This document shows, one piece after another, positions 1 through 64,000 of a stretch of 64,000 nucleotides of DNA (within the stretch, counting starts at the first letter, position 1; each line of letters begins with the position of its first letter). Both the position numbers and the translations under genes were made by a program. The stretch is from Nocardioides sp. cx-173 (lineage in GTDB: Bacteria > Actinomycetota > Actinomycetes > Propionibacteriales > Nocardioidaceae). The notes below the pieces were generated by a model, which saw only the letters and a list, made by a program, of their open reading frames with translations, ran no database searches and had not been told where the DNA came from. The stretch lies in the NCBI RefSeq assembly GCF_021117365.1, contig NZ_CP088262.1, positions 2,854,501-2,918,500 on the forward strand. The letters are read 5' to 3'.

Positions 1-171
1 CTCGACTGGCCCCTCGTCCTGACCCTCGCCGTCGCCGTCGCCGTTCTGGTCGGGGTCGTCGGCGGCTACCTGTCGGCGCGTCTCGCCGTCATCGGCTCGG
101 AGCGGCGGCTCAACCGGACGGCGATGAGCCTGCCGGCCGCGGTCGCGACGGACGTCCCGGCCGATGTCTGA
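1..171 (+). CDS. C-terminal end of a membrane protein (partial)
   Basis: Only the last 56 codons lie in the window, with the reading frame open from base 1 to a TGA at 169-171. The fragment starts with one long hydrophobic stretch rich in Val, Ala and Leu, consistent with a final transmembrane helix. A short basic, Arg-rich patch and a soluble tail follow. The stop overlaps the ATG of the next small membrane protein by 8 nt, so the two are probably co-translated. I do not recognise the family from this fragment. The 5' part lies outside the window. Confidence 0.6.
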   Translation, partial: LDWPLVLTLAVAVAVLVGVVGGYLSARLAVIGSERRLNRTAMSLPAAVATDVPADV

Positions 172-259
172 CGGCGACTGGATGGTGGCGGCGGTCCTCC
201 TGGTCGGCGTACCGCTCGCCGTGTGGGCAGGCGTCTCGATGCTGCGCCGCCGTCCCTGA
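164..259 (+). CDS. 31-residue single-span membrane peptide
   Basis: A very short open frame starts at an ATG that overlaps the stop of the preceding membrane protein and ends at TGA 257-259. The product has an acidic N terminus (MSDGDW), one Val/Leu/Ala-rich hydrophobic helix and an Arg-Arg-Arg-Pro C terminus, which predicts a single span with the tail in the cytoplasm. The tight overlap and clean membrane topology favour a real gene over chance. The function is unknown; it could be a small accessory subunit of the upstream membrane protein. Confidence 0.5.
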   Translation: MSDGDWMVAAVLLVGVPLAVWAGVSMLRRRP

Positions 260-288
260 GATGGCGACGGAGCAGTTGGCGGGCCGCT

Positions 289-314
289 GCATGCCTGCTG
301 GGCCTTGGGGCACC
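289..314 (+). promoter_or_regulatory. SigB/F-type promoter of the methyltransferase gene
   Basis: GCATG (289-293), a 14-nt spacer and GGGCACC (308-314) match the series of GCATG-N14/15-GGG(T/C)ACC sites found in this region. This site has C in place of T in the -10 box, like the one before the epimerase gene. The ATG at 323 begins 8 nt after the box, so the transcript would be leaderless or nearly so. Confidence 0.55.
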
Positions 315-322
315 GGCCGGTC

Positions 323-940
323 ATGACGGGGCGGCAGCGTATGGACTTCAGCCAACTCACGATCGAGTACGACGATCGTGTGCTGACCCCGCGACCCTGG
401 ACGGCGATGCAGTCGCAGTGGGCGGCCGAGCTGATCCCCGACGCCCCCGTGGGTCGGGTACTCGAGCTGTGCGCCGGCGCCGGTCACATCGGGCTCCTGG
501 CCGTGTGGCTGGCCAACCGCCCGCTCGTCTGTGTGGACCTCAACCCGGCGGCCTGCGAGCTGACCCAGGTCAACGCCTCCATGGCCGGCCTGGCCGACGA
601 TGTCGAGGTGCACTGCGGCGACCTCGCCGAGGTCGTGCCGTCAGAGCAGTTCGGCGTCGTGATCGCCGACCCGCCCTGGGTGCCCGCGGCCGAGACCCAG
701 CGCTTCCCCGAGGACCCGCTCCTGGCCATCGATGGTGGCGAGGACGGCCTGAGCGTGGCTCGGCTCTGCCTCGCGGTCGCGGCCGAGCGGGTCGCCGACG
801 GAGGGCACGTGCTGATCCAGCTCGGCTCCTCGGACCAGGCGCAGCGCCTGTCCGCGGAGGGATGCGCTGACAGCCTGCGGCTGGTCGAGATCCGCGACGG
901 AGAGCGAGGAGTCGTCGCCAGGTTCGACCGCGTCGCCTAG
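323..940 (+). CDS. Class I SAM-dependent methyltransferase (HemK/RsmC-like)
   Basis: The 205-residue protein has a Rossmann-type methyltransferase core. Motif I is ELCAGAGHIG, an acidic residue ends the second strand (CVDLN), and a DPPW motif takes the place of the (N/D)PPY catalytic loop found in enzymes that methylate amide or exocyclic amine nitrogens. The substrate could be a protein glutamine, rRNA or a small molecule; the sequence does not decide. I chose the ATG at 323 because a GGGCACC -10-like box ends at 314. This rules out an upstream TTG at 305 and fits a leaderless start; ATG 341 is a second option. The gene is probably under the stress sigma factor encoded just downstream. Confidence 0.75.
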   Translation: MTGRQRMDFSQLTIEYDDRVLTPRPWTAMQSQWAAELIPDAPVGRVLELCAGAGHIGLLAVWLANRPLVCVDLNPAACELTQVNASMAGLADDVEVHCGDLAEVVPSEQFGVVIADPPWVPAAETQRFPEDPLLAIDGGEDGLSVARLCLAVAAERVADGGHVLIQLGSSDQAQRLSAEGCADSLRLVEIRDGERGVVARFDRVA

Positions 941-955
941 ACCGACCACCGCCCT

Positions 956-1001
956 CACCCCTGTGGGTGGGCCCCTCAGGGAGCCCTCACCCTCGGGGGT
1001 G
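956..1001. promoter_or_regulatory. Two CACCC-N4-GGGTG palindromes upstream of the sigma factor gene
   Basis: Exact CACCC-N4-GGGTG palindromes lie at 956-969 and 988-1001, 32 bp apart (about three helical turns), ending 57 nt before the sigma factor ATG. The same palindrome occurs beside both LuxR-type genes (3574-3587; 13234-13247 and 13256-13269). They are candidate operators for a dimeric regulator; the regulator itself is not identified. Confidence 0.5.
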
Positions 1002-1058
1002 TGTCGGGCAGCAAGCACACGGGGTCACTCTCGTAAAGACACGACATCGAGGGAGTTC

Positions 1059-1856
1059 ATGACGATCACGGCATTGGGGCGCACGGTCCCGAGAGAGTTC
1101 CGAAGCCAGGAGACGGCTCGGCTCTTCGCGACCTTCCCTGACCTCGACGAGCGGGAGCGGGAGGCGGTGATCGAGCAGATCGTCGTCCTCAACATCCAGG
1201 TGGCGCACGCCATCGCGCGGCGCTACCAGAACCGCGGCGTGCCGGTCGAGGACCTCGAGCAGGTCGCCTGCCTGGCCCTGGTGCGGGCCGCCCAGCGCTT
1301 CGACCACACGATGGACCGGGACTTCCTCTCCTACGCCGTGCCGACCATGACCGGCGAGGTGAAGCGCTACTTCCGCGACCACGGCTGGACCATCCGTCCG
1401 CCGCGCCGAATCCAGGAGATCCAGTCGCGGGTGATCGCCGAGCACAAGCAGGGCACCGTCGACGGCCGGCCGCCGACGCCCCGTGAGATCGCGGAGCGTC
1501 TCGACCTCGACATCGACGACGTCACCGAGGCGCTGAGTGCGGCCGTCTGCTTCCAGCCGATCTCGATCGACCAGGCGGTCGAGGCCGACAGCATGGAGTC
1601 GCTCTCGGACTTCCTGACGGTCGACGACTCGGGCGCGCAGGACGCAGCCGAGGCGCGCGCGCTCCTCGCGCCAGTCCTCAAGCACCTCTCGCGCGACGAG
1701 GTGCGGCTGCTCGCGATGACCTACGCGCAGGGCATGACCCAGCAGCAGATCGGTGAGGCCATCGGCGTCACGCAGATGACGATCTCGCGCCGGCTGACCC
1801 GGCTCATCGCCCGGCTACGCACCGAGCTCGGCGTCGACCTGCAAGCCGTGGCCTGA
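1059..1856 (+). CDS. RNA polymerase sigma factor, SigB/SigF/SigG (group 3) type
   Basis: The 265-residue protein is a group 3 alternative sigma factor, about the usual length. Region 2 is recognisable around DLEQVACLALVRAAQRFD, followed by a region 2.4-like stretch (VKRYFRDHGW) and the RPPRRIQE segment typical of SigB/F. Region 4 has a helix-turn-helix near MTQQQIGEAIGVTQMTISRRL. The ATG at 1059 is chosen because GGGAG lies 4 nt upstream; an in-frame start near 963 would put the palindromic control region inside the gene. No anti-sigma factor gene is adjacent, so control may be by the palindromes at 956-1001. The seven GCATG-N14/15-GGG(T/C)ACC promoters nearby fit the promoter type read by this class. 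Confidence 0.9.
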   Translation: MTITALGRTVPREFRSQETARLFATFPDLDEREREAVIEQIVVLNIQVAHAIARRYQNRGVPVEDLEQVACLALVRAAQRFDHTMDRDFLSYAVPTMTGEVKRYFRDHGWTIRPPRRIQEIQSRVIAEHKQGTVDGRPPTPREIAERLDLDIDDVTEALSAAVCFQPISIDQAVEADSMESLSDFLTVDDSGAQDAAEARALLAPVLKHLSRDEVRLLAMTYAQGMTQQQIGEAIGVTQMTISRRLTRLIARLRTELGVDLQAVA

Positions 1857-1860
1857 CCGG

Positions 1861-3222
1861 CTACGGCGGTTGCTGCCCGGCCAGCCCGGGACCCTCGGCC
1901 CCGCGGCGCCGGTCGATCCGGGCCAGGACCGGCTTGGCGGTGACGCCGTGCACGAGCACCGACAGCACGATGGTGAAGCCCACCGTCGACCACAGCCAGC
2001 GCAGCTCGTCGAACTCCGCCTCCCCCGCGGCGTAGGCCAGATAGTACAGCGAGCCGACCCCGCGTACCCCGAAGAACGCGACCGCCACCCGGTCGCCCCT
2101 GTCCAGGCCACCGGGGCGGTCCTTCGAGCGCAGCCGCAGCGAGAGCGACGCCAGCCCCGCGAGCGGACGGATCACGAAGATCACCGCCACCCCCACAAGC
2201 ACCCCGGCCCAGGTGAGCTCGCTGAGCAGCCCTCGGGTCGTCGCGATCCCGAGGAACAGCAGCACGGCGAGCGTGAACAGGCGCTCGAGCCGCTCCACGA
2301 CCTCGTGCATGGCGCGGTGGTAGTCGTGGTGGCGCTCGGAGGCGCGCATGGCCATCGCGCAGGTGAAGACCGCGAGGAAGCCGTAGCCGCCGACCAGCTC
2401 CGCGGCGCCGTACGACGCCAGCAGCGCCGCGAGCGCCAGCAGCGGCTCCCCCTGCTCGGCGAGCCGGAGTGAGGGACGAGACGAGCGGAAGGCCACCTTG
2501 CCGAGCAGCCAGCCGGCGCCCACGCCGACCGCCACGCCGAGGGTGACCTTGCCGACGAGGTACCAGCCGACCCACTCTCCGAACTCCGCCAGGCCGAAGC
2601 CACCGGCCGCGAGCAGGATCGCCAGGTAGACGAACGGGAACGCCAGCCCGTCGTTGAGCCCCGCCTCCGACGTCAGCGCGAAGCGGACCTCGTCCAGGCG
2701 CTCCACCGTGTCGCTGTCCTCCTCGGCCAGGCCCTGCTCGAGCTCCTCGAGGTCGTCGGCCAGCATCGGTCCGCCCACCTGCACGTCCGAGGCCAGCACC
2801 GGGTCGGTCGGCGCCAGCGCCGCCCCGAGGAGCAGCGCCGCGGCTGGAGCAAGACCGGCTGCCCACCAGCCGAGCACCGCGATGGCGCCGATCGTGATCG
2901 GCATGGCGATCGCGAGCAGGCGCCAGGTCGGGGACCAGTGGCCCCAGGTGCGCAGCTCACGCGGGCGCAGTGGCCGGTCCAGGGCAAGCCCGACGCCCAT
3001 CAGCGCCACCAGGACGGTGAGCTCGGTGACGTGCAGGATGACCAGCTCGTCGTCCACCGGATCCAGGGCGAACTCGCCGGAGAGCGGGAAGAGCCCGATC
3101 ACCAGCCCAATGCCCACCAGGACCATCGGAGCGGAGATGGCGAGCGAGCGCAGCGCCTGCGGGAGAACGACGGCCAGCAGCAGGCACAGGCCCGCGACGA
3201 GGTAGGTCAGGGCGTCCGTCAT
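1861..3222 (-). CDS. Na+(K+)/H+ antiporter, CPA1 (NhaP) family
   Basis: The 453-residue integral membrane protein has about a dozen hydrophobic segments. Family landmarks include GLNDGLAFPFVYLA, where the conserved Asp is part of the ion-binding core, and an APTDPVLASDV segment typical of the CPA1 exchangers. It should exchange monovalent cations for protons across the cytoplasmic membrane, for pH and salt homeostasis. It is convergent with the sigma factor gene, with only 4 nt between the stops. An acidic stretch after residue 170 (EELEQGLAEEDSD) is a cytoplasmic loop. Ion specificity cannot be read from sequence. Confidence 0.85.
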   Translation of the reverse strand: MTDALTYLVAGLCLLLAVVLPQALRSLAISAPMVLVGIGLVIGLFPLSGEFALDPVDDELVILHVTELTVLVALMGVGLALDRPLRPRELRTWGHWSPTWRLLAIAMPITIGAIAVLGWWAAGLAPAAALLLGAALAPTDPVLASDVQVGGPMLADDLEELEQGLAEEDSDTVERLDEVRFALTSEAGLNDGLAFPFVYLAILLAAGGFGLAEFGEWVGWYLVGKVTLGVAVGVGAGWLLGKVAFRSSRPSLRLAEQGEPLLALAALLASYGAAELVGGYGFLAVFTCAMAMRASERHHDYHRAMHEVVERLERLFTLAVLLFLGIATTRGLLSELTWAGVLVGVAVIFVIRPLAGLASLSLRLRSKDRPGGLDRGDRVAVAFFGVRGVGSLYYLAYAAGEAEFDELRWLWSTVGFTIVLSVLVHGVTAKPVLARIDRRRGAEGPGLAGQQPP

Positions 3223-3250
3223 CGGGGGCTCACCCTACGGACTCTCCCAC

Positions 3251-3526
3251 TCAGTCGTCGTCGGCCGGGACCTCCGGTGCGAAGCCGTGCTGCATCGCCC
3301 ACACCACCGCGTGCGACCTCCGCGTCACGCCCATCTTGCGGTAGGCGGTGCGGATGTAGGTCTTGACGGAGTTGATGCTCAGGAAGACGGTCTCGGCGAT
3401 CTCCTGGTTGGAGAGGCCCTGGACGATCAGGGCGACGATCTCGGACTCTCGTGCGGACAGGTCGGTCGTGGACGTCGAGGGAACCTCCGTGCCCTCCGGC
3501 GCCGGGCCGCTCTCGGTGCTGCTCAC
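3251..3526 (-). CDS. Stand-alone LuxR-type HTH regulator
   Basis: The 91-residue protein has a short Ser/Thr/Pro-rich N terminus followed by a complete GerE/LuxR helix-turn-helix (LSARESEIVALIVQGLSNQE onward) and an acidic tail. There is no receiver or ligand domain. The HTH is closely similar to that of the LuxR regulator at 13408-14013; the run AYRKMGV and the HGFAP tail are shared. It starts at GTG 3526 with GGAG just upstream. A CACCC-N4-GGGTG palindrome lies 48 nt before the start, suggesting autoregulation. Lacking a sensory domain, it may act constitutively, respond through abundance, or modulate its full-length paralogue. Confidence 0.8.
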   Translation of the reverse strand: MSSTESGPAPEGTEVPSTSTTDLSARESEIVALIVQGLSNQEIAETVFLSINSVKTYIRTAYRKMGVTRRSHAVVWAMQHGFAPEVPADDD

Positions 3527-3573
3527 ACTCCAACCCTGTCAGCACCGGGCCGGTCCTCGATAGCAGGTGGGCT

Positions 3574-3587
3574 CACCCGTTCGGGTG
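3574..3587. promoter_or_regulatory. CACCC-N4-GGGTG palindrome before the LuxR-HTH gene
   Basis: A single exact copy of the palindrome sits between the hemerythrin stop (3603) and the GTG of the HTH gene (3526). Its position, 48 nt upstream of the start, suits an operator or promoter element for that gene. Confidence 0.5.
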
Positions 3588-3602
3588 GAAATGGCCTCCG
3601 CC

Positions 3603-4103
3603 TCAGGCGATCACCGCGTCGATCGTCTTCTTGAGCGCGCTCGGCTGCGTCGGGGAGCGGGGCGCCTTCTTCTTCGCCTCGATCATGTCCGCGCCCATCT
3701 CCTGCAGCACCTTGCGTCCGAGGCCCTCGCGGACCTTCGGGAACCACTCGTCCTCCTCCTCCTCGATGTGGTGGCGCACGTTCTCGATGAGGACGGTGGT
3801 CTTGGCGGTGAACCGCTCGGCGTCCGGCTTCATCGCGGCGAGCTCCATCACCAGCACGTCGGCGACGTGGTGCTCCTCGTAGGACTCCAGGACGTCGTCC
3901 TCGACCTCGGGCAGGAGCTCACGGACGCGCGGGTACATGATCTCGTTCTCGATGTAGGTGTGCACGGTGAGCAGCTCGATCATCTTCTGGACGAGTCGGC
4001 CCTTCTCGGCGTGAGCCTGCTCCCCCGCCTTCTCGAAGGCGGCGAAGGTCCGCAGGATCTCCTTGTGGTCGTTCTTGAGCAGGACGATGGCGTCGGTCGA
4101 CAT
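3603..4103 (-). CDS. Hemerythrin HHE-domain protein
   Basis: The 166-residue soluble helical protein has the hemerythrin pattern of spaced His and Glu ligands: LLKNDHKE near the N terminus, VHTYIENEIMYPRV, YEEHHVADVL and VRHHIEEEEDEWFP. These would bind a di-iron centre. Bacterial stand-alone HHE proteins bind or sense oxygen, NO or peroxide and are often part of oxidative stress regulons. The ATG at 4103 has GAGGA upstream. A GCATG-N15-GGGTACC promoter (4141-4167) sits 37 nt upstream, placing it in the presumed SigB/F regulon. The C-terminal lysine-rich segment is variable in the family. Confidence 0.85.
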   Translation of the reverse strand: MSTDAIVLLKNDHKEILRTFAAFEKAGEQAHAEKGRLVQKMIELLTVHTYIENEIMYPRVRELLPEVEDDVLESYEEHHVADVLVMELAAMKPDAERFTAKTTVLIENVRHHIEEEEDEWFPKVREGLGRKVLQEMGADMIEAKKKAPRSPTQPSALKKTIDAVIA

Positions 4104-4140
4104 GGCGGTTCCTCACGGAGTCGGGCGGGTGGCGCCCCCA

Positions 4141-4167
4141 GGTACCCGGGGACGGACGGGGTCATGC
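4141..4167 (-). promoter_or_regulatory. SigB/F-type promoter of the hemerythrin gene
   Basis: On the minus strand this reads GCATG, a 15-nt spacer, GGGTACC. It fits the GNNT-N14-16-GGGTA(C/T) pattern I recall for Streptomyces SigB-type promoters. The hemerythrin ATG lies 37 nt downstream with a normal ribosome binding site between. Confidence 0.6.
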
Positions 4168-4214
4168 CGCCGCGGCGGGGCAGCCCGGGGCGCAGGCAAT
4201 GGCACAGTGGGCCC

Positions 4215-4361
4215 ATGAAGACGCGACTGTCGTGCCCGTGCGGCACCACCATCACCGGCGCCGACGAGGACGAGCTCGTCGAGCGGACCCAGGCCCACCT
4301 CGCCGAGGCGCACCCGGGCCGCGAGTACGAGCGCGACATGATCCTGTTCATGGCGACCTGA
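4215..4361 (+). CDS. DUF1059-like small Cys protein
   Basis: This 48-residue protein, too short for most gene finders, begins MKTRLSCPCG and resembles the DUF1059 family of small proteins: a CxC pair near the N terminus, a central acidic DEDELVERTQ helix and a conserved AHLAEAHP segment. Its function is unknown. It is followed 7 nt later by a flavodoxin-like gene on the same strand, so the two may be co-transcribed. The CxC pair could bind a metal or be redox-active, but this is inference. Confidence 0.65.
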   Translation: MKTRLSCPCGTTITGADEDELVERTQAHLAEAHPGREYERDMILFMAT

Positions 4362-4368
4362 CGGCGCC

Positions 4369-4854
4369 ATGGCGCGACTGCTGGTCGTCCACCACTCCCC
4401 GACGGACACGGTCCGGTCGCTGACCGACGCCGTGCTCGCCGGCGCCCACGACGACGCGATCGAGGGCGTCGAGGTCGTGGTCCGCGGGGCTCTCGAGGCG
4501 CGCGCCGACGACGTGCTCGCGGCCGACGGGTACCTGCTGGGAACGCCGGCCAACTTCGGGTACATGTCGGGCGCGCTCAAGCACTTCTTCGACCGCATCT
4601 TCCTCGAGGCCGGTGGGGCGCTCGGCGACCACGGGTCGGCCGCGTCGGCCGGCGGCGGGCGGCGGCCCTACGGGCTCTGGGTGCACGGGCGCTACGACAC
4701 GACCGGCGCCGTGCGCTCGGTGACCTCGATCGTCGGGGCCCTGCCCTGGGTCAGGTCCGCGGAGGTGCTGGAGGTGATCGGCGAGGTCGGCGAGGCGGAG
4801 CGCGCGGCGGCGTACGAGCTCGGCGGGACGCTTGCGGCGCTGATCGCCACCTGA
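4369..4854 (+). CDS. Flavodoxin-like NAD(P)H-dependent oxidoreductase
   Basis: The 161-residue protein has a flavodoxin fold. The first strand and loop (LLVVHHSPTDTV) would hold the FMN phosphate. A GYLLGTPANFGYMSGALKHF segment matches the conserved second FMN-binding loop of the flavodoxin/WrbA group, and FFDRIF follows. It probably transfers electrons to a quinone or other acceptor in the cytoplasm. Its stop overlaps an ATG at 4854, but the following lipoprotein probably starts later. The weakened first loop (HHSPTDTV rather than a Ser/Thr-rich T/SxTGxT) makes FMN affinity uncertain. Confidence 0.7.
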   Translation: MARLLVVHHSPTDTVRSLTDAVLAGAHDDAIEGVEVVVRGALEARADDVLAADGYLLGTPANFGYMSGALKHFFDRIFLEAGGALGDHGSAASAGGGRRPYGLWVHGRYDTTGAVRSVTSIVGALPWVRSAEVLEVIGEVGEAERAAAYELGGTLAALIAT

Positions 4855-4916
4855 TGCGCGGCGCCCCGCAGGTAGGATCGGAGGTCCGCCGCCGTCGTCC
4901 GGGAAGGGGCCCCGCG

Positions 4917-5732
4917 TTGTCGTACCGTCCGCGTCGCCTCGCGCCCCTAGCGACGCTGGGGGTGCTCGTCGCGCTGCTGCTGAGCGCCTGCGGCGAGGCC
5001 GCTCAGGGCGGTGACACCGACCCCGACCAGGTCGACTCCGTCGAGGTGCCCGAGCTCGGCGCCTGCCGGGTGCTGAGCCCCGAGGACGTGGCGCAGGCCA
5101 GCAACGCGACCCGGACCGTCGACTGCACCGAGCGCCACACCGCCCAGACCTACGCCGTCGGTGAGCTGCCGGAGGAGTTCGAGGACGTGGCGCGCGATGA
5201 CCCGTCGCTCGGCGAGTTCGCCTACCGCACGTGTTCGGCGAAGTTCCTGAAGTTCCTGGGCGCCGACGAGAGCATGGTGATGCGCACGGTCGTCAACTGG
5301 GCCTGGTTCCGGCCCTCGGAGAAGGCGTGGGAGGACGGCGCGCGGTGGTACCGCTGCGACGTGGTGGGCGGCGGCGAGCAGAGCGATCGCTTCGTCACCC
5401 TGCCCACGACCGCCGAGGGACTGCTTCTCGGGCGGCCCCAGGACCGCTGGATGGTCTGTGTCGCCGGGCAGTCCGTCACCGGCTCCCCGCGGACCCCGTG
5501 CAACGAGCCGCACGACTGGCGCGCGGTGAGCGCGATCAAGCTCGGCGAGCCCGAGGAGCCCTACCCCGGCGACCGGGTGGTTGAGGTGAAGACCCGCGAC
5601 TTCTGCTCCACCGCCGTCGGCGCCTGGCTCAACTACCCCGTGAACTACGACTTCGCCTACACCTGGTTCCACGAGGCCGAGTGGGAGGCGGGCAACCGAC
5701 GCTCGGTCTGCTGGGCGAAGACCCCCGACTGA
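4917..5732 (+). CDS. Septum-formation-domain lipoprotein (first of tandem pair)
   Basis: With the TTG start at 4917, which has GGAAGGGG upstream, the 271-residue protein has an ideal lipoprotein signal ending in LLLSAC-G. An in-frame ATG at 4854 would give an implausible 31-residue N-terminal extension. A -10-like TAGGAT at 4873-4878 supports the later start. After a short acidic linker, two Cys-rich repeats contain C...ERHT-type and CNEPHDW segments, as in the 'septum formation' domain (PF13845-like) of actinobacterial surface proteins. It is likely anchored outside the membrane. It is followed by a related lipoprotein overlapping by 1 nt. Its role is unknown. Confidence 0.75.
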   Translation: MSYRPRRLAPLATLGVLVALLLSACGEAAQGGDTDPDQVDSVEVPELGACRVLSPEDVAQASNATRTVDCTERHTAQTYAVGELPEEFEDVARDDPSLGEFAYRTCSAKFLKFLGADESMVMRTVVNWAWFRPSEKAWEDGARWYRCDVVGGGEQSDRFVTLPTTAEGLLLGRPQDRWMVCVAGQSVTGSPRTPCNEPHDWRAVSAIKLGEPEEPYPGDRVVEVKTRDFCSTAVGAWLNYPVNYDFAYTWFHEAEWEAGNRRSVCWAKTPD

Positions 5733-6544
5733 TGCGCCGTGCCCTGAGCTCCGCCGTCGTCGCCCTGCTGCTCGCGCTGAGCGCGGGGTGCAGCGGCGAC
5801 GAGACCGATCCCGGCGCCGACCCGACGCCGACCCCCAAGGCGACGGCGACCGCCGTACCCGGTCCGGCCCAGGGTGCCTGCTACCAGATGACGTTCGAGG
5901 CGGCCCTGGCCGCGACCAGCCAGGCCCAGAAGGTCGCGTGCTCCGAGGAGCACACCGCGATGACCTACCTCGTCGGCCGTCTGGACACGCTCGTCGACGG
6001 CCACCTGCTCGCCGTCGACTCCGACCGGGTGCTGGCCGACATCGCCGCGACCTGCCAGCGCCGCCTGGGCGGGCTGGTGGGCGGCACCCGCGACGACGTA
6101 CGGCTCAGCATGCTGCGCCCCGTGTGGTTCACCCCCACGCTGGCCCAGGCCGACGCTGGCGCTTCCTGGTACCGCTGCGACGTGATCGCCGTCGCCGGGC
6201 AGGACCGGCTCGCGCCGCTGACGGGCCGGCTCGCGGGGGTGCTGGACACCCCGCAGGGCCGCAACCGGTGGGGCATGTGCGGCACCGCGCAGCCCGACTC
6301 CCCCGACTTCGAGCGGGTGCTGTGCTCGGCCCCGCACTCCTGGCGCGCGATCCGCATCGTCGACCTCGGCTCCGGCCGCTACCCGGGCGCGGCGGTCGTG
6401 CGCGAGCGTGGCCAGGCTCCGTGCGAGGACGCCGGACGCGAGGTCGCCGACGACGCGCTCAACTACCAGTGGGGCTACGAGTGGCCCACCCGCGAGCAGT
6501 GGCAGGCCGGCCAGACCTACGGCCGCTGCTGGGCTCCGGACTGA
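5732..6544 (+). CDS. Septum-formation-domain lipoprotein (second of tandem pair)
   Basis: The 270-residue product starts at an ATG sharing one base with the previous stop. Its signal peptide ends in ALSAGC (lipobox), followed by an Asp/Pro/Thr linker. The rest parallels the upstream gene along its length: CSEEHTAMTYLVG matches CTERHTAQTYAVG, WYRCDV is identical in both, and CSAPHSWRAI matches CNEPHDWRAV. This indicates an old tandem duplication with conserved Cys pairs that probably form disulfides. It is translationally coupled to its paralogue and likely extracytoplasmic. The specific function is unknown. Confidence 0.75.
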   Translation: MRRALSSAVVALLLALSAGCSGDETDPGADPTPTPKATATAVPGPAQGACYQMTFEAALAATSQAQKVACSEEHTAMTYLVGRLDTLVDGHLLAVDSDRVLADIAATCQRRLGGLVGGTRDDVRLSMLRPVWFTPTLAQADAGASWYRCDVIAVAGQDRLAPLTGRLAGVLDTPQGRNRWGMCGTAQPDSPDFERVLCSAPHSWRAIRIVDLGSGRYPGAAVVRERGQAPCEDAGREVADDALNYQWGYEWPTREQWQAGQTYGRCWAPD

Positions 6545-6552
6545 ACCTGCCG

Positions 6553-6578
6553 GCATGGCCGTGGTGCCCGCGGGTACC
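6553..6578 (+). promoter_or_regulatory. SigB/F-type promoter of the small membrane protein-yihY operon
   Basis: GCATG (6553-6557), a 14-nt spacer and GGGTACC (6572-6578) form one of the five exact members of the series. The ATG of the 49-residue membrane protein lies 8 nt after the box, so the transcript should be leaderless. Confidence 0.6.
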
Positions 6579-6586
6579 GGAACGGC

Positions 6587-6736
6587 ATGGATCGCCGCCG
6601 AATTCTTGTCATCTGGGGTGTCGTCGTCTTCATCGTGGTGGGTGCCATCCTGCTGTTCATCGGGCTGCGCGAGGGTGAGGACACCGACTACGGCGACCAG
6701 CCCGGCGGCATCTCCCAGATAGGCGTCGTGCCATGA
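6587..6736 (+). CDS. 49-residue single-span membrane protein
   Basis: The ATG at 6587 follows the GGGTACC promoter box by 8 nt, implying a leaderless mRNA. The product starts MDRRRILVIW, has one Val/Ile-rich transmembrane helix and ends in an acidic Asp/Gly/Pro-rich tail. Its TGA overlaps the ATG of the YihY gene (ATGA), so the two are translationally coupled. It has no recognisable family. The position suggests a stress-induced accessory membrane protein that is made with, and may assist, the YihY protein. Confidence 0.65.
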   Translation: MDRRRILVIWGVVVFIVVGAILLFIGLREGEDTDYGDQPGGISQIGVVP

Positions 6737-7788
6737 CCGACCGGGACCCGACCGCGTCCGCCGAGGCCGATCCGGACGACGGGAAGGTCGACTCCCCCAC
6801 GGACATCAGCAAGCACTCGTGGCTCTACGTGGTGCGCAAGACCGTGCGTGAGTTCACCGACGACGAGTGCACCGACCTCGCGGCGGCGCTGACCTACTAC
6901 TCCGTGCTGGCGCTGTTCCCGGCCGTCGTCGCCCTCACCTCGGTGCTGGGCCTGGTCGACCAGGGACCCAAGGCCGTCCAGACCGTGCTCGACATCGTCG
7001 GCGACCTGGGTGGGGCCTCCGTGGTTGACAGCGTGCGGGACCCGCTGCTCGAGCTGAGCCGGTCGCAGGGCGCCGGACTGGCGCTCGTCCTCGGCCTCGC
7101 CGGCGCCCTGTGGTCGGCCAGCGGGTACGTCGTCGCCTTCGGGCGCGCCATGAACCGGATCTACGAGATGCCCGAGGGCCGCCCGGTGTGGAAGCTGCGT
7201 CCGGCGATGCTGCTGCTCACCGTCGTCCTGGTGATCCTGGTCGCCCTCGTGCTGTTGGCCCTCATCATGACCGGTCCGGTCGCCCAGGCCGTCGGCGACG
7301 CGATCGGGCTGGGCTCCACCGTCGTGACGATCTGGAACATCGCCAAGTGGCCCGTCCTGCTCGTGGTCGTCGTACTGATCGTGGCGCTGCTCTACTACGC
7401 CACGCCCAACGTCAAGCAGCCGAAGTTCCGCTGGGTCAGCGTGGGCGCCGTGCTCGCGATCGTCACCTGGATCATCCTGTCGGCCGCCTTCGGCTTCTAC
7501 GTCGCCAACTTCTCGTCCTACGACAAGACCTACGGCACGCTGGGCGGCGTCATCGCGTTCCTGCTGTGGCTGTGGCTGACCAACCTGGCGCTGCTGTTCG
7601 GCGCCGAGCTCGACGCCGAGCTGGAGCGCGGCCGCGAGCTGCAGTCGGGCATCGCCGCCGAGGAGGAGATCCAGCTGCCGCCGCGCGACACCCGCAACAT
7701 CGAGAAGTCCCGCAAGAAGGAGCTCGAGGACATCCGCCGCGGGCGCGCACTGCGGGTCCGGCACGGACGGCGCCACGGGGACCACTGA
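6733..7788 (+). CDS. YihY/BrkB family inner membrane protein
   Basis: The 351-residue protein has six predicted membrane spans and the YihY/UPF0761 signatures: FTDDECTDLAAALTYYSVLALFP-type first helix, the SGYVVAFGRAMNRIYE loop, and the GGVIAFLLWLWLTNLALLFGAELDAEL terminal segment, each covering part of a helix. It was once annotated as RNase BN, but the family is a membrane protein without nuclease motifs. The soluble C terminus is strongly basic. It is coupled to the upstream small membrane protein and driven by a SigB/F-type promoter. The transport or envelope role is not established. Confidence 0.85.
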   Translation: MTDRDPTASAEADPDDGKVDSPTDISKHSWLYVVRKTVREFTDDECTDLAAALTYYSVLALFPAVVALTSVLGLVDQGPKAVQTVLDIVGDLGGASVVDSVRDPLLELSRSQGAGLALVLGLAGALWSASGYVVAFGRAMNRIYEMPEGRPVWKLRPAMLLLTVVLVILVALVLLALIMTGPVAQAVGDAIGLGSTVVTIWNIAKWPVLLVVVVLIVALLYYATPNVKQPKFRWVSVGAVLAIVTWIILSAAFGFYVANFSSYDKTYGTLGGVIAFLLWLWLTNLALLFGAELDAELERGRELQSGIAAEEEIQLPPRDTRNIEKSRKKELEDIRRGRALRVRHGRRHGDH

Positions 7789-7826
7789 GTCGCCGCGGCG
7801 CCGCCCGCACCGCCAGTCGGTGGCCG

Positions 7827-8255
7827 TCAGTTGTTGGCGGGCGCCTTGGAGATCGCCTCGACCAGCTGGGCGGTCTGGTCGTCGGAGAGGTTCTTCGCGA
7901 TGTCGGCCTGGCTGAGCACCCCGACCAGGTCGTGACCGTCGATGACCGGCAGACGGCGTACGCCGTGCTCGGTCATCGTGCGCAGCGCCTCCTCGACCGA
8001 GTCGTCGGCCCCGATCGTGACCGGCTTCTCCCCGCCGTACCCCTGCACGGAGATGGCGCTGGGGTCGGCGCCGTCGGCCACGCAGCGGACGACGATGTCA
8101 CGGTCGGTGATCATCCCCTGCAGCCGGTCGTCGTCGCCGCAGATCGGCAGCGCCCCGACGTCGAGGTCGCGCATCTTCCTCGCGGCGTCGACGAGGGTGT
8201 CGCTGGTGCGGGCGCAGTCGGCGCTGCCCGACATGATGTCGCGTGCGGTGGTCAT
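7827..8255 (-). CDS. Two-CBS-domain protein
   Basis: The 142-residue protein consists of a CBS pair. The first repeat begins MTTARDIMSG with LPICGDDDRLQGMITDRDIV, and the second holds LRTMTEHGVRRLPVIDGHDL and VGVLSQADIA. CBS pairs bind adenosine nucleotides and act as energy or stress sensors. No catalytic domain is attached, so it is a stand-alone regulator. ATG 8255 is preceded by GGAGGAAAGGAG, an excellent ribosome binding site, which excludes a longer N terminus. The GCATA...GGGTACC promoter at 8303-8329 places it with the other stress genes, divergent from the epimerase gene. Confidence 0.88.
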   Translation of the reverse strand: MTTARDIMSGSADCARTSDTLVDAARKMRDLDVGALPICGDDDRLQGMITDRDIVVRCVADGADPSAISVQGYGGEKPVTIGADDSVEEALRTMTEHGVRRLPVIDGHDLVGVLSQADIAKNLSDDQTAQLVEAISKAPANN

Positions 8256-8302
8256 GGGTTCTCCTTTCCTCCGCCGGGCACCGTTGCCCGGGTGGCGCCG
8301 CC

Positions 8303-8329
8303 GGTACCCCGTGCCGGGAGCCGTATGCC
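8303..8329 (-). promoter_or_regulatory. SigB/F-type promoter of the CBS-protein gene
   Basis: On the minus strand this reads GGCATA, a 14-nt spacer, GGGTACC. It is arranged back to back with the promoter of the divergent epimerase gene at 8333-8358, only 3 bp away, so the two promoters may interfere or be co-activated. Confidence 0.6.
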
Positions 8330-8332
8330 GGC

Positions 8333-8358
8333 GCATGGGGCCGCGGGCCCGGGGCACC
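8333..8358 (+). promoter_or_regulatory. SigB/F-type promoter of the epimerase gene
   Basis: GCATG (8333-8337), 14 nt, GGGCACC (8352-8358). The ATG lies 7 nt after the box, giving a leaderless arrangement identical to that of the methyltransferase gene at 323. Confidence 0.55.
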
Positions 8359-8365
8359 GGTCGCC

Positions 8366-9427
8366 ATGCGCATCGTCATCACCGGCGCCTCCGGGAACAT
8401 CGGCTCCGCACTGCTCCGCGCCCTCTCCGGGCAAGGCCACGACCTCGTCGGCGTCGTACGGCGTCCCGTCGGCCGACCCGCCGGCACGGACCCGGTCACG
8501 TGGGTGCGGGCGGACCTCACCGAGGACTGCGCTCCTCTGCTGAGGCAGACCTTCCGCGGCGCCGACGCGGTCGTCCACCTGGCCTGGGGCTTCCAGCCCT
8601 CGCACGACCTCGACTACCTCGAGCGGCTCGGAGTCGGCGGCACCCGTCAGGTCGCCGAGGCCGCCGCGGCGGCCGGCGTCCCGCATCTCGTGCACCTGTC
8701 GTCGGTCGGCGCCTACTCCCCGCGCAGCGGCCCGGACCCGGTGCGGGAGAGCTACCCGACCGAGGGGATCCCCGGCTCGCCGTACAGCGCGCACAAGGTC
8801 GCGGCCGAGCGCCTGCTGGACCGCGTCGAGGCCGAGCACCCCGACCTCGTCGTGGCGCGGATGCGGCCCGGCATCGTGGGGCAGCGCAGCGCGGGCAGCG
8901 CGCTGCTGCGCTACGGGCTGCCGGCCCTCGTGCCGTCGTTCGCGCTGCGCGCCGTGCCGGTCCTCCCGCTCGACCGCGCGCTGTCGATCCCCATGGTGCA
9001 CGCCGACGACGTGGCCGACGCCCTGGTGCGCGTGCTGTCGTCGACGGCAGGCGGCGCGTTCAACCTGGCGGCGCCCACCGCGATCACGGTGGAGCACCTC
9101 TGCCGCGCGCTGGGCGCGCGTCACGTGCAGGTGCCGGCCTCCGTCGTACGGCGCGCGGCCGCACTGTCGTGGCACGCCCGGCTGCAGCCGGTCGACCCGG
9201 GCTGGATCGACCTGGCCTACCACGTCCCCCTGCTGGACCCGACCCGCGCGCGCGACGTCCTCGGCTGGGAGCCGCGGACCGACGCGCCCGCGGTGCTCGA
9301 GGAGGTCATCGCCGGGATGCGCGAGCGCGCCTCCGACACGACTGCGCCGCTGCGTCCGCGCACGGTGGCGCGGTCGCTGCGGCGCAGCCTGCGGGTCGGT
9401 CCGGTCGCGCGCCGCCCCGAGCCGTGA
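8366..9427 (+). CDS. NAD-dependent epimerase/dehydratase (extended SDR)
   Basis: The 353-residue extended short-chain dehydrogenase has the NAD(P)-binding TGASGNIGSALL motif at the N terminus. A Ser (VHLSSVGAYS) and the YxxxK pair (PYSAHKVAAE) make up the catalytic residues, and a VxMRPGIVG segment follows. It probably acts on a nucleotide sugar or related carbonyl substrate, which is not predictable here. The ATG at 8366 begins directly at MRIVITGASG and follows a GGGCACC box by 7 nt. The gene is convergent with the alcohol dehydrogenase, 4 nt apart. The C-terminal tail is Arg-rich. Confidence 0.85.
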   Translation: MRIVITGASGNIGSALLRALSGQGHDLVGVVRRPVGRPAGTDPVTWVRADLTEDCAPLLRQTFRGADAVVHLAWGFQPSHDLDYLERLGVGGTRQVAEAAAAAGVPHLVHLSSVGAYSPRSGPDPVRESYPTEGIPGSPYSAHKVAAERLLDRVEAEHPDLVVARMRPGIVGQRSAGSALLRYGLPALVPSFALRAVPVLPLDRALSIPMVHADDVADALVRVLSSTAGGAFNLAAPTAITVEHLCRALGARHVQVPASVVRRAAALSWHARLQPVDPGWIDLAYHVPLLDPTRARDVLGWEPRTDAPAVLEEVIAGMRERASDTTAPLRPRTVARSLRRSLRVGPVARRPEP

Positions 9428-9431
9428 CCGG

Positions 9432-10613
9432 TCAGGGCGTGAAGACCACCTTGATCATCCCGTCCTCCTTGGCCCTGAACTTGGCGTAGGCCTCCGGTGC
9501 GTCGCTCAGCGGCAGTCGGTGCGTCGCGAAGCTCTCGGTGCCGAGCGGGTCGCTGTCGTCGACGAGCAGCGGCATGATGTCGTCGGTCCAGCGCCGGACG
9601 TTGGCCTGTCCCATGCGCAGCTGGAGCTGCTTGTCGAACATCTGGAACAGCGGCATCGGGTCGGCCGCGCCGCCGTAGACGCCGGACAGCGAGACCGTCC
9701 CGCCACGCCGCACGGCGTCGATCGCGCTGTGCAGGGCGGCCAGCCGGTCGAACCCGGCCTTCAGCATGAGCGGCTCAGCGAGCTTGTCGGGCAGCAGGCC
9801 GACGGCCTTGATCAGCTTCTCCGCCACCGGGTTGCCGTGGGCCTCCATGCCGACGGCGTCGATCACCGAGTCGGCTCCTCGCCCGTCGGTCCGGTCGCGT
9901 ACCTCGGTCCCCAGGTCGTCGACCGCGTCGATGTCGATCGTCTCCGCCCCCAGCGCCGCCACGCGAGCCAGCCGCTCGGGGACGCGGTCGGCCACGATGA
10001 CCCGCTTGCCCTCGCGCAGCGCGATGCGCGTCGCCATGTCGCCGATGGGGCCCGCGCCCAGCACCAGCAGCGTGCCGCCGTCGGGCACGTCGGCGTACCG
10101 CACGCCCTGCCAGGCGGTGGGCAGCACGTCGGAGAGGTAGACGAAGCGGTCGTCCGAGGGACCCTCCGGCACCTTCACCGGCAGGAAGTCGGCGAACTGC
10201 ACCCGGAGGAACTCCGCCTGGCCGCCCGGCACCTGGCCGTAGAGCTTGCTGTAGCCGAGCAGGCTCGCACCCGTGCCGTGCTCGCGGTTCTGCGTGGTCT
10301 CGCACTGGCTGTGCAGCCCCCGCGAGCAGGTCCAGCACGAGCCGCAGCTGACGTTGAAGGGCACCACGACCCGGTCGCCGACCTTGAGGTCGCGCACGTC
10401 CGGTCCTACCTCCTCGACGATGCCCATGGGCTCGTGCCCCACGACGTCGCCCGGCGTCATGAACGGCGCCAGCGGCTCGTAGAGGTGCAGGTCGGACCCG
10501 CACAGGCCGGTCGTGGTCACGCGAATCACCGCGTCGGTCGGGTCGACGATCTGCGGGTCGGGAACGTCCTCTACCCGCATGTCCCTCGGGCCCTGCCACG
10601 TCACTGCCTTCAT
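9432..10613 (-). CDS. Zinc-dependent alcohol dehydrogenase (formaldehyde-dehydrogenase-like MDR)
   Basis: The 393-residue MDR enzyme has the catalytic zinc motif GHEPMGIVEEVG with preceding CGSDLHLYE, and a structural-zinc-like Cys cluster (CGSCWTCSRGLHSQC). The nucleotide-binding GAGPIGDMA is followed by an acidic site (VIVADRVPER), favouring NAD. The spacing with a long C-terminal insertion resembles glutathione-independent formaldehyde dehydrogenase-like proteins. ATG 10613 is preceded by GAGGAG. A GCATG-N14-GGGTACC promoter lies at 10653-10678. It probably detoxifies an alcohol or aldehyde during stress. Confidence 0.88.
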   Translation of the reverse strand: MKAVTWQGPRDMRVEDVPDPQIVDPTDAVIRVTTTGLCGSDLHLYEPLAPFMTPGDVVGHEPMGIVEEVGPDVRDLKVGDRVVVPFNVSCGSCWTCSRGLHSQCETTQNREHGTGASLLGYSKLYGQVPGGQAEFLRVQFADFLPVKVPEGPSDDRFVYLSDVLPTAWQGVRYADVPDGGTLLVLGAGPIGDMATRIALREGKRVIVADRVPERLARVAALGAETIDIDAVDDLGTEVRDRTDGRGADSVIDAVGMEAHGNPVAEKLIKAVGLLPDKLAEPLMLKAGFDRLAALHSAIDAVRRGGTVSLSGVYGGAADPMPLFQMFDKQLQLRMGQANVRRWTDDIMPLLVDDSDPLGTESFATHRLPLSDAPEAYAKFRAKEDGMIKVVFTP

Positions 10614-10652
10614 CAACTTCTCCTCGTTCGGTGTTTGCGGACGGGTCCTGCC

Positions 10653-10678
10653 GGTACCCGACAGACGGCCCTCCATGC
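10653..10678 (-). promoter_or_regulatory. SigB/F-type promoter of the alcohol dehydrogenase gene
   Basis: On the minus strand this reads GCATG, a 14-nt spacer, GGGTACC. The ATG lies about 40 nt downstream, with a GAGGAG ribosome binding site. Confidence 0.6.
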
Positions 10679-10707
10679 CCACGACCGGGGTCCGGACACG
10701 CCTTCGG

Positions 10708-10724
10708 CCCCGCGGGTGGCGGGG
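10708..10724 (-). terminator. Weak hairpin after the HNH gene
   Basis: CCCCGC and GCGGGG form a 6-bp stem with a 5-nt loop downstream of the HNH gene stop at 10735. There is no U-tract, so it is a possible but weak terminator. Confidence 0.25.
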
Positions 10725-10734
10725 TGTGGGGCGG

Positions 10735-12072
10735 TCAGGTTCGCCGGTGTCCGGGCGGTGGCGGGAGTGGTTCGGTGCCGGTGTGGTCGCGGCGGTAGGC
10801 GTGTCCGTGGGGTGAGTGCCACAGGTAGCTGCCACGGTCCAGGACGTCATAGGTCCAGCGGCCGTGGGTCTTCAGGCGGTGGTGCCCGCGACACAGTGGT
10901 GCGGAGTTGTAGGAGCAGGTCGGTCCGCCCTTGTTGTAGGGGGTGACGTGGTCGTGGTCGCAGCGTTCGGCGGGTCGGGTGCACCAGGGGAACACGCAGT
11001 GGTGATCGACGAGGTCGTCCTGCTCGACGAGGCGGTCGGGGTGCTCGTAGCCGGCGACGTGAATGTGCTCGGCGAGGTTCCGCACGGGCTTGACGTTGAT
11101 GACTGTGGTGCCGGGTGCCCCACACCACTCGCGGATGGTCTCGAGCAGCACCGGCTTGCGCCCTGCCCGCCCGACGAGCGCGTTCGGGTCCCCGAACACC
11201 CCAGCCTCATGCACGTGCAGGTCGATGACCCGGGTGATCTTGATGCTCTTCTCGGTGGTTGAGGTGCGAGCGAAGCGCTCGTCCTGAGGTGCGAGCTCGC
11301 GAGCCTCGAAGGGAGCCTCGAAACCACCCTCACCGTCCTGATCACCCAAGGACAGCGTGTCCTGCCCGCGCGCGAGGTCACCGGCGGCCTGGGCGCGTCG
11401 CACATCCAGTGACTCGGTGGAGCCGGCGGCCTTGCGGTCTGCGGCGAGCCGGCTGATCGCGGCATCGAGGTCGAGGGCGTCCTGCGCATCCAAAGTCCCG
11501 GATACCTCGATGGTGCCCTCGAGGGACATGTCGTCCTTGTGCACGTCGAGCTTGCGCCCGTCCGCGGCTTGGCGGCGTAGCTTCTCGGCCTGCTCGGGGT
11601 CGAACCGTGCGATCGCGGTGGTGATCTGTCGTTCGACCTCGGCGTAGGAGACCTTGTGCGCGCAGTAGCCCACCCGGGCGTCGACGAACGCCGCGCCGGC
11701 CAGGGGTAGGCACCTGGTGTGCTCGGCGATCCACCGGGCTTTCCAGAACCCGAGCTGACCGGCCTCGACGCGGGCCCAGATCCGTGGGAGGCGGTACTTG
11801 ATCTCGAGGGCGGCGCCGACGTACCGCTTGGCGGAGTCGGTCGACATGCCCAGGGCGGCGCCGAGCTCCATGACCGCGAACTCGCTGACCATGGGTGCCC
11901 CGGGCCCGGCCAGCGGGATGCCGTGGTCACCGAACGCGGCGTCGTCCTCGTCGTCGGTGGCGTGGATCTCGCACCAGTCCAGCGCCGCGTGCAGCCGCTC
12001 CAGCTCGACCGCGACCGCGGTCGCGGTGGTGGCGCGCATGACCTGCAGGAGGTCGGCGGGGGTGCTGGGCAT
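10735..12072 (-). CDS. DUF222 / HNH endonuclease-domain protein
   Basis: The 445-residue protein has a DUF222 helical domain over its first ~240 residues and a C-terminal HNH motif: CVFPWCTRPAERCDHDHVTP, a DHxxP-type core, and an LCRGHHRLKTHGRW end. Such proteins are abundant and multicopy in Nocardioides-type actinobacteria. They are suspected mobile or DNA-processing nucleases, but their biological role is not established. ATG 12072 (MPSTPADLLQ) is taken as the start; the frame is open further upstream into the repeat region. Residues ~249-273 are encoded by a 75-bp palindromic element also found twice in the adjoining intergenic region (see the repeat at 11254-11328). Confidence 0.82.
   Translation of the reverse strand: MPSTPADLLQVMRATTATAVAVELERLHAALDWCEIHATDDEDDAAFGDHGIPLAGPGAPMVSEFAVMELGAALGMSTDSAKRYVGAALEIKYRLPRIWARVEAGQLGFWKARWIAEHTRCLPLAGAAFVDARVGYCAHKVSYAEVERQITTAIARFDPEQAEKLRRQAADGRKLDVHKDDMSLEGTIEVSGTLDAQDALDLDAAISRLAADRKAAGSTESLDVRRAQAAGDLARGQDTLSLGDQDGEGGFEAPFEARELAPQDERFARTSTTEKSIKITRVIDLHVHEAGVFGDPNALVGRAGRKPVLLETIREWCGAPGTTVINVKPVRNLAEHIHVAGYEHPDRLVEQDDLVDHHCVFPWCTRPAERCDHDHVTPYNKGGPTCSYNSAPLCRGHHRLKTHGRWTYDVLDRGSYLWHSPHGHAYRRDHTGTEPLPPPPGHRRT
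11254..11328. repeat. 75-bp palindromic repeat embedded in the HNH coding sequence
   Basis: In the coding direction the segment starts GGTGGTTTCGAGGC and ends GCACCTCAACCACC, an imperfect terminal inverted repeat. The interior shares CCCTTCGAGGCTCG and TCGCACCTCAGGAC with the right half of the intergenic units at 12194-12541. Its length, 75 nt, is a multiple of three and it has no stop in the coding frame, so it adds 25 residues to the protein. Confidence 0.7.
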
Positions 12073-12158
12073 AGGACTACTCAAGCACCCGCCACCGACA
12101 GTCGAGGGCCCGAGAATCCCCTTTGCCCACAGGGCTCTGAGAACTTTCTCAACCCGTC

Positions 12159-12541
12159 GGTGGTCGAGGTGTGAAGGCGTGCAAAGCCCCTTCGGTGGTC
12201 GAGGTGCGAAGGCGTGCAACGCCTGAGCCTCGAGACCCCCGCCACCGACGCCGTACCCCCGGGCTGCTTCCCGACTCACCGGGTCTCGAGGCTCGTCCCT
12301 TCGAGGCTCGCTGCGCTCGCACCTCAGGACAAGCGCTGACGCTCCTCACACCTCGACCACCGAAAGGCCTCGGTGGTCGAGGTATGAAGGCGCCCTGGCG
12401 CCTGAGCCTCGAGACCCCCGCGGCCCGACCGCCGTACCCCGGGCTGCTTCCCGGCCCACTCGGTCTCGAGGCTCGTCCCTTCGAGGCTCGCTGCGCTCGC
12501 ACCTCAGGACAAGCGCTGACGCTCCTCGCACCTCGACCACC
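12159..12541. repeat. Tandem GGTGGTCGAGG...CCTCGACCACC repeat units
   Basis: Two near-identical units, 12194-12361 (168 bp) and 12372-12541 (170 bp), each begin GGTGGTCGAGGT and end CCTCGACCACC. A partial left end lies at 12159-12190. Inside each unit a GAGCCTCGAGACCCC block, a CCGGGCTGCTTCCC block and a CCCTTCGAGGCTCGC block are shared. The units form long imperfect hairpins. This region (12073-12554) holds no gene that I can support. It looks like a dispersed non-autonomous repeat family rather than a CRISPR array. Confidence 0.8.
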
Positions 12542-12554
12542 GAGCTGGCGCCGG

Positions 12555-13193
12555 TCAGGTGGGGAGGAGGTAGGAGCGGGCCTCGGGGACCTCGCGGAGG
12601 TAGAGGTCGGCGGTGGCGGCGCGGTGCAGGAGGTCGGGGACGGGTGAGTGCCCGATCAGGTCCTCGTCGAAGCCGTGGAGGTGGGCCCAGGCCTTGCGGT
12701 GGAGGGCGAGCGAGAACCGCGGCCACAGCCGCGGGTCCCCCTCGCCGGTTCCCTCGCCCGCTCCCTCGACGTGGTCGTCGAGGCGGCAGAGGTCGTAGCC
12801 GGCGTCGGGGGGCGGCCCCAGACGGGACGCCGGACCGGTCCACAGATGGGCCGGGTCCTGGCACGCGGCGCGCTCGTAGGCCGCCACCAGCTCCTCACCG
12901 GGAACGCAGGCCAGGTCGAGGAACACCAGCACATCCGCACCGGCGGCCAGCGCGACACCCCCGCCCGCGTTCATCGCGGCGGCGTACGGGACGCCCTCGG
13001 GGGCCGGCGACAGCGGGACGACGCGCGAGGCGACGCCGCGCGGCGGTTGCCAGCTGATCAGGTCGGCGGCGTCGACCGCGACGACGACGTGCTGGTCGGG
13101 GGGCCTTCTGCAGATGCTCAGCGCCTTGTGGTGCAGCTCCAGGCCGGGATGATCCCCGGCCGCCACCGTCACCACCGCCACGTTCCCGGACAT
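12555..13193 (-). CDS. Family 2-like glycosyltransferase
   Basis: The 212-residue protein resembles a small GT-A glycosyltransferase. An N-terminal Rossmann-like strand (VAVVTVAAGDH) is followed by AAAMNAGGGVALAAGADVLVFLDLACVP, where a Cys or acidic site replaces the usual DxD (LDLACVP). A C-terminal galactosyltransferase-like segment (FSLALHRKAWAHLHGFDEDL) carries a FDE motif typical of GT7C/GT2 proteins. The loss of a clear DxD makes activity uncertain. ATG 13193 has AAGGAGG upstream. A GGGTAC box at 13229-13234 on the minus strand abuts the palindromes at 13234-13269, so it may share control with the divergent LuxR gene. Confidence 0.65.
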   Translation of the reverse strand: MSGNVAVVTVAAGDHPGLELHHKALSICRRPPDQHVVVAVDAADLISWQPPRGVASRVVPLSPAPEGVPYAAAMNAGGGVALAAGADVLVFLDLACVPGEELVAAYERAACQDPAHLWTGPASRLGPPPDAGYDLCRLDDHVEGAGEGTGEGDPRLWPRFSLALHRKAWAHLHGFDEDLIGHSPVPDLLHRAATADLYLREVPEARSYLLPT

Positions 13194-13233
13194 GACCGCC
13201 TCCTTCGTCACTCTTCTCTAGGAGTGATGTACC

Positions 13234-13269
13234 CACCCCAAGGGGTGGCTTAGACCACCCCCAGGGGTG
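13234..13269. promoter_or_regulatory. Two CACCC-N4-GGGTG palindromes between the GT and LuxR genes
   Basis: Exact copies lie at 13234-13247 and 13256-13269, 22 bp apart (about two helical turns). They sit between divergent genes, one a LuxR-type regulator. The left copy touches a minus-strand GGGTAC box, so binding there would affect transcription of the glycosyltransferase gene. Confidence 0.5.
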
Positions 13270-13407
13270 GTTGCCCCCGCTCACCGCCGGGCGCCGTGTG
13301 CAAGCGAGGGCCCTGGTGCAATACGTTGGCCATGAGGTTGACGCCGCACCTCGGGGGTCAGGGGCTCGCTGCTCCTGGACAATCGACTAACCCCAGAGAT
13401 CTGTGCA

Positions 13408-14013
13408 ATGACCGTGGGACCTGGTCCCGTGCGGGTCGCGCTCGTCAACGACTACGAGCTGGTCCTGCTTGGGCTGCAGTCGATGCTGACGCCGTACGCC
13501 GGCCGCGTGGTGCTGGTCGACACCTTCGCCCGCGCGGAGGGGCCGGACCTCGACCCCGGCGCACTGCACCTCCACACCGGAGCCAAGGTCGTGCTCTACA
13601 GCTGGCACACCAGCCCGCACCTCGTGGAGGCCGCGCTCGCCCAAGGAGTCGACGGGTACGTCTCCAAGGGGGCACCGGCCGAGGAGCTGGTCACGGCCCT
13701 CGAGCGGATCGCGGCCGGGGAACAGGTGGTTCCCGCTCCCGGGCCGCACCTCGGGGCCGACGGCAGCGGCACCTGGCCGGGGCAGGAGGAGCTGACGGCT
13801 CGCGAGGCCGAGGTCGTCGCGCTCATCGCGCAGGGCCTCGCCAACCGCGAGATCGCCGGACGGGTCTTCCTGAGCATCAACTCGATCAAGAGCCACATCC
13901 GCTCGGCCTACCGCAAGATGGGCGTGTCCCGCCGCTCCCAGGCGGTCGTGTGGGCGCTGCAGCACGGGTTCGCACCCGCGCCGAGGCGACCGGTCAGCGC
14001 CGACCAAGAATGA
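13408..14013 (+). CDS. LuxR-type response regulator with a shortened receiver
   Basis: The 201-residue protein starts like a response regulator (VRVALVNDYELVLLGL) and ends with a LuxR HTH (ELTAREAEVVALIAQGLANR). The segment between the N-terminal acidic residues and the candidate phosphoacceptor (VLVDTFA, Asp near residue 38) is only about 23 residues, against about 40 in a normal receiver, so beta2-alpha2 appears missing. The later VVLYSWHTS and GVDGYVSKGAPAEEL strands, with the conserved Lys, are kept. No histidine kinase gene is nearby. The HTH is a close paralogue of the stand-alone HTH at 3251-3526. Paired palindromes lie 139 nt upstream. The 3' end overlaps the convergent ANTAR gene by 20 nt. 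Confidence 0.8.
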   Translation: MTVGPGPVRVALVNDYELVLLGLQSMLTPYAGRVVLVDTFARAEGPDLDPGALHLHTGAKVVLYSWHTSPHLVEAALAQGVDGYVSKGAPAEELVTALERIAAGEQVVPAPGPHLGADGSGTWPGQEELTAREAEVVALIAQGLANREIAGRVFLSINSIKSHIRSAYRKMGVSRRSQAVVWALQHGFAPAPRRPVSADQE

Positions 14014-14707
14014 CCAACGCCTCCGCGAGCTGGGTGGGGCTGATGCCGGCACCGCGCGCCGCGGTGCGGATCCGGTCGCGCGCCGTCGTGGCGTCGACGC
14101 GCTGCAGTGCGGCGACCACCGAGGCCGACTGATTGAGCAGCGACTCGGCCTCCAGCAGCTGCGGTGCCGCCTCGGCCAGCTGCCGGGTGCTGAAGGAGAG
14201 GTCGGCGTTGGTCACGAGTCGGTGTGCCGAGGTCTCGAACACCGCGGCCAGGCGCTCGTGGCGCCCGTCGAAGGCGTCCGCCGTCGAGCCGTACAGGTTG
14301 ACCGTGCCCTCGATGGCCCCGGACCGCACCAGCGGCAGGGTCAACGTGGAGGCGATGCCGGTGGCCGCGGCGGCGCGTGCGAACAGCGCCCAGCTCTGCT
14401 CGTCGATCGCGCCCTCGACCCGGTAGCCCACGACCGCCCCCAGCTCGACGGACTGCACGCACGGCCCGCCGTCCAGGAACTGCACGGCGTCGAGGAACGC
14501 CACCTGCAGGGCGGAGGCCACGAAGGTGAAGGTCACGCCGTACTCGCGGGAGGAGACGCTCATCCCCACGCAGCGCGGGGCGACCGCCTCCACCTGGCGG
14601 CTCAGGTTGCCCAGGACCTCCAGCATCTCGCCCTGGGCGACGAAGGGCCCGAGCTCCTCGATCGCCCTGACGGTCTCGGGAATGGGTTCCACCGGCACAG
14701 CTCCCAC
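13994..14707 (-). CDS. GAF-ANTAR transcription antitermination regulator
   Basis: The 237-residue protein has a GAF-like sensor domain over roughly residues 15-160, with FLDGGPCVQSVELGAVVGY and VNLYGSTADAFDGRH as typical strands. A C-terminal ANTAR-like three-helix bundle follows (LLNQSASVVAALQRVDATTA ... GISPTQLAEALV). ANTAR proteins bind dual-hairpin RNA to prevent termination. The ANTAR core is divergent: the usual Ala-rich KG..M segment is replaced. It starts at GTG 14707 and is preceded by a GCATG-N15-GGGTACC promoter (14735-14761), linking it to the stress regulon. Confidence 0.78.
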   Translation of the reverse strand: MGAVPVEPIPETVRAIEELGPFVAQGEMLEVLGNLSRQVEAVAPRCVGMSVSSREYGVTFTFVASALQVAFLDAVQFLDGGPCVQSVELGAVVGYRVEGAIDEQSWALFARAAAATGIASTLTLPLVRSGAIEGTVNLYGSTADAFDGRHERLAAVFETSAHRLVTNADLSFSTRQLAEAAPQLLEAESLLNQSASVVAALQRVDATTARDRIRTAARGAGISPTQLAEALVILGRR

Positions 14708-14734
14708 GCGCGAACAGACTGACAGTGAGCCGAA

Positions 14735-14761
14735 GGTACCCCCGGGCTGCCGCCCTCATGC
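14735..14761 (-). promoter_or_regulatory. SigB/F-type promoter of the GAF-ANTAR gene
   Basis: On the minus strand this reads GCATG, a 15-nt spacer, GGGTACC. The GTG start lies 27 nt downstream of the box. Confidence 0.6.
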
Positions 14762-14809
14762 AGCCCGATGCGGCCCCAGGTGCTCTCCTACGGCGTGCGT
14801 GGGCAGAGT

Positions 14810-15754
14810 TCAGAACCCGAGCTTGCGCAGCTGGCGCGGGTCGCGCTGCCAGTCCTTGGCGATCTTGATGTGCAGATCGAGGTAGACCGGGGTGCCGAAG
14901 AGCGCCTCGATCTGCAGCCGCGCCGCCTTGCCGACGTCGCGCAGCCGGGCGCCCTTGTGGCCGATCATGATCCCCTTCTGGGAGTCCCGCTCGACGTAGA
15001 GGTTGGCATGGATGTCCAGCAGCGGCTTGTCGGCGTCGCGTCCCTCGCGCAGCCCCATCTCCTCGACGACGACGGCGATGGAGTGCGGCAGCTCGTCGCG
15101 CACGCCCTCGAGGGCGGCCTCGCGGATCAGCTCGGCGACGATCGCCTCCTCGGGGGCGTCGCTGAGGTCGCCGTCGGGATAGAGCTGCGGGCCCACCGGG
15201 AGCAGCCCGACCAGCAGGTCGGCAAGCAGGCCGACCTGGTCGCCGGCCTGGGCGGAGACCGGGACGATCTCGGCCCACTCGACGCCGGTCTCCGCGCCGA
15301 GCCGCTGGATGTCGAGCAGGTGCTCGCCGATCTGTTCGGCGGTGGCCAGGTCGGTCTTGGTGGCGATGGCGACCTTGATGGTGCGCTTGACCTTGGCCAT
15401 CTCCCGGACGATGAACCGGTCACCGGGCCCGATCTTCTCGTTGGCGGGCAGACAGACCGCGACCACGTCGACCTCGCCGAGCGTGGTCTTCACCAGGTCG
15501 TTGAGCCGCTCGCCCAGCAGGGTGCGGGGGCGGTGCAGCCCGGGGGTGTCGACCAGGATGAGCTGGGCGTCGGGACGGTGCACGATGCCGCGTACGACGG
15601 TCCGCGTCGTCTGCGGCTTGGAGCTGGTGATGACGACCTTGCTGCCCACCAGCGCGTTCGTCAGCGTCGACTTGCCCGCGTTGGGCCGGCCGACGAACGA
15701 CACGAACCCACTGCGGTGCTCGCTCTGCTCGGTCTCGTGGTGCTGCTCAGCCAT
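14810..15754 (-). CDS. era: GTPase Era
   Basis: The 314-residue protein has the G1 loop GRPNAGKST, a G3 DTPGLHRPR, a G4-like TKTD (ATKTDLA) and a C-terminal KH domain (GIMIGHKGARLRDVG). Era binds the 3' end of 16S rRNA and helps mature the 30S subunit. ATG 15754 overlaps the stop of the siderophore-interacting protein gene by 8 nt, so translation is probably coupled. Era is the last gene of the long minus-strand run that begins with phoH-ybeY. Length and motif order are normal. Confidence 0.96.
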   Translation of the reverse strand: MAEQHHETEQSEHRSGFVSFVGRPNAGKSTLTNALVGSKVVITSSKPQTTRTVVRGIVHRPDAQLILVDTPGLHRPRTLLGERLNDLVKTTLGEVDVVAVCLPANEKIGPGDRFIVREMAKVKRTIKVAIATKTDLATAEQIGEHLLDIQRLGAETGVEWAEIVPVSAQAGDQVGLLADLLVGLLPVGPQLYPDGDLSDAPEEAIVAELIREAALEGVRDELPHSIAVVVEEMGLREGRDADKPLLDIHANLYVERDSQKGIMIGHKGARLRDVGKAARLQIEALFGTPVYLDLHIKIAKDWQRDPRQLRKLGF

Positions 15755-16517
15755 CGCTCGCCTCGTCGTAGTCGGCCCAGATCTGCTCGTCGGTTCTGCC
15801 GGCGGCCTTGCCGGCGCGCCAGATGGGCCCCGGGTCGACCGCCCGCGGCTGCCGTGCGGCGACACCGCGCCAGTAGCCCATGACGTCGTAGGCCGTCGCG
15901 GGCATCCGGCGCTCGCGCATCAGGTGCTTGCGGATGGCGCGCATCTGGGCGGACTCGCCCGCCATCCAGAAGTAGCCCTCGCCCGGCGGCCACTCGAGGC
16001 TCTCGACCACGGAGGCCAGCCGGCTCTCGCCATCGTGAGGCGCGTCGAGCCAGTGCACCGAGGCCGCCGCCGGCAGGTAGTCGCCGAGGTCGTCGGGCAC
16101 CTCGGCCCACACGGCGGCCGGCACCGACACCGACTCCAGGATCCGCGCCATCGCCGGCATCGCCGTCAGGTCGCCCACCAGGATCAGCCAGGAGGCGTCC
16201 GGCGGCATGGCGAAGCCGCCCTTGGGCTCGGTCAGCGTCACGGTCTCGCCCACGCACTCCCCAGCCGCCCACTCGGTCACCAGGCCCGTGGCGTGGAGCA
16301 CCACGTCGAGGGTGAGCTCGGAGCCGTCCCACGCGCGCACGGTGTAGTAGCGGCTCTGGAACTGGCCGGGGACGACCAGCCCGACCCACTCGTCGGGGAT
16401 GCCGGTGGAGACGAACCCGGCCAGACCCGGCCCACCGAGGACCAGGCGGACCAGGTGCTCCGAGAGCGGGGTGCGGCGCAGCACCTGCGCGTCGTACGTC
16501 CTGGCCCGGGTGCTCAC
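15747..16517 (-). CDS. Siderophore-interacting (FAD/ferric reductase) protein
   Basis: The 256-residue protein belongs to the SIP family of ferric-siderophore reductases. An FAD-binding barrel with RYYTVRAW (RxYT-type flavin motif) at about residues 56-63 is followed by an NAD(P)-binding half with WLILVGDLTAMPAMARIL, and by the diagnostic YFWMAGES and GYWRGV segments. It would release iron from imported siderophores in the cytoplasm. The GTG start at 16517 is preceded by TAGCCT-N6, a leaderless promoter signature, so the gene can be transcribed apart from the methyltransferase upstream. No transporter or siderophore cluster is adjacent. Confidence 0.88.
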   Translation of the reverse strand: MSTRARTYDAQVLRRTPLSEHLVRLVLGGPGLAGFVSTGIPDEWVGLVVPGQFQSRYYTVRAWDGSELTLDVVLHATGLVTEWAAGECVGETVTLTEPKGGFAMPPDASWLILVGDLTAMPAMARILESVSVPAAVWAEVPDDLGDYLPAAASVHWLDAPHDGESRLASVVESLEWPPGEGYFWMAGESAQMRAIRKHLMRERRMPATAYDVMGYWRGVAARQPRAVDPGPIWRAGKAAGRTDEQIWADYDEASDG

Positions 16518-16530
16518 CCGGCCAGGCTAG

Positions 16531-17799
16531 TCACCAAGTGGGGCGGAGGGGGAATCCGTCGGAGCCGTCGTCGGCCGTGCGGACAGCGAGCACCTGGTGG
16601 AGCTGGATCTCGTTCCACTCGAACCCGAGCCGCGAGCTCGCGATGTAGAGGCCCCACACGCGCGCCGTGCCGATGCCGACCTCCGCGACGCAGGCGTCCC
16701 AGTTGTCGACCAGGTTGCGGTTCCAGTCGCGCAGCGTCATGGCGTAGTGCTTGCGGAGGTTCTCCGAGTGCATCACCTCCAGGCCGGCGTCCTGGGCCTC
16801 CTTGATGATCGTGCCGGAGCCGATCAGCTCGCCGTCGGGGAAGACGTAGCGGTCGATGAAGGCGCCGGTCTCCTCGCGGCGGTTGTGGTGGCGCGTGATC
16901 GAGTGGTTGAGCAGCCGGCCCTCCGGCTTGAGCCGGTCGCGCAGGAAGCGGAAGTACGACGGGTAGTTGCGCACCCCGATGTGCTCGGTGAGCCCGATCG
17001 AGCTGACCGCGTCGAAGCCGCTCTCGAGGACGTCGCGGTAGTCGAGGTGACGCACCTCGGCGAGGTCACCCAGGCCCTCGCGGTCGATCTCCTCCTTGGC
17101 CCAGTCGGCCTGCTGGCGCGACAGGGTCACACCCAGCGCCTTCACTCCGTACTCCTTCGCCGCGTGGCGGACCATCCCGCCCCAGCCGCAGCCGACGTCC
17201 AGCAGCCGCTGCCCGGGCCGGAGGTCGAGCTTGCGGGCGACCAGGTCGAACTTCTCGTACTGCGCCTCCTCGAGCGTCGAGCCGAGCTCGGGGTAGACCG
17301 CGCAGGTGTAGGCCATCGAGGGGCCGAGCACGTGCCGGTAGAAGGCGTTGGAGACGTCGTAGTGGTGGGAGATCACCTCGGCGTCGCGGCCCATCGAGTG
17401 CCGCAGACCCTCGACCGCGCGGCGCCAGCGCGGCAGGTGCTCCTGCTGCGGCGGGGCCGGCGGCTTGAGGTGGGAGACGCCCACGCCGCGCACCAACGAG
17501 AAGATCTCCCCGGGCGAGACCTTGCGGAACTTGGTGCGGTCCTTGAGCCGGGTCATGAGCTCGTAGGGGTTGCCCTCGTGGACGCCGTGCACCACGAGGT
17601 CCCCCGCGACGTAGGCGCGGGCCATGCCCAGGTCGCCCGGTGCCGTCAGCAGGTACGACAGGCCCCGCTCGTTGACCAGCTCCAGGGTGATGCCGGTGTC
17701 CTCGGGGCCGGTGGCGCTGCCGTCGTACGCGGTGAAGCGGACGGGCATGCCGTCGCGCAGCAGGCCCGCAATCGTGTCCGCGATCGGGATGGTCGTCAT
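16531..17799 (-). CDS. tmsB: Cyclopropane-fatty-acid-synthase-like methyltransferase (TmsB/BfaB-like)
   Basis: The 422-residue protein has a C-terminal CFA synthase domain: the SAM site LLDVGCGWGGMVRHAAKEYG and the GLTEHIGVRNYPSYF segment. Its paired FAD-dependent partner overlaps by 4 nt upstream. In mycobacteria and other actinobacteria such a pair makes 10-methylene and then 10-methyl (tuberculostearic-type) fatty acids: the methyltransferase adds a methylene to the oleoyl double bond of phospholipid. The gene name is assigned by context and should be treated as probable. The enzyme would act at the membrane surface. Confidence 0.75.
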   Translation of the reverse strand: MTTIPIADTIAGLLRDGMPVRFTAYDGSATGPEDTGITLELVNERGLSYLLTAPGDLGMARAYVAGDLVVHGVHEGNPYELMTRLKDRTKFRKVSPGEIFSLVRGVGVSHLKPPAPPQQEHLPRWRRAVEGLRHSMGRDAEVISHHYDVSNAFYRHVLGPSMAYTCAVYPELGSTLEEAQYEKFDLVARKLDLRPGQRLLDVGCGWGGMVRHAAKEYGVKALGVTLSRQQADWAKEEIDREGLGDLAEVRHLDYRDVLESGFDAVSSIGLTEHIGVRNYPSYFRFLRDRLKPEGRLLNHSITRHHNRREETGAFIDRYVFPDGELIGSGTIIKEAQDAGLEVMHSENLRKHYAMTLRDWNRNLVDNWDACVAEVGIGTARVWGLYIASSRLGFEWNEIQLHQVLAVRTADDGSDGFPLRPTW

Positions 17800-19160
17800 C
17801 GTTTCCTCACTGCCTTGTCATAGAGGGTCGTCAGTCGGTCGTCCGGGTCGTAGCGGCGCTTCACTGCGGCGAGGTTGGCGCCGTCGTAGAGGCGGTCGAA
17901 GGTCTCCTGGTCGTAGAAGGCCTCGCTGTAGAGGGACTTGTGGCCGCCGAGGTCGTGGACCTTGGCCTCGATCGCGCGGTTGAGCGGGCCGCCGGGCGCC
18001 TCGGGCCCGACGTGGACGGTGCCCCAGAAGCCGACGTTGACGTAGGTCTCTCCCGGCTCCAGGGGGTAGGTGCGCCAGGGTCGCTTCGCCACCAGCGGGC
18101 ACAGCCACACGGGGCGCATCCCGATCTCCGCGTCGAACCACTCCAGGAACTCCGGCAGCCGCGCCACGGGCACCTCGACGTCCTGGATGACCCGCTCGCG
18201 CATCGGGCGGCCGGCGCGCCGGTCGAGCCGGTCGGCGATGCCGAAGCGCCGGTCCAGGCCCAGCAGTCGGTGGTAGACGTCGGAGCGCCGCAGCCGCCGG
18301 GGCCAGACCCGCCGCAGCAGCGGGTGCTGGGCCCCGAAGGCGCCCGAGCACCAGAACCAGTCGGTGTCCCAGCGCCACAGGTAGTCGTACATCGTCAGCA
18401 GGTCGCTCTCGCGCTGCTGCACCGAGCGGAAGTAGATCTGCTGGCCCGCGTAGTCGCTCGGGGTCGCGCCGCCCGTGGTCTCGGTCCAGCGGGCGAGGGT
18501 GAGGTAGAGCTCGCCGGGCTCGAACGCCGTGCCGTCCAGGCCGTCGACGCGCGCGCCGGCGTACTCCCCCGTCTCCACGATCTCGGCGACCGTCTTGGCG
18601 AGCAGGGCCGCGTCGTCGAAGCGCACGTGGCGCAGCGCGACGTACGTCGGCACCGCCTCGAGCTCGATCTGGAGGCGCGTGGCGTAGCCCAGAGAGCCGT
18701 AGGAGTTGGGGAACGCGTCGAACAGCTCGTCCCCTGGCCGGCAGGTGACGACCTCGCCGGCCCCGGTGAGGACGTCCATGTCGAGCACTGACTCGTGCGG
18801 GAGGCCGTTGCGGAAGCTGGTGGACTCGATGCCGAGCCCCGTCACCGCGCCGCCCAGGGTGATGGTGCGCAGCTGCGGCACGACGTAGGGGATCAGGCCG
18901 TGCGGCAAGGTGGCGTCGACGAGGTCCTCGTAGGTGCACATCCCCTGGACCTGGGCCGTGCGGGTGTCCGGGTCGACCTCGATCACCCCGGTCAGGCCGG
19001 AGACGTCGAGCCCGGGGGCCGTGGTGGCCTGCCGCGGGCGGAACAGGTTGGACGTCTGCTTCGCCAGCCGCACCGGCTGACCGGGCGGGATCGCGGCAGC
19101 CGACTCCACGAGCCGGCGCACCGCCCGCTCGTGACGCTCCCAGGTGCTCCCTGAAGTCAC
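17796..19160 (-). CDS. tmsA: FAD-binding oxidoreductase, TmsA/BfaA-like
   Basis: The 454-residue protein is a VAO-type FAD-binding oxidoreductase. Its PCMH-type FAD domain includes PQLRTITLGGAVTGLGIEST and a second loop near SYGSLGYATRLQIEL; the family includes DHCR24-like enzymes. Paired with the downstream CFA-synthase-like gene, it probably reduces the 10-methylene intermediate to a 10-methyl branched acyl chain. GTG 19160 follows a TAACCT-N6 signature (19167-19172), so the pair may have its own leaderless promoter within the phoH-era gene run. The 4-nt overlap with the methyltransferase supports joint function. Confidence 0.75.
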   Translation of the reverse strand: MTSGSTWERHERAVRRLVESAAAIPPGQPVRLAKQTSNLFRPRQATTAPGLDVSGLTGVIEVDPDTRTAQVQGMCTYEDLVDATLPHGLIPYVVPQLRTITLGGAVTGLGIESTSFRNGLPHESVLDMDVLTGAGEVVTCRPGDELFDAFPNSYGSLGYATRLQIELEAVPTYVALRHVRFDDAALLAKTVAEIVETGEYAGARVDGLDGTAFEPGELYLTLARWTETTGGATPSDYAGQQIYFRSVQQRESDLLTMYDYLWRWDTDWFWCSGAFGAQHPLLRRVWPRRLRRSDVYHRLLGLDRRFGIADRLDRRAGRPMRERVIQDVEVPVARLPEFLEWFDAEIGMRPVWLCPLVAKRPWRTYPLEPGETYVNVGFWGTVHVGPEAPGGPLNRAIEAKVHDLGGHKSLYSEAFYDQETFDRLYDGANLAAVKRRYDPDDRLTTLYDKAVRKR

Positions 19161-19221
19161 CCCCGCAGGTTACTCCGGTCACGCTCCCCGGGGCCGGAAC
19201 GTCTCGCCCGCCGGGCCCGGC

Positions 19222-19563
19222 TCAGGTCAGGGTCGTGGCGAGGACGTTGCCGCGCACGTCGCCGCGGTGGACGACGACGCCCGGCCCGCCGAACTCGCGG
19301 AGGGCGGCCAGGTCGAGGTCGGCCAGATCCTCGGCGTCGCCGAGCACCACCGCTGCCTCGAGCCCCTTCGAGCCCGACGCGACGGCCATCGCGACGCACA
19401 CCTGGACCGCCGACAGCTCGAGCGAGGGCAGGGCCACCGACGCGGCGGCGTACGTGCGGCCGTCGGCGTCGCGGACCGCGGCGCCCTCGGCGGCGCCGAT
19501 GCGCGCGCGCGTCGCGCGGGCGAGGGTGACGAGTTTGGCGTCTTCGACGCTCAGGTCACTCAT
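19222..19563 (-). CDS. Degenerate cytidine deaminase-like protein
   Basis: The 113-residue protein aligns in outline with cytidine deaminase (residues 8-110: LARATRARIGAAEGAAVRDADGRTY, SLELSAVQVCVAMAVASG, then REFGGPGVVVH). It lacks the zinc ligands: the usual HAE is replaced by SLELSAVQV, and no PCxxC is present. This form is common in the actinobacterial ybeY-corC-cdd-era order. It is probably not a deaminase and has an unknown role. ATG 19563 overlaps the CorC-like gene stop by 8 nt. Confidence 0.65.
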   Translation of the reverse strand: MSDLSVEDAKLVTLARATRARIGAAEGAAVRDADGRTYAAASVALPSLELSAVQVCVAMAVASGSKGLEAAVVLGDAEDLADLDLAALREFGGPGVVVHRGDVRGNVLATTLT

Positions 19564-20866
19564 GGGCGGTCTCCAGCTCGTGGGCGGTGGTGGGGTCGGG
19601 CTCGACCCGGTGGATGAGCACGGTGCCGATCTTGTTCCGTCGACCGGCGGCGTCCTCCGCCACGAAGCGCAGGCCGTGGGCCTCGACGGTCGAGCCGGGG
19701 ATCGGCACCCGGCCGAGGTGCTTGGCCATCAGGCCGCCGACGCTGTCGACGTCCTCCTCCTCGACGTCGAAGCCGAAGAGCTCGTCGAGGTCGTCCACCG
19801 GGTAGCGCGAAGAGACCCGCACCGTGCCCTCGGACAGGGTCTCCACCTCGATCTCGTCGTCGTCGTACTCGTCGGTGATCTCGCCGACGATCTCCTCGAG
19901 CAGGTCCTCGATCGTGATCAGGCCGGCCGTGCCGCCGTACTCGTCGACGACGACAGCGATGTGCTGGCGCCGAGCCTGCATCTCGCGCAGCAGCGCGTCG
20001 ACCGGCTTGGACTCCGGCACCCAGTGGACCGGGCGCATGACCTCCTCGATGCGCTGGGTGAACTCCACCTCCGGCGCCTCGAAGTCGCGGCGCACGATGT
20101 CCTTGAGGTAGGCGAACCCCCGGATGTCGTCGAGGTTCTCGCCGATGACGGGCACCCGCGAGAAGCCGCTGCGCAGGAAGAGCGACAGCGTCTGACGCAG
20201 GTTCTTGTAGTGCTCGATGTAGACCACGTCGTTGCGCGGGACCATGACCTCACGGACCGAGGTGTCGCCGAGCTCGAACACCGAGTGGATCATCTTGCGC
20301 TCACCGGACTGGATGAGCGCCGATGCCTCGGCCATGTCGACCATCTCGCGCAGCTCGGTCTCCGAGGAGAACGGTCCCTCGCGGAAGCCGCGCCCGGGGG
20401 TGATCGCGTTGCCGATGAGGATCAGCAGCCGCGGCAGCGGCCCCAGCACGGTGGTGAAGACCCTCAACGCCCCGGCCGACAGCAGCGCGACGGCTTCGGA
20501 GTGCTGGCGACCGAGCGTGCGCGGCGCGACGCCGATCGCGACGAAGGAGACCAGCCCCATCACCGCCACGGTGGTCAGGACGCTGGCCAGCCAGGAGCCG
20601 TCGACCAGGTCGTCGATCTGGAGGGTGACCAGCACGATCGCCGAGATCTCGCACAGCAGGCGCAGCAGCAGCGCGGTGTTGAGGTAGCGCGGGGCGTCCT
20701 CCAGGATCCCCACGAGGGCGCGCGCGCCCGGGCGCTGCTCGGCGAGCAGCTCGGTGGCTCGCGCCTTGGAGAACGACGCCAGCGCCGCGTCGGCGGCCGT
20801 GAAGAGGCCGGCCAGGAGGACGAGGACCGCTGCTGTGACCAGCAGCCAGATATCGCCCGAGGTCAC
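19556..20866 (-). CDS. Hemolysin-family CNNM/CorC transporter-like protein
   Basis: The 436-residue protein has a DUF21 (CNNM) membrane domain at the N terminus (about four helices), followed by a CBS pair ([15 protein letters not shown] and [19 protein letters not shown]) and a C-terminal CorC_HlyC domain ([21 protein letters not shown]). Such proteins are linked to magnesium and cobalt efflux. The GTG start at 20866 overlaps the ybeY stop in a GTGA arrangement, which rejects the longer upstream frame. It is coupled to ybeY and to the cytidine deaminase-like gene. Confidence 0.88.
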
Positions 20867-21312
20867 TGGTCCCGCCAGCGGCCGAGCAGCGTGTCCTGGA
20901 GACCGAACATCTCGGCGTGCTCCTCCGGCTCCGCGTGGTCGTAGCCGAGCAGATGCAAGATGCCGTGGACGGTCAGCAGCTCGATCTCGGCGTCGGTGCC
21001 GTGGCCGGCCTCGGCGCCCTGTCGCTCGGCGATGGCCGGGCACAGCATGAGGTCGCCGAGCACGCCCTCCTCGGGCTCCTCGGTGACCAGGCCGGGACGC
21101 AGCTCGTCCATGGGGAAGGCGAGCACGTCGGTCGGCCCCTCCTTGCCCATCCAGCGCTCGTTGAGCTCGGCGATCGTGTCCTCGTCGACGGCCTTGATGC
21201 ACAGCTCTGCCAGCGGATGCACCCGCATCTGGTCCATGACGAACCGCGAGAGCTGCGCCAGCCGCTTGACGTCCAGGGTGTGGCCGGACTCGTTGAGGAC
21301 CTCGATGCTCAT
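20863..21312 (-). CDS. ybeY: Endoribonuclease YbeY
   Basis: The 149-residue protein carries the metal-binding HGILHLLGYDHAEPEEHAEM motif (H3xH5xH) near its C terminus. YbeY takes part in 16S rRNA 3'-end maturation and ribosome quality control. The ATG at 21312 overlaps the phoH stop by 4 nt, and the stop overlaps the CorC-like gene start, a classic tightly coupled arrangement. Length and motifs are standard, so the assignment is firm. Confidence 0.96.
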   Translation of the reverse strand: MSIEVLNESGHTLDVKRLAQLSRFVMDQMRVHPLAELCIKAVDEDTIAELNERWMGKEGPTDVLAFPMDELRPGLVTEEPEEGVLGDLMLCPAIAERQGAEAGHGTDAEIELLTVHGILHLLGYDHAEPEEHAEMFGLQDTLLGRWRDQ

Positions 21313-22328
21313 CGGGGACCCGACTGGAGCCCGCCCTGGGCGTCGAACTCGTCGTAGGCGGCGACGATCTTGCCGACCAGGCGGTGGCGTACGACGTCGT
21401 GGCTGGTGAGCGTGTTGAACGAGATGTCCTCGACGTCGTCGAGGATGCCCTGGATCACCCGCAGGCCGGAGCGCATCCCACCGGGCAGGTCGGTCTGGGT
21501 GACGTCGCCGGTGACCACGACCTTGGACCCGAAGCCCAACCGGGTCAGGAACATCTTCATCTGCTCGGGCGTGGTGTTCTGCGCCTCGTCGAGGATGATG
21601 AAGGAGTCGTTGAGCGTGCGCCCCCGCATGAACGCCAGCGGCGCGACCTCGATCGTCCCGGAGGCGAGCAGCTTGGGGATCGTCTCGGGGTCGACCATGT
21701 CGTGCAGGGCGTCGTAGAGCGGCCGCAGGTAGGGGTCGATCTTCTCGCTGAGCGTGCCGGGCAGGTAGCCGAGGTTCTCGCCGGCCTCCACGGCGGGACG
21801 CGTCAGGATGATCCGGTTGACGTTCTTGGACTGCAGCGCCTGCACGGCCTTGGCCATCGCCAGGTAGGTCTTGCCGGTGCCGGCCGGGCCGATGCCGAAG
21901 GTGATCGTGTGCTTGTCGATGGCGTCGACGTAGCGCTTCTGGTTGAGCGTCTTCGGGCGGATCGAGCGGCCGCGGTTGCTGAGGATGTTGAGGCTCAGCA
22001 CGTCGGCGGGGCGCTCCGTGGTCTCGGCGCGCAGCATCGACAGCGCTCGTTCCACGGTCTCGTTGGTCACGCCCTGGCCGGTGCGGATGATCGTCACCAG
22101 CTCGTCGAGCAGCCGCTCGGCCAGCGCGACCTCGCCGGGGTCGCCGATCATCGTGATCCGGTTGCCGCGGACGTGCACGTCGGCCGAGAAGGAGCGCTCG
22201 ATCAGCGCGAGGTGCTCGTCCCCGGGGCCGAGCAGGCTGACCATGTTGATGCTGTTGGGGACGACGACGGTGTGGCGCGTCTGGGCGGCGTCCCTGGTCT
22301 GGTTCCGGTCGGTGCTGCTGTCAGTCAT
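21309..22328 (-). CDS. phoH: PhoH-like phosphate-starvation ATPase
   Basis: The 339-residue P-loop protein has [16 protein letters not shown] (Walker A), a [19 protein letters not shown]alker B/DEAQ box and GDVTQTDLP. It belongs to the PhoH family of ATPases associated with RNA metabolism; its biochemical role is not fully settled. ATG 22328 ([10 protein letters not shown]) gives a typical length; a much longer open frame upstream has no coding character. The gene heads the phoH-ybeY-corC-cdd run. Confidence 0.93.
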
Positions 22329-22431
22329 GGGTGCCCTGGGCGGGCGGCCTTTCGGTCGGGGGCGGAGCGACCTCCATGCTACGGGAGCGTGGTGCGTCGG
22401 CCCACCGGGTTGATCGACGTACCGTGGAGCC

Positions 22432-22710
22432 ATGCAGGAGCCCGACGAGCTCGACGAGGACTGGGCTGACGGCTGGGCCGGGGACGACGACACCCCGCCG
22501 TACTGGTTCTCCGGGCAGCACCTGCCCCCGCACGCCCGGGCGATGGGGCTGACCCACCACGTCCCCGACGGCGCGCTGCTCGACTTCGCCGGCTCCCTGG
22601 ACGCCAGCAAGCGGCGCCACCGCATCACCGCCTGGGCCCTGCTCGTGGTCTTCGGGCTGCCGGTCCTCTTCGCGCTGCTCCGCGTCGTCGACGCCGTGCT
22701 GCCGGGCTGA
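22432..22710 (+). CDS. Acidic small protein with C-terminal membrane helix
   Basis: The 92-residue protein has a strongly acidic N terminus (MQEPDELDEDWADGWAGDDD), a central [19 protein letters not shown] stretch and a C-terminal membrane span near ALLVVFGLPVLFALL. The start is supported by TACCGT-N6-ATG, a leaderless promoter signature at 22420-22425. It is followed after 7 nt by the DUF1905-like gene, probably in the same transcript. I do not recognise a characterised family. Confidence 0.75.
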   Translation: MQEPDELDEDWADGWAGDDDTPPYWFSGQHLPPHARAMGLTHHVPDGALLDFAGSLDASKRRHRITAWALLVVFGLPVLFALLRVVDAVLPG

Positions 22711-22717
22711 GGGCGCC

Positions 22718-23005
22718 GTGGAGCTCGAGTTCGACGGGCGGGTGTGGGAGTGGCGCGGGCCGGCGCCGTACCACTTCGTGAGCGTGCCCGAGGACGAGTG
22801 CGAGGAGATCGCGCTGACCGCGTCGGCCGTCACCTACGGCTGGGGCATGATCCCGGTCGCCGTGGCGATCGGCGAGACCCGCTGGACGACCTCGCTGTGG
22901 CCCAAGGACGGCGGCTACGTCGTACCCCTCAAGGACGCCGTCCGCCGCGCCGAGGCCATCACCCTGGACGACATCGTGTCCGTCCGCCTCACCATCGACG
23001 TCTGA
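22718..23005 (+). CDS. DUF1905-like protein
   Basis: The 95-residue protein is a single DUF1905-type beta-barrel domain: ELEFDGRVWEWRGPAPYHFV at the N terminus, then SAVTYGWGMIPVAVAIGETRW and GGYVVPLKDAVRRAEAI. Such domains occur alone or fused to YdeI-like domains; function is unknown. It starts at GTG 22718 and is convergent with the copper monooxygenase-like gene. A strong palindromic hairpin lies 15 nt after its stop. Confidence 0.8.
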   Translation: MELEFDGRVWEWRGPAPYHFVSVPEDECEEIALTASAVTYGWGMIPVAVAIGETRWTTSLWPKDGGYVVPLKDAVRRAEAITLDDIVSVRLTIDV

Positions 23006-23019
23006 GCGCCCCTCCCGCC

Positions 23020-23052
23020 GCTGACCCGTCAGAAACTTTCTGACGGGTCAGC
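23020..23052. terminator. Bidirectional hairpin terminator
   Basis: A perfect 16-bp inverted repeat around one central base (GCTGACCCGTCAGAAA / TTTCTGACGGGTCAGC) lies between convergent genes ending at 23005 and 23079. The inner A/T pairs would open as a loop. A partial third copy, GACGGGTCA, occurs at about 23073. Confidence 0.75.
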
Positions 23053-23078
23053 GGGGATTCCGTGCAGTTGGTGACGGG

Positions 23079-24281
23079 TCACTCGTCGTCGAAGGCCACG
23101 GAGAGCATGCCGAGGCACATCTCGTCGGTGGTGCCCTCGCCCCAGACGACGTAGTGGTCCTCGCGCTGGGTCTCGAACGCCGGCAGCCGGTCGCGCAGCC
23201 ACTGGACGTGGCGGCAGGTGACCTTGACCGTGTCGAAGGCGTCGAGGTGGACCGGCTCGATCGAGCGGGAGCCCTGGTCGTCGAAGTTCCACGGCCGGAT
23301 GTCCATGACCGTGCGGGCGTCCGGGGTGCCGGGGTCGGTCTCGATGGTGATGCGGCGGCCGAGCAGGTGCATGTGGCCGGCCACGGCGTGGATGGTCATC
23401 CCGCGGCCCAGCGTGCGGGTGCACTCGGTGACCTCGGAGGGCACGACGTCGGTGCCACAGAGGAAGTGCAGGCCCTGCGCGAGGGCGCCGCCTGCGGAGC
23501 CGAAGCGGTCGCGGGCGTCGGCGAGCGCCGCGTCGCGGTCGCACAGCGGCGAGGCGTCGTGGCCGGGCCGGCACGGCATCTCGACGGGCGCCGGCAGCAG
23601 GAAGGTGTGCAGCGGCGTGATCCCCGGGTCGTGCGCGCGCACCCGGATCTGGGTGGAGCTCATGTCGGGGCTGGCGCCGGCCAGCAGGTTGTAGTGGACC
23701 TGCATGACGACCCGGGACCCGCGGGGCAGTTCGACGCCGTGGCCGCGTTTGACCATGGCCTCCTCGCCGCCCGGCGCCCAGGCGCCGAGCCAGGGGGCGT
23801 CCTCGGGGTTCTGGAACTCCCCGTCCAGGCCGGTCCCGCCGAAGCAGGTCCAGCCCAGGCCCTCGGTCTCGGCGTCCCTCTCCTCGGCCGCCGCGACCTG
23901 GTCGGGCGGCACGCGGAACAGGATCACGTGGTGCACCACGTCGGGGTTGCCGGGGACGACGTTGGTGCCGGTGAGGTAGCTGTCGCGGGCGAGCCGCGGG
24001 TCCAGCAGGAAGCAGCGGTAGTCGTCGGTGCCGGTGCCGGTCGGCGCGGACGGGGTGTAGGTCTCGGGCATCGTCATGGTGACCCGCCGCTCGCCGGCAC
24101 GCAGCGGCTTGAGCTTCGCGGGGGCCGCCGGGGCATGGTGCGCCGGCGGCGGAGCGTCGCTGGCCGCCGTCGGCGCGGGCTCTCCGGCCACCTCGGGGGC
24201 CGGGTCGTCGGCGCCGGAGCAGGCCGACAGCACCAGCGCGAGCAGGCCCGCGGCGACCAGGCTCGTCCGCCGGTGGCTCAT
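23079..24281 (-). CDS. PHM/DBM-like copper type II monooxygenase lipoprotein
   Basis: The 400-residue protein has a lipobox (LVLSAC, Cys 21) and a Pro/Ala linker. A two-domain fold follows with motifs of ascorbate-dependent copper monooxygenases: VVHHVILFRV (HH at 117-118), VVMQVHYNLL (His 196), AVAGHMHLLGR (HxH, residues 303-305) and a Met near the end (EMCLGML). In the eukaryotic enzymes these are the CuH and CuM ligands. It would act outside the membrane on an unknown substrate. ATG 24281 overlaps the upstream HIT gene stop by 4 nt. The bacterial function of this family is poorly defined. Confidence 0.75.
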   Translation of the reverse strand: MSHRRTSLVAAGLLALVLSACSGADDPAPEVAGEPAPTAASDAPPPAHHAPAAPAKLKPLRAGERRVTMTMPETYTPSAPTGTGTDDYRCFLLDPRLARDSYLTGTNVVPGNPDVVHHVILFRVPPDQVAAAEERDAETEGLGWTCFGGTGLDGEFQNPEDAPWLGAWAPGGEEAMVKRGHGVELPRGSRVVMQVHYNLLAGASPDMSSTQIRVRAHDPGITPLHTFLLPAPVEMPCRPGHDASPLCDRDAALADARDRFGSAGGALAQGLHFLCGTDVVPSEVTECTRTLGRGMTIHAVAGHMHLLGRRITIETDPGTPDARTVMDIRPWNFDDQGSRSIEPVHLDAFDTVKVTCRHVQWLRDRLPAFETQREDHYVVWGEGTTDEMCLGMLSVAFDDE

Positions 24282-24616
24282 CCGGGTGGCCAGCTCATCG
24301 GCCGTCCGGCCAGCACGTGCAGGTGCGCGTGGAACACGCTCTGACCGGCACCGGCGCCGGTGTTGAACACCAGCCGGTAGTCGTCGTGGCCCTCCGCGGC
24401 CGCGACGGCTGCCGCCGTACGCACCAGCTCGGCGGAGGCCTCGGGGTCGCCGGCGGCGAGCTCGGCGGCGTTGGCGTAGTGGTCGCGCGGCACCACCAGC
24501 ACATGGGTGGGCGCCTGGCCGTTGATGTCGCGGAACGCGACCGTGCGCTCGGTCGCGTGCACGATCTCGGCGGGGATCTCCCCTGCGACGATCTTGCAGA
24601 ACAGGCAGTCGTCCAC
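24278..24616 (-). CDS. HIT family protein (HINT-like)
   Basis: The 112-residue protein has CLFCKIVAGEIPA at the N terminus and the histidine triad HAHLHVLAG. HINT-like enzymes hydrolyse nucleoside phosphoramidates. The GTG at 24616 (VDDCLFCK) has GAGAGAGG upstream and gives the family's normal length. It lies in its conserved place between rsmE-dnaJ and phoH. It is coupled to the following copper monooxygenase-like lipoprotein gene by an ATGA overlap, an unusual partner. Confidence 0.92.
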   Translation of the reverse strand: MDDCLFCKIVAGEIPAEIVHATERTVAFRDINGQAPTHVLVVPRDHYANAAELAAGDPEASAELVRTAAAVAAAEGHDDYRLVFNTGAGAGQSVFHAHLHVLAGRPMSWPPG

Positions 24617-24773
24617 GACCCGCCACCTCTCTCCGGCTTCTGGGTCCCATGCTCGCACGGAAGGTGCCCCTGCAGGTGGGGGAACCGGACCCAGCCCGGG
24701 CGAGGTTTCCGCCGGAGACCGACACGCGCCCGATCATCGTGTAATCACCGGCCGTCGCCGACAGGATGGACGC

Positions 24774-25703
24774 ATGACTGCACCTCGGAGCCGTTTCCTC
24801 GCTCTCTCGCTCGCCGGCCTGGTCGGCAGCATCGTCCTCGCCGGCTGCGGCGACGATCCCGAGCCCACCGCCAGCGACCCGGGCGGGTCGGACAGCTCCA
24901 GTGCGGCCGGCTCGCCGACGCCGGAGCCGAGCACGGAGCCGAGCACGGAGCCCGAGCCGTCCGAGACCGAGTCCAGCTCGACCGAGACCGTCACCGTGCC
25001 GGTGTACTTCAGCGGCGACACCCCGCAGGGCCCGAGACTCTTCCGGGAGTTCCGCAAGGTCGCGGCCAACAACCCGCTGGCCGAGGCGGCCGCGCTGATG
25101 ACGGCAGGCGACGCGCAGGACCCCGACTACGGCACCCTCTTCCCGGCGGGCGGCTTCGCCTCCGTCTCCTACGGCGACGGCGGCTTCGTCGTCGAGCTCG
25201 CCGACGACACCTACACCACGGCCCCCGGCGGCATGACTCAGCAGGCGGCCCGGCTCGCCGCCCAGCAGCTGATCTACACGCTGCAGGGCGTGCAGCAGAA
25301 GCGCGACCCCGTGACCGTCGAGCTCGACGGCCGGCCCACGACGCTCTTCGGCATCGACACCGCCGGCGGTCTCACCGAGGCCCCGCAGATCGACGTACTG
25401 GGCCTGGTCAGCGTCACCTCCCCCGAGGAGGGCGCCACCGTGAGCGGGAAGTTCACCGCGAGCGGCGTGGCCAGCTCCTTCGAGGCCACCGTGCCCTGGC
25501 GGATCCGGCAGGGCGAGAAGGTCGTGCTCGAGGGCTTCGCCACCGCCGAGGGCTGGATGGACAAGCTCTACCCGTGGCAGAGCGAGGTCGACGTCTCCGG
25601 GCTGGCGCCGGGTGAGTACACGTTCGAGGCGAGCACCGACGACCCCTCGGGCGGCGAGGGCTCCGGTCCCACCGTCGACACGAAGACCATCACGGTGAAG
25701 TGA
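24774..25703 (+). CDS. GerMN/Gmad2-domain lipoprotein
   Basis: The 309-residue product has a lipobox (IVLAGC) and a Ser/Glu/Pro linker. A GerMN-like domain follows (VTVPVYFSGDTPQGPRLFRE ... PLAEAAALM), then a C-terminal Gmad2 immunoglobulin-like domain (VTSPEEGATVSGKFTASG ... PGEYTFEASTDD). Such lipoproteins are found in many actinobacteria and are presumed to act at the cell surface or in cell-wall processes. ATG 24774 lies 6 nt after a CAGGAT box. It is transcribed opposite to the core block it interrupts. Confidence 0.8.
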   Translation: MTAPRSRFLALSLAGLVGSIVLAGCGDDPEPTASDPGGSDSSSAAGSPTPEPSTEPSTEPEPSETESSSTETVTVPVYFSGDTPQGPRLFREFRKVAANNPLAEAAALMTAGDAQDPDYGTLFPAGGFASVSYGDGGFVVELADDTYTTAPGGMTQQAARLAAQQLIYTLQGVQQKRDPVTVELDGRPTTLFGIDTAGGLTEAPQIDVLGLVSVTSPEEGATVSGKFTASGVASSFEATVPWRIRQGEKVVLEGFATAEGWMDKLYPWQSEVDVSGLAPGEYTFEASTDDPSGGEGSGPTVDTKTITVK

Positions 25704-25761
25704 GGCCGGGCGCTGGGCCGGGCTGGGGGTCCGCACCTTCCACGTCCGGCACTTCGCCCGG

Positions 25762-26514
25762 TCAGCCGGGTATCCATCCCCAGCGCGGCGTACGCGCCAG
25801 CAGCGCAGCGCAAGCGGCGACGCCGGCGGTGGAGGTGCGGAGGACCTCGGCGCCGAGGCGGACGCTGACGGCTCCGGCCTGGACGAAGGCGGCGACCTCG
25901 TCGTCACTGAGGCCGCCCTCGGGGCCGACGACGACCAGCACCGTGCCGGAGGTCGGGACCTCCAGTCCGGCGAGGGGGACGGCCGCCTCCTCGTGAAGCA
26001 CGACGGCCAGGTCGACCTCGGCCACGAGCGCCACGACGTCGGCGGTGGTGGCCAGCTCCGACACCACGGGGTGCCAGGCGCGGCGGGACTGCTTGGCCGC
26101 CTCGCGCGCCGTGGCTCGCCAGCGGGACAGGGACTTGGCGGCGCGCTCGCCCTTCCAGATCGCGACGCTGCGCGAGGCCGCCCAGGGGACGACGCGGTCG
26201 ACGCCGACCTCGGTCAGGACCTCGACCGCCAGCTCGCCGCGATCGCCCTTCGGCAGCGCCTGGACCACCACGAGCGAGGGGCTGGGCTCCGGCAGGTCCT
26301 GGACCGTCTCCGCCGTCACCGACAGCAGCCGCTTGCCGGTCTCGGCCACGCTCCCGGCCACCGAGCGGCCCCGGCCGTCGGTGACGACGACCCGCTCCCC
26401 CACCCGGGTACGGCGCACGGCGACGGCGTGGTGCGCCTCGTCGCCCACGACGGTGACCGTGGCACCGGCCGTCACCCCGTCCAGGGACGGGACCAGGTGG
26501 ACCGGCAGCGACAT
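25762..26514 (-). CDS. rsmE: 16S rRNA (uracil1498-N3)-methyltransferase RsmE
   Basis: The 250-residue SPOUT-class methyltransferase has an N-terminal PUA-like domain (GDEAHHAVAVRRTRVGERVV). The C-terminal knot carries VVVGPEGGLSDDEVAAF and the VRLGAEVLRTSTAGVAACA segment that bind SAM. RsmE methylates U1498 of 16S rRNA. It starts 2 nt from the end of dnaJ, in the conserved hrcA-dnaJ-rsmE order, so it is probably co-transcribed from the HrcA-controlled promoter. Confidence 0.95.
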   Translation of the reverse strand: MSLPVHLVPSLDGVTAGATVTVVGDEAHHAVAVRRTRVGERVVVTDGRGRSVAGSVAETGKRLLSVTAETVQDLPEPSPSLVVVQALPKGDRGELAVEVLTEVGVDRVVPWAASRSVAIWKGERAAKSLSRWRATAREAAKQSRRAWHPVVSELATTADVVALVAEVDLAVVLHEEAAVPLAGLEVPTSGTVLVVVGPEGGLSDDEVAAFVQAGAVSVRLGAEVLRTSTAGVAACAALLARTPRWGWIPG

Positions 26515-26515
26515 G

Positions 26516-27685
26516 TCAGTGGATGAAGGCGTCGCGCAGCCGGCCGAAGACCGACCGCTGGGCCTCCGCGGGCACCTGACCGGTCGGCGACTCCTCGCCG
26601 CGGATCGCGGCGAGCTCGCGCAGCAGCTCCTCCTGGCGGGCGTCGAGGCGCTGCGGAGTCTCCACCAGGACCGTCACGACCAGGTCGCCCCGTCCGCCCC
26701 GTAGGCCCGGGACGCCACGCGCGCGCAGCACCTGCTGGGTGCCCGACTGCGTGCCGGCGCCGATCTCGAGGTCGAAGGAGGTCTCCACGCCGGAGTCGGC
26801 GCCCTGCTCGAGGTCGGCCTCCAGGGTCGGCAGGGTCAGCGAGGTGCCGAGCGCGGCGGCGGTCATGGGCACCGAGACCGTGCAGTGCAGGTCGTTGCCG
26901 TGGCGGGTGAAGGTCTCGTGCTCGGCGACGTGGATCTCGACGTACAGGTCGCCGGCAGGTCCACCGCCGGGGCCGACCTCCCCCTGCTCGCTGAGCTGGA
27001 CCCGGGTGCCGTTGTCGACCCCCGCGGGGATCTTGACGGTCAGGGTGCGCCGCGAGCGGACCCGGCCGTCGCCGGAGCAGGAGCGGCACGGGTCGGAGAT
27101 GATCTGGCCGAAGCCGCGGCACGCCGCGCAGGGCCGCAGCGTGCGGATCTCGCCCAGGAACGAGCGCTGCACGTGGGCCACCTCACCGGCGCCCCGGCAG
27201 GTCTCGCAGGTCACGGGGTGCGAGCCCGGAGCGGCGCCCTCGCCGTGGCAGGCGTCGCACAGCACCGCGGTGTCGACCTTGAGCTCGCGGGTGACGCCGA
27301 ACGCCGCCTCGGCCAGCGTGACCTCCAGCCGGATCAGGGCGTCCTGGCCGCGGCGCACGCGCGAGCGGGGACCGCGCCCCTGCCCGGCCCCGGGCTGGCC
27401 GCCGAAGAAGGCGTCCATGATGTCGGTGAACGAGAACCCCGCCCCCTGCCCGAAGCCGGCCTGCCCGCCGCCGAAGGGGTCGCCGCCGCGGTCGTAGGCC
27501 GACCGCTTCTGGGCGTCCGAGAGCAGCTCGTAGGCCAGCGAGATCTCCTTGAAGCGCTCCTGGGCCTCCGGGTCGGGGTTGACGTCGGGGTGGTACTGCC
27601 GCGCGAGGCGCCGGTAGGCCTTCTTGATGGCGTCGCCGTCCGCGTCACGGGCGACACCGAGAAGCTCGTACAGGTCCTTGCTCAA
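26516..27685 (-). CDS. dnaJ: Chaperone DnaJ (DnaJ2 type)
   Basis: The 389-residue protein has an N-terminal J domain with YHPDVNPD (the HPD catalytic tripeptide that stimulates DnaK), a Gly/Phe/Gln-rich linker, and four CxxCxGxG repeats ([32 protein letters not shown]) binding two zinc ions. A C-terminal substrate-binding domain follows. It sits downstream of hrcA and a CIRCE operator, so it is expected to be heat-inducible. It is the second, dnaK-unlinked DnaJ typical of actinobacteria. Confidence 0.96.
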
Positions 27686-27733
27686 CGTGGTGATCCTTAA
27701 TCTGGTGCTGGGATGGTAGGGAGCGGCGTGCGC

Positions 27734-28759
27734 TCAGTCCTCGTCGAGGATGCGTGAGACGTAGCGGGCGACGGCCCGGACGGCGGTCATCGTGCCGGGG
27801 TAGTCCATGCGGGTGGGACCGACCACGCCGAGCGTGGCGAGGGCGTCGTCGGCCGGGCCGTAGCCGGTGGCGACGACGCTCGTGGAGGCGAGCTGCTCGA
27901 AGGGGCCCTCCGCGCCGATGCGGACGGTCACCATGCCGCCGCTGGTGGCCTCACCGAGCAGCTTGAGCAGCACGACATGCTCCTCGAGCGCCTCGAGCAG
28001 CGGCCGGACTGCGGAGTCGAAGCTGTCGCCGTAGCGGGCGAGGTTGGCGGTGCCGCCGACGGCGATCCGCTCGTCGGAGCGGTGGTCGCTCATGGCCTCC
28101 GCGAGGGCCTCGGTGACCGGACCGACGTACCCGGCGAGGTCGGGGGTGGGCGGCTCGGCGGCCAGGGCCCGCAGTGCCGTGACGGCGTCGGCGATGATCT
28201 CGCCGGAGGCGGCGGCATTGACGCGCTTACGGAGGTCGGCCAGCACCTCGTCGCTCAGGTCGGCGCCCAGCTCGACGAGCCGTTGCTCGACCCGCCCGGT
28301 GCTGAGGATGAGTACGGCGAGCAGTCGCCGCGGGGCGAGCGCCACCAGCTCGACATGGCGCACTGTCGAGCGGGAGAGCGTGGGGTACTGGACGACCGCC
28401 ACCTGTCGGGTCAGCTGCGAGAGCACCCGCACCGAGCGCTGGACGACGTCGTCGAGGTCGACCGCCCCGTCGAGGAAGGTGGAGACCGCGCGTCGCTCCG
28501 CTGCGCTCATCGGCTTGACCGTCGTCAGCCGGTCGACGAACAGCCGGTAGCCCTTGTCCGTGGGCACGCGGCCGGCACTGGTGTGCGGCTGAGTGATGTA
28601 GCCCTCGTCCTCCAGCACGGCCATGTCGTTGCGGACCGTGGCCGGCGAGACGCCGAGGCCGTGCCGCTCCACGAGCGCCTTGGAGCCGACCGGCTCCTCG
28701 GTGGCGACGTAGTCCTCGACGATCGCGCGGAGCACGGCCAACCTGCGCTCTTCCTGCAT
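27734..28759 (-). CDS. hrcA: Heat-inducible transcription repressor HrcA
   Basis: The 341-residue repressor has an N-terminal winged HTH ([20 protein letters not shown], then [17 protein letters not shown]) and a C-terminal GAF-like dimerisation region ([12 protein letters not shown]). HrcA binds CIRCE to repress chaperone genes. ATG 28759 ([10 protein letters not shown]) is taken as the start. The CIRCE site at 28778-28802 lies immediately upstream, so hrcA and dnaJ are autoregulated. A longer frame upstream would include the operator and is rejected. Confidence 0.96.
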
Positions 28760-28777
28760 GTCGCCTCCCCACCCGTC

Positions 28778-28802
28778 TGGCACTCCGTTGATCCGAGTGC
28801 CA
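28778..28802. promoter_or_regulatory. CIRCE operator for hrcA-dnaJ
   Basis: TGGCACTC-N9-GAGTGCCA matches the CIRCE consensus (TTAGCACTC-N9-GAGTGCTAA) in the perfectly paired core, 18 nt before the hrcA ATG. Confidence 0.9.
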
Positions 28803-28875
28803 ATCCTACCCATCCGGGGAACTGCGGACACATTCCGTTGAGTGGACCGGGGGTGCCGCCGGCCGGGAAAGTTGC

Positions 28876-28894
28876 TTAGGGTTGCCTTACCTCA
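28876..28894 (+). promoter_or_regulatory. DtxR/IdeR-type iron box
   Basis: TTAGGGTTGCCTTACCTCA matches 17 of 19 positions of the IdeR consensus TWAGGTWAGSCTWACCTWA. It ends 15 nt before the ATG of the DUF2470 gene, in position to overlap its promoter and repress it when iron is plentiful. Confidence 0.75.
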
Positions 28895-28909
28895 CTTCAG
28901 GAGCGCGCA

Positions 28910-29632
28910 ATGACCATGGACACATCGCACCTCGCCGCCCTCGACCAGCCCGCCCGCCTGGCCGCCGCCGCCCGCAGCGTCCTCGCCTGCCCGTCGGCGG
29001 TGAGCCTCGTCGTCGACGGCGTCCAGGATCCGGTGGCGGGCACCACCGACCTCGGCATGCAGGACCTGGACGGCACCCCGGCGTTCTCCGTCGTCCCCGG
29101 CACCGTGCTCTCCCAGGCCGCCCGGCGTGGCTCCAGCGCCCTGCTCACCGTCGAGAGCGGCCTCGGCCCCCTCGGGTCCGCCGACCGCGATGCGACGCTC
29201 ACGCTCACGGGCACGCTGCACAACCACGGCCGCGAGGACTGCGACTGCTGCGGCGAGGTCCGCGACGTCGTCACCCTGTCGGTCGGCTCCGCGCTGCTGG
29301 TCAGGGCCGGGCGCCAGTCCGAGGAGCGGTTCCGGGTATCGCTGCCCGACTTCCGCTCCTCCGCCCACCGGCTCAACCGCGGCTACCTCCAGCGCTGCGT
29401 GGAGCACGCCAACCGGTGCCACCAGCAGGAGCTGAGACGCGCCGTCGCCGGCACCAGTGGCACCCCCCTGTCCCAGGTCGTCGGCGTCTCGCTCTCCGAC
29501 CTGCGCCCCGACGGCGTCGGCGTCCACTGGGTCGACCCCGACGGCGCGCACACCCGCACGCTGTCCTTCTCCCGCGCCGCGACCACGACCGAGGAGCTGG
29601 GCGACCTGCTGCGCGAGGAGCTGCGCGCCTAG
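28910..29632 (+). CDS. DUF2470-domain protein (heme/iron-linked)
   Basis: The 240-residue soluble protein has a DUF2470 domain at the C terminus (FRSSAHRLNRGYLQRCVEHA ... DLLREELRA) and a flavin-reductase-like split-barrel N-terminal half (VSLVVDGVQD ... SSALLTVESGLGPLG). It contains a CDCCGEV cluster near residue 107. Such proteins relate to HugZ-type heme utilisation proteins and lie near iron genes. The IdeR-like box directly upstream predicts induction in low iron. ATG 28910 has AGGAG upstream. Its stop TAG serves as part of the -10 element of the next gene. Confidence 0.78.
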   Translation: MTMDTSHLAALDQPARLAAAARSVLACPSAVSLVVDGVQDPVAGTTDLGMQDLDGTPAFSVVPGTVLSQAARRGSSALLTVESGLGPLGSADRDATLTLTGTLHNHGREDCDCCGEVRDVVTLSVGSALLVRAGRQSEERFRVSLPDFRSSAHRLNRGYLQRCVEHANRCHQQELRRAVAGTSGTPLSQVVGVSLSDLRPDGVGVHWVDPDGAHTRTLSFSRAATTTEELGDLLREELRA

Positions 29633-29641
29633 GGTGGCGGC

Positions 29642-30493
29642 GTGCCCTTTCTCGAGGTAGCCGACCGCGTCTGGGTCGCCCGCTACGACTGGTTCGACGT
29701 CAACGTCACGCTCGTACGCGGCTCGGGGGGCCTGCTGCTCGTCGACACCCACGCGTCGACCCGGGCCGCCGCGGGCGTCGTCGACGACGTCCGGGCGCTC
29801 GGGGTGGGCGAGGTCACGGGGGTGATCAACACCCACGAGCACTTCGACCACACCTTCGGAAACCACGAGGTCCGCCGCGCGTACGGCGCCGTCCCGATCC
29901 ACGCCCACGAGACAGCCGCGGAGCGGACCATCCTGGCCGGCGAGCGCGCCCAGGACCGCTACCGTGAGGACCTCGACGACCCGCATCGCGACGAGGTCCT
30001 GGCCACCGAGATCGTGCCGGCCGACCACACCTTCTCCTCCGCGGTGGTGCTCGACCTCGGCGACCGGGTGGTCGAGCTCGTCCATCCCGGCCGCGGCCAC
30101 ACCGCGGGCGACCTGGTGGTGCGGGTGCCGGACTGCGACGTCCTCCTCGCCGGCGACCTCGTCGAGGAGTCGGCCCCGCCCGCGTACGGCGACGACTGCT
30201 ACCCGCTCGAGTGGCCCTGGACCCTCGACATCCTGCTCGGCCTGACCACCTCGGCGAGCGTGGTCGTGCCCGGCCACGGCGCCGTGGTGGACCGGGAGTT
30301 CCTGGAGGTCCAGCGCAACCAGGTCGGCCTGGTCGCCCAGAGCATCCGCGACCTGGCCGGGCGCGGAGTCCGTGCCGAGGACGCACTGGAGGCGGCCGAG
30401 GAGTGGCCCTTCCCCCGCGCCGCGCTCACGCTCGCCGTACGCCGGGGATATGCCCAGCTGACCCGGGGCGAACGGCGTTTGCCGCTCGCGTGA
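29642..30493 (+). CDS. MBL-fold metallo-hydrolase
   Basis: The 283-residue protein has the metallo-beta-lactamase fold: THEHFDHTFGNHEV (HxHxDH), a second His (HPGRGHTAGDLVVR), LLAGDLVEES and VVPGHGAVVD. It is a cytoplasmic hydrolase of unknown substrate. It starts at GTG 29642, 6 nt after TAGGGT (29630-29635), whose TAG is the stop codon of the DUF2470 gene. This suggests a leaderless promoter embedded in the end of the upstream gene. Confidence 0.85.
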   Translation: MPFLEVADRVWVARYDWFDVNVTLVRGSGGLLLVDTHASTRAAAGVVDDVRALGVGEVTGVINTHEHFDHTFGNHEVRRAYGAVPIHAHETAAERTILAGERAQDRYREDLDDPHRDEVLATEIVPADHTFSSAVVLDLGDRVVELVHPGRGHTAGDLVVRVPDCDVLLAGDLVEESAPPAYGDDCYPLEWPWTLDILLGLTTSASVVVPGHGAVVDREFLEVQRNQVGLVAQSIRDLAGRGVRAEDALEAAEEWPFPRAALTLAVRRGYAQLTRGERRLPLA

Positions 30494-30512
30494 CGCGGGT
30501 TACGTTCGGAGC

Positions 30513-30725
30513 ATGAGCCACTCCGAGAACGAACCCGACGACGGGCCCCAGCCCGGCGTCTCCGACGACAAGCTCCCCGAGGACCTGCAGCCCGGCGAGG
30601 ACAACCCGCTCGCCGAGGGCCTCGGCGACAACGAGACCGTCGACGACCTGCTCGACGGCGGCAAGGACGCCGAGCAGCTCGACGAGACCGGCTCCTCGCA
30701 GTCGGACACGTCACAGGACGACTGA
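30513..30725 (+). CDS. Acidic small protein (70 aa)
   Basis: The product is extremely acidic and hydrophilic, with Asp, Glu, Gly and Pro throughout (DDGPQPGVSDDKLPEDLQPG) and no hydrophobic core, so it is probably disordered. TACGTT-N6-ATG upstream (30501-30506) is a leaderless promoter signature and supports the start. I do not recognise a family. It may be a small regulator or chaperone-like acidic protein, but this cannot be shown. Confidence 0.7.
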   Translation: MSHSENEPDDGPQPGVSDDKLPEDLQPGEDNPLAEGLGDNETVDDLLDGGKDAEQLDETGSSQSDTSQDD

Positions 30726-30776
30726 CACCGGCGCGGCACCCAGCCGCGGGCGGGCCATCCCCTCTAGCGTCGGAGG

Positions 30777-31625
30777 GTGAGCGACCGATACGGCACCGAC
30801 GTCCTGTCCGGCGACTGGCGCAAGCCGAAGCGCGGGCGCGCTGTCGAGGCACCCGCCGACCTCGGCACGGTGGTCGAGGAGGTCACCACCGACTGGGTCG
30901 GCGAGATCGTGGCGGTCGACCGGGACCTGCACACCCTCACCCTGGAGGACCGGCGCGGCCGGCGGCGTACCTTCCCGCTCGGCCCCGGCTTCCTGCTGGA
31001 GGGCAAGCCGGTGATCCTCACGGCCCCCGTACGCCTCAGCGCCCCGGCGGCCCCCACCCGCACCGCCTCCGGCTCCATCGCGGTCCACGGCGCCAAGGCC
31101 CGGGTGGCGCGCGCCAGCCGGATCTTCGTCGAGGGCCGCCACGACGCCGAGCTCGTCGAGAAGGTCTGGGGCGACGACCTGCGCCTGGAGGGCGTGGTCG
31201 TCGAGTACCTTGAGGGCGTCGACGACCTGGTCTCGCACCTGCGCGCCTTCGGACCGGGCCCCGAGCGCCGCGTGGGCGTGCTCGTCGACCACCTGGTCCC
31301 CGGCTCCAAGGAGAGCCGGATCGCCGCGGAGGTCGCCGCCTCCCCCGTCGGCCGGCACGTCCTGGTGGTGGGCCACCCCTTCGTCGACGTGTGGCAGGCC
31401 GTCAAGCCCGACCGCATCGGCGTGGCCGCCTGGCCGGTGATCCCGCGCGACGTCGAGTGGAAGAAGGGCGTGTGCCGCCACTTCGGCTGGCCGGCCGCCG
31501 AGCAGGCCGACATCGCCCGCGCCTGGAAGCACATCCTGTCGCGGGTGCACTCCTACGACGACCTGGAGCCCGCCCTCCTCGGCCGCGTCGAGGAGCTCAT
31601 CGACTTCGTCGCCAGCTCCGACTGA
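30777..31625 (+). CDS. DUF3097-domain protein
   Basis: The 282-residue protein is a DUF3097 family member, a conserved actinobacterial protein of unknown function. Typical segments are the N-terminal YGTDVLSGDWRKPKRGRAVE, the RIFVEGRHDAELVEKVWGDD block resembling a TOPRIM-like nucleotide-binding core, and HVLVVGHPFVDVWQAVKP. The GTG start is supported by TAGCGT-N6-GTG at 30765-30770. In actinobacteria this gene is often close to hemW and hrcA, as here. Confidence 0.88.
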   Translation: MSDRYGTDVLSGDWRKPKRGRAVEAPADLGTVVEEVTTDWVGEIVAVDRDLHTLTLEDRRGRRRTFPLGPGFLLEGKPVILTAPVRLSAPAAPTRTASGSIAVHGAKARVARASRIFVEGRHDAELVEKVWGDDLRLEGVVVEYLEGVDDLVSHLRAFGPGPERRVGVLVDHLVPGSKESRIAAEVAASPVGRHVLVVGHPFVDVWQAVKPDRIGVAAWPVIPRDVEWKKGVCRHFGWPAAEQADIARAWKHILSRVHSYDDLEPALLGRVEELIDFVASSD

Positions 31626-31667
31626 GCCCGCGAAGGCGGAGCTGACCGGCGGCGAAGGGACGGGGCC

Positions 31668-32087
31668 TCAGCGCAGCATCAGCCCGTTGGCGTCCTTGCT
31701 GTCCTGGACGAGCATCAGGATGCCGTCGATGACCGGCCACAGGCAGCCGATGCCGCACGTGATGATCGAGACCACGAGCTGGGCGATTCCGACGCCGTTG
31801 TCGCCGATGTAGAAGCGGCCGACGCCGAACGGCACCAGGATCTGCAGGAGTCCGGCGACGAGCTTCTGCTTGTCGGAGTAGGGGATCCCGGTGCCCGGGT
31901 GCACGCCGTACGGCGCCCCCGGCACCCCCATCGGGGCCATGGGATAGCCGGGGTACGGCGGCTGCTGTCCGTAGGGCGGCTGCTGCGGCTGCCCGTACGG
32001 CGGAGGCGGCGGCGTGCCCTCAGGGCCACGGCCCTGCGGCCGGTTCGGGTCGTAGGGGTCGTACGGGTTCGCGGGGCCCTGAGTCAT
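31668..32087 (-). CDS. TM2-domain membrane protein with Pro/Gly/Tyr-rich N terminus
   Basis: The 139-residue protein has a ~70-residue disordered, Pro-, Tyr- and Gln-rich N terminus (PPPPPYGQPQQPPYGQQPPY) and a C-terminal TM2 domain with two helices (KQKLVAGLLQ ... LWPVIDGILMLV). TM2 proteins are integral membrane proteins of unknown function. ATG 32087 is preceded by TAGGGT-N6, whose TAG is the stop codon of hemW, so it can be made from a leaderless internal promoter. Confidence 0.85.
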   Translation of the reverse strand: MTQGPANPYDPYDPNRPQGRGPEGTPPPPPYGQPQQPPYGQQPPYPGYPMAPMGVPGAPYGVHPGTGIPYSDKQKLVAGLLQILVPFGVGRFYIGDNGVGIAQLVVSIITCGIGCLWPVIDGILMLVQDSKDANGLMLR

Positions 32088-32096
32088 GCGGCCACC

Positions 32097-33308
32097 CTAG
32101 GGCAGCAGGTCGCGGACGACGGCGTCCGCCAGCAACCGGCCGCGCCGGGTGAGCACGAGCCGGCCGACGCCGGGCTCGAGCAGCCCGTCGGCCACCAGGC
32201 GCGGCACGGCCACCCGCCCCGGCCCGTCCAGCACGCCGGGGTCCAGGCCGTCGCGCAGCCGCAGCTCGAGCAGGACCCGCTCCACGCGCCTGCTCTCGTC
32301 GTCGAGCACCTCGCGCGCGTGCGCCGGGCTCAGCCCCGAGGCCAGCCGGTCGGCGTACGCCACGGGGTGCTTGACGTTCCACCAGCGCACGCCGCCGACG
32401 TGCGAGTGGGCGCCCGGACCGACGCCCCACCACTCACCGTCGGTCCAGTAGCCGAGGTTGTGCCGGCAGCGCGCGGCGTCGTCGCGGGCCCAGTTGGACA
32501 CCTCGTACCAGCCGAGCCCCGCCGCGGTCAGCCGGTCGTCGGCCAGGTCGTACTTGTCGGCGAGGTCGTCCTCGTCGGGCATCGGCAGCTCGCCGCGGCG
32601 CACCCGGCGGGCCAGGGCCGTGCCGTCCTCGACGATGAGCGAGTACGCCGACACGTGGTCGGGCTCGCACGCCAGCGCCTCGTCGAGGCTGCGCCGCCAG
32701 TCGGCCAGCGACTCCCCCGGCGTGCCGTAGATGAGGTCCAGGCTGACCTGCTCGAAGCCGGCGGCGCGCGCCCACGCCACGACGTCCGGCACCCGCGCCG
32801 GGTCGTGGGTGCGGTCGAGGACGGCCAGGACGTGGGGCACGGCCGACTGCATGCCGAACGAGATCCGGGTGAAGCCGCGCTCGCGCAGCTCGGCCAGCGA
32901 CTCCGCGGTGACGCTGTCGGGGTTGGCCTCGGTGGTCACCTCGGCGCCGGGCGCCAGGCCGAACTCCTCGTCGATCGCGTCCAGCACCGCGCCGAGGTCA
33001 GCGGGGCGGAGCAGCGTCGGGGTGCCGCCGCCCACGAAGACGGTGTCGACCGGCGCGTCCGCGGCGCCGAGGATGCGGCGGGCCTGCCGTACCTCCGCCA
33101 CCGCCGAGGTGGCGTACGTCGCCCGGGAGGCGCCGGGCCCCAGCTCGTCGGCGGTGTAGGTGTTGAAGTCGCAGTAGCCGCATCGGACCCGGCAGAACGG
33201 CACGTGCACGTAGAAGCCGAACGGATGCTCGCCCAGGCCGCTCAGCGCCTCCTGCGGCAGGGCGCCGTCCGGCGGCACCGGGTCACCGGGAGGAAGGGCG
33301 GACGGCAC
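32097..33308 (-). CDS. hemW: HemW-like radical SAM heme chaperone
   Basis: The 403-residue radical SAM enzyme has the CRVRCGYCDF cluster motif (CxxxCxxC) after an N-terminal FYVHVPF, a VFVGGGTPTLL strand and the C-terminal HemN domain. HemW delivers heme to respiratory enzymes; older annotation calls it oxygen-independent coproporphyrinogen oxidase, but true HemN enzymes have an extra N-terminal region. GTG 33308 follows GAAGAT-N6. lepA, usually adjacent in actinobacteria, lies 22 kb away at 55756. Confidence 0.9.
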   Translation of the reverse strand: MPSALPPGDPVPPDGALPQEALSGLGEHPFGFYVHVPFCRVRCGYCDFNTYTADELGPGASRATYATSAVAEVRQARRILGAADAPVDTVFVGGGTPTLLRPADLGAVLDAIDEEFGLAPGAEVTTEANPDSVTAESLAELRERGFTRISFGMQSAVPHVLAVLDRTHDPARVPDVVAWARAAGFEQVSLDLIYGTPGESLADWRRSLDEALACEPDHVSAYSLIVEDGTALARRVRRGELPMPDEDDLADKYDLADDRLTAAGLGWYEVSNWARDDAARCRHNLGYWTDGEWWGVGPGAHSHVGGVRWWNVKHPVAYADRLASGLSPAHAREVLDDESRRVERVLLELRLRDGLDPGVLDGPGRVAVPRLVADGLLEPGVGRLVLTRRGRLLADAVVRDLLP

Positions 33309-33351
33309 CGGGCCATCTTCCCACCCGGGCGGTGACCCGGTGCCGGCCGGA

Positions 33352-35172
33352 TCAGCTGTAGAACGATGCGATGCGCTCGGAGTTGTGGTCTTCGACCACG
33401 TTGCGCTTGACCTTCAGCGACGGGGTCAGCTCGCCGGACTCGATGCTCAGGTCGTGGTCGAGGATCTCCCACTTCTTGACGGTCTCCCAGCGGTTGAGGC
33501 GGCTGTTGAGCTCCTCCACGTAGCCGGCCACCATCTCGTGCGCCTTCTCCGAGGACACGACCTCCGAGTACGGCTTGCCGGCCAGGCCGTTCTCGGCGGC
33601 CCAGCCCTCCATGGCGTCGGGGTCGAGGGTGACCAGGGCGACGACGTAGTTGCGGTCGTTGCCGAAGACCATGAACTGGCTGACGTAGGGGCAGATCGCC
33701 TTGAACTTCGACTCGATGGCCGACGGGGCGATGTACTTGCCTCCGGAGGTCTTGAAGAGGTCCTTGATCCGGCCGGTGATCGTGAGGAAGCCGTCCTCGT
33801 CGAGGCTGCCCTTGTCGCCGGTGCGGAGCCAGCCGTCCTCGGTGAGCGTGCCCGCGGTCTCCTGCGGCAGGTTGTGGTAGCCGTCCATGACGTGCGGGCC
33901 GCGGAGCAGCACCTCGTCGCCCTCGCCGATGCGCACCTCGCTGCCGGGCAGCGCGCGACCGACGGTGCCGATCTTGTTGTCGTCGGGGTGGTTGACCGTC
34001 GCGCCGGCGGAGTTCTCGGTCATGCCGTAGCCCTCGAGGATGACGATGCCGGCGGCGTTGAACCACTCGGCGATCTCCTGGTTGAGGGCTGCGGAGCCGG
34101 AGATGAAGAACCGCACGCGGCCTCCGAACCGCTCGCGCACCTTGCTGAAGACGACCTTGTCGAACAGCCCGTGCTGGAGCCGGAGCACCGGCGGGACGGA
34201 CTTGCCCTCGCGCACGAGCCGGTCGCGCTTGAGCCCGGCCTCGAACGCCTTGTGGAAGATCTTCTCCTTGATGCCGCCCTCGGCCGCCTGCATCGTCTGG
34301 ATCCGGCTGTAGGCCTTCTCGAAGATGCGCGGGGCCGCCCCCATGAACGTCGGCTTCACGATGCCGCAGTTCTCGACGATCTTGTCCACGCGGCCGTCGA
34401 TGGCCGAGGCGAACCCGCACGCGAGCTGGGCCGACAGCAGCACCTTGCCGAACGAGTGCGCCATCGGCAGCCACAGGAACTGCAGGTCGGACTCGTCGAG
34501 GATGTGCTGGACCTTGATCGCGCACCCCTCGTAGACCCACGACTCGTGCTTGAGCCGCACCCCCTTGGGCCGGCCGGTCGTGCCGGAGGTGTAGATGAGG
34601 GTCGCGAGCTGGCCGGGGGCGATGCTCTTGGCGGTCGTCTCAATCGCGTCGGGGTGCTCGGCGAGGTAGGCGTCGCCCAGTTGGGCGAGCGCGTCCATCG
34701 TGATGACCCAGTCGCCGTCGGCCGTGCCGTCGAAGGTCACGACCTTGCCGAGGTGGGGCAGCTCGTTCTTGTGCGCCGTCAGCTTGGCCAGCTGCTCGTC
34801 GTCCTCCGCGAAGACCACGCGGCACTCGGCGTCGCCGAGGATGTAGGCGGTGTCCTCGTCGTTGGTGGTCGGGTAGACGGTGGTCGTCGCGCCGGCGGCA
34901 CACATCACCGCCAGGTCGGCCAGGATCCACTCGTAGCGGGTGTTGGCCGCGATGCCGACGCGCTGCTCCGGCTCGAGGCCCAGCGAGAGCAGCCCGGCCG
35001 CGAGCCGGCGTACGAGCTCGCCGGACTCCTTCCAGGTGACCGACTTCCACTCCTCGCCCACGGGGTAGCGGAAGGCCTCGGCGTCGGGGCTGGCGGATAC
35101 TCGGTCGAGGAACTGCACCGCCACGTTCTGAGGAAGGTTGTCGACGAAGGTCGTGTCGTGGTTGACGGGCAT
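33352..35172 (-). CDS. Long-chain fatty acyl-CoA ligase (FAD15-type)
   Basis: The 606-residue AMP-forming ligase has the P-loop TLIYTSGTTGRPKGV, a YGMTENSAGATV adenine motif, and the TGDKGSLDEDGFLTITGRIKD catalytic and hinge region. The length and C terminus (SGELTPSLKVKRN) match the FAD15/ACSL family. It activates fatty acids with CoA for beta-oxidation or lipid synthesis at the inner membrane face. ATG 35172 has CAGGAG upstream. A CTACC-N4-GGTAG palindrome at 35230-35243 lies 58 nt upstream as a possible operator for a fatty-acid-responsive repressor. Confidence 0.92.
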   Translation of the reverse strand: MPVNHDTTFVDNLPQNVAVQFLDRVSASPDAEAFRYPVGEEWKSVTWKESGELVRRLAAGLLSLGLEPEQRVGIAANTRYEWILADLAVMCAAGATTTVYPTTNDEDTAYILGDAECRVVFAEDDEQLAKLTAHKNELPHLGKVVTFDGTADGDWVITMDALAQLGDAYLAEHPDAIETTAKSIAPGQLATLIYTSGTTGRPKGVRLKHESWVYEGCAIKVQHILDESDLQFLWLPMAHSFGKVLLSAQLACGFASAIDGRVDKIVENCGIVKPTFMGAAPRIFEKAYSRIQTMQAAEGGIKEKIFHKAFEAGLKRDRLVREGKSVPPVLRLQHGLFDKVVFSKVRERFGGRVRFFISGSAALNQEIAEWFNAAGIVILEGYGMTENSAGATVNHPDDNKIGTVGRALPGSEVRIGEGDEVLLRGPHVMDGYHNLPQETAGTLTEDGWLRTGDKGSLDEDGFLTITGRIKDLFKTSGGKYIAPSAIESKFKAICPYVSQFMVFGNDRNYVVALVTLDPDAMEGWAAENGLAGKPYSEVVSSEKAHEMVAGYVEELNSRLNRWETVKKWEILDHDLSIESGELTPSLKVKRNVVEDHNSERIASFYS

Positions 35173-35229
35173 GCCACTCCTGGGTGAAGCCGAGACGGGT
35201 AGGTTTCGGAGTAACCTAGATCACTTTCA

Positions 35230-35243
35230 CTACCGACTGGTAG
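35230..35243. promoter_or_regulatory. CTACC-N4-GGTAG palindrome before the acyl-CoA ligase gene
   Basis: A 14-bp inverted repeat with GACT at its centre lies upstream of the ligase start and 68 nt from the end of the MOSC gene. TetR-family repressors of lipid genes use palindromes of this size. The cognate regulator is not in the window. Confidence 0.4.
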
Positions 35244-35310
35244 CGGGTCTCGGCCGCGTCGCTGGAATCTGTCGGTCTCGGGCCTGCGTGGTCGCGGCTA
35301 CTGCTCCGGA

Positions 35311-35961
35311 TCACCCTCTCGTATGGGCGACGTAGGCGTCGGCCTTGCGCCGAGCGTGGTCCACCAGCCCGTCGACCCGCAGCAGCTCCGGCAGCAGCGT
35401 CGCGTCGGTGTAGAGCGCGCGGAACATGGTCGAGACCGTCACCCCGTGCGCGGGCTCGTGGACGACGGTGACCGGGTCGCCGGCCTGCGCGACGCCGGGC
35501 ACCACGACGCGCAGGTAGGGCCCGGGGCGGCCGACGGCCGCGAAGCGCCGGACCCAGGCAGTGTTGTCATAGCCCGAGCGGCCCATCCACGTCTTGAAGT
35601 CGTTGCAGGGGTTGCGGACCGTGGTGACCTCGAGGACCGCCTCGCCGACGCGCCAGCGCTCGCCGATCTGAGCATCGTTGACGTCGATGCCCACCGTGGT
35701 GAGGTTCTCCCCGAACTGCCCGTCGCGGATCTCCTGGCCGAGCTCGGCGGCCCACAGGTCGAGGTCCTCGCGGGCGAACGCGTAGACCGCCTTCTCCAGT
35801 CCGCCGTGGTGCCGCGTGTCCGAGACCTGGTCCCCGGCCGGGCCGTAGCGGCCGATCTCGACCGGGCCGGCGACGGGCTGCTTGTCGATCGAGGTCCGCC
35901 CGATCCCCGCCCAGGCGGCCTCCCGGGGCCGACCGACGTTCAGGGAGCGGAGCAGAGCCAT
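35311..35961 (-). CDS. MOSC-domain protein
   Basis: The 216-residue protein is a YiiM-like stand-alone MOSC domain. It has KAVYAFAREDLDLWAAELG, GQFGENLTTVGIDVNDAQIG and the conserved Cys in VRNPCNDFKTWMG. MOSC domains carry sulfur or molybdenum cofactor chemistry; YiiM-like proteins reduce N-hydroxylated compounds. ATG 35961 lies 6 nt after GACAAT. The gene lies just upstream of the left end of the transposon (36021), which did not interrupt it. Confidence 0.88.
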   Translation of the reverse strand: MALLRSLNVGRPREAAWAGIGRTSIDKQPVAGPVEIGRYGPAGDQVSDTRHHGGLEKAVYAFAREDLDLWAAELGQEIRDGQFGENLTTVGIDVNDAQIGERWRVGEAVLEVTTVRNPCNDFKTWMGRSGYDNTAWVRRFAAVGRPGPYLRVVVPGVAQAGDPVTVVHEPAHGVTVSTMFRALYTDATLLPELLRVDGLVDHARRKADAYVAHTRG

Positions 35962-36020
35962 GCCCCCATTGTCCCCTCCACGAGACTGCTCGCCACCGCT
36001 CGGGCGGGTGAACGCTCTTA

Positions 36021-36040
36021 CTGGGTGTGTCCCTATTGGC
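36021..36040. repeat. Left terminal inverted repeat (20 bp)
   Basis: It begins CTGGGTGTGTCCC and is the exact reverse complement of 39926-39945. Similarity stops abruptly after 20 bp. Confidence 0.85.
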
Positions 36041-36078
36041 GATATCAGTGACCGGATCCGCCGATGAGCGGTTGTTGG

Positions 36079-36942
36079 TCAGACGTGCCGGGTGGGCAGA
36101 AGCGGGTCGAGTGCGTAGATGAGTGAGGTGACGTAGGTGGGCGGGGTGTGGCTGTCGGTAGCGCTCTCCAGTTCGCCGACTTCGAGCCCGACTACTTCGG
36201 ATTCAGCCAGCACCTCAGCGGTGGCGCGGAGGTCAGCAAGGGTCATGCCGTCTGCGACGAGGTAGTCGGTGGGAACGGTTCCGGCGTCGAGGACGTCGCA
36301 GTCGATGTGTACGTAGACGGGTCGCCCGGCGACGATGCGGCGTAGGTCCTCGGCCATGGAGGGTCCGACCTTGACCAGGGGCACAGTTCCGGCGTCGATG
36401 AGAGCCTGTTCGGCGGGGTCAAGGTCGCGCGCTCCGACCAGCACCGCGTTGTCGGCGTTGAGGCCGCTTCCAAGTCCGGAGTCCCAGTACCCGAGCGGGC
36501 CGCTGTAGGCGAGTCCACCGAGGTAGCCGGTTGTGGTGTTGTCCGGGGTGTTGAGGTCGGCGTGCGCGTCGAACCAGACCACGACGGCGTCGGGGCGGTG
36601 CTTGGCCACGACGGGCAGCGTGGCGAGCGCGACCGCGCAGCGGCTGGAGGCTGTGATGGGGGTGAGTCCGGCTTGGAACGCTTGGTCCAGTGTGGTGGCC
36701 ATTGCCTTGAGCGTGGGTGTGGCGGCTGCGAGCTCTTCCTGCCAACCGACCGACAGCGCACGTTCAGGCTCGCCCACGACCGTTGCTTCCAACCCAAGGC
36801 GGTTCGAGAAGGCGTTGGCGAGTTCGCGGGACCCGACCATGGCGAGGTCGTTGTGGTCTCCTGCGCGTCCGGCGAAGTGGGTGACTGCGACCTGTGGCTG
36901 GCTAGTGGGGGTAGTTGCTGAGGACTTGGCGCGGGGCGGCAT
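36079..36942 (-). CDS. Arginase/agmatinase-family protein with altered metal site
   Basis: The 287-residue ureohydrolase-fold protein keeps the DAHAD motif (residues 125-129) and HIDCDVLD (Asp 214 and 216) that hold manganese. The usual GGDHS segment is replaced by SSRCA (99-103), removing one His ligand, and the later HGM loop is GGL. Arginase, agmatinase or formiminoglutamase activity is therefore uncertain. ATG 36942 is chosen from the N-terminal homology (VAVTHFAGRAGD). It is divergent from the Lrp-type regulator inside the transposon, so it is probably the regulator's target. Confidence 0.7.
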   Translation of the reverse strand: MPPRAKSSATTPTSQPQVAVTHFAGRAGDHNDLAMVGSRELANAFSNRLGLEATVVGEPERALSVGWQEELAAATPTLKAMATTLDQAFQAGLTPITASSRCAVALATLPVVAKHRPDAVVVWFDAHADLNTPDNTTTGYLGGLAYSGPLGYWDSGLGSGLNADNAVLVGARDLDPAEQALIDAGTVPLVKVGPSMAEDLRRIVAGRPVYVHIDCDVLDAGTVPTDYLVADGMTLADLRATAEVLAESEVVGLEVGELESATDSHTPPTYVTSLIYALDPLLPTRHV

Positions 36943-37084
36943 GACGGTGAGGACTCCTTTGCGAGCTTTGTGTCTTGCTGGCACCGTCGACGCTAGAAGT
37001 GGGCGATGTGGGACCGCAACCGCCAGCCTGTCCACATTGTGCTCGGCGTCACCGCAGTCTGTCGTGGCGGAGTAAGCTGATTGC

Positions 37085-37513
37085 GTGCTTGATGACTTGG
37101 ACCACCGCCTGATCGCGCGTTTGCGTGCGAACAGCCGGACGCCGGTGGCAGTCCTGTCGCGGGAACTGGGCGTCAACCGCTCCACCGTCACACATCGCAT
37201 CGACCGGCTCGTCGACTCCGGCGTCATCGAGGGCTTCACGCTGCGCCTAAGCAACGACGTGGACCGAGACGCCGTCCGAGGCGTCACCACAGTCGTCACC
37301 GCGCCCAACGAGGGACAGAACGTGATCCGTGAGATCCGTGGCTACCCAGAGGTCGAGCGGCTCCACTCGACTACCGGCGCGTGGGACCTCGTAGTGCAAC
37401 TCCGCTGCCGCAGCCTCTCCGAGTTCGACCTCGTTCTCGAACGCATCCGCACCCTCCCCGGCGTCCGAGACACCCAGACCAGCCTGCTCTTCAACTCCCT
37501 CACAACGGCTTAA
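37085..37513 (+). CDS. Lrp/AsnC-family regulator
   Basis: The 142-residue protein has an N-terminal HTH (LDHRLIARLRANSRTPVAVL, then GVNRSTVTHRIDRLVDSGVI) and a C-terminal RAM (ligand-binding) domain with GAWDLVVQLRCRSL. Lrp-type proteins sense amino acids and control their metabolism. It is divergent from the arginase-family gene, sharing a 142-bp region (36943-37084), and probably regulates it in response to an amino acid. It starts at GTG 37085. It is carried on the transposon. Bases 37514-37658 after it hold no feature I recognise apart from a 16-bp tandem duplication at 37649-37680. Confidence 0.85.
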   Translation: MLDDLDHRLIARLRANSRTPVAVLSRELGVNRSTVTHRIDRLVDSGVIEGFTLRLSNDVDRDAVRGVTTVVTAPNEGQNVIREIRGYPEVERLHSTTGAWDLVVQLRCRSLSEFDLVLERIRTLPGVRDTQTSLLFNSLTTA

Positions 37514-38207
37514 AGGGCACAGCCGGAGGAGCGCGGCATGGCTGGCGTCCTGCTGCCCTCCGGTCACCGAATACAGAGTCTCGGGCACGCCCAACGAGTC
37601 TCTAACGTCCGGATCTGCCGCGATGAGTGCGGTCCTCATGAGCGCTCAGGCAGCGAGGTCAACTGGCAGCGAGGTCAACTGGCAGCCGGCGTGCTCGTTC
37701 TCGGGAGAGCTGGCGCAGTGTCGTGGCGATGCAGGCCACCTGGAGCCAGCATGTCGCCGAGGTAGTCGTATTCTCGAACGACTTCGCCAACCGGCGGGAG
37801 CGCCCCAGGCGCCCGTGGGCAACCTCAACGCGCCAGGCGTGCCGAATGGGGCGGAAGACCGGCTGTCGTCCCACCCGACCCGGCGGACCTCGAGATCGTG
37901 CTGCCGACCGAGGTCCCGCGCGGCGGCCGCAGTGACCCCGCGGTCCACCAAGACGAGCTCGAGCCGGCCGGCGACGCCCTGCTGGGTCAGGTGCTCCAAC
38001 ACAGGTCGCTGGCCCGGTTCTCGTGGGCGAGGCGGGAACCACTAGCGCGGCCGCCGGAAGGTCGGTGATGTCGACGGCCACGACACGCTTGGCTCCCTTG
38101 GTGCGGCCATAGGGGCCGCCTCGGTCGTGGAACGTGAACCCGCCGTTCGAGGCACCGCGGGCTAGGTGGGTGTCGATGACGACCATCGAGGGCGTCTGCT
38201 CCGCCCT

Positions 38208-39611
38208 GACAGAGCCCCGCGGGGTGGTGGGCTTTGAGGTGATCCTCAGTGCCTACACGTCGCTGCTCTCGATGGCGGCGACGGAGTCAGTATCGCTGGT
38301 GTCGTAGAGCTTGGCCATAGACCCCTCGGACAGGTAGCGGCGGTCGCCGGCGATCCACTCGTCGTGCATGTCGATCAGCACCGCCCCGACAAGGCGGATG
38401 ACCGCGGCGGCGTTGGGGAAGATGCCCACGACCCGGGAGCGGCGCTTGATCTCCTTGTTGACCCGCTCGAGGGGGTTGGTGGACCAGATCTTGCGCCAGT
38501 GCTCGCGCGGGAACGCAGTGAACGCGAGCACCTCGGCCTTCGCGTCGTCCATCAGGGGCCCGAGCTTGGGAAACCGGGCGGCGAGCTCGTCGCGGGTCTT
38601 GTCCCACGCCGCGTGGACGTCCTCGGCGGTGGGTTGGGCAAAGATCATCCGGAACGCAGTCGCCACCAGCTCGGCCTGGCCCTTGGGCACGTGCGCGAGC
38701 AGGTTGCGGGCGAAGTGGACCCGACACCTCTGGTGCGCGACACCCTGGAAGGCCCGCTTCAACGCCTTGACCAGGCCGGAGTGCTGGTCCCTGATCACCA
38801 GCCGCACCCCGGCCAGGCCGCGTTGCTTGAGGCTGAGCAGGAAGCTGCGCCAGAAGATCTCGTCCTCGCTGTCACCGACGTCCAGGCCGAGGATCTCTCG
38901 CTCGCCGGTCGCGGTGACGCCAGTGGCGACGATGACGGCCATCGACACGACCTGGCCGCCCTTGCCCGGGGCGTTGCGGACGTGGAGGTAGGTCGCATCC
39001 AGGTAGATGTAGGGGAACTCGACGTGATCCAGAGTCCGGGTGCGGAACGCGCCGACGGTCTCGTCCAGGCCGGCGCAGATCCGCGAGACCTCGGACTTGC
39101 TGATCCCGGCCCCGCCCATCGCTTCGACCAGGTCGTCGACGCTGCGGGTGCTGATGCCGTGGACGTAGGCCTCCATCACCACCGCGTACAACGCTTGGTC
39201 GATGCGGCGGCGGGGCTCGAGGATGATCGGGAAGAACGACCCCTTGCGCAGCTTCGGGATCCGCAGCTCGACGTCGCCGGCCTTGGTGGTCAGCATCCGC
39301 GGCCGGTGGCCGTTGCGCTCAGTGACGCGGCCATCGGTGCGCTCATACGGTGCGGCACCGATCCGTTCGGCGGCTTCGAGCTCAATCAACTCCTGAAGCG
39401 CGACCCGGACCGAGTCGCGGACCAGATCGGCGCCATCACCGGCACGGAACGCCTCGAGGAGTTCGGACAGGGCAGACTGTGGCAAGGCCATCGGTGGCTC
39501 TCCTTCAATGTGTCTCTTGGTCGATACACACCGAAGATCCCGCCGATGGCCGTCTACGTCTTCACGCCTCGCCGCCAGCCCTCAAACCCCACCACTCCCC
39601 GGGACTCTCCT
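38208..39611. mobile_element. IS256-family insertion sequence
   Basis: The element is 1404 bp with imperfect terminal repeats (left reads AGAGCCCCGCGGGGTGGTGG, right reads AGAGTCCCGGGGAGTGGTGG) and an 8-bp direct repeat TCCGCCCT on both sides (38200-38207 and 39612-39619). It carries one intact transposase. It inserted into the IS5-type transposase gene after that element had arrived. Since the duplication is perfect, the insertion looks recent. Confidence 0.85.
38253..39491 (-). CDS. IS256-family (mutator-type) transposase
   Basis: The 412-residue protein is a complete MULE/IS256 transposase. Typical segments are ELEAAERIGAAPYERTD and LTTKAGDVELRIPKLRKGSF at the N terminus, VSMAVIVATGVTATGEREIL with its catalytic Asp region, LVIRDQHSGLVKALKRAF, and the C-terminal WSTNPLERVNKEIKRRSRVV. 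No stop or frameshift is seen, so it could be active. It fills most of the 1.4-kb element. Confidence 0.95.
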   Translation of the reverse strand: MALPQSALSELLEAFRAGDGADLVRDSVRVALQELIELEAAERIGAAPYERTDGRVTERNGHRPRMLTTKAGDVELRIPKLRKGSFFPIILEPRRRIDQALYAVVMEAYVHGISTRSVDDLVEAMGGAGISKSEVSRICAGLDETVGAFRTRTLDHVEFPYIYLDATYLHVRNAPGKGGQVVSMAVIVATGVTATGEREILGLDVGDSEDEIFWRSFLLSLKQRGLAGVRLVIRDQHSGLVKALKRAFQGVAHQRCRVHFARNLLAHVPKGQAELVATAFRMIFAQPTAEDVHAAWDKTRDELAARFPKLGPLMDDAKAEVLAFTAFPREHWRKIWSTNPLERVNKEIKRRSRVVGIFPNAAAVIRLVGAVLIDMHDEWIAGDRRYLSEGSMAKLYDTSDTDSVAAIESSDV

Positions 39612-39925
39612 TCCGCCCTTCCGTCATGTCGGCGCGCGGCGGCGTGCAGCACCGTCAGGGCCTGCGCCCGGGTGCCGTTGCGTGACTATCGGCGGAGCTG
39701 GGACCAGACACGGGTCCAGGGTCCGAACGACTCCGGTAGGTAGCGCCACTGGCAACCGGTCTGAGCGATGGACAGCATCGCGTCCAGCACGCTCCGCAGG
39801 TCATCGGCGTGCCTGCGGCCCCGCTTACCCGGCGCGTTGAAGACATGCTCAAGCAGGTCCCACTGCTCATCGGTCAGGTCACTGGGGTACGGCATGCGCC
39901 GCACGGTGCCTGTGCAGCCCGCCAA

Positions 39926-39945
39926 GCCAATAGGGACACACCCAG
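39926..39945. repeat. Right terminal inverted repeat (20 bp)
   Basis: It is the exact reverse complement of 36021-36040. The TTA immediately after it is both the target duplication and the stop codon of the kinase gene at 39946. Confidence 0.85.
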
Positions 39946-40848
39946 TTAGTCCTGCACGGCCTTGGCGATGGCCACGCAGGCGGTCAGCCAGGCGCGGTCA
40001 GGGGCCTCGGGTCGCTCCTCCAACGCCCACAGCACCTGGTGCAGCGTCCGTACGACGACCCAGTCGCGGGCGCGATCCTCGTCGAGCTCCGCGGCGTCGA
40101 CCGTGGCGTGGAAGCGGCGCCGCACTCCCTCGCGGACCCCGCCTGCGAGCTCGTCGAAGCGGTTCCACAGCAGGGGCGCCACCTCGTAGTGCGGGTCGCC
40201 GCTCACCGGCTTGGGGTCGATCACCAGCCACGGCTCGCGGTCGGCGGCGAGCACGTTGCCGTAGTGCAGGTCCCCGTGGATCACGGTGCCGTCGCTGGCG
40301 GGGTCCGCGACGAAGGCGCGACCGAGCGACACCGCCTGCCCCACCAGCCGGTGCGGCACCGGAGCGTCGCGGGGCAGGGTGGCGAGGCGCTCGGTCCAGC
40401 GACCGACGTACGACGTGAGGGTGCGCAGCTGCGGCGGCGCGGGGATGTGGAGCCGTCGGTAGAGGCCCCCGACCACCTCGCAGGCCTCGACGTCCCAGAC
40501 GTCGGTGAGGTCGCTGGGGTGCAACCGCTCCAGCAGCAGCGCGAAGCGGCGGGGGTCGGCCCGCAGCAGGCGGACCGCCCCCTCCCCGTGCCAGTGCTGG
40601 AGCACCAGCGCCTCGTGCTCGGCCTCCTCGTGGGGCCAGCCCACCTTGAGCACGGCCGGCGCTCCCGCGAACGTCCGCACCGGCAGCACGAGCGCGCACC
40701 GACCGTGAGCGGGCTCCCCGTCGGGTGACAGTGACCACTCGTCGAGGAGGTCGCCGACCAGACGCGGCAGCGCCTCGACAAAGCCGGCCCACGACGGGCT
40801 CAGCCGGGCCCGCGCGGCCAGGGCCGCGGGCACCTCCACCGTCACCAT
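39946..40848 (-). CDS. Aminoglycoside/hydroxyurea-kinase-family phosphotransferase
   Basis: The 300-residue protein belongs to the APH(6)/hydroxyurea kinase family: LKVGWPHEEAEHEALVLQHW (nucleotide-binding lobe), GTVIHGDLHYGNVLAADREP (HGDLHxxN catalytic loop) and LVIDPKPVSGDPHYEVAPLL (DPK metal site). Streptomycin kinases belong here, but many members are chromosomal with unknown substrates. The stop codon TAA is provided by the transposon target duplication; the pre-insertion sequence would also have read TAA. The gene is therefore intact. ATG 40848 is used. Confidence 0.85.
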   Translation of the reverse strand: MVTVEVPAALAARARLSPSWAGFVEALPRLVGDLLDEWSLSPDGEPAHGRCALVLPVRTFAGAPAVLKVGWPHEEAEHEALVLQHWHGEGAVRLLRADPRRFALLLERLHPSDLTDVWDVEACEVVGGLYRRLHIPAPPQLRTLTSYVGRWTERLATLPRDAPVPHRLVGQAVSLGRAFVADPASDGTVIHGDLHYGNVLAADREPWLVIDPKPVSGDPHYEVAPLLWNRFDELAGGVREGVRRRFHATVDAAELDEDRARDWVVVRTLHQVLWALEERPEAPDRAWLTACVAIAKAVQD

Positions 40849-41090
40849 GCTCCCGATCGTGCCATCCGGCCGGCCAGGGGCGAGGGCGGACACCCGTCCG
40901 CGATGTGGACGCAGCGCGTCGCCCGATGTGACAACGCGCGGGATGCCGCGTTGACTGGGTACTAGTCCGAATTGACTACGTGCTGTAGTCCGTTCGAGTC
41001 ACGCAAGCTCCTGATGCGGATCGGGGGGCCGGGGCCCATGCCCGCGGCCCGTCGGGGGTCTGCGGCTTGAGTCCTGGGGGGGATTCCACC
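40849..41090. other. Intergenic region before the polysaccharide cluster
   Basis: No gene is seen. Two TAGTCCG direct repeats (40963-40969 and 40986-40992, 23 bp apart) follow a GGGTACTA at about 40958. They could be part of the promoter of the initiating sugar transferase. A G-rich run just before GTG 41091 acts as its ribosome binding site. Confidence 0.3.
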
Positions 41091-42512
41091 GTGCCTGTAC
41101 GAACGATCGACCGACTGCCGTGGTTACGCAGCATGCGACCACTGCTCACTCTCGTCGACCCCGTGGCCGTCGCGCTCGCCGCGCTGGTCGCGCGCGAGCA
41201 TGTCAGTCCGATGGCGGTCGTGGCCGCCGCGGTCGCCGCCACCGTCGTCAGCCGGGCCGGTGACCTGCACCGCTCTCGGCTGGTGCTGTCGGTGCTGGAG
41301 GAGCTGCCACGGCTGGCACTGGCCAGTCTGGTCGCGACCGTCACCCTGCTGGCCGTGACGCCGCTCGGCGGGCTCGCAGGACGACCGGCCTGGGCGCCCA
41401 CGGCACTCTTCGCCGGCTGCGTGTTCGGCTTCCTCGTCCTGCTCCGAGGCGTCGTCTACACGGTGACGCACGTGGCCCGGCGCAGCGGGCGTACCGCCCA
41501 CCCGGTGATCATCGTGGGCGCCGGGGTGGTGGGACAGCGCCTGGCCGAGGCCTTCTTGTCGCGACGCGAGTACGGCCTGACCCCGGTCGGCATGATCGAC
41601 TGCGGACCCGACCTGCGGGCGCGGGACCTGCCGGTCCCGCTCCTGGGCGGGGTCGGCTCCCTCGGCCACGCGATGGCCGACCTCGGCGTGAACGACGTGG
41701 TCTTCGCCTTCCCGGGGCCGCCCGACGGGGAGACGGTCGATGCCGTGCGCCACGCCGTGCAGAGCGACCACCAGGTGTTCGTCGTCCCGCGCTTCTTCGA
41801 GATGATGGGCGTGGACCACCACCGCACAGAGCTGATCCGCGACGTCGCGGTCATGCGGCTGCGGCGCAGCGGGCGCCGAGCCCACACCCTGCTCCTCAAG
41901 CGGGCGCTCGACCTCACCGTCGCCTCCGTGGCGCTGGTGCTGCTGGCGCCCGCCATGGCCGTCCTCGCCCTCGCCGTCCGGCTCGAGACCGGGCCCGGGG
42001 TGATCTTCCGGCAGACCCGGATCGGCCTGCGCGGGCGCAGCTTCACGCTGTTCAAGTTCCGCTCCCTGCGCCCAGCGACGCACGAGGAGGCGGCCACCAC
42101 CTGGTCGATCGACCACGATGCGCGGCTCGGGCCCGTGGGCCGGTTCATCCGGCGTACCAGCCTGGACGAGCTGCCGCAGCTGGTCAACGTGTGGCGCGGT
42201 GACATGAGCCTGGTCGGCCCGCGGCCCGAGCGGCCCCACTTCGTGCGTGAGTTCTCCCGGTCGCAGGAGCGCTACGAGGACCGGCACCGGGTGCCCACCG
42301 GCATGACCGGGTGGGCCCAGGTCAACGACCTGCGCGGCGACACCTCGATCAGCGACCGGGTCCGCTTCGACAACTACTACATCGAGAACTGGTCGCTGTG
42401 GGGCGACATCAAGATCATCGTCCGCACCGTTCGCGCCGTCATTCGGCCTCAGTCGTCGCCGCCGAGGATGATCGCCCTCACCGCACCGGAGGAGCGGCAG
42501 CGAGCCGCATAG
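41091..42512 (+). CDS. Initiating undecaprenyl-phosphate sugar transferase
   Basis: The 473-residue polyprenyl-phosphate hexose-1-phosphate transferase has four or five N-terminal helices and a Rossmann-like CoA_binding_3 domain (VIIVGAGVVGQRLAEAFL). Its C-terminal bacterial sugar transferase domain has KRALDLTVASVALVLLAP, FKFRSLRP, SLDELPQLVNVWRGDMSLVG and PRPERPHFV. It transfers a sugar phosphate to the lipid carrier as the first step of exopolysaccharide assembly at the membrane. GTG 41091 has GGGGGGGA upstream. It is convergent with a GT4 gene, overlapping by 35 nt. Confidence 0.92.
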   Translation: MPVRTIDRLPWLRSMRPLLTLVDPVAVALAALVAREHVSPMAVVAAAVAATVVSRAGDLHRSRLVLSVLEELPRLALASLVATVTLLAVTPLGGLAGRPAWAPTALFAGCVFGFLVLLRGVVYTVTHVARRSGRTAHPVIIVGAGVVGQRLAEAFLSRREYGLTPVGMIDCGPDLRARDLPVPLLGGVGSLGHAMADLGVNDVVFAFPGPPDGETVDAVRHAVQSDHQVFVVPRFFEMMGVDHHRTELIRDVAVMRLRRSGRRAHTLLLKRALDLTVASVALVLLAPAMAVLALAVRLETGPGVIFRQTRIGLRGRSFTLFKFRSLRPATHEEAATTWSIDHDARLGPVGRFIRRTSLDELPQLVNVWRGDMSLVGPRPERPHFVREFSRSQERYEDRHRVPTGMTGWAQVNDLRGDTSISDRVRFDNYYIENWSLWGDIKIIVRTVRAVIRPQSSPPRMIALTAPEERQRAA

Positions 42513-43575
42513 TCACCTCGGCCACGGTCCGCGCGGAGGCGGCGGCGTCGTGGCGGGCCTCGACGTGGGCCCGGCCGGCGCGGCCCTCGGCGTCCGCGCG
42601 CTCCGGGTCCAGGAGCCGCGTCACCACCGCGTCGGCCAGCGCCAGCGGGCTCCCGGTCGCGACGACGGCGCCGGCCGCGCACGGGACGCTGTCGGCCACG
42701 CCGGTGACGTCGGTGGCCACGACGCTGCGGGCGCTCGCCATCGCCTCCAACGGGACCAGGGCCATGCCCTCCCAGCGCGAGGGCACCGCCACCACGTCCG
42801 CGGCGGCCAGCCAGAGCGGTACGTCGGCCCGGGCACCCACCAGGTCCACCCCGTCGCCGGGCTGGACCGAGTCCTCGAGGCGGCGCCGGTCCGGGCCGTC
42901 GCCGACCAGCACCAGCCGCGCGTCGGGGACCCGGGCGCGGACGGCGGACCAGGCCGCTAGCAGGTCCGCCTGGCCCTTCTGGGGCGCCAGGCGCCCCACG
43001 CACACCACGGTCGGCGCGTCGGGCAGGCGCAGGGCCGCCCGGGCGGCCGCTCGGGCCCGGGTGCCGCCGGCGCGGTGGCCGGCCAGGTCGACGCCGTTGG
43101 GCACCACGGTCGTCGGCGCGCTCACCCCGTGCGCGAGGCCGAGCCGGCGCTCGCTCTCGCTCACACAGACCAGCTCGCTCGTCCACCTGACGGCCTGCCG
43201 CTCCCACAGGAGCGAGGCCGTCCGCAGGGCGCCGGTGGCGGCCAGGAAGGACCAGGCGTGCGGCTGGAAGAGGGTCGGGCGCCGCCCGCGGACCGTGAGC
43301 CGGCCGGCGAGCCCGGCCTTCGCGCTGTGCAGGTGCACCGCGTGCGGGCGGTCGCGAGCCACCACCCGCGACAGCGTCGCGACCTCGCGCGCCAGGCCCG
43401 GCCCCGGAGCGCGAGCGGCGTACCAGGTCTCGACCCGCACGCCCAGCGCCGCCGCCTCCTCCCCCAGCCAGCCCGTGCCCGGACAGGCGAGGGTGACGTC
43501 CCAGCCCCGCTCCACCTGCTCGCGCAGGTAGCCGACGAGCACCCGCGCCACGCCCTCCGTCGTGGGCGCCGACAC
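42478..43575 (-). CDS. GT4 glycosyltransferase
   Basis: The 365-residue protein is a family 4 glycosyltransferase with a C-terminal GT-B nucleotide domain: VCVGRLAPQKGQADLLAAW, then WEGMALVPLEAMASARSVVA (the GT4 ExxxxxE motif). It adds a sugar in polysaccharide assembly. The first canonical start, GTG 43575, lies inside the expected first strand. The matching residues LRVLH just upstream would be included if translation begins at a CTG at 43605, which overlaps the TGA of the preceding gene (43602-43604). The true start is therefore uncertain. Coupling to the upstream gene is likely. Confidence 0.85.
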   Translation of the reverse strand: MSAPTTEGVARVLVGYLREQVERGWDVTLACPGTGWLGEEAAALGVRVETWYAARAPGPGLAREVATLSRVVARDRPHAVHLHSAKAGLAGRLTVRGRRPTLFQPHAWSFLAATGALRTASLLWERQAVRWTSELVCVSESERRLGLAHGVSAPTTVVPNGVDLAGHRAGGTRARAAARAALRLPDAPTVVCVGRLAPQKGQADLLAAWSAVRARVPDARLVLVGDGPDRRRLEDSVQPGDGVDLVGARADVPLWLAAADVVAVPSRWEGMALVPLEAMASARSVVATDVTGVADSVPCAAGAVVATGSPLALADAVVTRLLDPERADAEGRAGRAHVEARHDAAASARTVAEVTMRLAAAPPVR

Positions 43576-43601
43576 GTGCAGGACGCGGAGGGCCGGGGCG
43601 G

Positions 43602-44870
43602 TCAGGCCGCGACCCGCTCGCCGCGACGGGTGACCAGGACGGTGCCCAGCAGGCGCACGCCCGCCGTGCGCACCCGACCCACGTGGGTGCGCAGCTGAGC
43701 GGTCGACACGCTGCCCTCGGGGACCGCGAGCAGCATCGAGCCGCCACGACCCATCACCCGGGCGTCGTCGCCCACGTCGAGGGGCGGCGCGAGCACGACG
43801 ACGACGTCGAAGCGGGCAGCCATCGCGTCCATGGCCTCGGAGAAGCGGGTCTCGACGAGGACGTCGGTGGGCTCACCGCCCCAGCTTCCGGAGGGCAGGA
43901 CGGTGAGGTTCTGGACGGGGCCGGGGCTGAGCGCGGAGTCGAGCTCGCCGCCGGTGAGGACCTCGTACAGGCCCGTGGTCTCGGGTCCGCCGACGATCGG
44001 CTTGCCGTGGCGCTCCCCCATCCGGCCGTCGACCATGAGGACCCGCCGTCCGGCGTTGGCGAGAGAGATCGCCAGATTCGCACCCAGCCACACGTTGACG
44101 TCGGCGGTCGTCACCCCGGTCACGACGATCCGGTGCACCGGCTCCGTGCTGGCCTCGGCCTCGAGGGCGATGCGCAGCTGCCGGAAGACGGCGGCGGCGC
44201 TCGTCCCGGGGTAGAGCGCCGGCAGGGTCGTGGGGTCGCGCGGCGCGGCGACCCGGGCGAGTACCGGGGCGGACGCGGCCGCCTCGACGCTCGGGACCCC
44301 GGTGACCGTCGTGGCACGCCGGTCGCGCACGAGCGCCGCGGAGACCGCCAGCACCAGCGCCAGCAGCGCACCGACCCCGATGCCGAGCAGCAGGTTCGGG
44401 CTCGAGTAGGTCAAGGGCACCTGCGCGGGGTTGCTGGTGGTGAAGAGGAACGCCCCGTTGCTCGGGTCGTGCAGCGGCAGGACCTCGGCCACGAGGTTCG
44501 CGATCCGGGCGGCGGTCTCGGGGTCCCCGTCCTCGACGGTGACCTGCACCAGGATCGTCCCCTCGACCCAGGCGCCGCTGATCTCGCGCCGGAGCTGGTC
44601 GAGCGTGCGGGGGGCGTCCAGCCGGGTCTGCACCTCCTCGAGCACCGCGCGCGAGTTGGCGACCTCACCGAGGGTGCCGCGCAGGTCGTCGAGGTCCTCG
44701 CTGCTGGTCGTGGTGTCCGGCGCAGCGGTGGCCGCCACCGTGGCCGTGGAGGTGTAGGACTTGGGCGCCACCATGAGCCCGGCCGTCACCGCCGCCGCCG
44801 TCGCCACGAGCACGAGGACCACGAGCACCTTCTGGCGCCACAGGGCGCCTGCCACGTCACGCAGCTCCAC
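43602..44870 (-). CDS. Wzz/BY-kinase-like chain-length protein with degenerate ATP site
   Basis: The 422-residue protein has two membrane helices (residues 13-35 and 158-181) flanking a periplasmic Wzz-type domain, and a C-terminal cytoplasmic domain of the bacterial tyrosine kinase fold. The Walker A motif is lost: residues 252-265 read GVTTADVNVWLGAN in place of GxxGxGKS/T. The Walker A' (VLMVDGRMG) Asp is kept, but the Walker B Asp is not (VVVVLAPPL). No C-terminal Tyr cluster is present. It is therefore likely a structural co-polymerase controlling chain length, without kinase activity. Confidence 0.82.
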   Translation of the reverse strand: MELRDVAGALWRQKVLVVLVLVATAAAVTAGLMVAPKSYTSTATVAATAAPDTTTSSEDLDDLRGTLGEVANSRAVLEEVQTRLDAPRTLDQLRREISGAWVEGTILVQVTVEDGDPETAARIANLVAEVLPLHDPSNGAFLFTTSNPAQVPLTYSSPNLLLGIGVGALLALVLAVSAALVRDRRATTVTGVPSVEAAASAPVLARVAAPRDPTTLPALYPGTSAAAVFRQLRIALEAEASTEPVHRIVVTGVTTADVNVWLGANLAISLANAGRRVLMVDGRMGERHGKPIVGGPETTGLYEVLTGGELDSALSPGPVQNLTVLPSGSWGGEPTDVLVETRFSEAMDAMAARFDVVVVLAPPLDVGDDARVMGRGGSMLLAVPEGSVSTAQLRTHVGRVRTAGVRLLGTVLVTRRGERVAA

Positions 44871-44967
44871 TGGTCATCCCCGCTCGTGCCCGTAGCTCCG
44901 CAGCCGGAACGGCCGCTCTTCCCCCCGTGCCAGACACCCGCGCACTGGTCCAGACCATCGCTCTTCC

Positions 44968-46062
44968 TCAGCCTACGTGACGAGACGGACGGCGGGTGCC
45001 GAACGTCAGATAGAGATCGCGGTACGCCGCCACCATCGCGGTCGACGTGAAGCGCCGCTCCCCGACGGCCCGTGCGGCGACCCGCATCGCGTCGCGCCGG
45101 GCCGGGTCGCGCAGCACCCTGGCCAGCCCGCCCGCCAGCTCGTCCGCCGATCCGGGGGCCACGAGCTCGACGGCGGCGGGGTCGAGGATGCGCAGGCCGC
45201 CCACGGCCGAGGCGACGACCGGCACGCCGGCCGAGAACGCCTCCAGCACGCTGACCGGCAGACCCTCGCGGTCGCTGGCGAGCACGAGGGCGTCGCTGGC
45301 GGCGAGCAGCTCGGCGACGTCGCGGCGGTCGCCGAGCAGCACGACGCGGTCGCCCAGACCGTCGGCCCGCACCCGGCGCTCGAGCGAGCCGCGCTCGGGG
45401 CCGTCGCCGGCCAGGAGGAGGAGGGCATCGCCGGGAAGCTCCGCCCACGCGTCGAGCAGCAGGTCGTGCCGCTTGGGCGGGGCCAGCCTGGCCAGGCACA
45501 GGACGACCTCGCGGTCCGGCGCGAGCCCCAGCCGGCGGCGGGCCGCCGCCCGATCCGCGGCCGGGAGGACGGGGGCGGCGTTCTCGACGACCCGCAGCCG
45601 GCTCTCGTCGAGCCCGGCCGCCCGCAGCCGGTCGAGCACGTCCGCCGAGACCGCCACCACGACGTCCGCGCAGCGGCGCAGCAGCCGGGCCGCCGGTGCG
45701 TAGTCGGCGTCGGCCAGGCCGTGCACGGTGCACACGAGGCGCGGCCGGGGGCGCAGCCCGGACGTGCCAAGGCTCGCGGCCAGCGCGGCACGCACGTTGT
45801 GCGCGTGCACGACGTCGACCGGCCGCCGGCGTACCTCCCGGCGAATCGTCAGCACCGCCCGGAGCAGCGACACCGGCGACGCGGACCGCAGCGGCACCTG
45901 CAGCGTCGCGATGCCGTCCTCGGCCAGCCGGTCGGCGCGCCAGCCGCCGTTGCTCGCGACCGTGACCAGGTCGCCTGCGACCGTGAGCTGCCGGGCGAGC
46001 GTGTCGACCATGGTCTCGGCCCCGCCCGAGCCGAGCTCGGCCACGACGATCAGCGTGCGCAT
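44968..46062 (-). CDS. GT4 glycosyltransferase
   Basis: The 364-residue GT-B glycosyltransferase starts MRTLIVVAELGSGGAETMVD, where the GGAE loop is typical of GT4. Its C-terminal domain has VVLCLARLAPPKRHDLLLDA and SDREGLPVSVLEAFSAGVPV with the paired Glu residues. ATG 46062 lies in a 13-nt overlap with the next GT4 gene upstream. It acts in the repeat-unit assembly of the surface polysaccharide. Donor and acceptor are not predictable. Confidence 0.88.
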   Translation of the reverse strand: MRTLIVVAELGSGGAETMVDTLARQLTVAGDLVTVASNGGWRADRLAEDGIATLQVPLRSASPVSLLRAVLTIRREVRRRPVDVVHAHNVRAALAASLGTSGLRPRPRLVCTVHGLADADYAPAARLLRRCADVVVAVSADVLDRLRAAGLDESRLRVVENAAPVLPAADRAAARRRLGLAPDREVVLCLARLAPPKRHDLLLDAWAELPGDALLLLAGDGPERGSLERRVRADGLGDRVVLLGDRRDVAELLAASDALVLASDREGLPVSVLEAFSAGVPVVASAVGGLRILDPAAVELVAPGSADELAGGLARVLRDPARRDAMRVAARAVGERRFTSTAMVAAYRDLYLTFGTRRPSRHVG

Positions 46063-47174
46063 GTCCGGGCCCTCGCGTAGCTCTCGAGCAGGCCGTCGAC
46101 GCAGTGGTCCAGCGTGTAGCCGTCGAGGACGCGCGACCGAGCCGCGGCGCCCATGCGGGCCCGGGCGCCGGGATCCCCGGCGAGCGCACTCAGCCCGGCG
46201 GCCAGCCCCGCCACGTCCCCGACCTCGCACAGCAGCCCGTCCACGCCGTCGCGCAGCACCTCCGGCACGCCGCCGACGGCCGTGGCCACGGCCGGCAGCC
46301 CGCACGCCATCGCCTGCAGCAGCGCGAGCGGGCAGTTCTCGGCCGCCGAGGTCAGCGCGAACAGGTCCGCGCGGGCGAGGACCGGAGCGGGGTCGGCCAC
46401 CCGCCCTAGCAGCGAGACCCGGTCGACGAGGCCCGCATCCGCGACCCGGCGCCGGACCTGAGGCAGCAGCGGCCCGTCACCGGCGACCAGGACCCGCAGG
46501 TCGGGGACCCGCTGCGCCGCGTCGAGCAGGACGTCGACCCGCTTGACCTCGGCCAGCACCCCGAGCCACAGCACCGTCGGCGGCCGGGGGCGGGTGGTCG
46601 TGGTCGTCGCAGGCGGTGCGAAGCGCAGCGGGTCCACACCGTTGGCCACCACGTCCACGCGCGTGGGGTCCAGCCGCACCTGGTCGACGGCGAAGCCGGC
46701 CACAGCGGCGCTCGGCACCACGACCCGGGCCCCGCTCCAGCGCGTCACCGCGCGCTCGCCGTGCAGGTAGTACCAGCTGTCCCGGCGTCGTCGGGGGGCG
46801 GCGAGGGCGTTGCCGGGCACCAGATCCGAGAGGCCGTCAGCCACGCCGTGCAGGGTGTAGACCAGCCCGGCACCGCCCAGGCCGCGCCCCACGAGGCGCC
46901 CCAGCCAGCCGGCCCGCCGGTCCTGCAGATGCACGATGTCGGGCCGCAGCGCCGCGAGCCGACGGGCGACACGGGCGCCGCCGGCGAGGTCCCGCTTGGT
47001 GGTCATCTCGAGCGGGTGGCAGGTGACCCCGGCGGCGCGGGCTCGCGCCGTCCCCGCGGACTCCGGACCGACCAGGTGGCTCTCGTGACCGCGCCCGGCC
47101 AGTGCGACGGCGACGTCGACGGCGTGGTCGACCGGTCCCCCGGTCGATTGGGTCAGCAGCTGGACGAGGCGCAT
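46050..47174 (-). CDS. GT4 glycosyltransferase
   Basis: The 374-residue GT-B glycosyltransferase begins MRLVQLLTQSTGGPVDHAVD and has a GT4 C-terminal domain: VLWLGVLAEVKRVDVLLDAA and SAAENCPLALLQAMACGLPAV. ATG 47174 lies 1 nt from the stop of the O-antigen ligase gene. It overlaps the next GT4 gene by 13 nt, indicating one transcript. The sequence is distinct from the adjacent GT4 gene, so each probably adds a different sugar. Confidence 0.88.
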   Translation of the reverse strand: MRLVQLLTQSTGGPVDHAVDVAVALAGRGHESHLVGPESAGTARARAAGVTCHPLEMTTKRDLAGGARVARRLAALRPDIVHLQDRRAGWLGRLVGRGLGGAGLVYTLHGVADGLSDLVPGNALAAPRRRRDSWYYLHGERAVTRWSGARVVVPSAAVAGFAVDQVRLDPTRVDVVANGVDPLRFAPPATTTTTRPRPPTVLWLGVLAEVKRVDVLLDAAQRVPDLRVLVAGDGPLLPQVRRRVADAGLVDRVSLLGRVADPAPVLARADLFALTSAAENCPLALLQAMACGLPAVATAVGGVPEVLRDGVDGLLCEVGDVAGLAAGLSALAGDPGARARMGAAARSRVLDGYTLDHCVDGLLESYARARTCAR

Positions 47175-47175
47175 G

Positions 47176-48480
47176 TCAGGCTCCTCGCCCACGGGCCGGT
47201 GCGAGGCCCGCGCCGAGCGCGGCGAGCAGCCACAGCGGCAGGAAGTACTGCTCGGTGACGAACGCCGCCGCAGCGGCCGTTCCGAGCAGCCCCACGCACA
47301 CCGCGGCCCCGAGCGTGTCGCCGGTACGCCCCCAGCGCGACCTCGCGCCGGCGTACGCCGCGACGAGGATCGCGAGGAACGCGGCGAGGCCAACGAGCCC
47401 GGTCTCGCTCGAGATCTCCAGGTAGGTGTTGTGGGCGACGCTGAGGTGGTGGTTGATGTCGCGCGGCAGGGAGTCGGCGTAGTCGCGGTGCTGCAGGCTG
47501 AACGAGCCCGGGCCGAGACCCAGCACGGGGCTCTCGAGCGTCATGGCGGAGGCCGACTGCCACAGGTCGAGGCGCTCGGAGATGTTCTGGCCGGCGACGT
47601 GGCCCTTCTGGTCCAGGCTGGTGTCCACCAGCTGCGGGAACGCGGCGAGCACGACCAGGAGCCCGGCCCCGAGCAGGGCCGCGAACCCGAGGGCCAGCCG
47701 CAGCCGCACGAGCCCCATCAGCAGTGCGGCGAGAAGCATCACCGCGACGCCCACCAGGGCACCGCGCGACAGGGTGCCCAGGAGCGCCAGGAGCACCAGC
47801 CCCGCGGCGAGGTCGTAGGTCCACGCGCGACGCGCGGTGCGGCGCAGCGCGAACGCCAGCGGGAGGGCCGCGAGCAGGAAGAAGGCGAGGTCGTTGGGGT
47901 CCTCGATCGGACCGCCCACCCGCCGGTCCGCGCCCAGGACGTAGACGAGCACGCCGCAGACGGAGGCGAGGGTGCAGGACACGACGTAGACCCGAGCCAC
48001 ACGGGCCGGCGCCAGGCCGCCGCGCATGCAGTCGGTGAGGACGGCGAGCACGGCGAGGAACCCGGCGTAGCGCAGCAGGATGTCGAGCCCGGTGCGCCCG
48101 TTGGCGTGCAGCACCGTCGCGGCGAGCAGCACGCCCACGAAGACCAGGGCGCAGACCAGCACGGGGCCGAGACCCGAGCTGTGCCGGAGACCCGCACAGC
48201 GCCGCAGCAGCCACGAGCACACCAGCACGGCCGCCAGCCCCTTCACGGCGCGGGGGTCGACGAGGGTCAGGTAGTCCTCGAACACGGCCGTGCCGACGAC
48301 CGCCAGTGCGGCCCAGTCGACGCGCAGCAGCAGGGTGACCACGACCCCGAGCAGCAGCAGCCCGACCAGCGCCTCGCGCGGCGCGAACCCGGCGGCCAGG
48401 CCCAGCACCACCGCAGCGATGAGTGCGGGGACGACCACCGGGCGGCCACGGCCCGTGGGGGGCGCGGCGAGGCTCACCAC
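47176..48480 (-). CDS. O-antigen ligase/polymerase-family membrane protein
   Basis: The 434-residue protein has 10-12 hydrophobic helices and a large outside loop with the GLGPGSFSLQHRDYADSLPR and HNTYLEISSETGLVGLAAFL segments diagnostic of the WaaL/Wzy family. It would polymerise or ligate polysaccharide repeat units on the outer face of the membrane. It starts at GTG 48480, overlapping the deacetylase gene end by 7 nt. In this cluster, which has a flippase and a Wzz protein, the Wzy role is most likely. Confidence 0.88.
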   Translation of the reverse strand: MVSLAAPPTGRGRPVVVPALIAAVVLGLAAGFAPREALVGLLLLGVVVTLLLRVDWAALAVVGTAVFEDYLTLVDPRAVKGLAAVLVCSWLLRRCAGLRHSSGLGPVLVCALVFVGVLLAATVLHANGRTGLDILLRYAGFLAVLAVLTDCMRGGLAPARVARVYVVSCTLASVCGVLVYVLGADRRVGGPIEDPNDLAFFLLAALPLAFALRRTARRAWTYDLAAGLVLLALLGTLSRGALVGVAVMLLAALLMGLVRLRLALGFAALLGAGLLVVLAAFPQLVDTSLDQKGHVAGQNISERLDLWQSASAMTLESPVLGLGPGSFSLQHRDYADSLPRDINHHLSVAHNTYLEISSETGLVGLAAFLAILVAAYAGARSRWGRTGDTLGAAVCVGLLGTAAAAAFVTEQYFLPLWLLAALGAGLAPARGRGA

Positions 48481-49289
48481 GGCGGCCGCCGGCGCCGCCA
48501 GCTGTCGAGCGGGCGCAGCGCCGTGTAGGCACCGTCCAGCATCGGGCGCAGGTCACGAGGGTCGTGCGGCACGAAGGAGCGACGCAGCGAGAGCAGCGGG
48601 GTCGCGGGCGGGTTCGCGCCCCGGTCCACCGTGACGCCGATCGTGTAGCCCGCCTCGCCGGCGGCCCGGCGTACGTCGGGGTCCCAGCCACCGGTGGGGT
48701 ACGCCACGGAGGTCACCCGGCGACCCAGCAGCTGCTCGAGCGCCTCCTTGGAGTCCACCAGCTCGCGCCGCTGCTCCCGCGGGCTCAGCCGCGGCAGCCA
48801 CGGGTGGCTGACGGTGTGCGAGCCGACGTCCAGGCCGTCCTCGGCGGCGGCCACCAGCGCCGCCGCGGTGACCCGTCGGTGCCCCTCGTGCTCGGGCCGG
48901 CCGAGGTCCCAAGCGAACCGGCGCTCGCCGGGCAGGTAGCCGGAGACCGCGAAGAGGGTGGCGGGCAGGCCCCGCTCGCGAAGCAGCGGCCAGGCGGTCT
49001 CCACGACGCTGGCGTAGCCGTCGTCGAACGTCAGCGCCACGGCCCGCTCCGGCAGCCTGCCGGAGCGCAGCCGGTCCACGGCGTCGTCCAGCGGCAGCAC
49101 GACCGCGCCCCAGGCAGCCAGCTCGTCGAGGTGCCGGCGGAACGCCGCCACCGGCGTGGCCAGCCCGTCGCCCGAGTCGTCGACCCGGTGCCAGCCCACC
49201 AGGCTGAGCGGCGGCGTACGGCGCAGCCGGTGGGTGGCGGCCGCCACCGGGTGGAGCACCGTGGCCAGCGCGCGGACCCCGGGCCTCAT
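48474..49289 (-). CDS. Polysaccharide deacetylase (CE4)
   Basis: The 271-residue CE4/NodB-domain protein has ALTFDDGYASVVETAWPLL (the catalytic TFDDG), the GSHTVSHPWL metal motif (HxxxH) and the SVAYPTGGWDP loop. It removes N- or O-acetyl groups from polysaccharide. There is no clear signal peptide; an N-terminal hydrophobic stretch (ALATVLHPVA) is short, so the location is uncertain. ATG 49289 overlaps the end of the flippase fusion gene by 4 nt. Confidence 0.88.
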   Translation of the reverse strand: MRPGVRALATVLHPVAAATHRLRRTPPLSLVGWHRVDDSGDGLATPVAAFRRHLDELAAWGAVVLPLDDAVDRLRSGRLPERAVALTFDDGYASVVETAWPLLRERGLPATLFAVSGYLPGERRFAWDLGRPEHEGHRRVTAAALVAAAEDGLDVGSHTVSHPWLPRLSPREQRRELVDSKEALEQLLGRRVTSVAYPTGGWDPDVRRAAGEAGYTIGVTVDRGANPPATPLLSLRRSFVPHDPRDLRPMLDGAYTALRPLDSWRRRRPPW

Positions 49290-52036
49290 GCCGGTCTCCG
49301 CAGGAGCCGGCCGGCCTCGCGCAGGTTGTCCCGGTCCAGGAGCCACACGGGCAGGGCGAACGCGAGCACGCCGATCGTCCCCACCACGAGCAGGTGGGTG
49401 AGGGACGGCTCGGCGACCGGGAACAGCCGGCGCACGGCCAGCACCACGGCGGTCATGGCGAGGACGCCGGTGGCGGCGGGCCGCAGCGACCACGCGAGCC
49501 CGCGCAGCGAGAAGCCGGTGACGAACACCCGGGCGAGCACCAGGGCGACCAGCGCCACCACGCTCGCCGCGAGGACCTGCCCGACGGCGACCGCGGTGAT
49601 GCCGTGGTCGACCACGGCCAGCACGATCGCGAGCAGGAGCAGCAGGTGCGTGAGGCGCAGGCACATCGAGACGGCGGGGCGTCCGGCGGCGTTGAGCGAG
49701 GTCTGCACGAGCTGGCCGACGCTCAGCAGGGCGGCGTACAGGGCGAGCCAGCCGACCACCGGCACGCCGTCGGCCCACTTGTCGCCGAGCAGCACGAGGT
49801 GGTCGGCGAAGACCGCGAGGCCCACGCACAGGGGCGCGATCAGCGTGAGGGTCACCGTCATCACCACGGTGGCCGACCGGCCGAGGTCCCGCCCACGCAT
49901 CCGGCACAGGTACGGGAACGCGGCACCGGTGATGACCACGACGATCATCAGGTACGGCATGAAGGCCAGCCGGAAGCCGAGGGAGTACTGCCCCAGGGCG
50001 ACCGCGCCGAGCACCCGGGCCACGACCAGGTAGTCGACGTTGAGCTGCACCAGCTCGAGCAGGTTGGCGCCGGCGTACGGCCCGCCGTACGACAGCAGGC
50101 CGCGCGCGTCCTCCCGGTCCCAGCCGGGCAGCACGGGCGGGTGCACCACCCAGGCCAGCACCAGGGTGAGCACGCCCTGGACGACCTGCCCGACGACCAG
50201 GGCCATGACGCCGCTGCCCTGCATCACCATGGCGATCGCCACGGTGGCGCCCACGACCGAGGAGACCGTGTCGGGGATGATCCGGCGCAGGAACTCCAGT
50301 CGCCGCCGGAGGAGCTCGTTGGTCACCGAGGCGACCGCGAGGAAGGGCAGCGTGACCGTCAGCCCCCGGATCACCGCTGCTCCCCCGTCCTCGGCACGCA
50401 ACGCGGAGGCCAGCCAGGGCGCGGACACCCACAGTGCGGCGGCGAGCACCGCGCCCAGCCCGGCTCCGATGGTCACCGCGGTGCGGGCAGCGCGCAGCAC
50501 GTCGCCGCGCCAGTAGACCAGCGCGCTGGCGGTGCCCAGGCTGGTGACCTGGAGCGAGAAGTTGGCGACGAGCGTGCCGAGCGCCACCAGGCCGAGGGCC
50601 GAGGGGGCGAGCAGCGCCGCCAGCGTCAGCAGCACGATCGTCTGGGCGCCCTTGACCACGATGCCGTTGGTCGCCAGCCAGAGCGCCCCGCGGGCGGTGC
50701 GCCCCGCCTGGTCCGCGGCGGGCGGAGCCGGCGGCGGGGGCGACGCCTCCAGTGCCTGCGTGACGGCGGAGAGGTGGCGGGCGAGCGTCTCCTCGCCCAG
50801 GTCGTGCAGGGAGCGGTTGCGCAGGTAGAGGACCACGGCCGCGAGAGCCAGGGAGCGCCGCATCGGTCGCTCCCAGTCCGACCAGCGGCGTCCCGCGACG
50901 AGGGTGTCGGCGACCGGCCCGACCTCGTCGACGAGCGACAGGATCTCCTCGGTCGGCAGCCGGCTCGGGTCGCCGGCGGCGCGCAGCGCCGGCATCAGCA
51001 GGCCGTCCATGCCCTGAGGGGCGTCGGGCGAGGCGTTGTCCCAGTCGATGACGACGCTGGTGTCACCGTCGACGAGCACGTTGCCGGGCCACAGGTCGCC
51101 GTGGCACCACGTGGTCGGGAGTCCGCCCTCGAGCGCACGCAGCTCGTCGGCCCACCGTCGCCGGTCGGCCGCCGGCACCACCTCCGCCGCCGCGCACCAT
51201 GCCTCGGCCCACCCGGGCCCGGTGGACCCGGTGATCCGGCCCGCCAGCACCGAGGCCACGTCGTCGGCGACCCGCCACTGCTGGTCGGGGCTCGGCCAGG
51301 GCCAGGACGGGGCCGCGCGTCGCCGCGGCCTCCACTCGGTGGCGCCCCACGGGCGCCCCCGCGTGCGCCCGCGTGCCAGGACCGGGGGCAGGTACGGCGC
51401 CAGGTCGGGGACGTCCTCGAGCACCCGAGCCGCCCGGTCGCCGTCGCGGTCGGGGTCGGTCAGCGAGAGCCGTACGGCCACGTCGCCGGCGTCGCCGCGG
51501 ACGCGGAGGACCGCGTGACCGGCGGTCGTGACCCCGACCAGGCGGCCGGGCTCGCCGGTCAGCTGCCCCAGATCCGCGACGACCTCCTCGGCCAGGCTCG
51601 GGAGACTGGGCCCGCTGAGCTGCAGTCGGGGCGCGGTGGCCGGGCGGCCCACGGCGAGGGCCACCCTGCGGCGCAGCCACGGGACCGGCCCGCTGGGGAC
51701 GTTGACCGGCCAGCCGCGCCGCCACAGCATCTCGGGGCTCTCGGCGCTCGGATGCACGACGTACTCGCCGTCCTCGCCCAGCGTCGCGAGCACCCCCTCG
51801 GGCGCCAGCAGCGGGCGGAGCGTCTCGACGTCATGGCTGCGCGCGTCGACGAGCACCAGCCCGGCCGATCCGGCCGGCGGCGCAGGCGCCCCGGTTGACC
51901 AGCCCGGCGGCAGGACCGTCGCCGCCGGGAACGCGGCGAGGAGGTGGGGAGCGAGGACGTCGGTGACGGCGAGGACCACCGGCCCGGGCGGGTCGGCCGG
52001 CAGCAGCACGGCGAAGCCCGCGAGCCGGTCTCCCAC
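49286..52036 (-). CDS. Kinase-like phosphotransferase fused to a Wzx/MOP flippase
   Basis: With a GTG start at 52036 this 916-residue protein is one unbroken frame. Residues ~160-430 form an APH-like kinase domain: TTWCHGDLWPGNVLVDGD near residue 312 (HGDxxxxN) and VVIDWDNASPDAP (Asp metal site). A Pro/Ala linker (~430-445) leads to a ~460-residue domain with about 12-14 helices of the oligosaccharide flippase (MOP/Wzx) type, starting ALWLATNGIVVKGAQTIVLL. The first ~150 residues resemble a degenerate Rossmann domain. The flippase would move lipid-linked repeats outward; the kinase's role is unknown. A start at 52156 is rejected since it would run into the divergent lipoprotein gene. Confidence 0.85.
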   Translation of the reverse strand: MGDRLAGFAVLLPADPPGPVVLAVTDVLAPHLLAAFPAATVLPPGWSTGAPAPPAGSAGLVLVDARSHDVETLRPLLAPEGVLATLGEDGEYVVHPSAESPEMLWRRGWPVNVPSGPVPWLRRRVALAVGRPATAPRLQLSGPSLPSLAEEVVADLGQLTGEPGRLVGVTTAGHAVLRVRGDAGDVAVRLSLTDPDRDGDRAARVLEDVPDLAPYLPPVLARGRTRGRPWGATEWRPRRRAAPSWPWPSPDQQWRVADDVASVLAGRITGSTGPGWAEAWCAAAEVVPAADRRRWADELRALEGGLPTTWCHGDLWPGNVLVDGDTSVVIDWDNASPDAPQGMDGLLMPALRAAGDPSRLPTEEILSLVDEVGPVADTLVAGRRWSDWERPMRRSLALAAVVLYLRNRSLHDLGEETLARHLSAVTQALEASPPPPAPPAADQAGRTARGALWLATNGIVVKGAQTIVLLTLAALLAPSALGLVALGTLVANFSLQVTSLGTASALVYWRGDVLRAARTAVTIGAGLGAVLAAALWVSAPWLASALRAEDGGAAVIRGLTVTLPFLAVASVTNELLRRRLEFLRRIIPDTVSSVVGATVAIAMVMQGSGVMALVVGQVVQGVLTLVLAWVVHPPVLPGWDREDARGLLSYGGPYAGANLLELVQLNVDYLVVARVLGAVALGQYSLGFRLAFMPYLMIVVVITGAAFPYLCRMRGRDLGRSATVVMTVTLTLIAPLCVGLAVFADHLVLLGDKWADGVPVVGWLALYAALLSVGQLVQTSLNAAGRPAVSMCLRLTHLLLLLAIVLAVVDHGITAVAVGQVLAASVVALVALVLARVFVTGFSLRGLAWSLRPAATGVLAMTAVVLAVRRLFPVAEPSLTHLLVVGTIGVLAFALPVWLLDRDNLREAGRLLRRPA

Positions 52037-52119
52037 GGTCCAGTGCGGCGCCGGGGCCGCGGCCCTTACAGTGGGCGCGCCGGGGGTGCCCCCGGCGGCG
52101 TACGGACTCAGGGGGGCCG

Positions 52120-52857
52120 ATGCACCGACGCTTCGCGATGCTGCTCGTCGCGTCACTGGGCGGTCTCCTGGTGCTCACGGGCTGTTCGGACCTGAGCGCC
52201 CAGCTCTCGGGCGAGCAGTCCTCCGAGCCGGTGAACGAGGCGGCCGCGCCGCCTCCCCCGCTCGTGACGGAGTCGTGGGGCACCGTCGACGGGCTGCTCT
52301 CGGTCCTCGTGCGCAACCCCTCCCGGCGGACCCTGCGCTACGCGGCGGCCACCGTCACGGCGCGTGACGCGAGCGGGGTGAGCGTCGCGTCGTCGAGGGG
52401 CGAGGCGGAGCCGCGCGACTGCTGCGTGGTCACCGACCTGCCCCCGGGCGCGACGTTCGGCCTGTACGTCGACGTCGGGACCGACGTCGAGTCGGTCCAG
52501 GACGTCGAGGTCGCCTTCCGCGACGTGGCGTGGCGGGCCCCCTCCCCCACGAAGCCGCCCCCGATGGAGGCGACGGCGATCCGCCTGGCCGCAGGGGCCA
52601 GCGGCGCAGTGGTCCTCGCCGACGTCGCGACCCCCGGTGGGGCCGTCGACGAGGCGGTCCTCCAGGCCCACCTCGTGGACGCCCACGGCGAGTTCCTCGC
52701 CGTGGTCTCCGGTCGCTGGGCCTGCTTCGCGGCAGGCGGAAGCCGCCGCATCGAGATGCAGCTCTTCCACCCCGTGCCCCCGGGGACCGAGGTCGCGTCG
52801 GTGCTCGCCTACCCCGTGCTCTCCCCGGCGCGGCCCGCACCGGGGTGTACCGGCTGA
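52120..52857 (+). CDS. Secreted lipoprotein of the polysaccharide cluster
   Basis: The 245-residue product has a lipoprotein signal (LLVLTGC). A Glu/Pro-rich linker and two beta-rich repeats follow, resembling FxLYD-like domains: SVLVRNPSRRTLRYAAATV and a second near GAVDEAVLQAHLVDA. CC pairs (RDCCVV) and later CFAAGG may form disulfides. It is divergent from the flippase fusion gene with ~84 nt between starts. It is likely surface-anchored; I do not recognise a specific role. Confidence 0.75.
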   Translation: MHRRFAMLLVASLGGLLVLTGCSDLSAQLSGEQSSEPVNEAAAPPPPLVTESWGTVDGLLSVLVRNPSRRTLRYAAATVTARDASGVSVASSRGEAEPRDCCVVTDLPPGATFGLYVDVGTDVESVQDVEVAFRDVAWRAPSPTKPPPMEATAIRLAAGASGAVVLADVATPGGAVDEAVLQAHLVDAHGEFLAVVSGRWACFAAGGSRRIEMQLFHPVPPGTEVASVLAYPVLSPARPAPGCTG

Positions 52858-52877
52858 TCGCCTCAGGCTCGACACGT

Positions 52878-53573
52878 TCAGCTGGACGTCTGCCGGAACA
52901 GCCAGCCGAGCGGGCGTGCCGCCGGCTCGTCACTCGCGTCCTGGCGGTAGCTCACGCGCGACGTCGGGCCGCCCTCGTGCTCCCCTGAGTTCTGGGCCGA
53001 CTGCTGGGCCGGCTCCTGGGCCGGCCCTGGCGCCGACGGCTCGACCTCGGCCAGCGTCTTGCCCGGCACCGGCGGCTGATCCGCCACGGCTGGCGCGGCG
53101 GCCGTTGTGGGGCCAGCCGGCTCAGCCGGGCCAGCCGGGTCGGGCCGCTCGGAGGTCCCGGAGCTCTCGGGCGCCGGCTCGGCTCGGACCTGCTCGAGGG
53201 TCTTGGCCAAGGCGTCGACGGAGCGCAGCGCTCCCTCGAGATGGGCGCCGAACTCGCGCACACTGCCCTCGATGCCGACCAGGACGGACTCCAGGCGCCC
53301 TCGCACCAGGTCCGCCTCGTCGCGGGCCACGCCCACGATGCCCTCGGCGCGCTGCTCTGCCTCCCCCAGCAGCTCCACCGACAGGGCCTGGGCCTCGGCG
53401 ACGAGCTGGTCGGCCTCGGCGGCCGCCTCGCGCTTGAGCCGGCCGGCCTCCGCCAGGAGTGCGTCGACATCGCGCAGACCGCGGATGTTCTCGCGCAGCG
53501 ACTGGGCGCGCTCGGCGGCGGTGCTGCTGTCGTCGGCCGCGGACGGCGCGGTGATGGACGGTTGTTCGGTCAT
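52878..53573 (-). CDS. Coiled-coil protein, DivIVA-like N-terminal half
   Basis: The 231-residue protein has a Glu/Ala/Arg-rich coiled-coil N-terminal half (ADSS...RAQSLRENIRGLRDVD and LLAEAGRLKREAAAEADQLV) and a Pro/Ala/Gly-rich disordered C-terminal half. A short conserved end includes RPLGWLFRQTSS. The heptad pattern resembles DivIVA-type or coiled-coil scaffold proteins, which position cell-wall and polysaccharide machinery, but the family assignment is tentative. ATG 53573 has ACACCGCATG upstream with no strong Shine-Dalgarno sequence. It is convergent with the lipoprotein gene, 20 nt apart. Confidence 0.7.
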   Translation of the reverse strand: MTEQPSITAPSAADDSSTAAERAQSLRENIRGLRDVDALLAEAGRLKREAAAEADQLVAEAQALSVELLGEAEQRAEGIVGVARDEADLVRGRLESVLVGIEGSVREFGAHLEGALRSVDALAKTLEQVRAEPAPESSGTSERPDPAGPAEPAGPTTAAAPAVADQPPVPGKTLAEVEPSAPGPAQEPAQQSAQNSGEHEGGPTSRVSYRQDASDEPAARPLGWLFRQTSS

Positions 53574-53724
53574 GCGGTGTTCCCCCCAAAGGCGAGTCCG
53601 GAGGCTGCGGTGGCGGCTCGGACTCGTGCTTGTGTTGCCGGTGGCCTCGTGGGCCGGTCCCGCCCACGTGGGGCGGCTGTCGAAGGCTGCCTCACGCGGC
53701 AGCGTCGTGATCTAGGCTCCTTCC

Positions 53725-54789
53725 GTGTCGACGTCGGGCGAGGTCTCGTGGATCGAGGTCGGAGCGCTCGATGAGCACGCCATGGCCTGGGACGCCCTGG
53801 TGTCGCGCCAGCCGCTCGCCTCGCCGTTCCTGCGCAGCTTCTGGCTGGGCTGTGTGACGGACCCGGCCGCAAGCACCTTCCTGCTGATGCTCCAGGACGG
53901 TGAGCTGCTCGGCGGAGTGCCGCTGGCGCGCGACCGACTGGTGGGCATCGACCGCTACCGGTTCGCGGGGCAGGGCGTCCTGTGCCCCGACCATCTCGAC
54001 CTGGTCGCGGTGCCCGGTCGCGAGCCCGAGGTCCAGCGCGGGCTGCGGCACTGGTTCGACCGACCCGGGCAGCGGCTGCTGGACCTGGTCGGACTGGCCC
54101 CGGACGCGCGCCTGGCGGCGGCCCTGCCGGGCACGCCGCAGGCCGTCGACCTGGCGCCGTACCAGCCGCTGCCGGAGCCTGGCCAGGACTATCTCGCGTC
54201 GCGTTCGTCGAACTTCCGTCGTGCGACTCGCAAGGCCGAGCGGCGGCTCGGCGAGGCCGGCTACGTCCACACCCGCGTCGCCGCGGCGGGCGTGCCGGAC
54301 GCGCTCGCAGAGCTGCACCGACTGCACGGGACCCGGGACGGTCGCGGCCCCTTGCTGGAGCTCCTGCCCACGCTCACCGGCGCCTTCGCCGAGGGCGTCG
54401 CATGCGGCGAGGCCCGGGTGGACCTGCTGGCCTCGCCGGAGGAGGTGGTCGCCGTGTCGCTGGCGTTCACCGCCGACCGACGGCTGAGCCTGTACCAGGT
54501 GGCGCGGTCGACCGACCGCGCACACGGCAGCGCCGCGACCGTGCTGCTCCACCGCGTCATCGCCGACGCGGTCGAGGCCGGCTTCACCGAGCTCGACCTG
54601 CTCCGGGGGGCGGAGGAGTACAAGTCGTCGTACGCCGACCAGGCGCGGCCGGTGCTGCGGCTGCGGGTCGGTCACGGAGTGCTCGCTCACGGTCTCGTCG
54701 GGCTCTGGGCCCTGGCGTTCAGTGCGAGCCACCGGCTGCGGCTCCTGAGAGACCGAGCCGACGCTTCGCGCCGCCGTAGCCCTTCATGA
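53725..54789 (+). CDS. GNAT/CelD-type (FemAB-like) acyltransferase
   Basis: The 354-residue protein resembles the BioF2-like/CelD-type GNAT acyltransferases found in polysaccharide clusters. It has SFWLGCVTDPAASTFLLMLQ, NFRRATRKAERRLGEAGYVH and the diagnostic C-terminal LDLLRGAEEYKSSYADQARP segment. It would acylate a sugar or an amino group on the polysaccharide precursor. GTG 53725 follows TAGGCT-N6 (53713-53718), a leaderless signature. Its 3' end overlaps the convergent cupin-like gene by 71 nt. Confidence 0.82.
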   Translation: MSTSGEVSWIEVGALDEHAMAWDALVSRQPLASPFLRSFWLGCVTDPAASTFLLMLQDGELLGGVPLARDRLVGIDRYRFAGQGVLCPDHLDLVAVPGREPEVQRGLRHWFDRPGQRLLDLVGLAPDARLAAALPGTPQAVDLAPYQPLPEPGQDYLASRSSNFRRATRKAERRLGEAGYVHTRVAAAGVPDALAELHRLHGTRDGRGPLLELLPTLTGAFAEGVACGEARVDLLASPEEVVAVSLAFTADRRLSLYQVARSTDRAHGSAATVLLHRVIADAVEAGFTELDLLRGAEEYKSSYADQARPVLRLRVGHGVLAHGLVGLWALAFSASHRLRLLRDRADASRRRSPS

Positions 54790-55603
54790 ACGCGATCTTG
54801 GCGCCGTCGCGCACCGGCGACCGCCCGTAGGGGGGCGGGTCGATCCCGAGCCGCTGCACCTTGGTGTTGAACGCCTGGACGAGGGACTCGCGCTCGTTGT
54901 CGTCGTTGAAGAACGTCACCGTCATGGACAGCGACGTGTCGTCGTAGTTGGTGATCCAGTGCGGCGTGTACGGCGGGATGTAGCAGCCGTCGCCGGGGCC
55001 GATCTCGTACTCGGCAGTGACCTCGGGCAGGGTGGAGAACCGGCCGAAGTCGCCGCGCCAGTAGGACCGGACGTGGCTCTCGCGCTGCTCCTCGTCGGCG
55101 AACCGGCCGAAGCCCAGCAGCCGGGTGCCCTCGAGCTGCATGCAGAAGCTGTGCTCGATGTCGAAGTGCGCCGCGGTCACCGCGTGGGGCGAGCTCGCGA
55201 AGAGGAACCCCATCCGGCGCCGCAGGCTGGCGGTGGAAAGGCCCGACGTCGCGGCCAGGCCGTCGAGGATGTCGTCGACGAGCCGGCGGTAGCGATCCAC
55301 CTGCTGGATGTGCAGCAGCGTGAACCAGGAGCTGTTGGTGGCGATGTCGCGGATCTGGGCGGCGACATCGCCCACCGCCACGGCCACCCCGGCGGCGGCA
55401 CCGGCCGCGAGCGGCTTGTCGCCGACCTCCGCGGAGACCGAGGCGGGTGGCAGCTCGGCACTGAGCTGCGCGATCGCGTCGAGGGTGAGCAAGGGGTGGC
55501 CCACCAGGCCGTGACGGAACCGCGTGGGCTCGCGCGCCGCGAGCCGCTGCTGGAAGTCGCGGCCGACCTGCGGCCCGAAGGCATGGATAGGCGTCGTGCT
55601 CAT
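54719..55603 (-). CDS. Cupin-8/JmjC-like 2-oxoglutarate dioxygenase-fold protein
   Basis: The 294-residue protein has a double-stranded beta-helix with AAHFDIEHSFCMQLEGTRLL (HxD facial-triad element) and CYIPPYTPHWITNYDD (distal His), the pattern of cupin-8/JmjC-type Fe(II)/2OG oxygenases. It may hydroxylate a sugar, peptide or nucleoside related to the polysaccharide. ATG 55603 has GGGGGGA upstream; a longer frame upstream lacks this. It overlaps the GNAT gene tail by 71 nt. Confidence 0.78.
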   Translation of the reverse strand: MSTTPIHAFGPQVGRDFQQRLAAREPTRFRHGLVGHPLLTLDAIAQLSAELPPASVSAEVGDKPLAAGAAAGVAVAVGDVAAQIRDIATNSSWFTLLHIQQVDRYRRLVDDILDGLAATSGLSTASLRRRMGFLFASSPHAVTAAHFDIEHSFCMQLEGTRLLGFGRFADEEQRESHVRSYWRGDFGRFSTLPEVTAEYEIGPGDGCYIPPYTPHWITNYDDTSLSMTVTFFNDDNERESLVQAFNTKVQRLGIDPPPYGRSPVRDGAKIAFMKGYGGAKRRLGLSGAAAGGSH

Positions 55604-55755
55604 GGTTCCCCCCAACGTGCTGATGAGGGCCCCCCAGCCCCTGGCAAACGGGCGAACCAAAGTTCCCCCGAGAGTCCCATACCCGTACGACGGACTCTTA
55701 CTCCTGTTCAACACCCCGGAAGTGCGAGAGTTATGGCGCGCCGCTGTGATCTAGG

Positions 55756-57633
<1,878 letters not shown>

Positions 57634-57692
57634 GATGCCCGATCCTCCCACGCGGATGGGCGGCAGCGAGAATCCGATGCCGGTGCCGGAGG

Positions 57693-58640
57693 ATGGCCGA
57701 CGTGATCCCGTCCCCGATCCCCCACGGCCGGACCGCCCGACGCCTCGAGTGGGCCCACCTGCCGCCTCACGCACGAGCCCTGGTGGAGCGGCGCTGCGGC
57801 TCCCCCGTCGTCGACGCCCGCTCGCAGGGGGCCGGCTTCACGCCGGGGTTCGCGTCGGTGCTGACCTGCGAGGACGGCTCGCGACACTTCGTCAAGGCCG
57901 CCTCGGCCAAGGCCCAGCGGATGTTCGCGCACTCCTACCGCGAGGAGGCGCGCAAGCTGGCCGCGCTGCCGCCGGCCACCCCTGCCCCGCGGCTGCTGTG
58001 GGTGCACGACGCCGACGACTGGGTCGTCCTCGGGCTGGAGCACGTCGAGGCCCGCAACCCGCGCCGGCCCTGGCGTGCCACCGACCTCCAGGCGGCGGTG
58101 GCGATGCTGGCGCGGACCGCCGAGGTCCTCACCCCGGCCCCGGGTCCGCTCTCGCACGAGCGTTTCGAGGTCGAGTTCGCGGAGTTCCCCGGCTTCTGGG
58201 ACCACGTCCGGACCACCCGTCCCGACCTGCCGCACCTGGAGGAGGCGGCCGCGCTCGCGGCCCGCTTCGCCGAGGTGACGGCCGGCGACACCCTGGTCCA
58301 CACCGACGTGCGCGACGACAACATCCTGGTGGGCCCGGACGGCTCGGCCGTGCTGTGCGACTGGAACTGGCCGGTCGTGGGCGCCGCCTGGCTCGACACC
58401 GTGTTCCTCATGATCGGCCCTCGCGGGGACGGCCTGGACGTCGACGCCGCCCTGGCCGCGGCCCCGCTGACCGCCGAGGTGCCCGCAGAGCACGTGGACA
58501 TCGTGCTGGCGCTGCTGGCGGCGTACTTCCTGCGGCAGGGCGACGAGCCGGTCCCGCCGTCCTCGCCGTACCTGCGCGAGGCACAGCGCTGGCAGGGCGA
58601 GGTCGTGTGGGAATGGCTGTGCGAGCGGCGCGGCTGGTGA
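57693..58640 (+). CDS. APH-family phosphotransferase
   Basis: The 315-residue protein is a kinase-like phosphotransferase: [20 protein letters not shown] (lysine lobe), [20 protein letters not shown] (catalytic loop HTDVRDDN) and [20 protein letters not shown] (DW metal site). It belongs to the broad aminoglycoside/choline kinase superfamily, substrate unknown. It is divergent from lepA with 59 nt between starts. It lies in the lepA-rpsT interval where actinobacteria often have variable genes. Confidence 0.82.
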
Positions 58641-58654
58641 TCGTCGCGGGTGAT

Positions 58655-58684
58655 TTGGGCGGCCGGGCGGCCCGCTGCTAATCT
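58655..58684 (+). promoter_or_regulatory. Promoter of rpsT
   Basis: TTGGGC (58655-58660), an 18-nt spacer and TAATCT (58679-58684) resemble a housekeeping sigma promoter. The rpsT GTG lies 84 nt further on, leaving an untranslated leader that may carry S20 autoregulation. Confidence 0.5.
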
Positions 58685-58768
58685 TGTCCGTCGCGTGTCC
58701 GGCAGCAGCCTGCGCCGACCGCAACCACGACCTGAGACAGCATCCACCCGGAGACGAAGGCGCACCCT

Positions 58769-59029
58769 GTGGCGAACATCAAGAGCCAGATCAAGCGGAA
58801 CAAGCAGAACGAGAAGCGTCACGAGCGCAACAAGGCGGTCAAGAGCAACCTCAAGACCGCCGTGCGCAAGTTCCGCGAGGCCGCCGAGGCCGGTGACAAG
58901 GACCAGGCGATCGCCCTGAGCCGCGACGCCGCCCGCAAGCTGGACAAGGCCGCCTCCAAGGGCGTCATCCACAAGAACCAGGCCGCGAACCGCAAGTCGT
59001 CGCTCTTCAAGAAGGCCGCCTCGCTCTGA
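58769..59029 (+). CDS. rpsT: 30S ribosomal protein S20
   Basis: The 86-residue protein is a typical S20: [20 protein letters not shown] at the N terminus and [20 protein letters not shown] at the C terminus. It binds 16S rRNA in the 30S subunit. It starts at GTG 58769. It lies between lepA and holA, as in most actinobacteria, and is followed by a strong hairpin terminator at 59051-59077. Confidence 0.97.
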
Positions 59030-59050
59030 CCTGAGCCCAGCGACTGCGCC

Positions 59051-59077
59051 GACCCGCCCGACAACCTCGGGCGGGTC
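59051..59077. terminator. Hairpin terminator between rpsT and holA
   Basis: GACCCGCCCGA and TCGGGCGGGTC form an 11-bp perfect stem with a 5-nt loop (CAACC), between convergent genes. It is likely a terminator for rpsT and, on the other strand, for holA. Confidence 0.8.
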
Positions 59078-59092
59078 TGCTGCATTTCGGGC

Positions 59093-60067
59093 TCAGTGCT
59101 GGTCGCGCAGCGCGGTGACCGTGAGGACCAGCCGCTCCAGGGTGTAGGACGGGTCGCTCGCCGCCCCCTTGATGTCGGCGTCGGCCTTGGCCACCGCGCG
59201 GATCACCCGGGACAACCCGGCGTCGGACCAGCCGCGGGACTGCTCGCGGATCGAGCGGAGCTTCCACGGGGGCACGCCGACCTCACGGGCGAGGTCGGCC
59301 TCGCGCATGCCGCGCACGGCGCCCTGGTAGCGGGCCAGCCCGCGGGCGCTGCCGGCGAACGCCGAGGTGACGAGCACCGCCGCCGTGCCTCCGTCCAGCG
59401 CCCAGCGGAGCTCCTCCAGAGCGGCCTGGCGCCTGCCGGAGAACGCCGCGTCGGCGACCGCGAACGACTTGGCCTCCGCGCGGCCACCGAAGTACTGCTT
59501 GACCCGCTCGACCGTCAGGCTCTGGCCCAGGAAGTCGTTGGTGAGCTGGTGGGCCGCGGCCGCGAGCGAGCGCAGGTCGTGGCCGACGGCGGTCACCAGG
59601 AACGACGCCGCCTCCTGGTCGATCGTCGACCCGTGGCGGCGGACCTCGGCGGCGACGAATCCCGCGAACTCCGAGGGCCGGAGCTCGTCGGACTTGGACT
59701 CGCTGACGCCCTTCAGCTTGCGCAGCTTGGTGAGTACGCCGGAGCCCTTCTGCCCGCCGCCGTGGGCGAGCACCAGGGCGACGTCGTCGGCCGGTGCCGC
59801 GGCATAGCCCAGCAGTCCCTCGACCGACTCCTCGGGCAGGTGCTCGAGGTTGCGCACGACCACGCAGCGCACGGTGGAGAACAGCGACGGCGCCGAGAGC
59901 TCCCCCAGCGTGCCGAGAGTGAGGTCGGAGGCCATCGTCTCGGAGAGCTCGGCCTCCGCGTCGTGGGCGCGCACGGTCTCGCGCACCGCGGAGATCGTGC
60001 GCTCGTTGAGGAACTCCTCCTTGCCGGTCACGAGGGTGACCCGACCCAGGACGTCACCGGCGCGCAT
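59093..60067 (-). CDS. holA: DNA polymerase III delta subunit
   Basis: The 324-residue clamp-loader subunit has the HolA fold: VLGRVTLVTGKEEFLNERTI at the N terminus, the SLAAAAHQLTNDFLGQSLTV helical segment and a C-terminal domain near LRSIREQSRGWSD. Delta opens the sliding clamp during replication. ATG 60067 lies 6 nt after a CAGGCT box. It follows comEC in the usual comEA-comEC-holA order. Confidence 0.93.
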   Translation of the reverse strand: MRAGDVLGRVTLVTGKEEFLNERTISAVRETVRAHDAEAELSETMASDLTLGTLGELSAPSLFSTVRCVVVRNLEHLPEESVEGLLGYAAAPADDVALVLAHGGGQKGSGVLTKLRKLKGVSESKSDELRPSEFAGFVAAEVRRHGSTIDQEAASFLVTAVGHDLRSLAAAAHQLTNDFLGQSLTVERVKQYFGGRAEAKSFAVADAAFSGRRQAALEELRWALDGGTAAVLVTSAFAGSARGLARYQGAVRGMREADLAREVGVPPWKLRSIREQSRGWSDAGLSRVIRAVAKADADIKGAASDPSYTLERLVLTVTALRDQH

Positions 60068-60109
60068 GGCGTCAGCCTGCCACAGCCCACCGACACCGGA
60101 CACGGGCGG

Positions 60110-62416
60110 TCAGCGGGTGACGGTCGACACCTCGCCGCCGTCGGCGACGACCAGCACGTCGCCGTCGAGGTCGGTGCGCAGGACGCGGGCGCCGGCGTCG
60201 ACCAGGGCATCCAGGACACTGCCCGCCGGGTGTCCGTAGTCGTTGCCGGCGCCGACCGACACCAGCGCGACCTCGGCCTCCAGGGAGGTCAGCAGACCCA
60301 GGTCCTGGTAGCGGCTGCCGTGGTGCGGGACCTTGAGCACGTCGACGTCAAGACCCGCCAGCACCGGGGCCAGCTCCGACTGGCCCTCCGGCTCGAGGTC
60401 GCCGGTCAGCAGCACGCGCACGCCGCGTACCTCGGCCAGCAGCACCACGCTCGCGTCGTTGGCCCGGCTGCCGTCGCCCACGCCGACCTCCGCGAGCCCC
60501 GGCGGCGGCCAGAGGACCTGCAGCGTGACCGCGCCCACGGTGCGCGTCCCGGCGTACGGCGCGATCAGCGGCGCCAGCCCCGACTCCCCCGCCACCTCGC
60601 CGACCTGCTCGGCCCCGGACGGGGGGTCCGGGGTCGAGCTGGTCTCGACGGCGCCGACCCGTCGCCCGGCCAGCACCCCGGCCAGGCCGTCCACGTGGTC
60701 GGCGTGGAAGTGGGTCAGCACCACCAGCGGCACCTCCTCGATCCCCAGCCGGTCCAGGCAGCCGTCGACGGCGTCCGCGTCCGGCCCGGCGTCGACCACG
60801 ACCCCCTCGCCGGGGCCCGCACGCAGCACGAGCGCGTCGCCCTGCCCGACGTCGCACATCGCGAGCACCCAGCCCGGCGCCGGCCAGCCCGGGGTGGGCA
60901 GGCGCACCAGGACGACCGCGAGCAGCAGGGCGAACACCCCGGCCCCCCTCGCCGGACGGCGCAGGAGCCAGGGCAGAGCCAGGGCGAGCGCGGCGCACAC
61001 GGAGCAGAGCAGAGCGAGGGTGACGACGCCGGCGCCCCAGTCGATGGCGGCCCCCGGCAGGTCGGCACCCCGGCGCGCCACGGCAACCACCCAGGCCACG
61101 CACCAGGCCGCGCCGGTGCCGAAGAGGCGGCCAGCCGGGGGCAGCAGCAGCCCCACCAGGCCACCGGCCAGCCCCAGCACCGTCGCCGGCCCCACCATCG
61201 GCGCCACCGCGAGGTTGGCCACCACGGCGACCAGGCTGACCTGACCGGACAGCGCCGCCACGACCGGCGTACACGCCAGCTGCGCCGCCGCCGGGACCGC
61301 GACCGCCTCGGCCGCCCACCGCGGCAGCCACCCGCTCATCGCGTCGCGCCACCCGGGGGCGAGCACGACGATGCCGGCAGTCGCCAGCACGGACAGGGCG
61401 AAGCCGGCGGAGAGCGCCAGCCCGGGCTGGACCAGCAGCAGCACCACCACCGCCACTCCCAGCGCTCGGAAGGCGCGCTGCCGGCCGTCGACACCCAGTG
61501 CCAGGAGCCCCACCGCGCCCATGACCGCCGCGCGGAGCACGCTCGGCTCGGTGCGGGCGAGCAGGACGAAGCCGACGATCCCGGCCGCCCCCACGACGTG
61601 CAGCCACCGGCCACGGACCCCGCACCACCGGGCCAGCAGCATCAAGAAGCCGACGACGAGCGTCAGGTTCGTGCCGGACACCGCGGTCAGGTGCGTCAGC
61701 CCCGTCGTACGGAAGTCCGCGGCGAGGTCGGGATCGAGGCCGGCGTCGTCGCCGTCCACAAGCGCGGGGACCAGCGCCCGCTGGTCGTCGGGCCGGTGGG
61801 CCACCGCCTCTCGGATCGAGGCCCGCACGGCGCCGGCCGCCCGCCACCACACGTCCGGGGGCGCGCGCATCACCGGGTCGCGCGCCGAGGTGAGGACGCC
61901 GGCCAGGTCGGCTCCGTCGGCCGGGACGAGCAGTCCCGACGTCGTGACCGAGGAGCCGAGCGGGGCGTGGCGCCACGACTCGCCGCCGATCACGAGCACC
62001 GGGGTGGCCAGCCGGAAGCTGCGCCCGCGGCCCGTGACCTCGCGGACCTCGAGGCGCACGAGCACCTGCTCCCCGAAGCCTCCGGCCAGGGGCCGGGGAT
62101 CCGACGTCACGGTGCCCGTGATGCTGGCCGCGGCGCGCTGCCGGGCCAGGTCGCCGACCGGGTTCTCGGCCACTGCCTCGTGACGCAGCAGCGTGCCTCC
62201 CGCCACGGCCGCCGCCACGAGGGTCAGCGCCAGCACCGTGGCCGACGCGCGCCGGACGGCGAGGAGCACGAGCGCCGCGAGCGCCGCGAGCAGCAGCCAG
62301 ACCCACGCCCCGAGGAGGTGGGCACCGATGCCGGCCAGCCAGCCGGCCGCCCCGAGCGCCGGCATCCGCAGGTCGTGCCGGCCGCGCGGATCCGGCCGCA
62401 CCTCCCCGTCGTCCAC
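60110..62416 (-). CDS. comEC: ComEC/Rec2-family DNA uptake channel
   Basis: The 768-residue membrane protein has N-terminal helices and an OB-like domain, a central Competence domain (HLTAVSGTNLTLVVGFLMLL with ~10 helices) and a C-terminal metallo-beta-lactamase domain (LTHFHADHVDGLAGVL ... VLKVPHHGSRY) found in many ComEC proteins. It forms the channel for single-stranded DNA in natural transformation. The GTG start lies 2 nt from the comEA stop, so both are co-expressed. A complete pilus locus is not in the window, so transformability is not shown. Confidence 0.92.
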   Translation of the reverse strand: MDDGEVRPDPRGRHDLRMPALGAAGWLAGIGAHLLGAWVWLLLAALAALVLLAVRRASATVLALTLVAAAVAGGTLLRHEAVAENPVGDLARQRAAASITGTVTSDPRPLAGGFGEQVLVRLEVREVTGRGRSFRLATPVLVIGGESWRHAPLGSSVTTSGLLVPADGADLAGVLTSARDPVMRAPPDVWWRAAGAVRASIREAVAHRPDDQRALVPALVDGDDAGLDPDLAADFRTTGLTHLTAVSGTNLTLVVGFLMLLARWCGVRGRWLHVVGAAGIVGFVLLARTEPSVLRAAVMGAVGLLALGVDGRQRAFRALGVAVVVLLLVQPGLALSAGFALSVLATAGIVVLAPGWRDAMSGWLPRWAAEAVAVPAAAQLACTPVVAALSGQVSLVAVVANLAVAPMVGPATVLGLAGGLVGLLLPPAGRLFGTGAAWCVAWVVAVARRGADLPGAAIDWGAGVVTLALLCSVCAALALALPWLLRRPARGAGVFALLLAVVLVRLPTPGWPAPGWVLAMCDVGQGDALVLRAGPGEGVVVDAGPDADAVDGCLDRLGIEEVPLVVLTHFHADHVDGLAGVLAGRRVGAVETSSTPDPPSGAEQVGEVAGESGLAPLIAPYAGTRTVGAVTLQVLWPPPGLAEVGVGDGSRANDASVVLLAEVRGVRVLLTGDLEPEGQSELAPVLAGLDVDVLKVPHHGSRYQDLGLLTSLEAEVALVSVGAGNDYGHPAGSVLDALVDAGARVLRTDLDGDVLVVADGGEVSTVTR

Positions 62417-62417
62417 G

Positions 62418-63461
62418 TCAGATGGTCACGTACGGCGCGATCCGCGCCAGCGTGGCGTCCCCGATGCCGTCGACCTCGAGCAGCTCCTCCACCGAGGAGA
62501 AGCCGCCGTGCTCGTCGCGCCAGGCGAGGATGGCCTGGGCGGTCACCGGACCGACCTCGGGCAGGGTCTCCAGCTCGGCCTGGCCAGCCGCGTTGAGGCT
62601 GACCAGCGGTGGGGCGGCGCCCCCAGGCGCGGGCGTCGGCAGCGACGCAGAGCCGCCGCTCGCCGCCGCTGCTCCCACGAGGACCTGCTCACCGTCGACC
62701 AGCGGGCGCGCCAGGTTGAGCGAGGTCAGGTCGACCCCCGGCCGCGCTCCCCCGGCGGCCTCGATCGCGTCGACCACCCGGGCCCCCGCGTCGAGCACCT
62801 GGATGCCGGGGCGGCGTACCTTGCCGGCGACGTCGACGGTCAGCCTCGCGGCCGGGGCCACGGTCGCTGCGGGCGAGGCGGGGGACGGCTCGGGTACGGC
62901 CACCAGGGCGCCCGTCGCCGCGGACGCCAGCGGCCGAGCCGTCGATGCGGGGTCGGCCCGCCCGCGCACGACCCACCAGGCGGTCGCCGCCAGGCCCACC
63001 GCGACCAGCACGGCCACCACCGTCACCTGGGCCGGCCCCAGCAGCACCCGGCCCCGGAGCGGGTCGGGCAGGGCGCCGGCGACCACCCGTCGGCGACGCG
63101 CCGCGTGGCGGCCCGGCACCGGGACCGCCGGTGGCGGGGCCGACTCGGCCTCCTGCCCCCTCGCGGGCGGTGGTCGGTGCGAGGGCTGGTGCGAGGGCTG
63201 GTGCGAGGGCTGGTGGTGCGGGGCCTGGTCCTGGGGCGGGAGCGGCACGACGCTCAGCGGGCGGCGGGCAGGAGGGACGCGGGTGTGCCCCTCCCACCAC
63301 TCGCCGCCCGCGGCGGGGTCGACCGCCCCGGTGACCTGCTCGGTGGTCTCCGGGGCGGCCGCCCGGTCCTCGGTGCGAGACACGGCCAGCTCCGCGCTCA
63401 GCTGGGCCAACCGGCGCGCGACCGCCTCGTCGTGCTCGTGCTGGGCTCGTCGGGTACGCAT
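62418..63461 (-). CDS. comEA: ComEA-family DNA receptor
   Basis: The 347-residue protein has a hydrophilic N terminus, one membrane helix (VTVVAVLVAVGLAATAWWVV), a SLBB-like domain (RLTVDVAGKVRRPGIQVLDA) and a C-terminal helix-hairpin-helix pair (LETLPEVGPVTAQAILAWRD and LLEVDGIGDATLARIAPYV). It binds double-stranded DNA outside the membrane and hands it to ComEC. ATG 63461 (MRTRRAQHEH) is chosen; ATG 63491 is possible. The N-terminal region has a QPSH tandem repeat. Confidence 0.88.
   Translation of the reverse strand: MRTRRAQHEHDEAVARRLAQLSAELAVSRTEDRAAAPETTEQVTGAVDPAAGGEWWEGHTRVPPARRPLSVVPLPPQDQAPHHQPSHQPSHQPSHRPPPARGQEAESAPPPAVPVPGRHAARRRRVVAGALPDPLRGRVLLGPAQVTVVAVLVAVGLAATAWWVVRGRADPASTARPLASAATGALVAVPEPSPASPAATVAPAARLTVDVAGKVRRPGIQVLDAGARVVDAIEAAGGARPGVDLTSLNLARPLVDGEQVLVGAAAASGGSASLPTPAPGGAAPPLVSLNAAGQAELETLPEVGPVTAQAILAWRDEHGGFSSVEELLEVDGIGDATLARIAPYVTI
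63176..63211. repeat. 12-bp tandem repeat in comEA
   Basis: Three copies of GGTGCGAGGGCT (63176-63187, 63188-63199, 63200-63211) encode the QPSH repeats of the ComEA cytoplasmic tail. The unit is a multiple of three, so changes in copy number keep the frame. Confidence 0.75.
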
Positions 63462-63667
63462 GAGGGCGACGTTAGGCAGGCCGGAGGACATCGGGCCGAG
63501 GCCGCCGAGGCGCCTGTGGACAGGCCCCGACGAGCGACGTACCTGTGGACGGCCGCCGGCTCGCGGCGACGCCAGCCCGGGCGGCACCCCACCCGATCGA
63601 AGCGGACCGACCCGAGCGCTTCTGGGCCGGAACCTGCGCTTCTGGGCCGTTGTTCTGCCCCGGAAGC

Positions 63668-63699
63668 GCAGGGTTATCAGCAGATGCTGATAACCCTGC
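63668..63699 (-). terminator. Hairpin after the degV-like gene
   Basis: GCAGGGTTATCAGCA and TGCTGATAACCCTGC pair perfectly over 15 bp with a 2-nt gap, starting 2 nt from the stop of the DegV-like gene. It is a probable terminator separating degV from comEA. Confidence 0.7.
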
Positions 63700-63701
63700 C
63701 G

Positions 63702-64000
63702 CTACCGCCGAGGCGACACGCAGACCGCGATCATCCCCGGCCCGACGTGCGCGCCGAGGACCGCACCGAGCTCGCCGCACCAGGGCTCGCGTCCCTCGAG
63801 GTTGCCGGCGAGCCGGTCGGTGAGGCGCTCGGCAAGGACGCCGGCACGGTCGGGGTTGGCGAGGTGGGCCACGCACAGGTCGATCGACGCACTGCCGGCG
63901 GCCTCGACGGCCAGCTCCTCGAGGCGGGCGAGCGCGCGGGCGCTGGTACGGACCTTCTCCAGGGAGGCGACCACCCCGTCCTCGATCTGCAGCAGCGGCT
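63702..64000 (-). CDS. DegV family fatty-acid-binding protein (3' part)
   Basis: Only the C-terminal ~99 residues are in the window. The segment LLQIEDGVVASLEKVRTSAR, the internal CVAHLANPDRAGVLAERLTD and the end LGAHVGPGMIAVCV match DegV proteins, which bind fatty acids and feed a fatty acid kinase in some bacteria. The gene runs off the window's right edge. A hairpin terminator follows its stop. Its position upstream of comEA is standard for actinobacteria. Confidence 0.9.
   Translation of the reverse strand, partial: PLLQIEDGVVASLEKVRTSARALARLEELAVEAAGSASIDLCVAHLANPDRAGVLAERLTDRLAGNLEGREPWCGELGAVLGAHVGPGMIAVCVSPRR

What the first reader, a model, noticed from the sequence alone, without database searches (positions are those of the whole stretch)
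49286..52036. APH-type kinase domain fused to a Wzx/MOP flippase
One uninterrupted frame encodes a phosphotransferase with HGDLWPGN and DWDN motifs, a Pro/Ala linker, then a full-length multi-helix flippase. Polysaccharide clusters often carry separate kinase-like and flippase genes, but a fusion suggests that sugar or lipid-carrier phosphorylation is physically linked to export. The first ~150 residues look like a degenerate Rossmann domain, making it possibly a three-part protein.
Basis: partly seen in the sequence, partly recalled or inferred. Interest (0 to 1): 0.75.

Follow-up and report, generated by a model that had tools for sequence, protein, structure and literature searches.

The report
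Kinase fused to sugar-lipid flippase
In a group of soil bacteria, a kinase with an intact active-site signature is built into the same protein as the membrane flippase that carries sugar-lipid building blocks out of the cell; the fusion is real, seems old and repeatedly lost, which makes it directly testable whether these bacteria phosphorylate their sugars just before export.

Summary
Confirmed and extended. The frame is on the minus strand (49286-52156, about 956 aa). It encodes an orphan N-terminal domain resembling a degenerate class I methyltransferase, an APH-fold kinase with the HGD/N/D signature, a Pro/Ala linker and a MOP (Wzx-type) flippase with 14 hydrophobic segments, inside a Wzx/Wzy-type polysaccharide cluster. 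It is not an assembly error: 104 further database proteins carry all three parts. I found no free copy of the kinase half. Catalytic residues are kept in 106 of 112 rows with letters there. On a tree of flippase halves the fusion looks old (named members mostly Nocardioides; also MAGs named Frankiaceae, Acidothermaceae, Jatrophihabitantaceae); it needs ten changes, best read as mostly losses, and one clade carries a C-terminal Wzy-type domain instead. One loss is recent and in frame (Nocardioides sp. IC4_145 against N. deserti; flippase dN/dS 0.19), so the module looks optional. Most likely it phosphorylates the lipid-linked repeat unit on the cytoplasmic face before flipping (inferred, about 0.4). 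A regulatory role, as for the mycobacterial MviN pseudokinase domain, is the main rival. No substrate was tested. My paper searches listed no description of the fusion.

The parts
52037..52156 (-). Variable leader of the fusion protein if the GTG at 52156 is the start; ends in HWT before GDRL
51602..52036 (-). N-terminal domain, residues 1-145 of P0001: orphan alpha/beta domain, resembles a degenerate class I methyltransferase without the glycine-rich SAM motif
   Evidence: model confidence 81-98 per block of ten residues; no Pfam match in 13 of 13; hhalign to 27 own-genome methyltransferases 77.7% against at most 15.4% for 40 column shuffles
50753..51601 (-). APH-fold kinase domain, residues 146-428
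51035..51103 (-). Catalytic signature HGDLWPGN (312-319) ... DWDN (331-334)
   Evidence: H312, G313, D314, W316, N319, D331, W332, N334 at least 97% conserved among 88 rows; H, G, D, N, D kept in 106 of 112 rows
50693..50752 (-). Pro/Ala-rich linker, residues 429-448
   Evidence: translation; poorly conserved block between kinase and flippase
49286..50692 (-). MOP-superfamily (Wzx/TuaB-like) flippase, residues 449-916 plus stop; 14 hydrophobic segments, N-terminus cytoplasmic by the positive-inside rule
48474..49289 (-). Polysaccharide deacetylase, start overlaps the fusion's stop by ATGA
47176..48480 (-). Wzy_C / O-antigen ligase-like protein (polymerase or ligase)
46050..47267 (-). GT4 glycosyltransferase (start not settled)
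44968..46086 (-). GT4 glycosyltransferase (start not settled)
43602..44870 (-). Wzz chain-length protein with tyrosine-autokinase-like C-terminal part (that part below NCBIfam cut-offs)
42478..43575 (-). GT4 glycosyltransferase
41067..42512 (+). Initiating phosphoglycosyl transferase (TIGR03025 family, above cut-off)

Best explanation
The protein is a tailoring kinase tethered to its exporter. SHOWN: one reading frame with a first domain that resembles a degenerate methyltransferase, an APH-fold kinase with intact catalytic signature, and a MOP flippase, in a Wzx/Wzy-type cluster. INFERRED: the two soluble domains sit on the cytoplasmic face; the methyltransferase-like domain has lost SAM catalysis and helps hold substrate or the complex; the kinase uses ATP to phosphorylate a hydroxyl of the undecaprenyl-diphosphate-linked repeat unit (or of a group on it) just before the attached flippase takes it outward. 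The phosphate is an optional decoration: the flippase works without the module, which is why lineages can drop it.
For: All three parts in 104 further database proteins. H, G, D, N, D kept in 106 of 112 rows. High-confidence kinase model whose 50 listed matches include FN3K, APH, choline kinases and LicA; such kinases mostly phosphorylate hydroxyls (or, for FN3K, a sugar adduct) of small molecules (recalled). dN/dS 0.18-0.44 for the kinase and 0.24-0.29 for the first domain in the pairs that could be measured. Flippase N-terminus cytoplasmic: 25 K/R in inner against 3 in outer loops (simple hydropathy). The cluster holds an initiating transferase, three GT4s, a deacetylase, a Wzy-like and a Wzz protein, and close relatives largely keep this order. 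Precedents: WbdD, a methyltransferase-then-kinase enzyme that phosphorylates a polyprenol-linked glycan (PMC3482155, abstract and sections 5 and 7 read); TacF, a MOP flippase that checks phosphocholine through its phosphate (PMC13385700, abstract and passages read).
Against: No substrate or activity is known. The module seems lost repeatedly with little change in conserved flippase columns (94% mean retention over 103 columns in 19 unfused rows), so flipping does not seem to need the phosphate. Four proteins of one clade (P0119-P0122) keep the module but have D331 changed to G, P0123 has lost the signature, and P0065 has N319 changed to S: there the module may act without phosphotransfer. The kinase evolves faster than the flippase in the pairs measured. 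The methyltransferase likeness is suggestive only (77.7% with all 27 sequences, 24-59% with half sets), and a model of that domain alone could not be run.
Confidence: 0.4

Rival explanations
1. Regulatory module: the kinase domain senses nucleotide or a partner, or phosphorylates a protein (the flippase, Wzz or Wzy), and so sets the rate of flipping. It would work like the pseudokinase domain of the mycobacterial protein MviN (a MOP-family flippase, recalled), but through an APH-type domain at the other end of the chain.
For: [quoted passage not shown] Optional presence and the D331G clade that keeps the module fit.
Against: Catalytic residues are kept in 106 of 112 rows, unlike MviN. APH-fold kinases mostly act on small molecules (recalled; the named entries are of that kind).
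Confidence: 0.27
2. Lipid-carrier kinase: the domain phosphorylates undecaprenol to undecaprenyl phosphate beside the flippase, topping up the carrier.
Against: Patchy: 11 strong matches of the module in 245 genomes of the family, and lost in close kin, which a needed carrier kinase should not be. Whether those other genomes have DgkA was not tested. No lipid-binding feature was tested.
Confidence: 0.12
3. Small-molecule kinase: the domain phosphorylates a free precursor (choline, an amino alcohol or a monosaccharide) for later attachment, and is merely tethered at the membrane.
Against: The LicD match is about 336 kb from the window's end, not in the cluster; its best stretch covers 31 of 227 positions (38.6 bits with its frame neighbours). 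No LicD family was listed for the 14 window proteins given to Pfam. A free precursor gives no clear reason for fusion to the flippase.
Confidence: 0.12
4. Artefact: a sequencing or assembly error joins two genes.
For: None found.
Against: Same three-part protein in 104 further database proteins and the fusion in 12 of 19 named loci; single-contig genome; dN/dS below 0.45 across the domains in the pairs measured.
Confidence: 0.01

Closest known systems
WbdD of E. coli O9a (O-antigen chain terminator)
   Same: Methyltransferase domain directly followed by a kinase domain; kinase phosphorylates a polyprenol-linked glycan (PMC3482155, abstract and sections 5 and 7).
   Different: WbdD serves an ABC-transporter pathway, has a C-terminal coiled coil and no flippase, an active methyltransferase domain, and a kinase domain described as eukaryote-like. 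No sequence kinship was tested.
Mycobacterial MviN with ActPs3 pseudokinase domain
   Same: A membrane protein of Actinomycetota (MOP/MurJ family, recalled) carrying a kinase-like domain not required for synthesis (PMC12599244, passages).
   Different: There the domain follows the membrane part (recalled; residues 710-942), is Ser/Thr-kinase-like and deficient in ATP and magnesium binding; here it is N-terminal, APH-type with intact catalytic signature, on a Wzx/TuaB-like flippase.
TacF / LicA of Streptococcus pneumoniae
   Same: A MOP flippase whose cargo carries a phospho-decoration made with the help of a choline kinase (PMC13385700, abstract and passages); LicA is among our structural matches.
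   Different: Separate proteins; TacF prevents transport of unmodified cargo, whereas here close relatives lack the module altogether.
APH / fructosamine kinase / choline kinase family (PF01636 and kin)
   Same: Kinase fold and HGDxxxxN...D signature.
   Different: Low sequence identity (8-20% in the 50 rows), fused to a methyltransferase-like domain and a flippase; substrate unknown.
TuaB / Wzx-type MOP flippases
   Same: Flippase half matches the PRK10459 and TuaB models over nearly full length.
   Different: Below the equivalog cut-offs (146 against 273; 99.7 against 580 bits) and carrying a 430-residue N-terminal extension.

Membership tests
APH-fold kinase (PF01636) | Profile match above the curated cut-off | tested here: met
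   46.5 bits against 23.2; 13 of 13 members of A5 match at the threshold used
APH-fold kinase (PF01636) | Catalytic HGDxxxxN and metal-binding D | tested here: met
   Present here; kept in 106 of 112 rows with letters
APH-fold kinase (PF01636) | Kinase fold | tested here: met
APH-fold kinase (PF01636) | ATP-dependent phosphotransfer | not testable with these tools
   Needs an assay
MOP flippase (Polysacc_synt) | Profile match above cut-off | tested here: met
   PF13440 157 bits, PF01943 66 bits
MOP flippase (Polysacc_synt) | 12-14 transmembrane helices, N-terminus inside (feature recalled) | tested here: met
   14 hydropathy peaks, K/R 25 inside against 3 outside (simple hydropathy)
MOP flippase (Polysacc_synt) | Flips lipid-linked oligosaccharide | not testable with these tools
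   Inferred from family and cluster
TuaB equivalog (NF047674) | Score above the curated cut-off | tested here: not met
   99.7 against 580 bits; some records name relatives tuaB
WbdD-like kinase/methyltransferase | SAM-binding methyltransferase domain | tested here: not met
   Resembles one but a G.G.G pattern occurs in the first 70 residues in only 2 of 106 members, not shown to be the SAM motif
WbdD-like kinase/methyltransferase | Kinase phosphorylates a lipid-linked glycan end | not testable with these tools
   Needs an assay
MviN-type pseudokinase fusion | Kinase-like domain with lost catalytic residues | tested here: not met
   Catalytic residues intact here
MviN-type pseudokinase fusion | Binds a regulator such as FhaA | not tested
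   -

The most novel reading that the evidence does not exclude
A 'tailor-then-flip' enzyme: a membrane-tethered glycan kinase whose active site hands each phosphorylated, lipid-linked repeat unit to the flippase in the same chain, with a dead methyltransferase domain as substrate holder. It would be an enzymatic decoration step built into a Wzx flippase, repeatedly switched off in nature by in-frame loss of the module.
Probability: 0.38. Interest if true: 0.78.

Novelty: new variant of a known kind. Interest (0 to 1): 0.6.

Why it matters
How Wzx-type flippases recognise cargo, and how glycan decoration is timed against export, is largely open (general knowledge). Here nature supplies matched strains: the same cluster, with flippases about 96% identical in DNA, with the kinase module (N. 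deserti SC8A-24) and without it (Nocardioides sp. IC4_145). Comparing their glycans would help tell whether the kinase decorates the exported sugar. The Wzy-flippase fusions found on the same tree suggest that this flippase family is a platform to which successive pathway enzymes get tethered.

Tried and rejected
Free-standing kinase: a database search with the N-terminal half gave 6 proteins. P0103, P0104 and P0097 look like frame-shifted pieces of the fusion, P0068 and P0074 are truncated fusions, P0105 a generic APH protein matched over 7% of the query; none is a free relative. Genome searches: 296 Actinomycetota genomes, own plus one weak generic match, G208; 245 genomes of the family, 11 strong matches, all with the flippase in the same frame, plus one weak generic match, G541. 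These searches scored only 5-7 of the first-look candidates per genome. In 96 relatives the kinase part matched elsewhere only weakly (E 4e-6 to 9e-4), over 34-157 residues, in genomes of other families.

Assembly error and dead frame: rejected (see rivals). Long open frames alone are no evidence in this GC-rich DNA: L081 and L082 show 973-aa frames whose first part does not look coding (by eye).

Sequence search of the first domain in the PDB gave only chance-level matches. No methyltransferase is among the 50 entries shown; one domain can fill that list, so this excludes nothing. Flippase sites that change when the module is lost: the least kept of 103 conserved columns are still kept in 61-68% of 19 unfused rows (M861, Y650, F688, R510 and others), which I could not interpret. 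Full-length and first-domain models could not be run: the machine was busy.

Caveats on the trees: quick method, SH-aLRT only, long branches flagged (P0135, L007, P0106, P0134 and others). For the second tree I left out 18 closely related fused rows, locus duplicates, the contig-edge locus L058, the remote loci L080-L082 and P0097-P0105; some duplicates remained (135 different of 140 rows). I labelled L054-L056 Wzy-fused: L054 and L055 join rows with a Wzy match in frame, L056 by frame length and position on the tree. Genomes behind G handles and named genomes overlap, so their counts are not independent. Protein searches scored only the 8000 candidates sharing most words. Alignment A3 had three loci on the wrong strand and was replaced by A4.
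Full report
WHAT IS THERE. The given interval holds one minus-strand frame that ends at 49286 and is open back to a GTG at 52156 (956 aa). The finding's end (52036) is a later in-frame GTG. Most relatives listed carry a variable leader, often ending in HWT, before GDRL, so the upstream start is likelier, though the closest relative P0002 is recorded without a leader. Pfam finds APH (46.5 bits, cut-off 23.2) and Polysacc_synt_3 (157 bits, cut-off 23) in the same protein. The genome is a single 4.45 Mb contig with one match.

THE CLUSTER. Downstream on the same strand follow a polysaccharide deacetylase whose start overlaps the fusion's stop (ATGA), a Wzy_C protein, three GT4 glycosyltransferases and a Wzz/tyrosine-kinase-like protein; an initiating phosphoglycosyl transferase lies beyond on the other strand. 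Of 19 named loci, 12 are fused, 6 have no kinase in the fetched locus (up to 10 kb either side), and 1 is cut at a contig edge. Fused loci and three of the unfused ones (L048, L052, L053) largely share the gene order, though L053 shows no deacetylase match; the other three unfused (L054-L056) are arranged differently and belong to the Wzy-fused clade.

HISTORY. The full-length search found 101 proteins. Of 87 with at least 780 aa among P0002-P0092, 86 carry the profiles of all three parts and P0055 lacks the first. Because that search's words came from the first 500 residues, I searched again with the flippase half: 126 proteins, 120 listed. Of 34 proteins then scanned (P0106-P0135 and P0099-P0102), 20 carry the kinase profile, including MAGs named Acidothermaceae, Frankiaceae, Jatrophihabitantaceae and Marmoricola. 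Over all 135 protein ids held, window's included, 105 have all three parts, 112 kinase plus flippase, 21 flippase without kinase, and 2 kinase without flippase (P0103, a frame-shifted piece, and P0105, a generic APH protein). In 147 genomes of the genus, 27 flippase loci were found: 9 fused, 1 at a contig edge with a kinase fragment, 9 unfused, 5 with a Wzy-type domain in the same frame, and 3 remote flippases without the kinase. On a tree of 140 flippase rows (106 fused, 21 unfused, 13 Wzy-fused) the fused state needs 10 changes, 8 of them forced by well supported branches; the Wzy-fused rows form one clade (support 100) nested among kinase-fused rows. The simplest reading is an old fusion with repeated losses and one replacement; the root state itself is uncertain.

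A RECENT LOSS. N. deserti (L050, containing L090) and Nocardioides sp. IC4_145 (L048) are 91% identical up to the MTRPV leader and 95.8% identical from the linker onward; between these points 1,344 bases in N. deserti face 59 in IC4_145, with short stretches resembling the module. The leader and flippase lie in one frame in both. Flippase dN/dS between the two is 0.19. In fused pairs dN/dS is 0.24-0.29 (first domain; the two pairs with L050 gave no value for it), 0.18-0.44 (kinase) and 0.07-0.25 (flippase). In 103 flippase columns conserved among 110 fused rows, 19 unfused rows keep the same residue at 94% on average. So the module is maintained where present yet looks dispensable to the transporter.

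HOW IT MOST LIKELY WORKS. Shown: architecture, conservation, patchy presence. Inferred: cytoplasmic phosphorylation of the lipid-linked repeat unit (or a group on it) before flipping. WbdD shows that a methyltransferase-kinase enzyme can phosphorylate a polyprenol-linked glycan (PMC3482155: abstract, sections 5 and 7 read). TacF shows that a MOP flippase can read a phosphate on its cargo (PMC13385700: abstract and passages read). The main rival is regulation: MviN of M. [quoted passage not shown] The absence of a DgkA-type undecaprenol kinase match in this genome leaves a lipid-carrier kinase possible but, given the patchy distribution, less likely.

NOVELTY. Paper searches listed no description of a Wzx-type flippase fused to an APH kinase. 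I saw listings and openings of abstracts, and passages of PMC12419801, which mention gene neighbourhoods or fusions of VanZ-family domains with diverse genes of these pathways, flippases chief among them. Most subscription papers are not in that library. Databases already hold the proteins, some named 'oligosaccharide flippase family protein'. I rate it a new variant of a known kind: kinase-like domains on MOP proteins are known, but not this order, kinase type or intact signature as far as I could see.

Noticed in passing
L035:8226-10967 (minus strand), P0128-P0133, L073, L075-L078: A second fusion in the same flippase family: the flippase carries a Wzy_C/O-antigen-ligase domain at its C-terminus (P0132: PF13440 and PF04932 both above cut-off). 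These rows form one clade nested among kinase-fused flippases.
   Followed up: partly
P0119-P0122: A clade including a Jatrophihabitantaceae MAG (P0120) keeps the kinase module but has the metal-binding Asp changed to Gly, so it may be a pseudokinase.
   Followed up: no
P0077, P0080: Flippase-only metagenome proteins nested with the window's own close kin; their leaders (MARGA...) resemble those of fused relatives P0004 and P0005, pointing to further in-frame losses of the module.
   Followed up: partly
window 39946-40893 (-) and 57693-58640 (+): A kinase of the aminoglycoside/hydroxyurea type (PF04655) at 39946-40893, and a protein with an HTDxxxxN motif and no Pfam match at 57693-58640, lie near the cluster and lepA; matches to both are found in many of the related loci.
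   Followed up: no
window 52120-52857 (+): A putative lipoprotein gene without Pfam match runs divergently and overlaps the fusion's possible leader by 37 bases; its strand relative to the fusion varies among relatives.
   Followed up: no
P0135: A 984-aa protein with two matched stretches of the flippase profile, so perhaps a tandem flippase.
   Followed up: no
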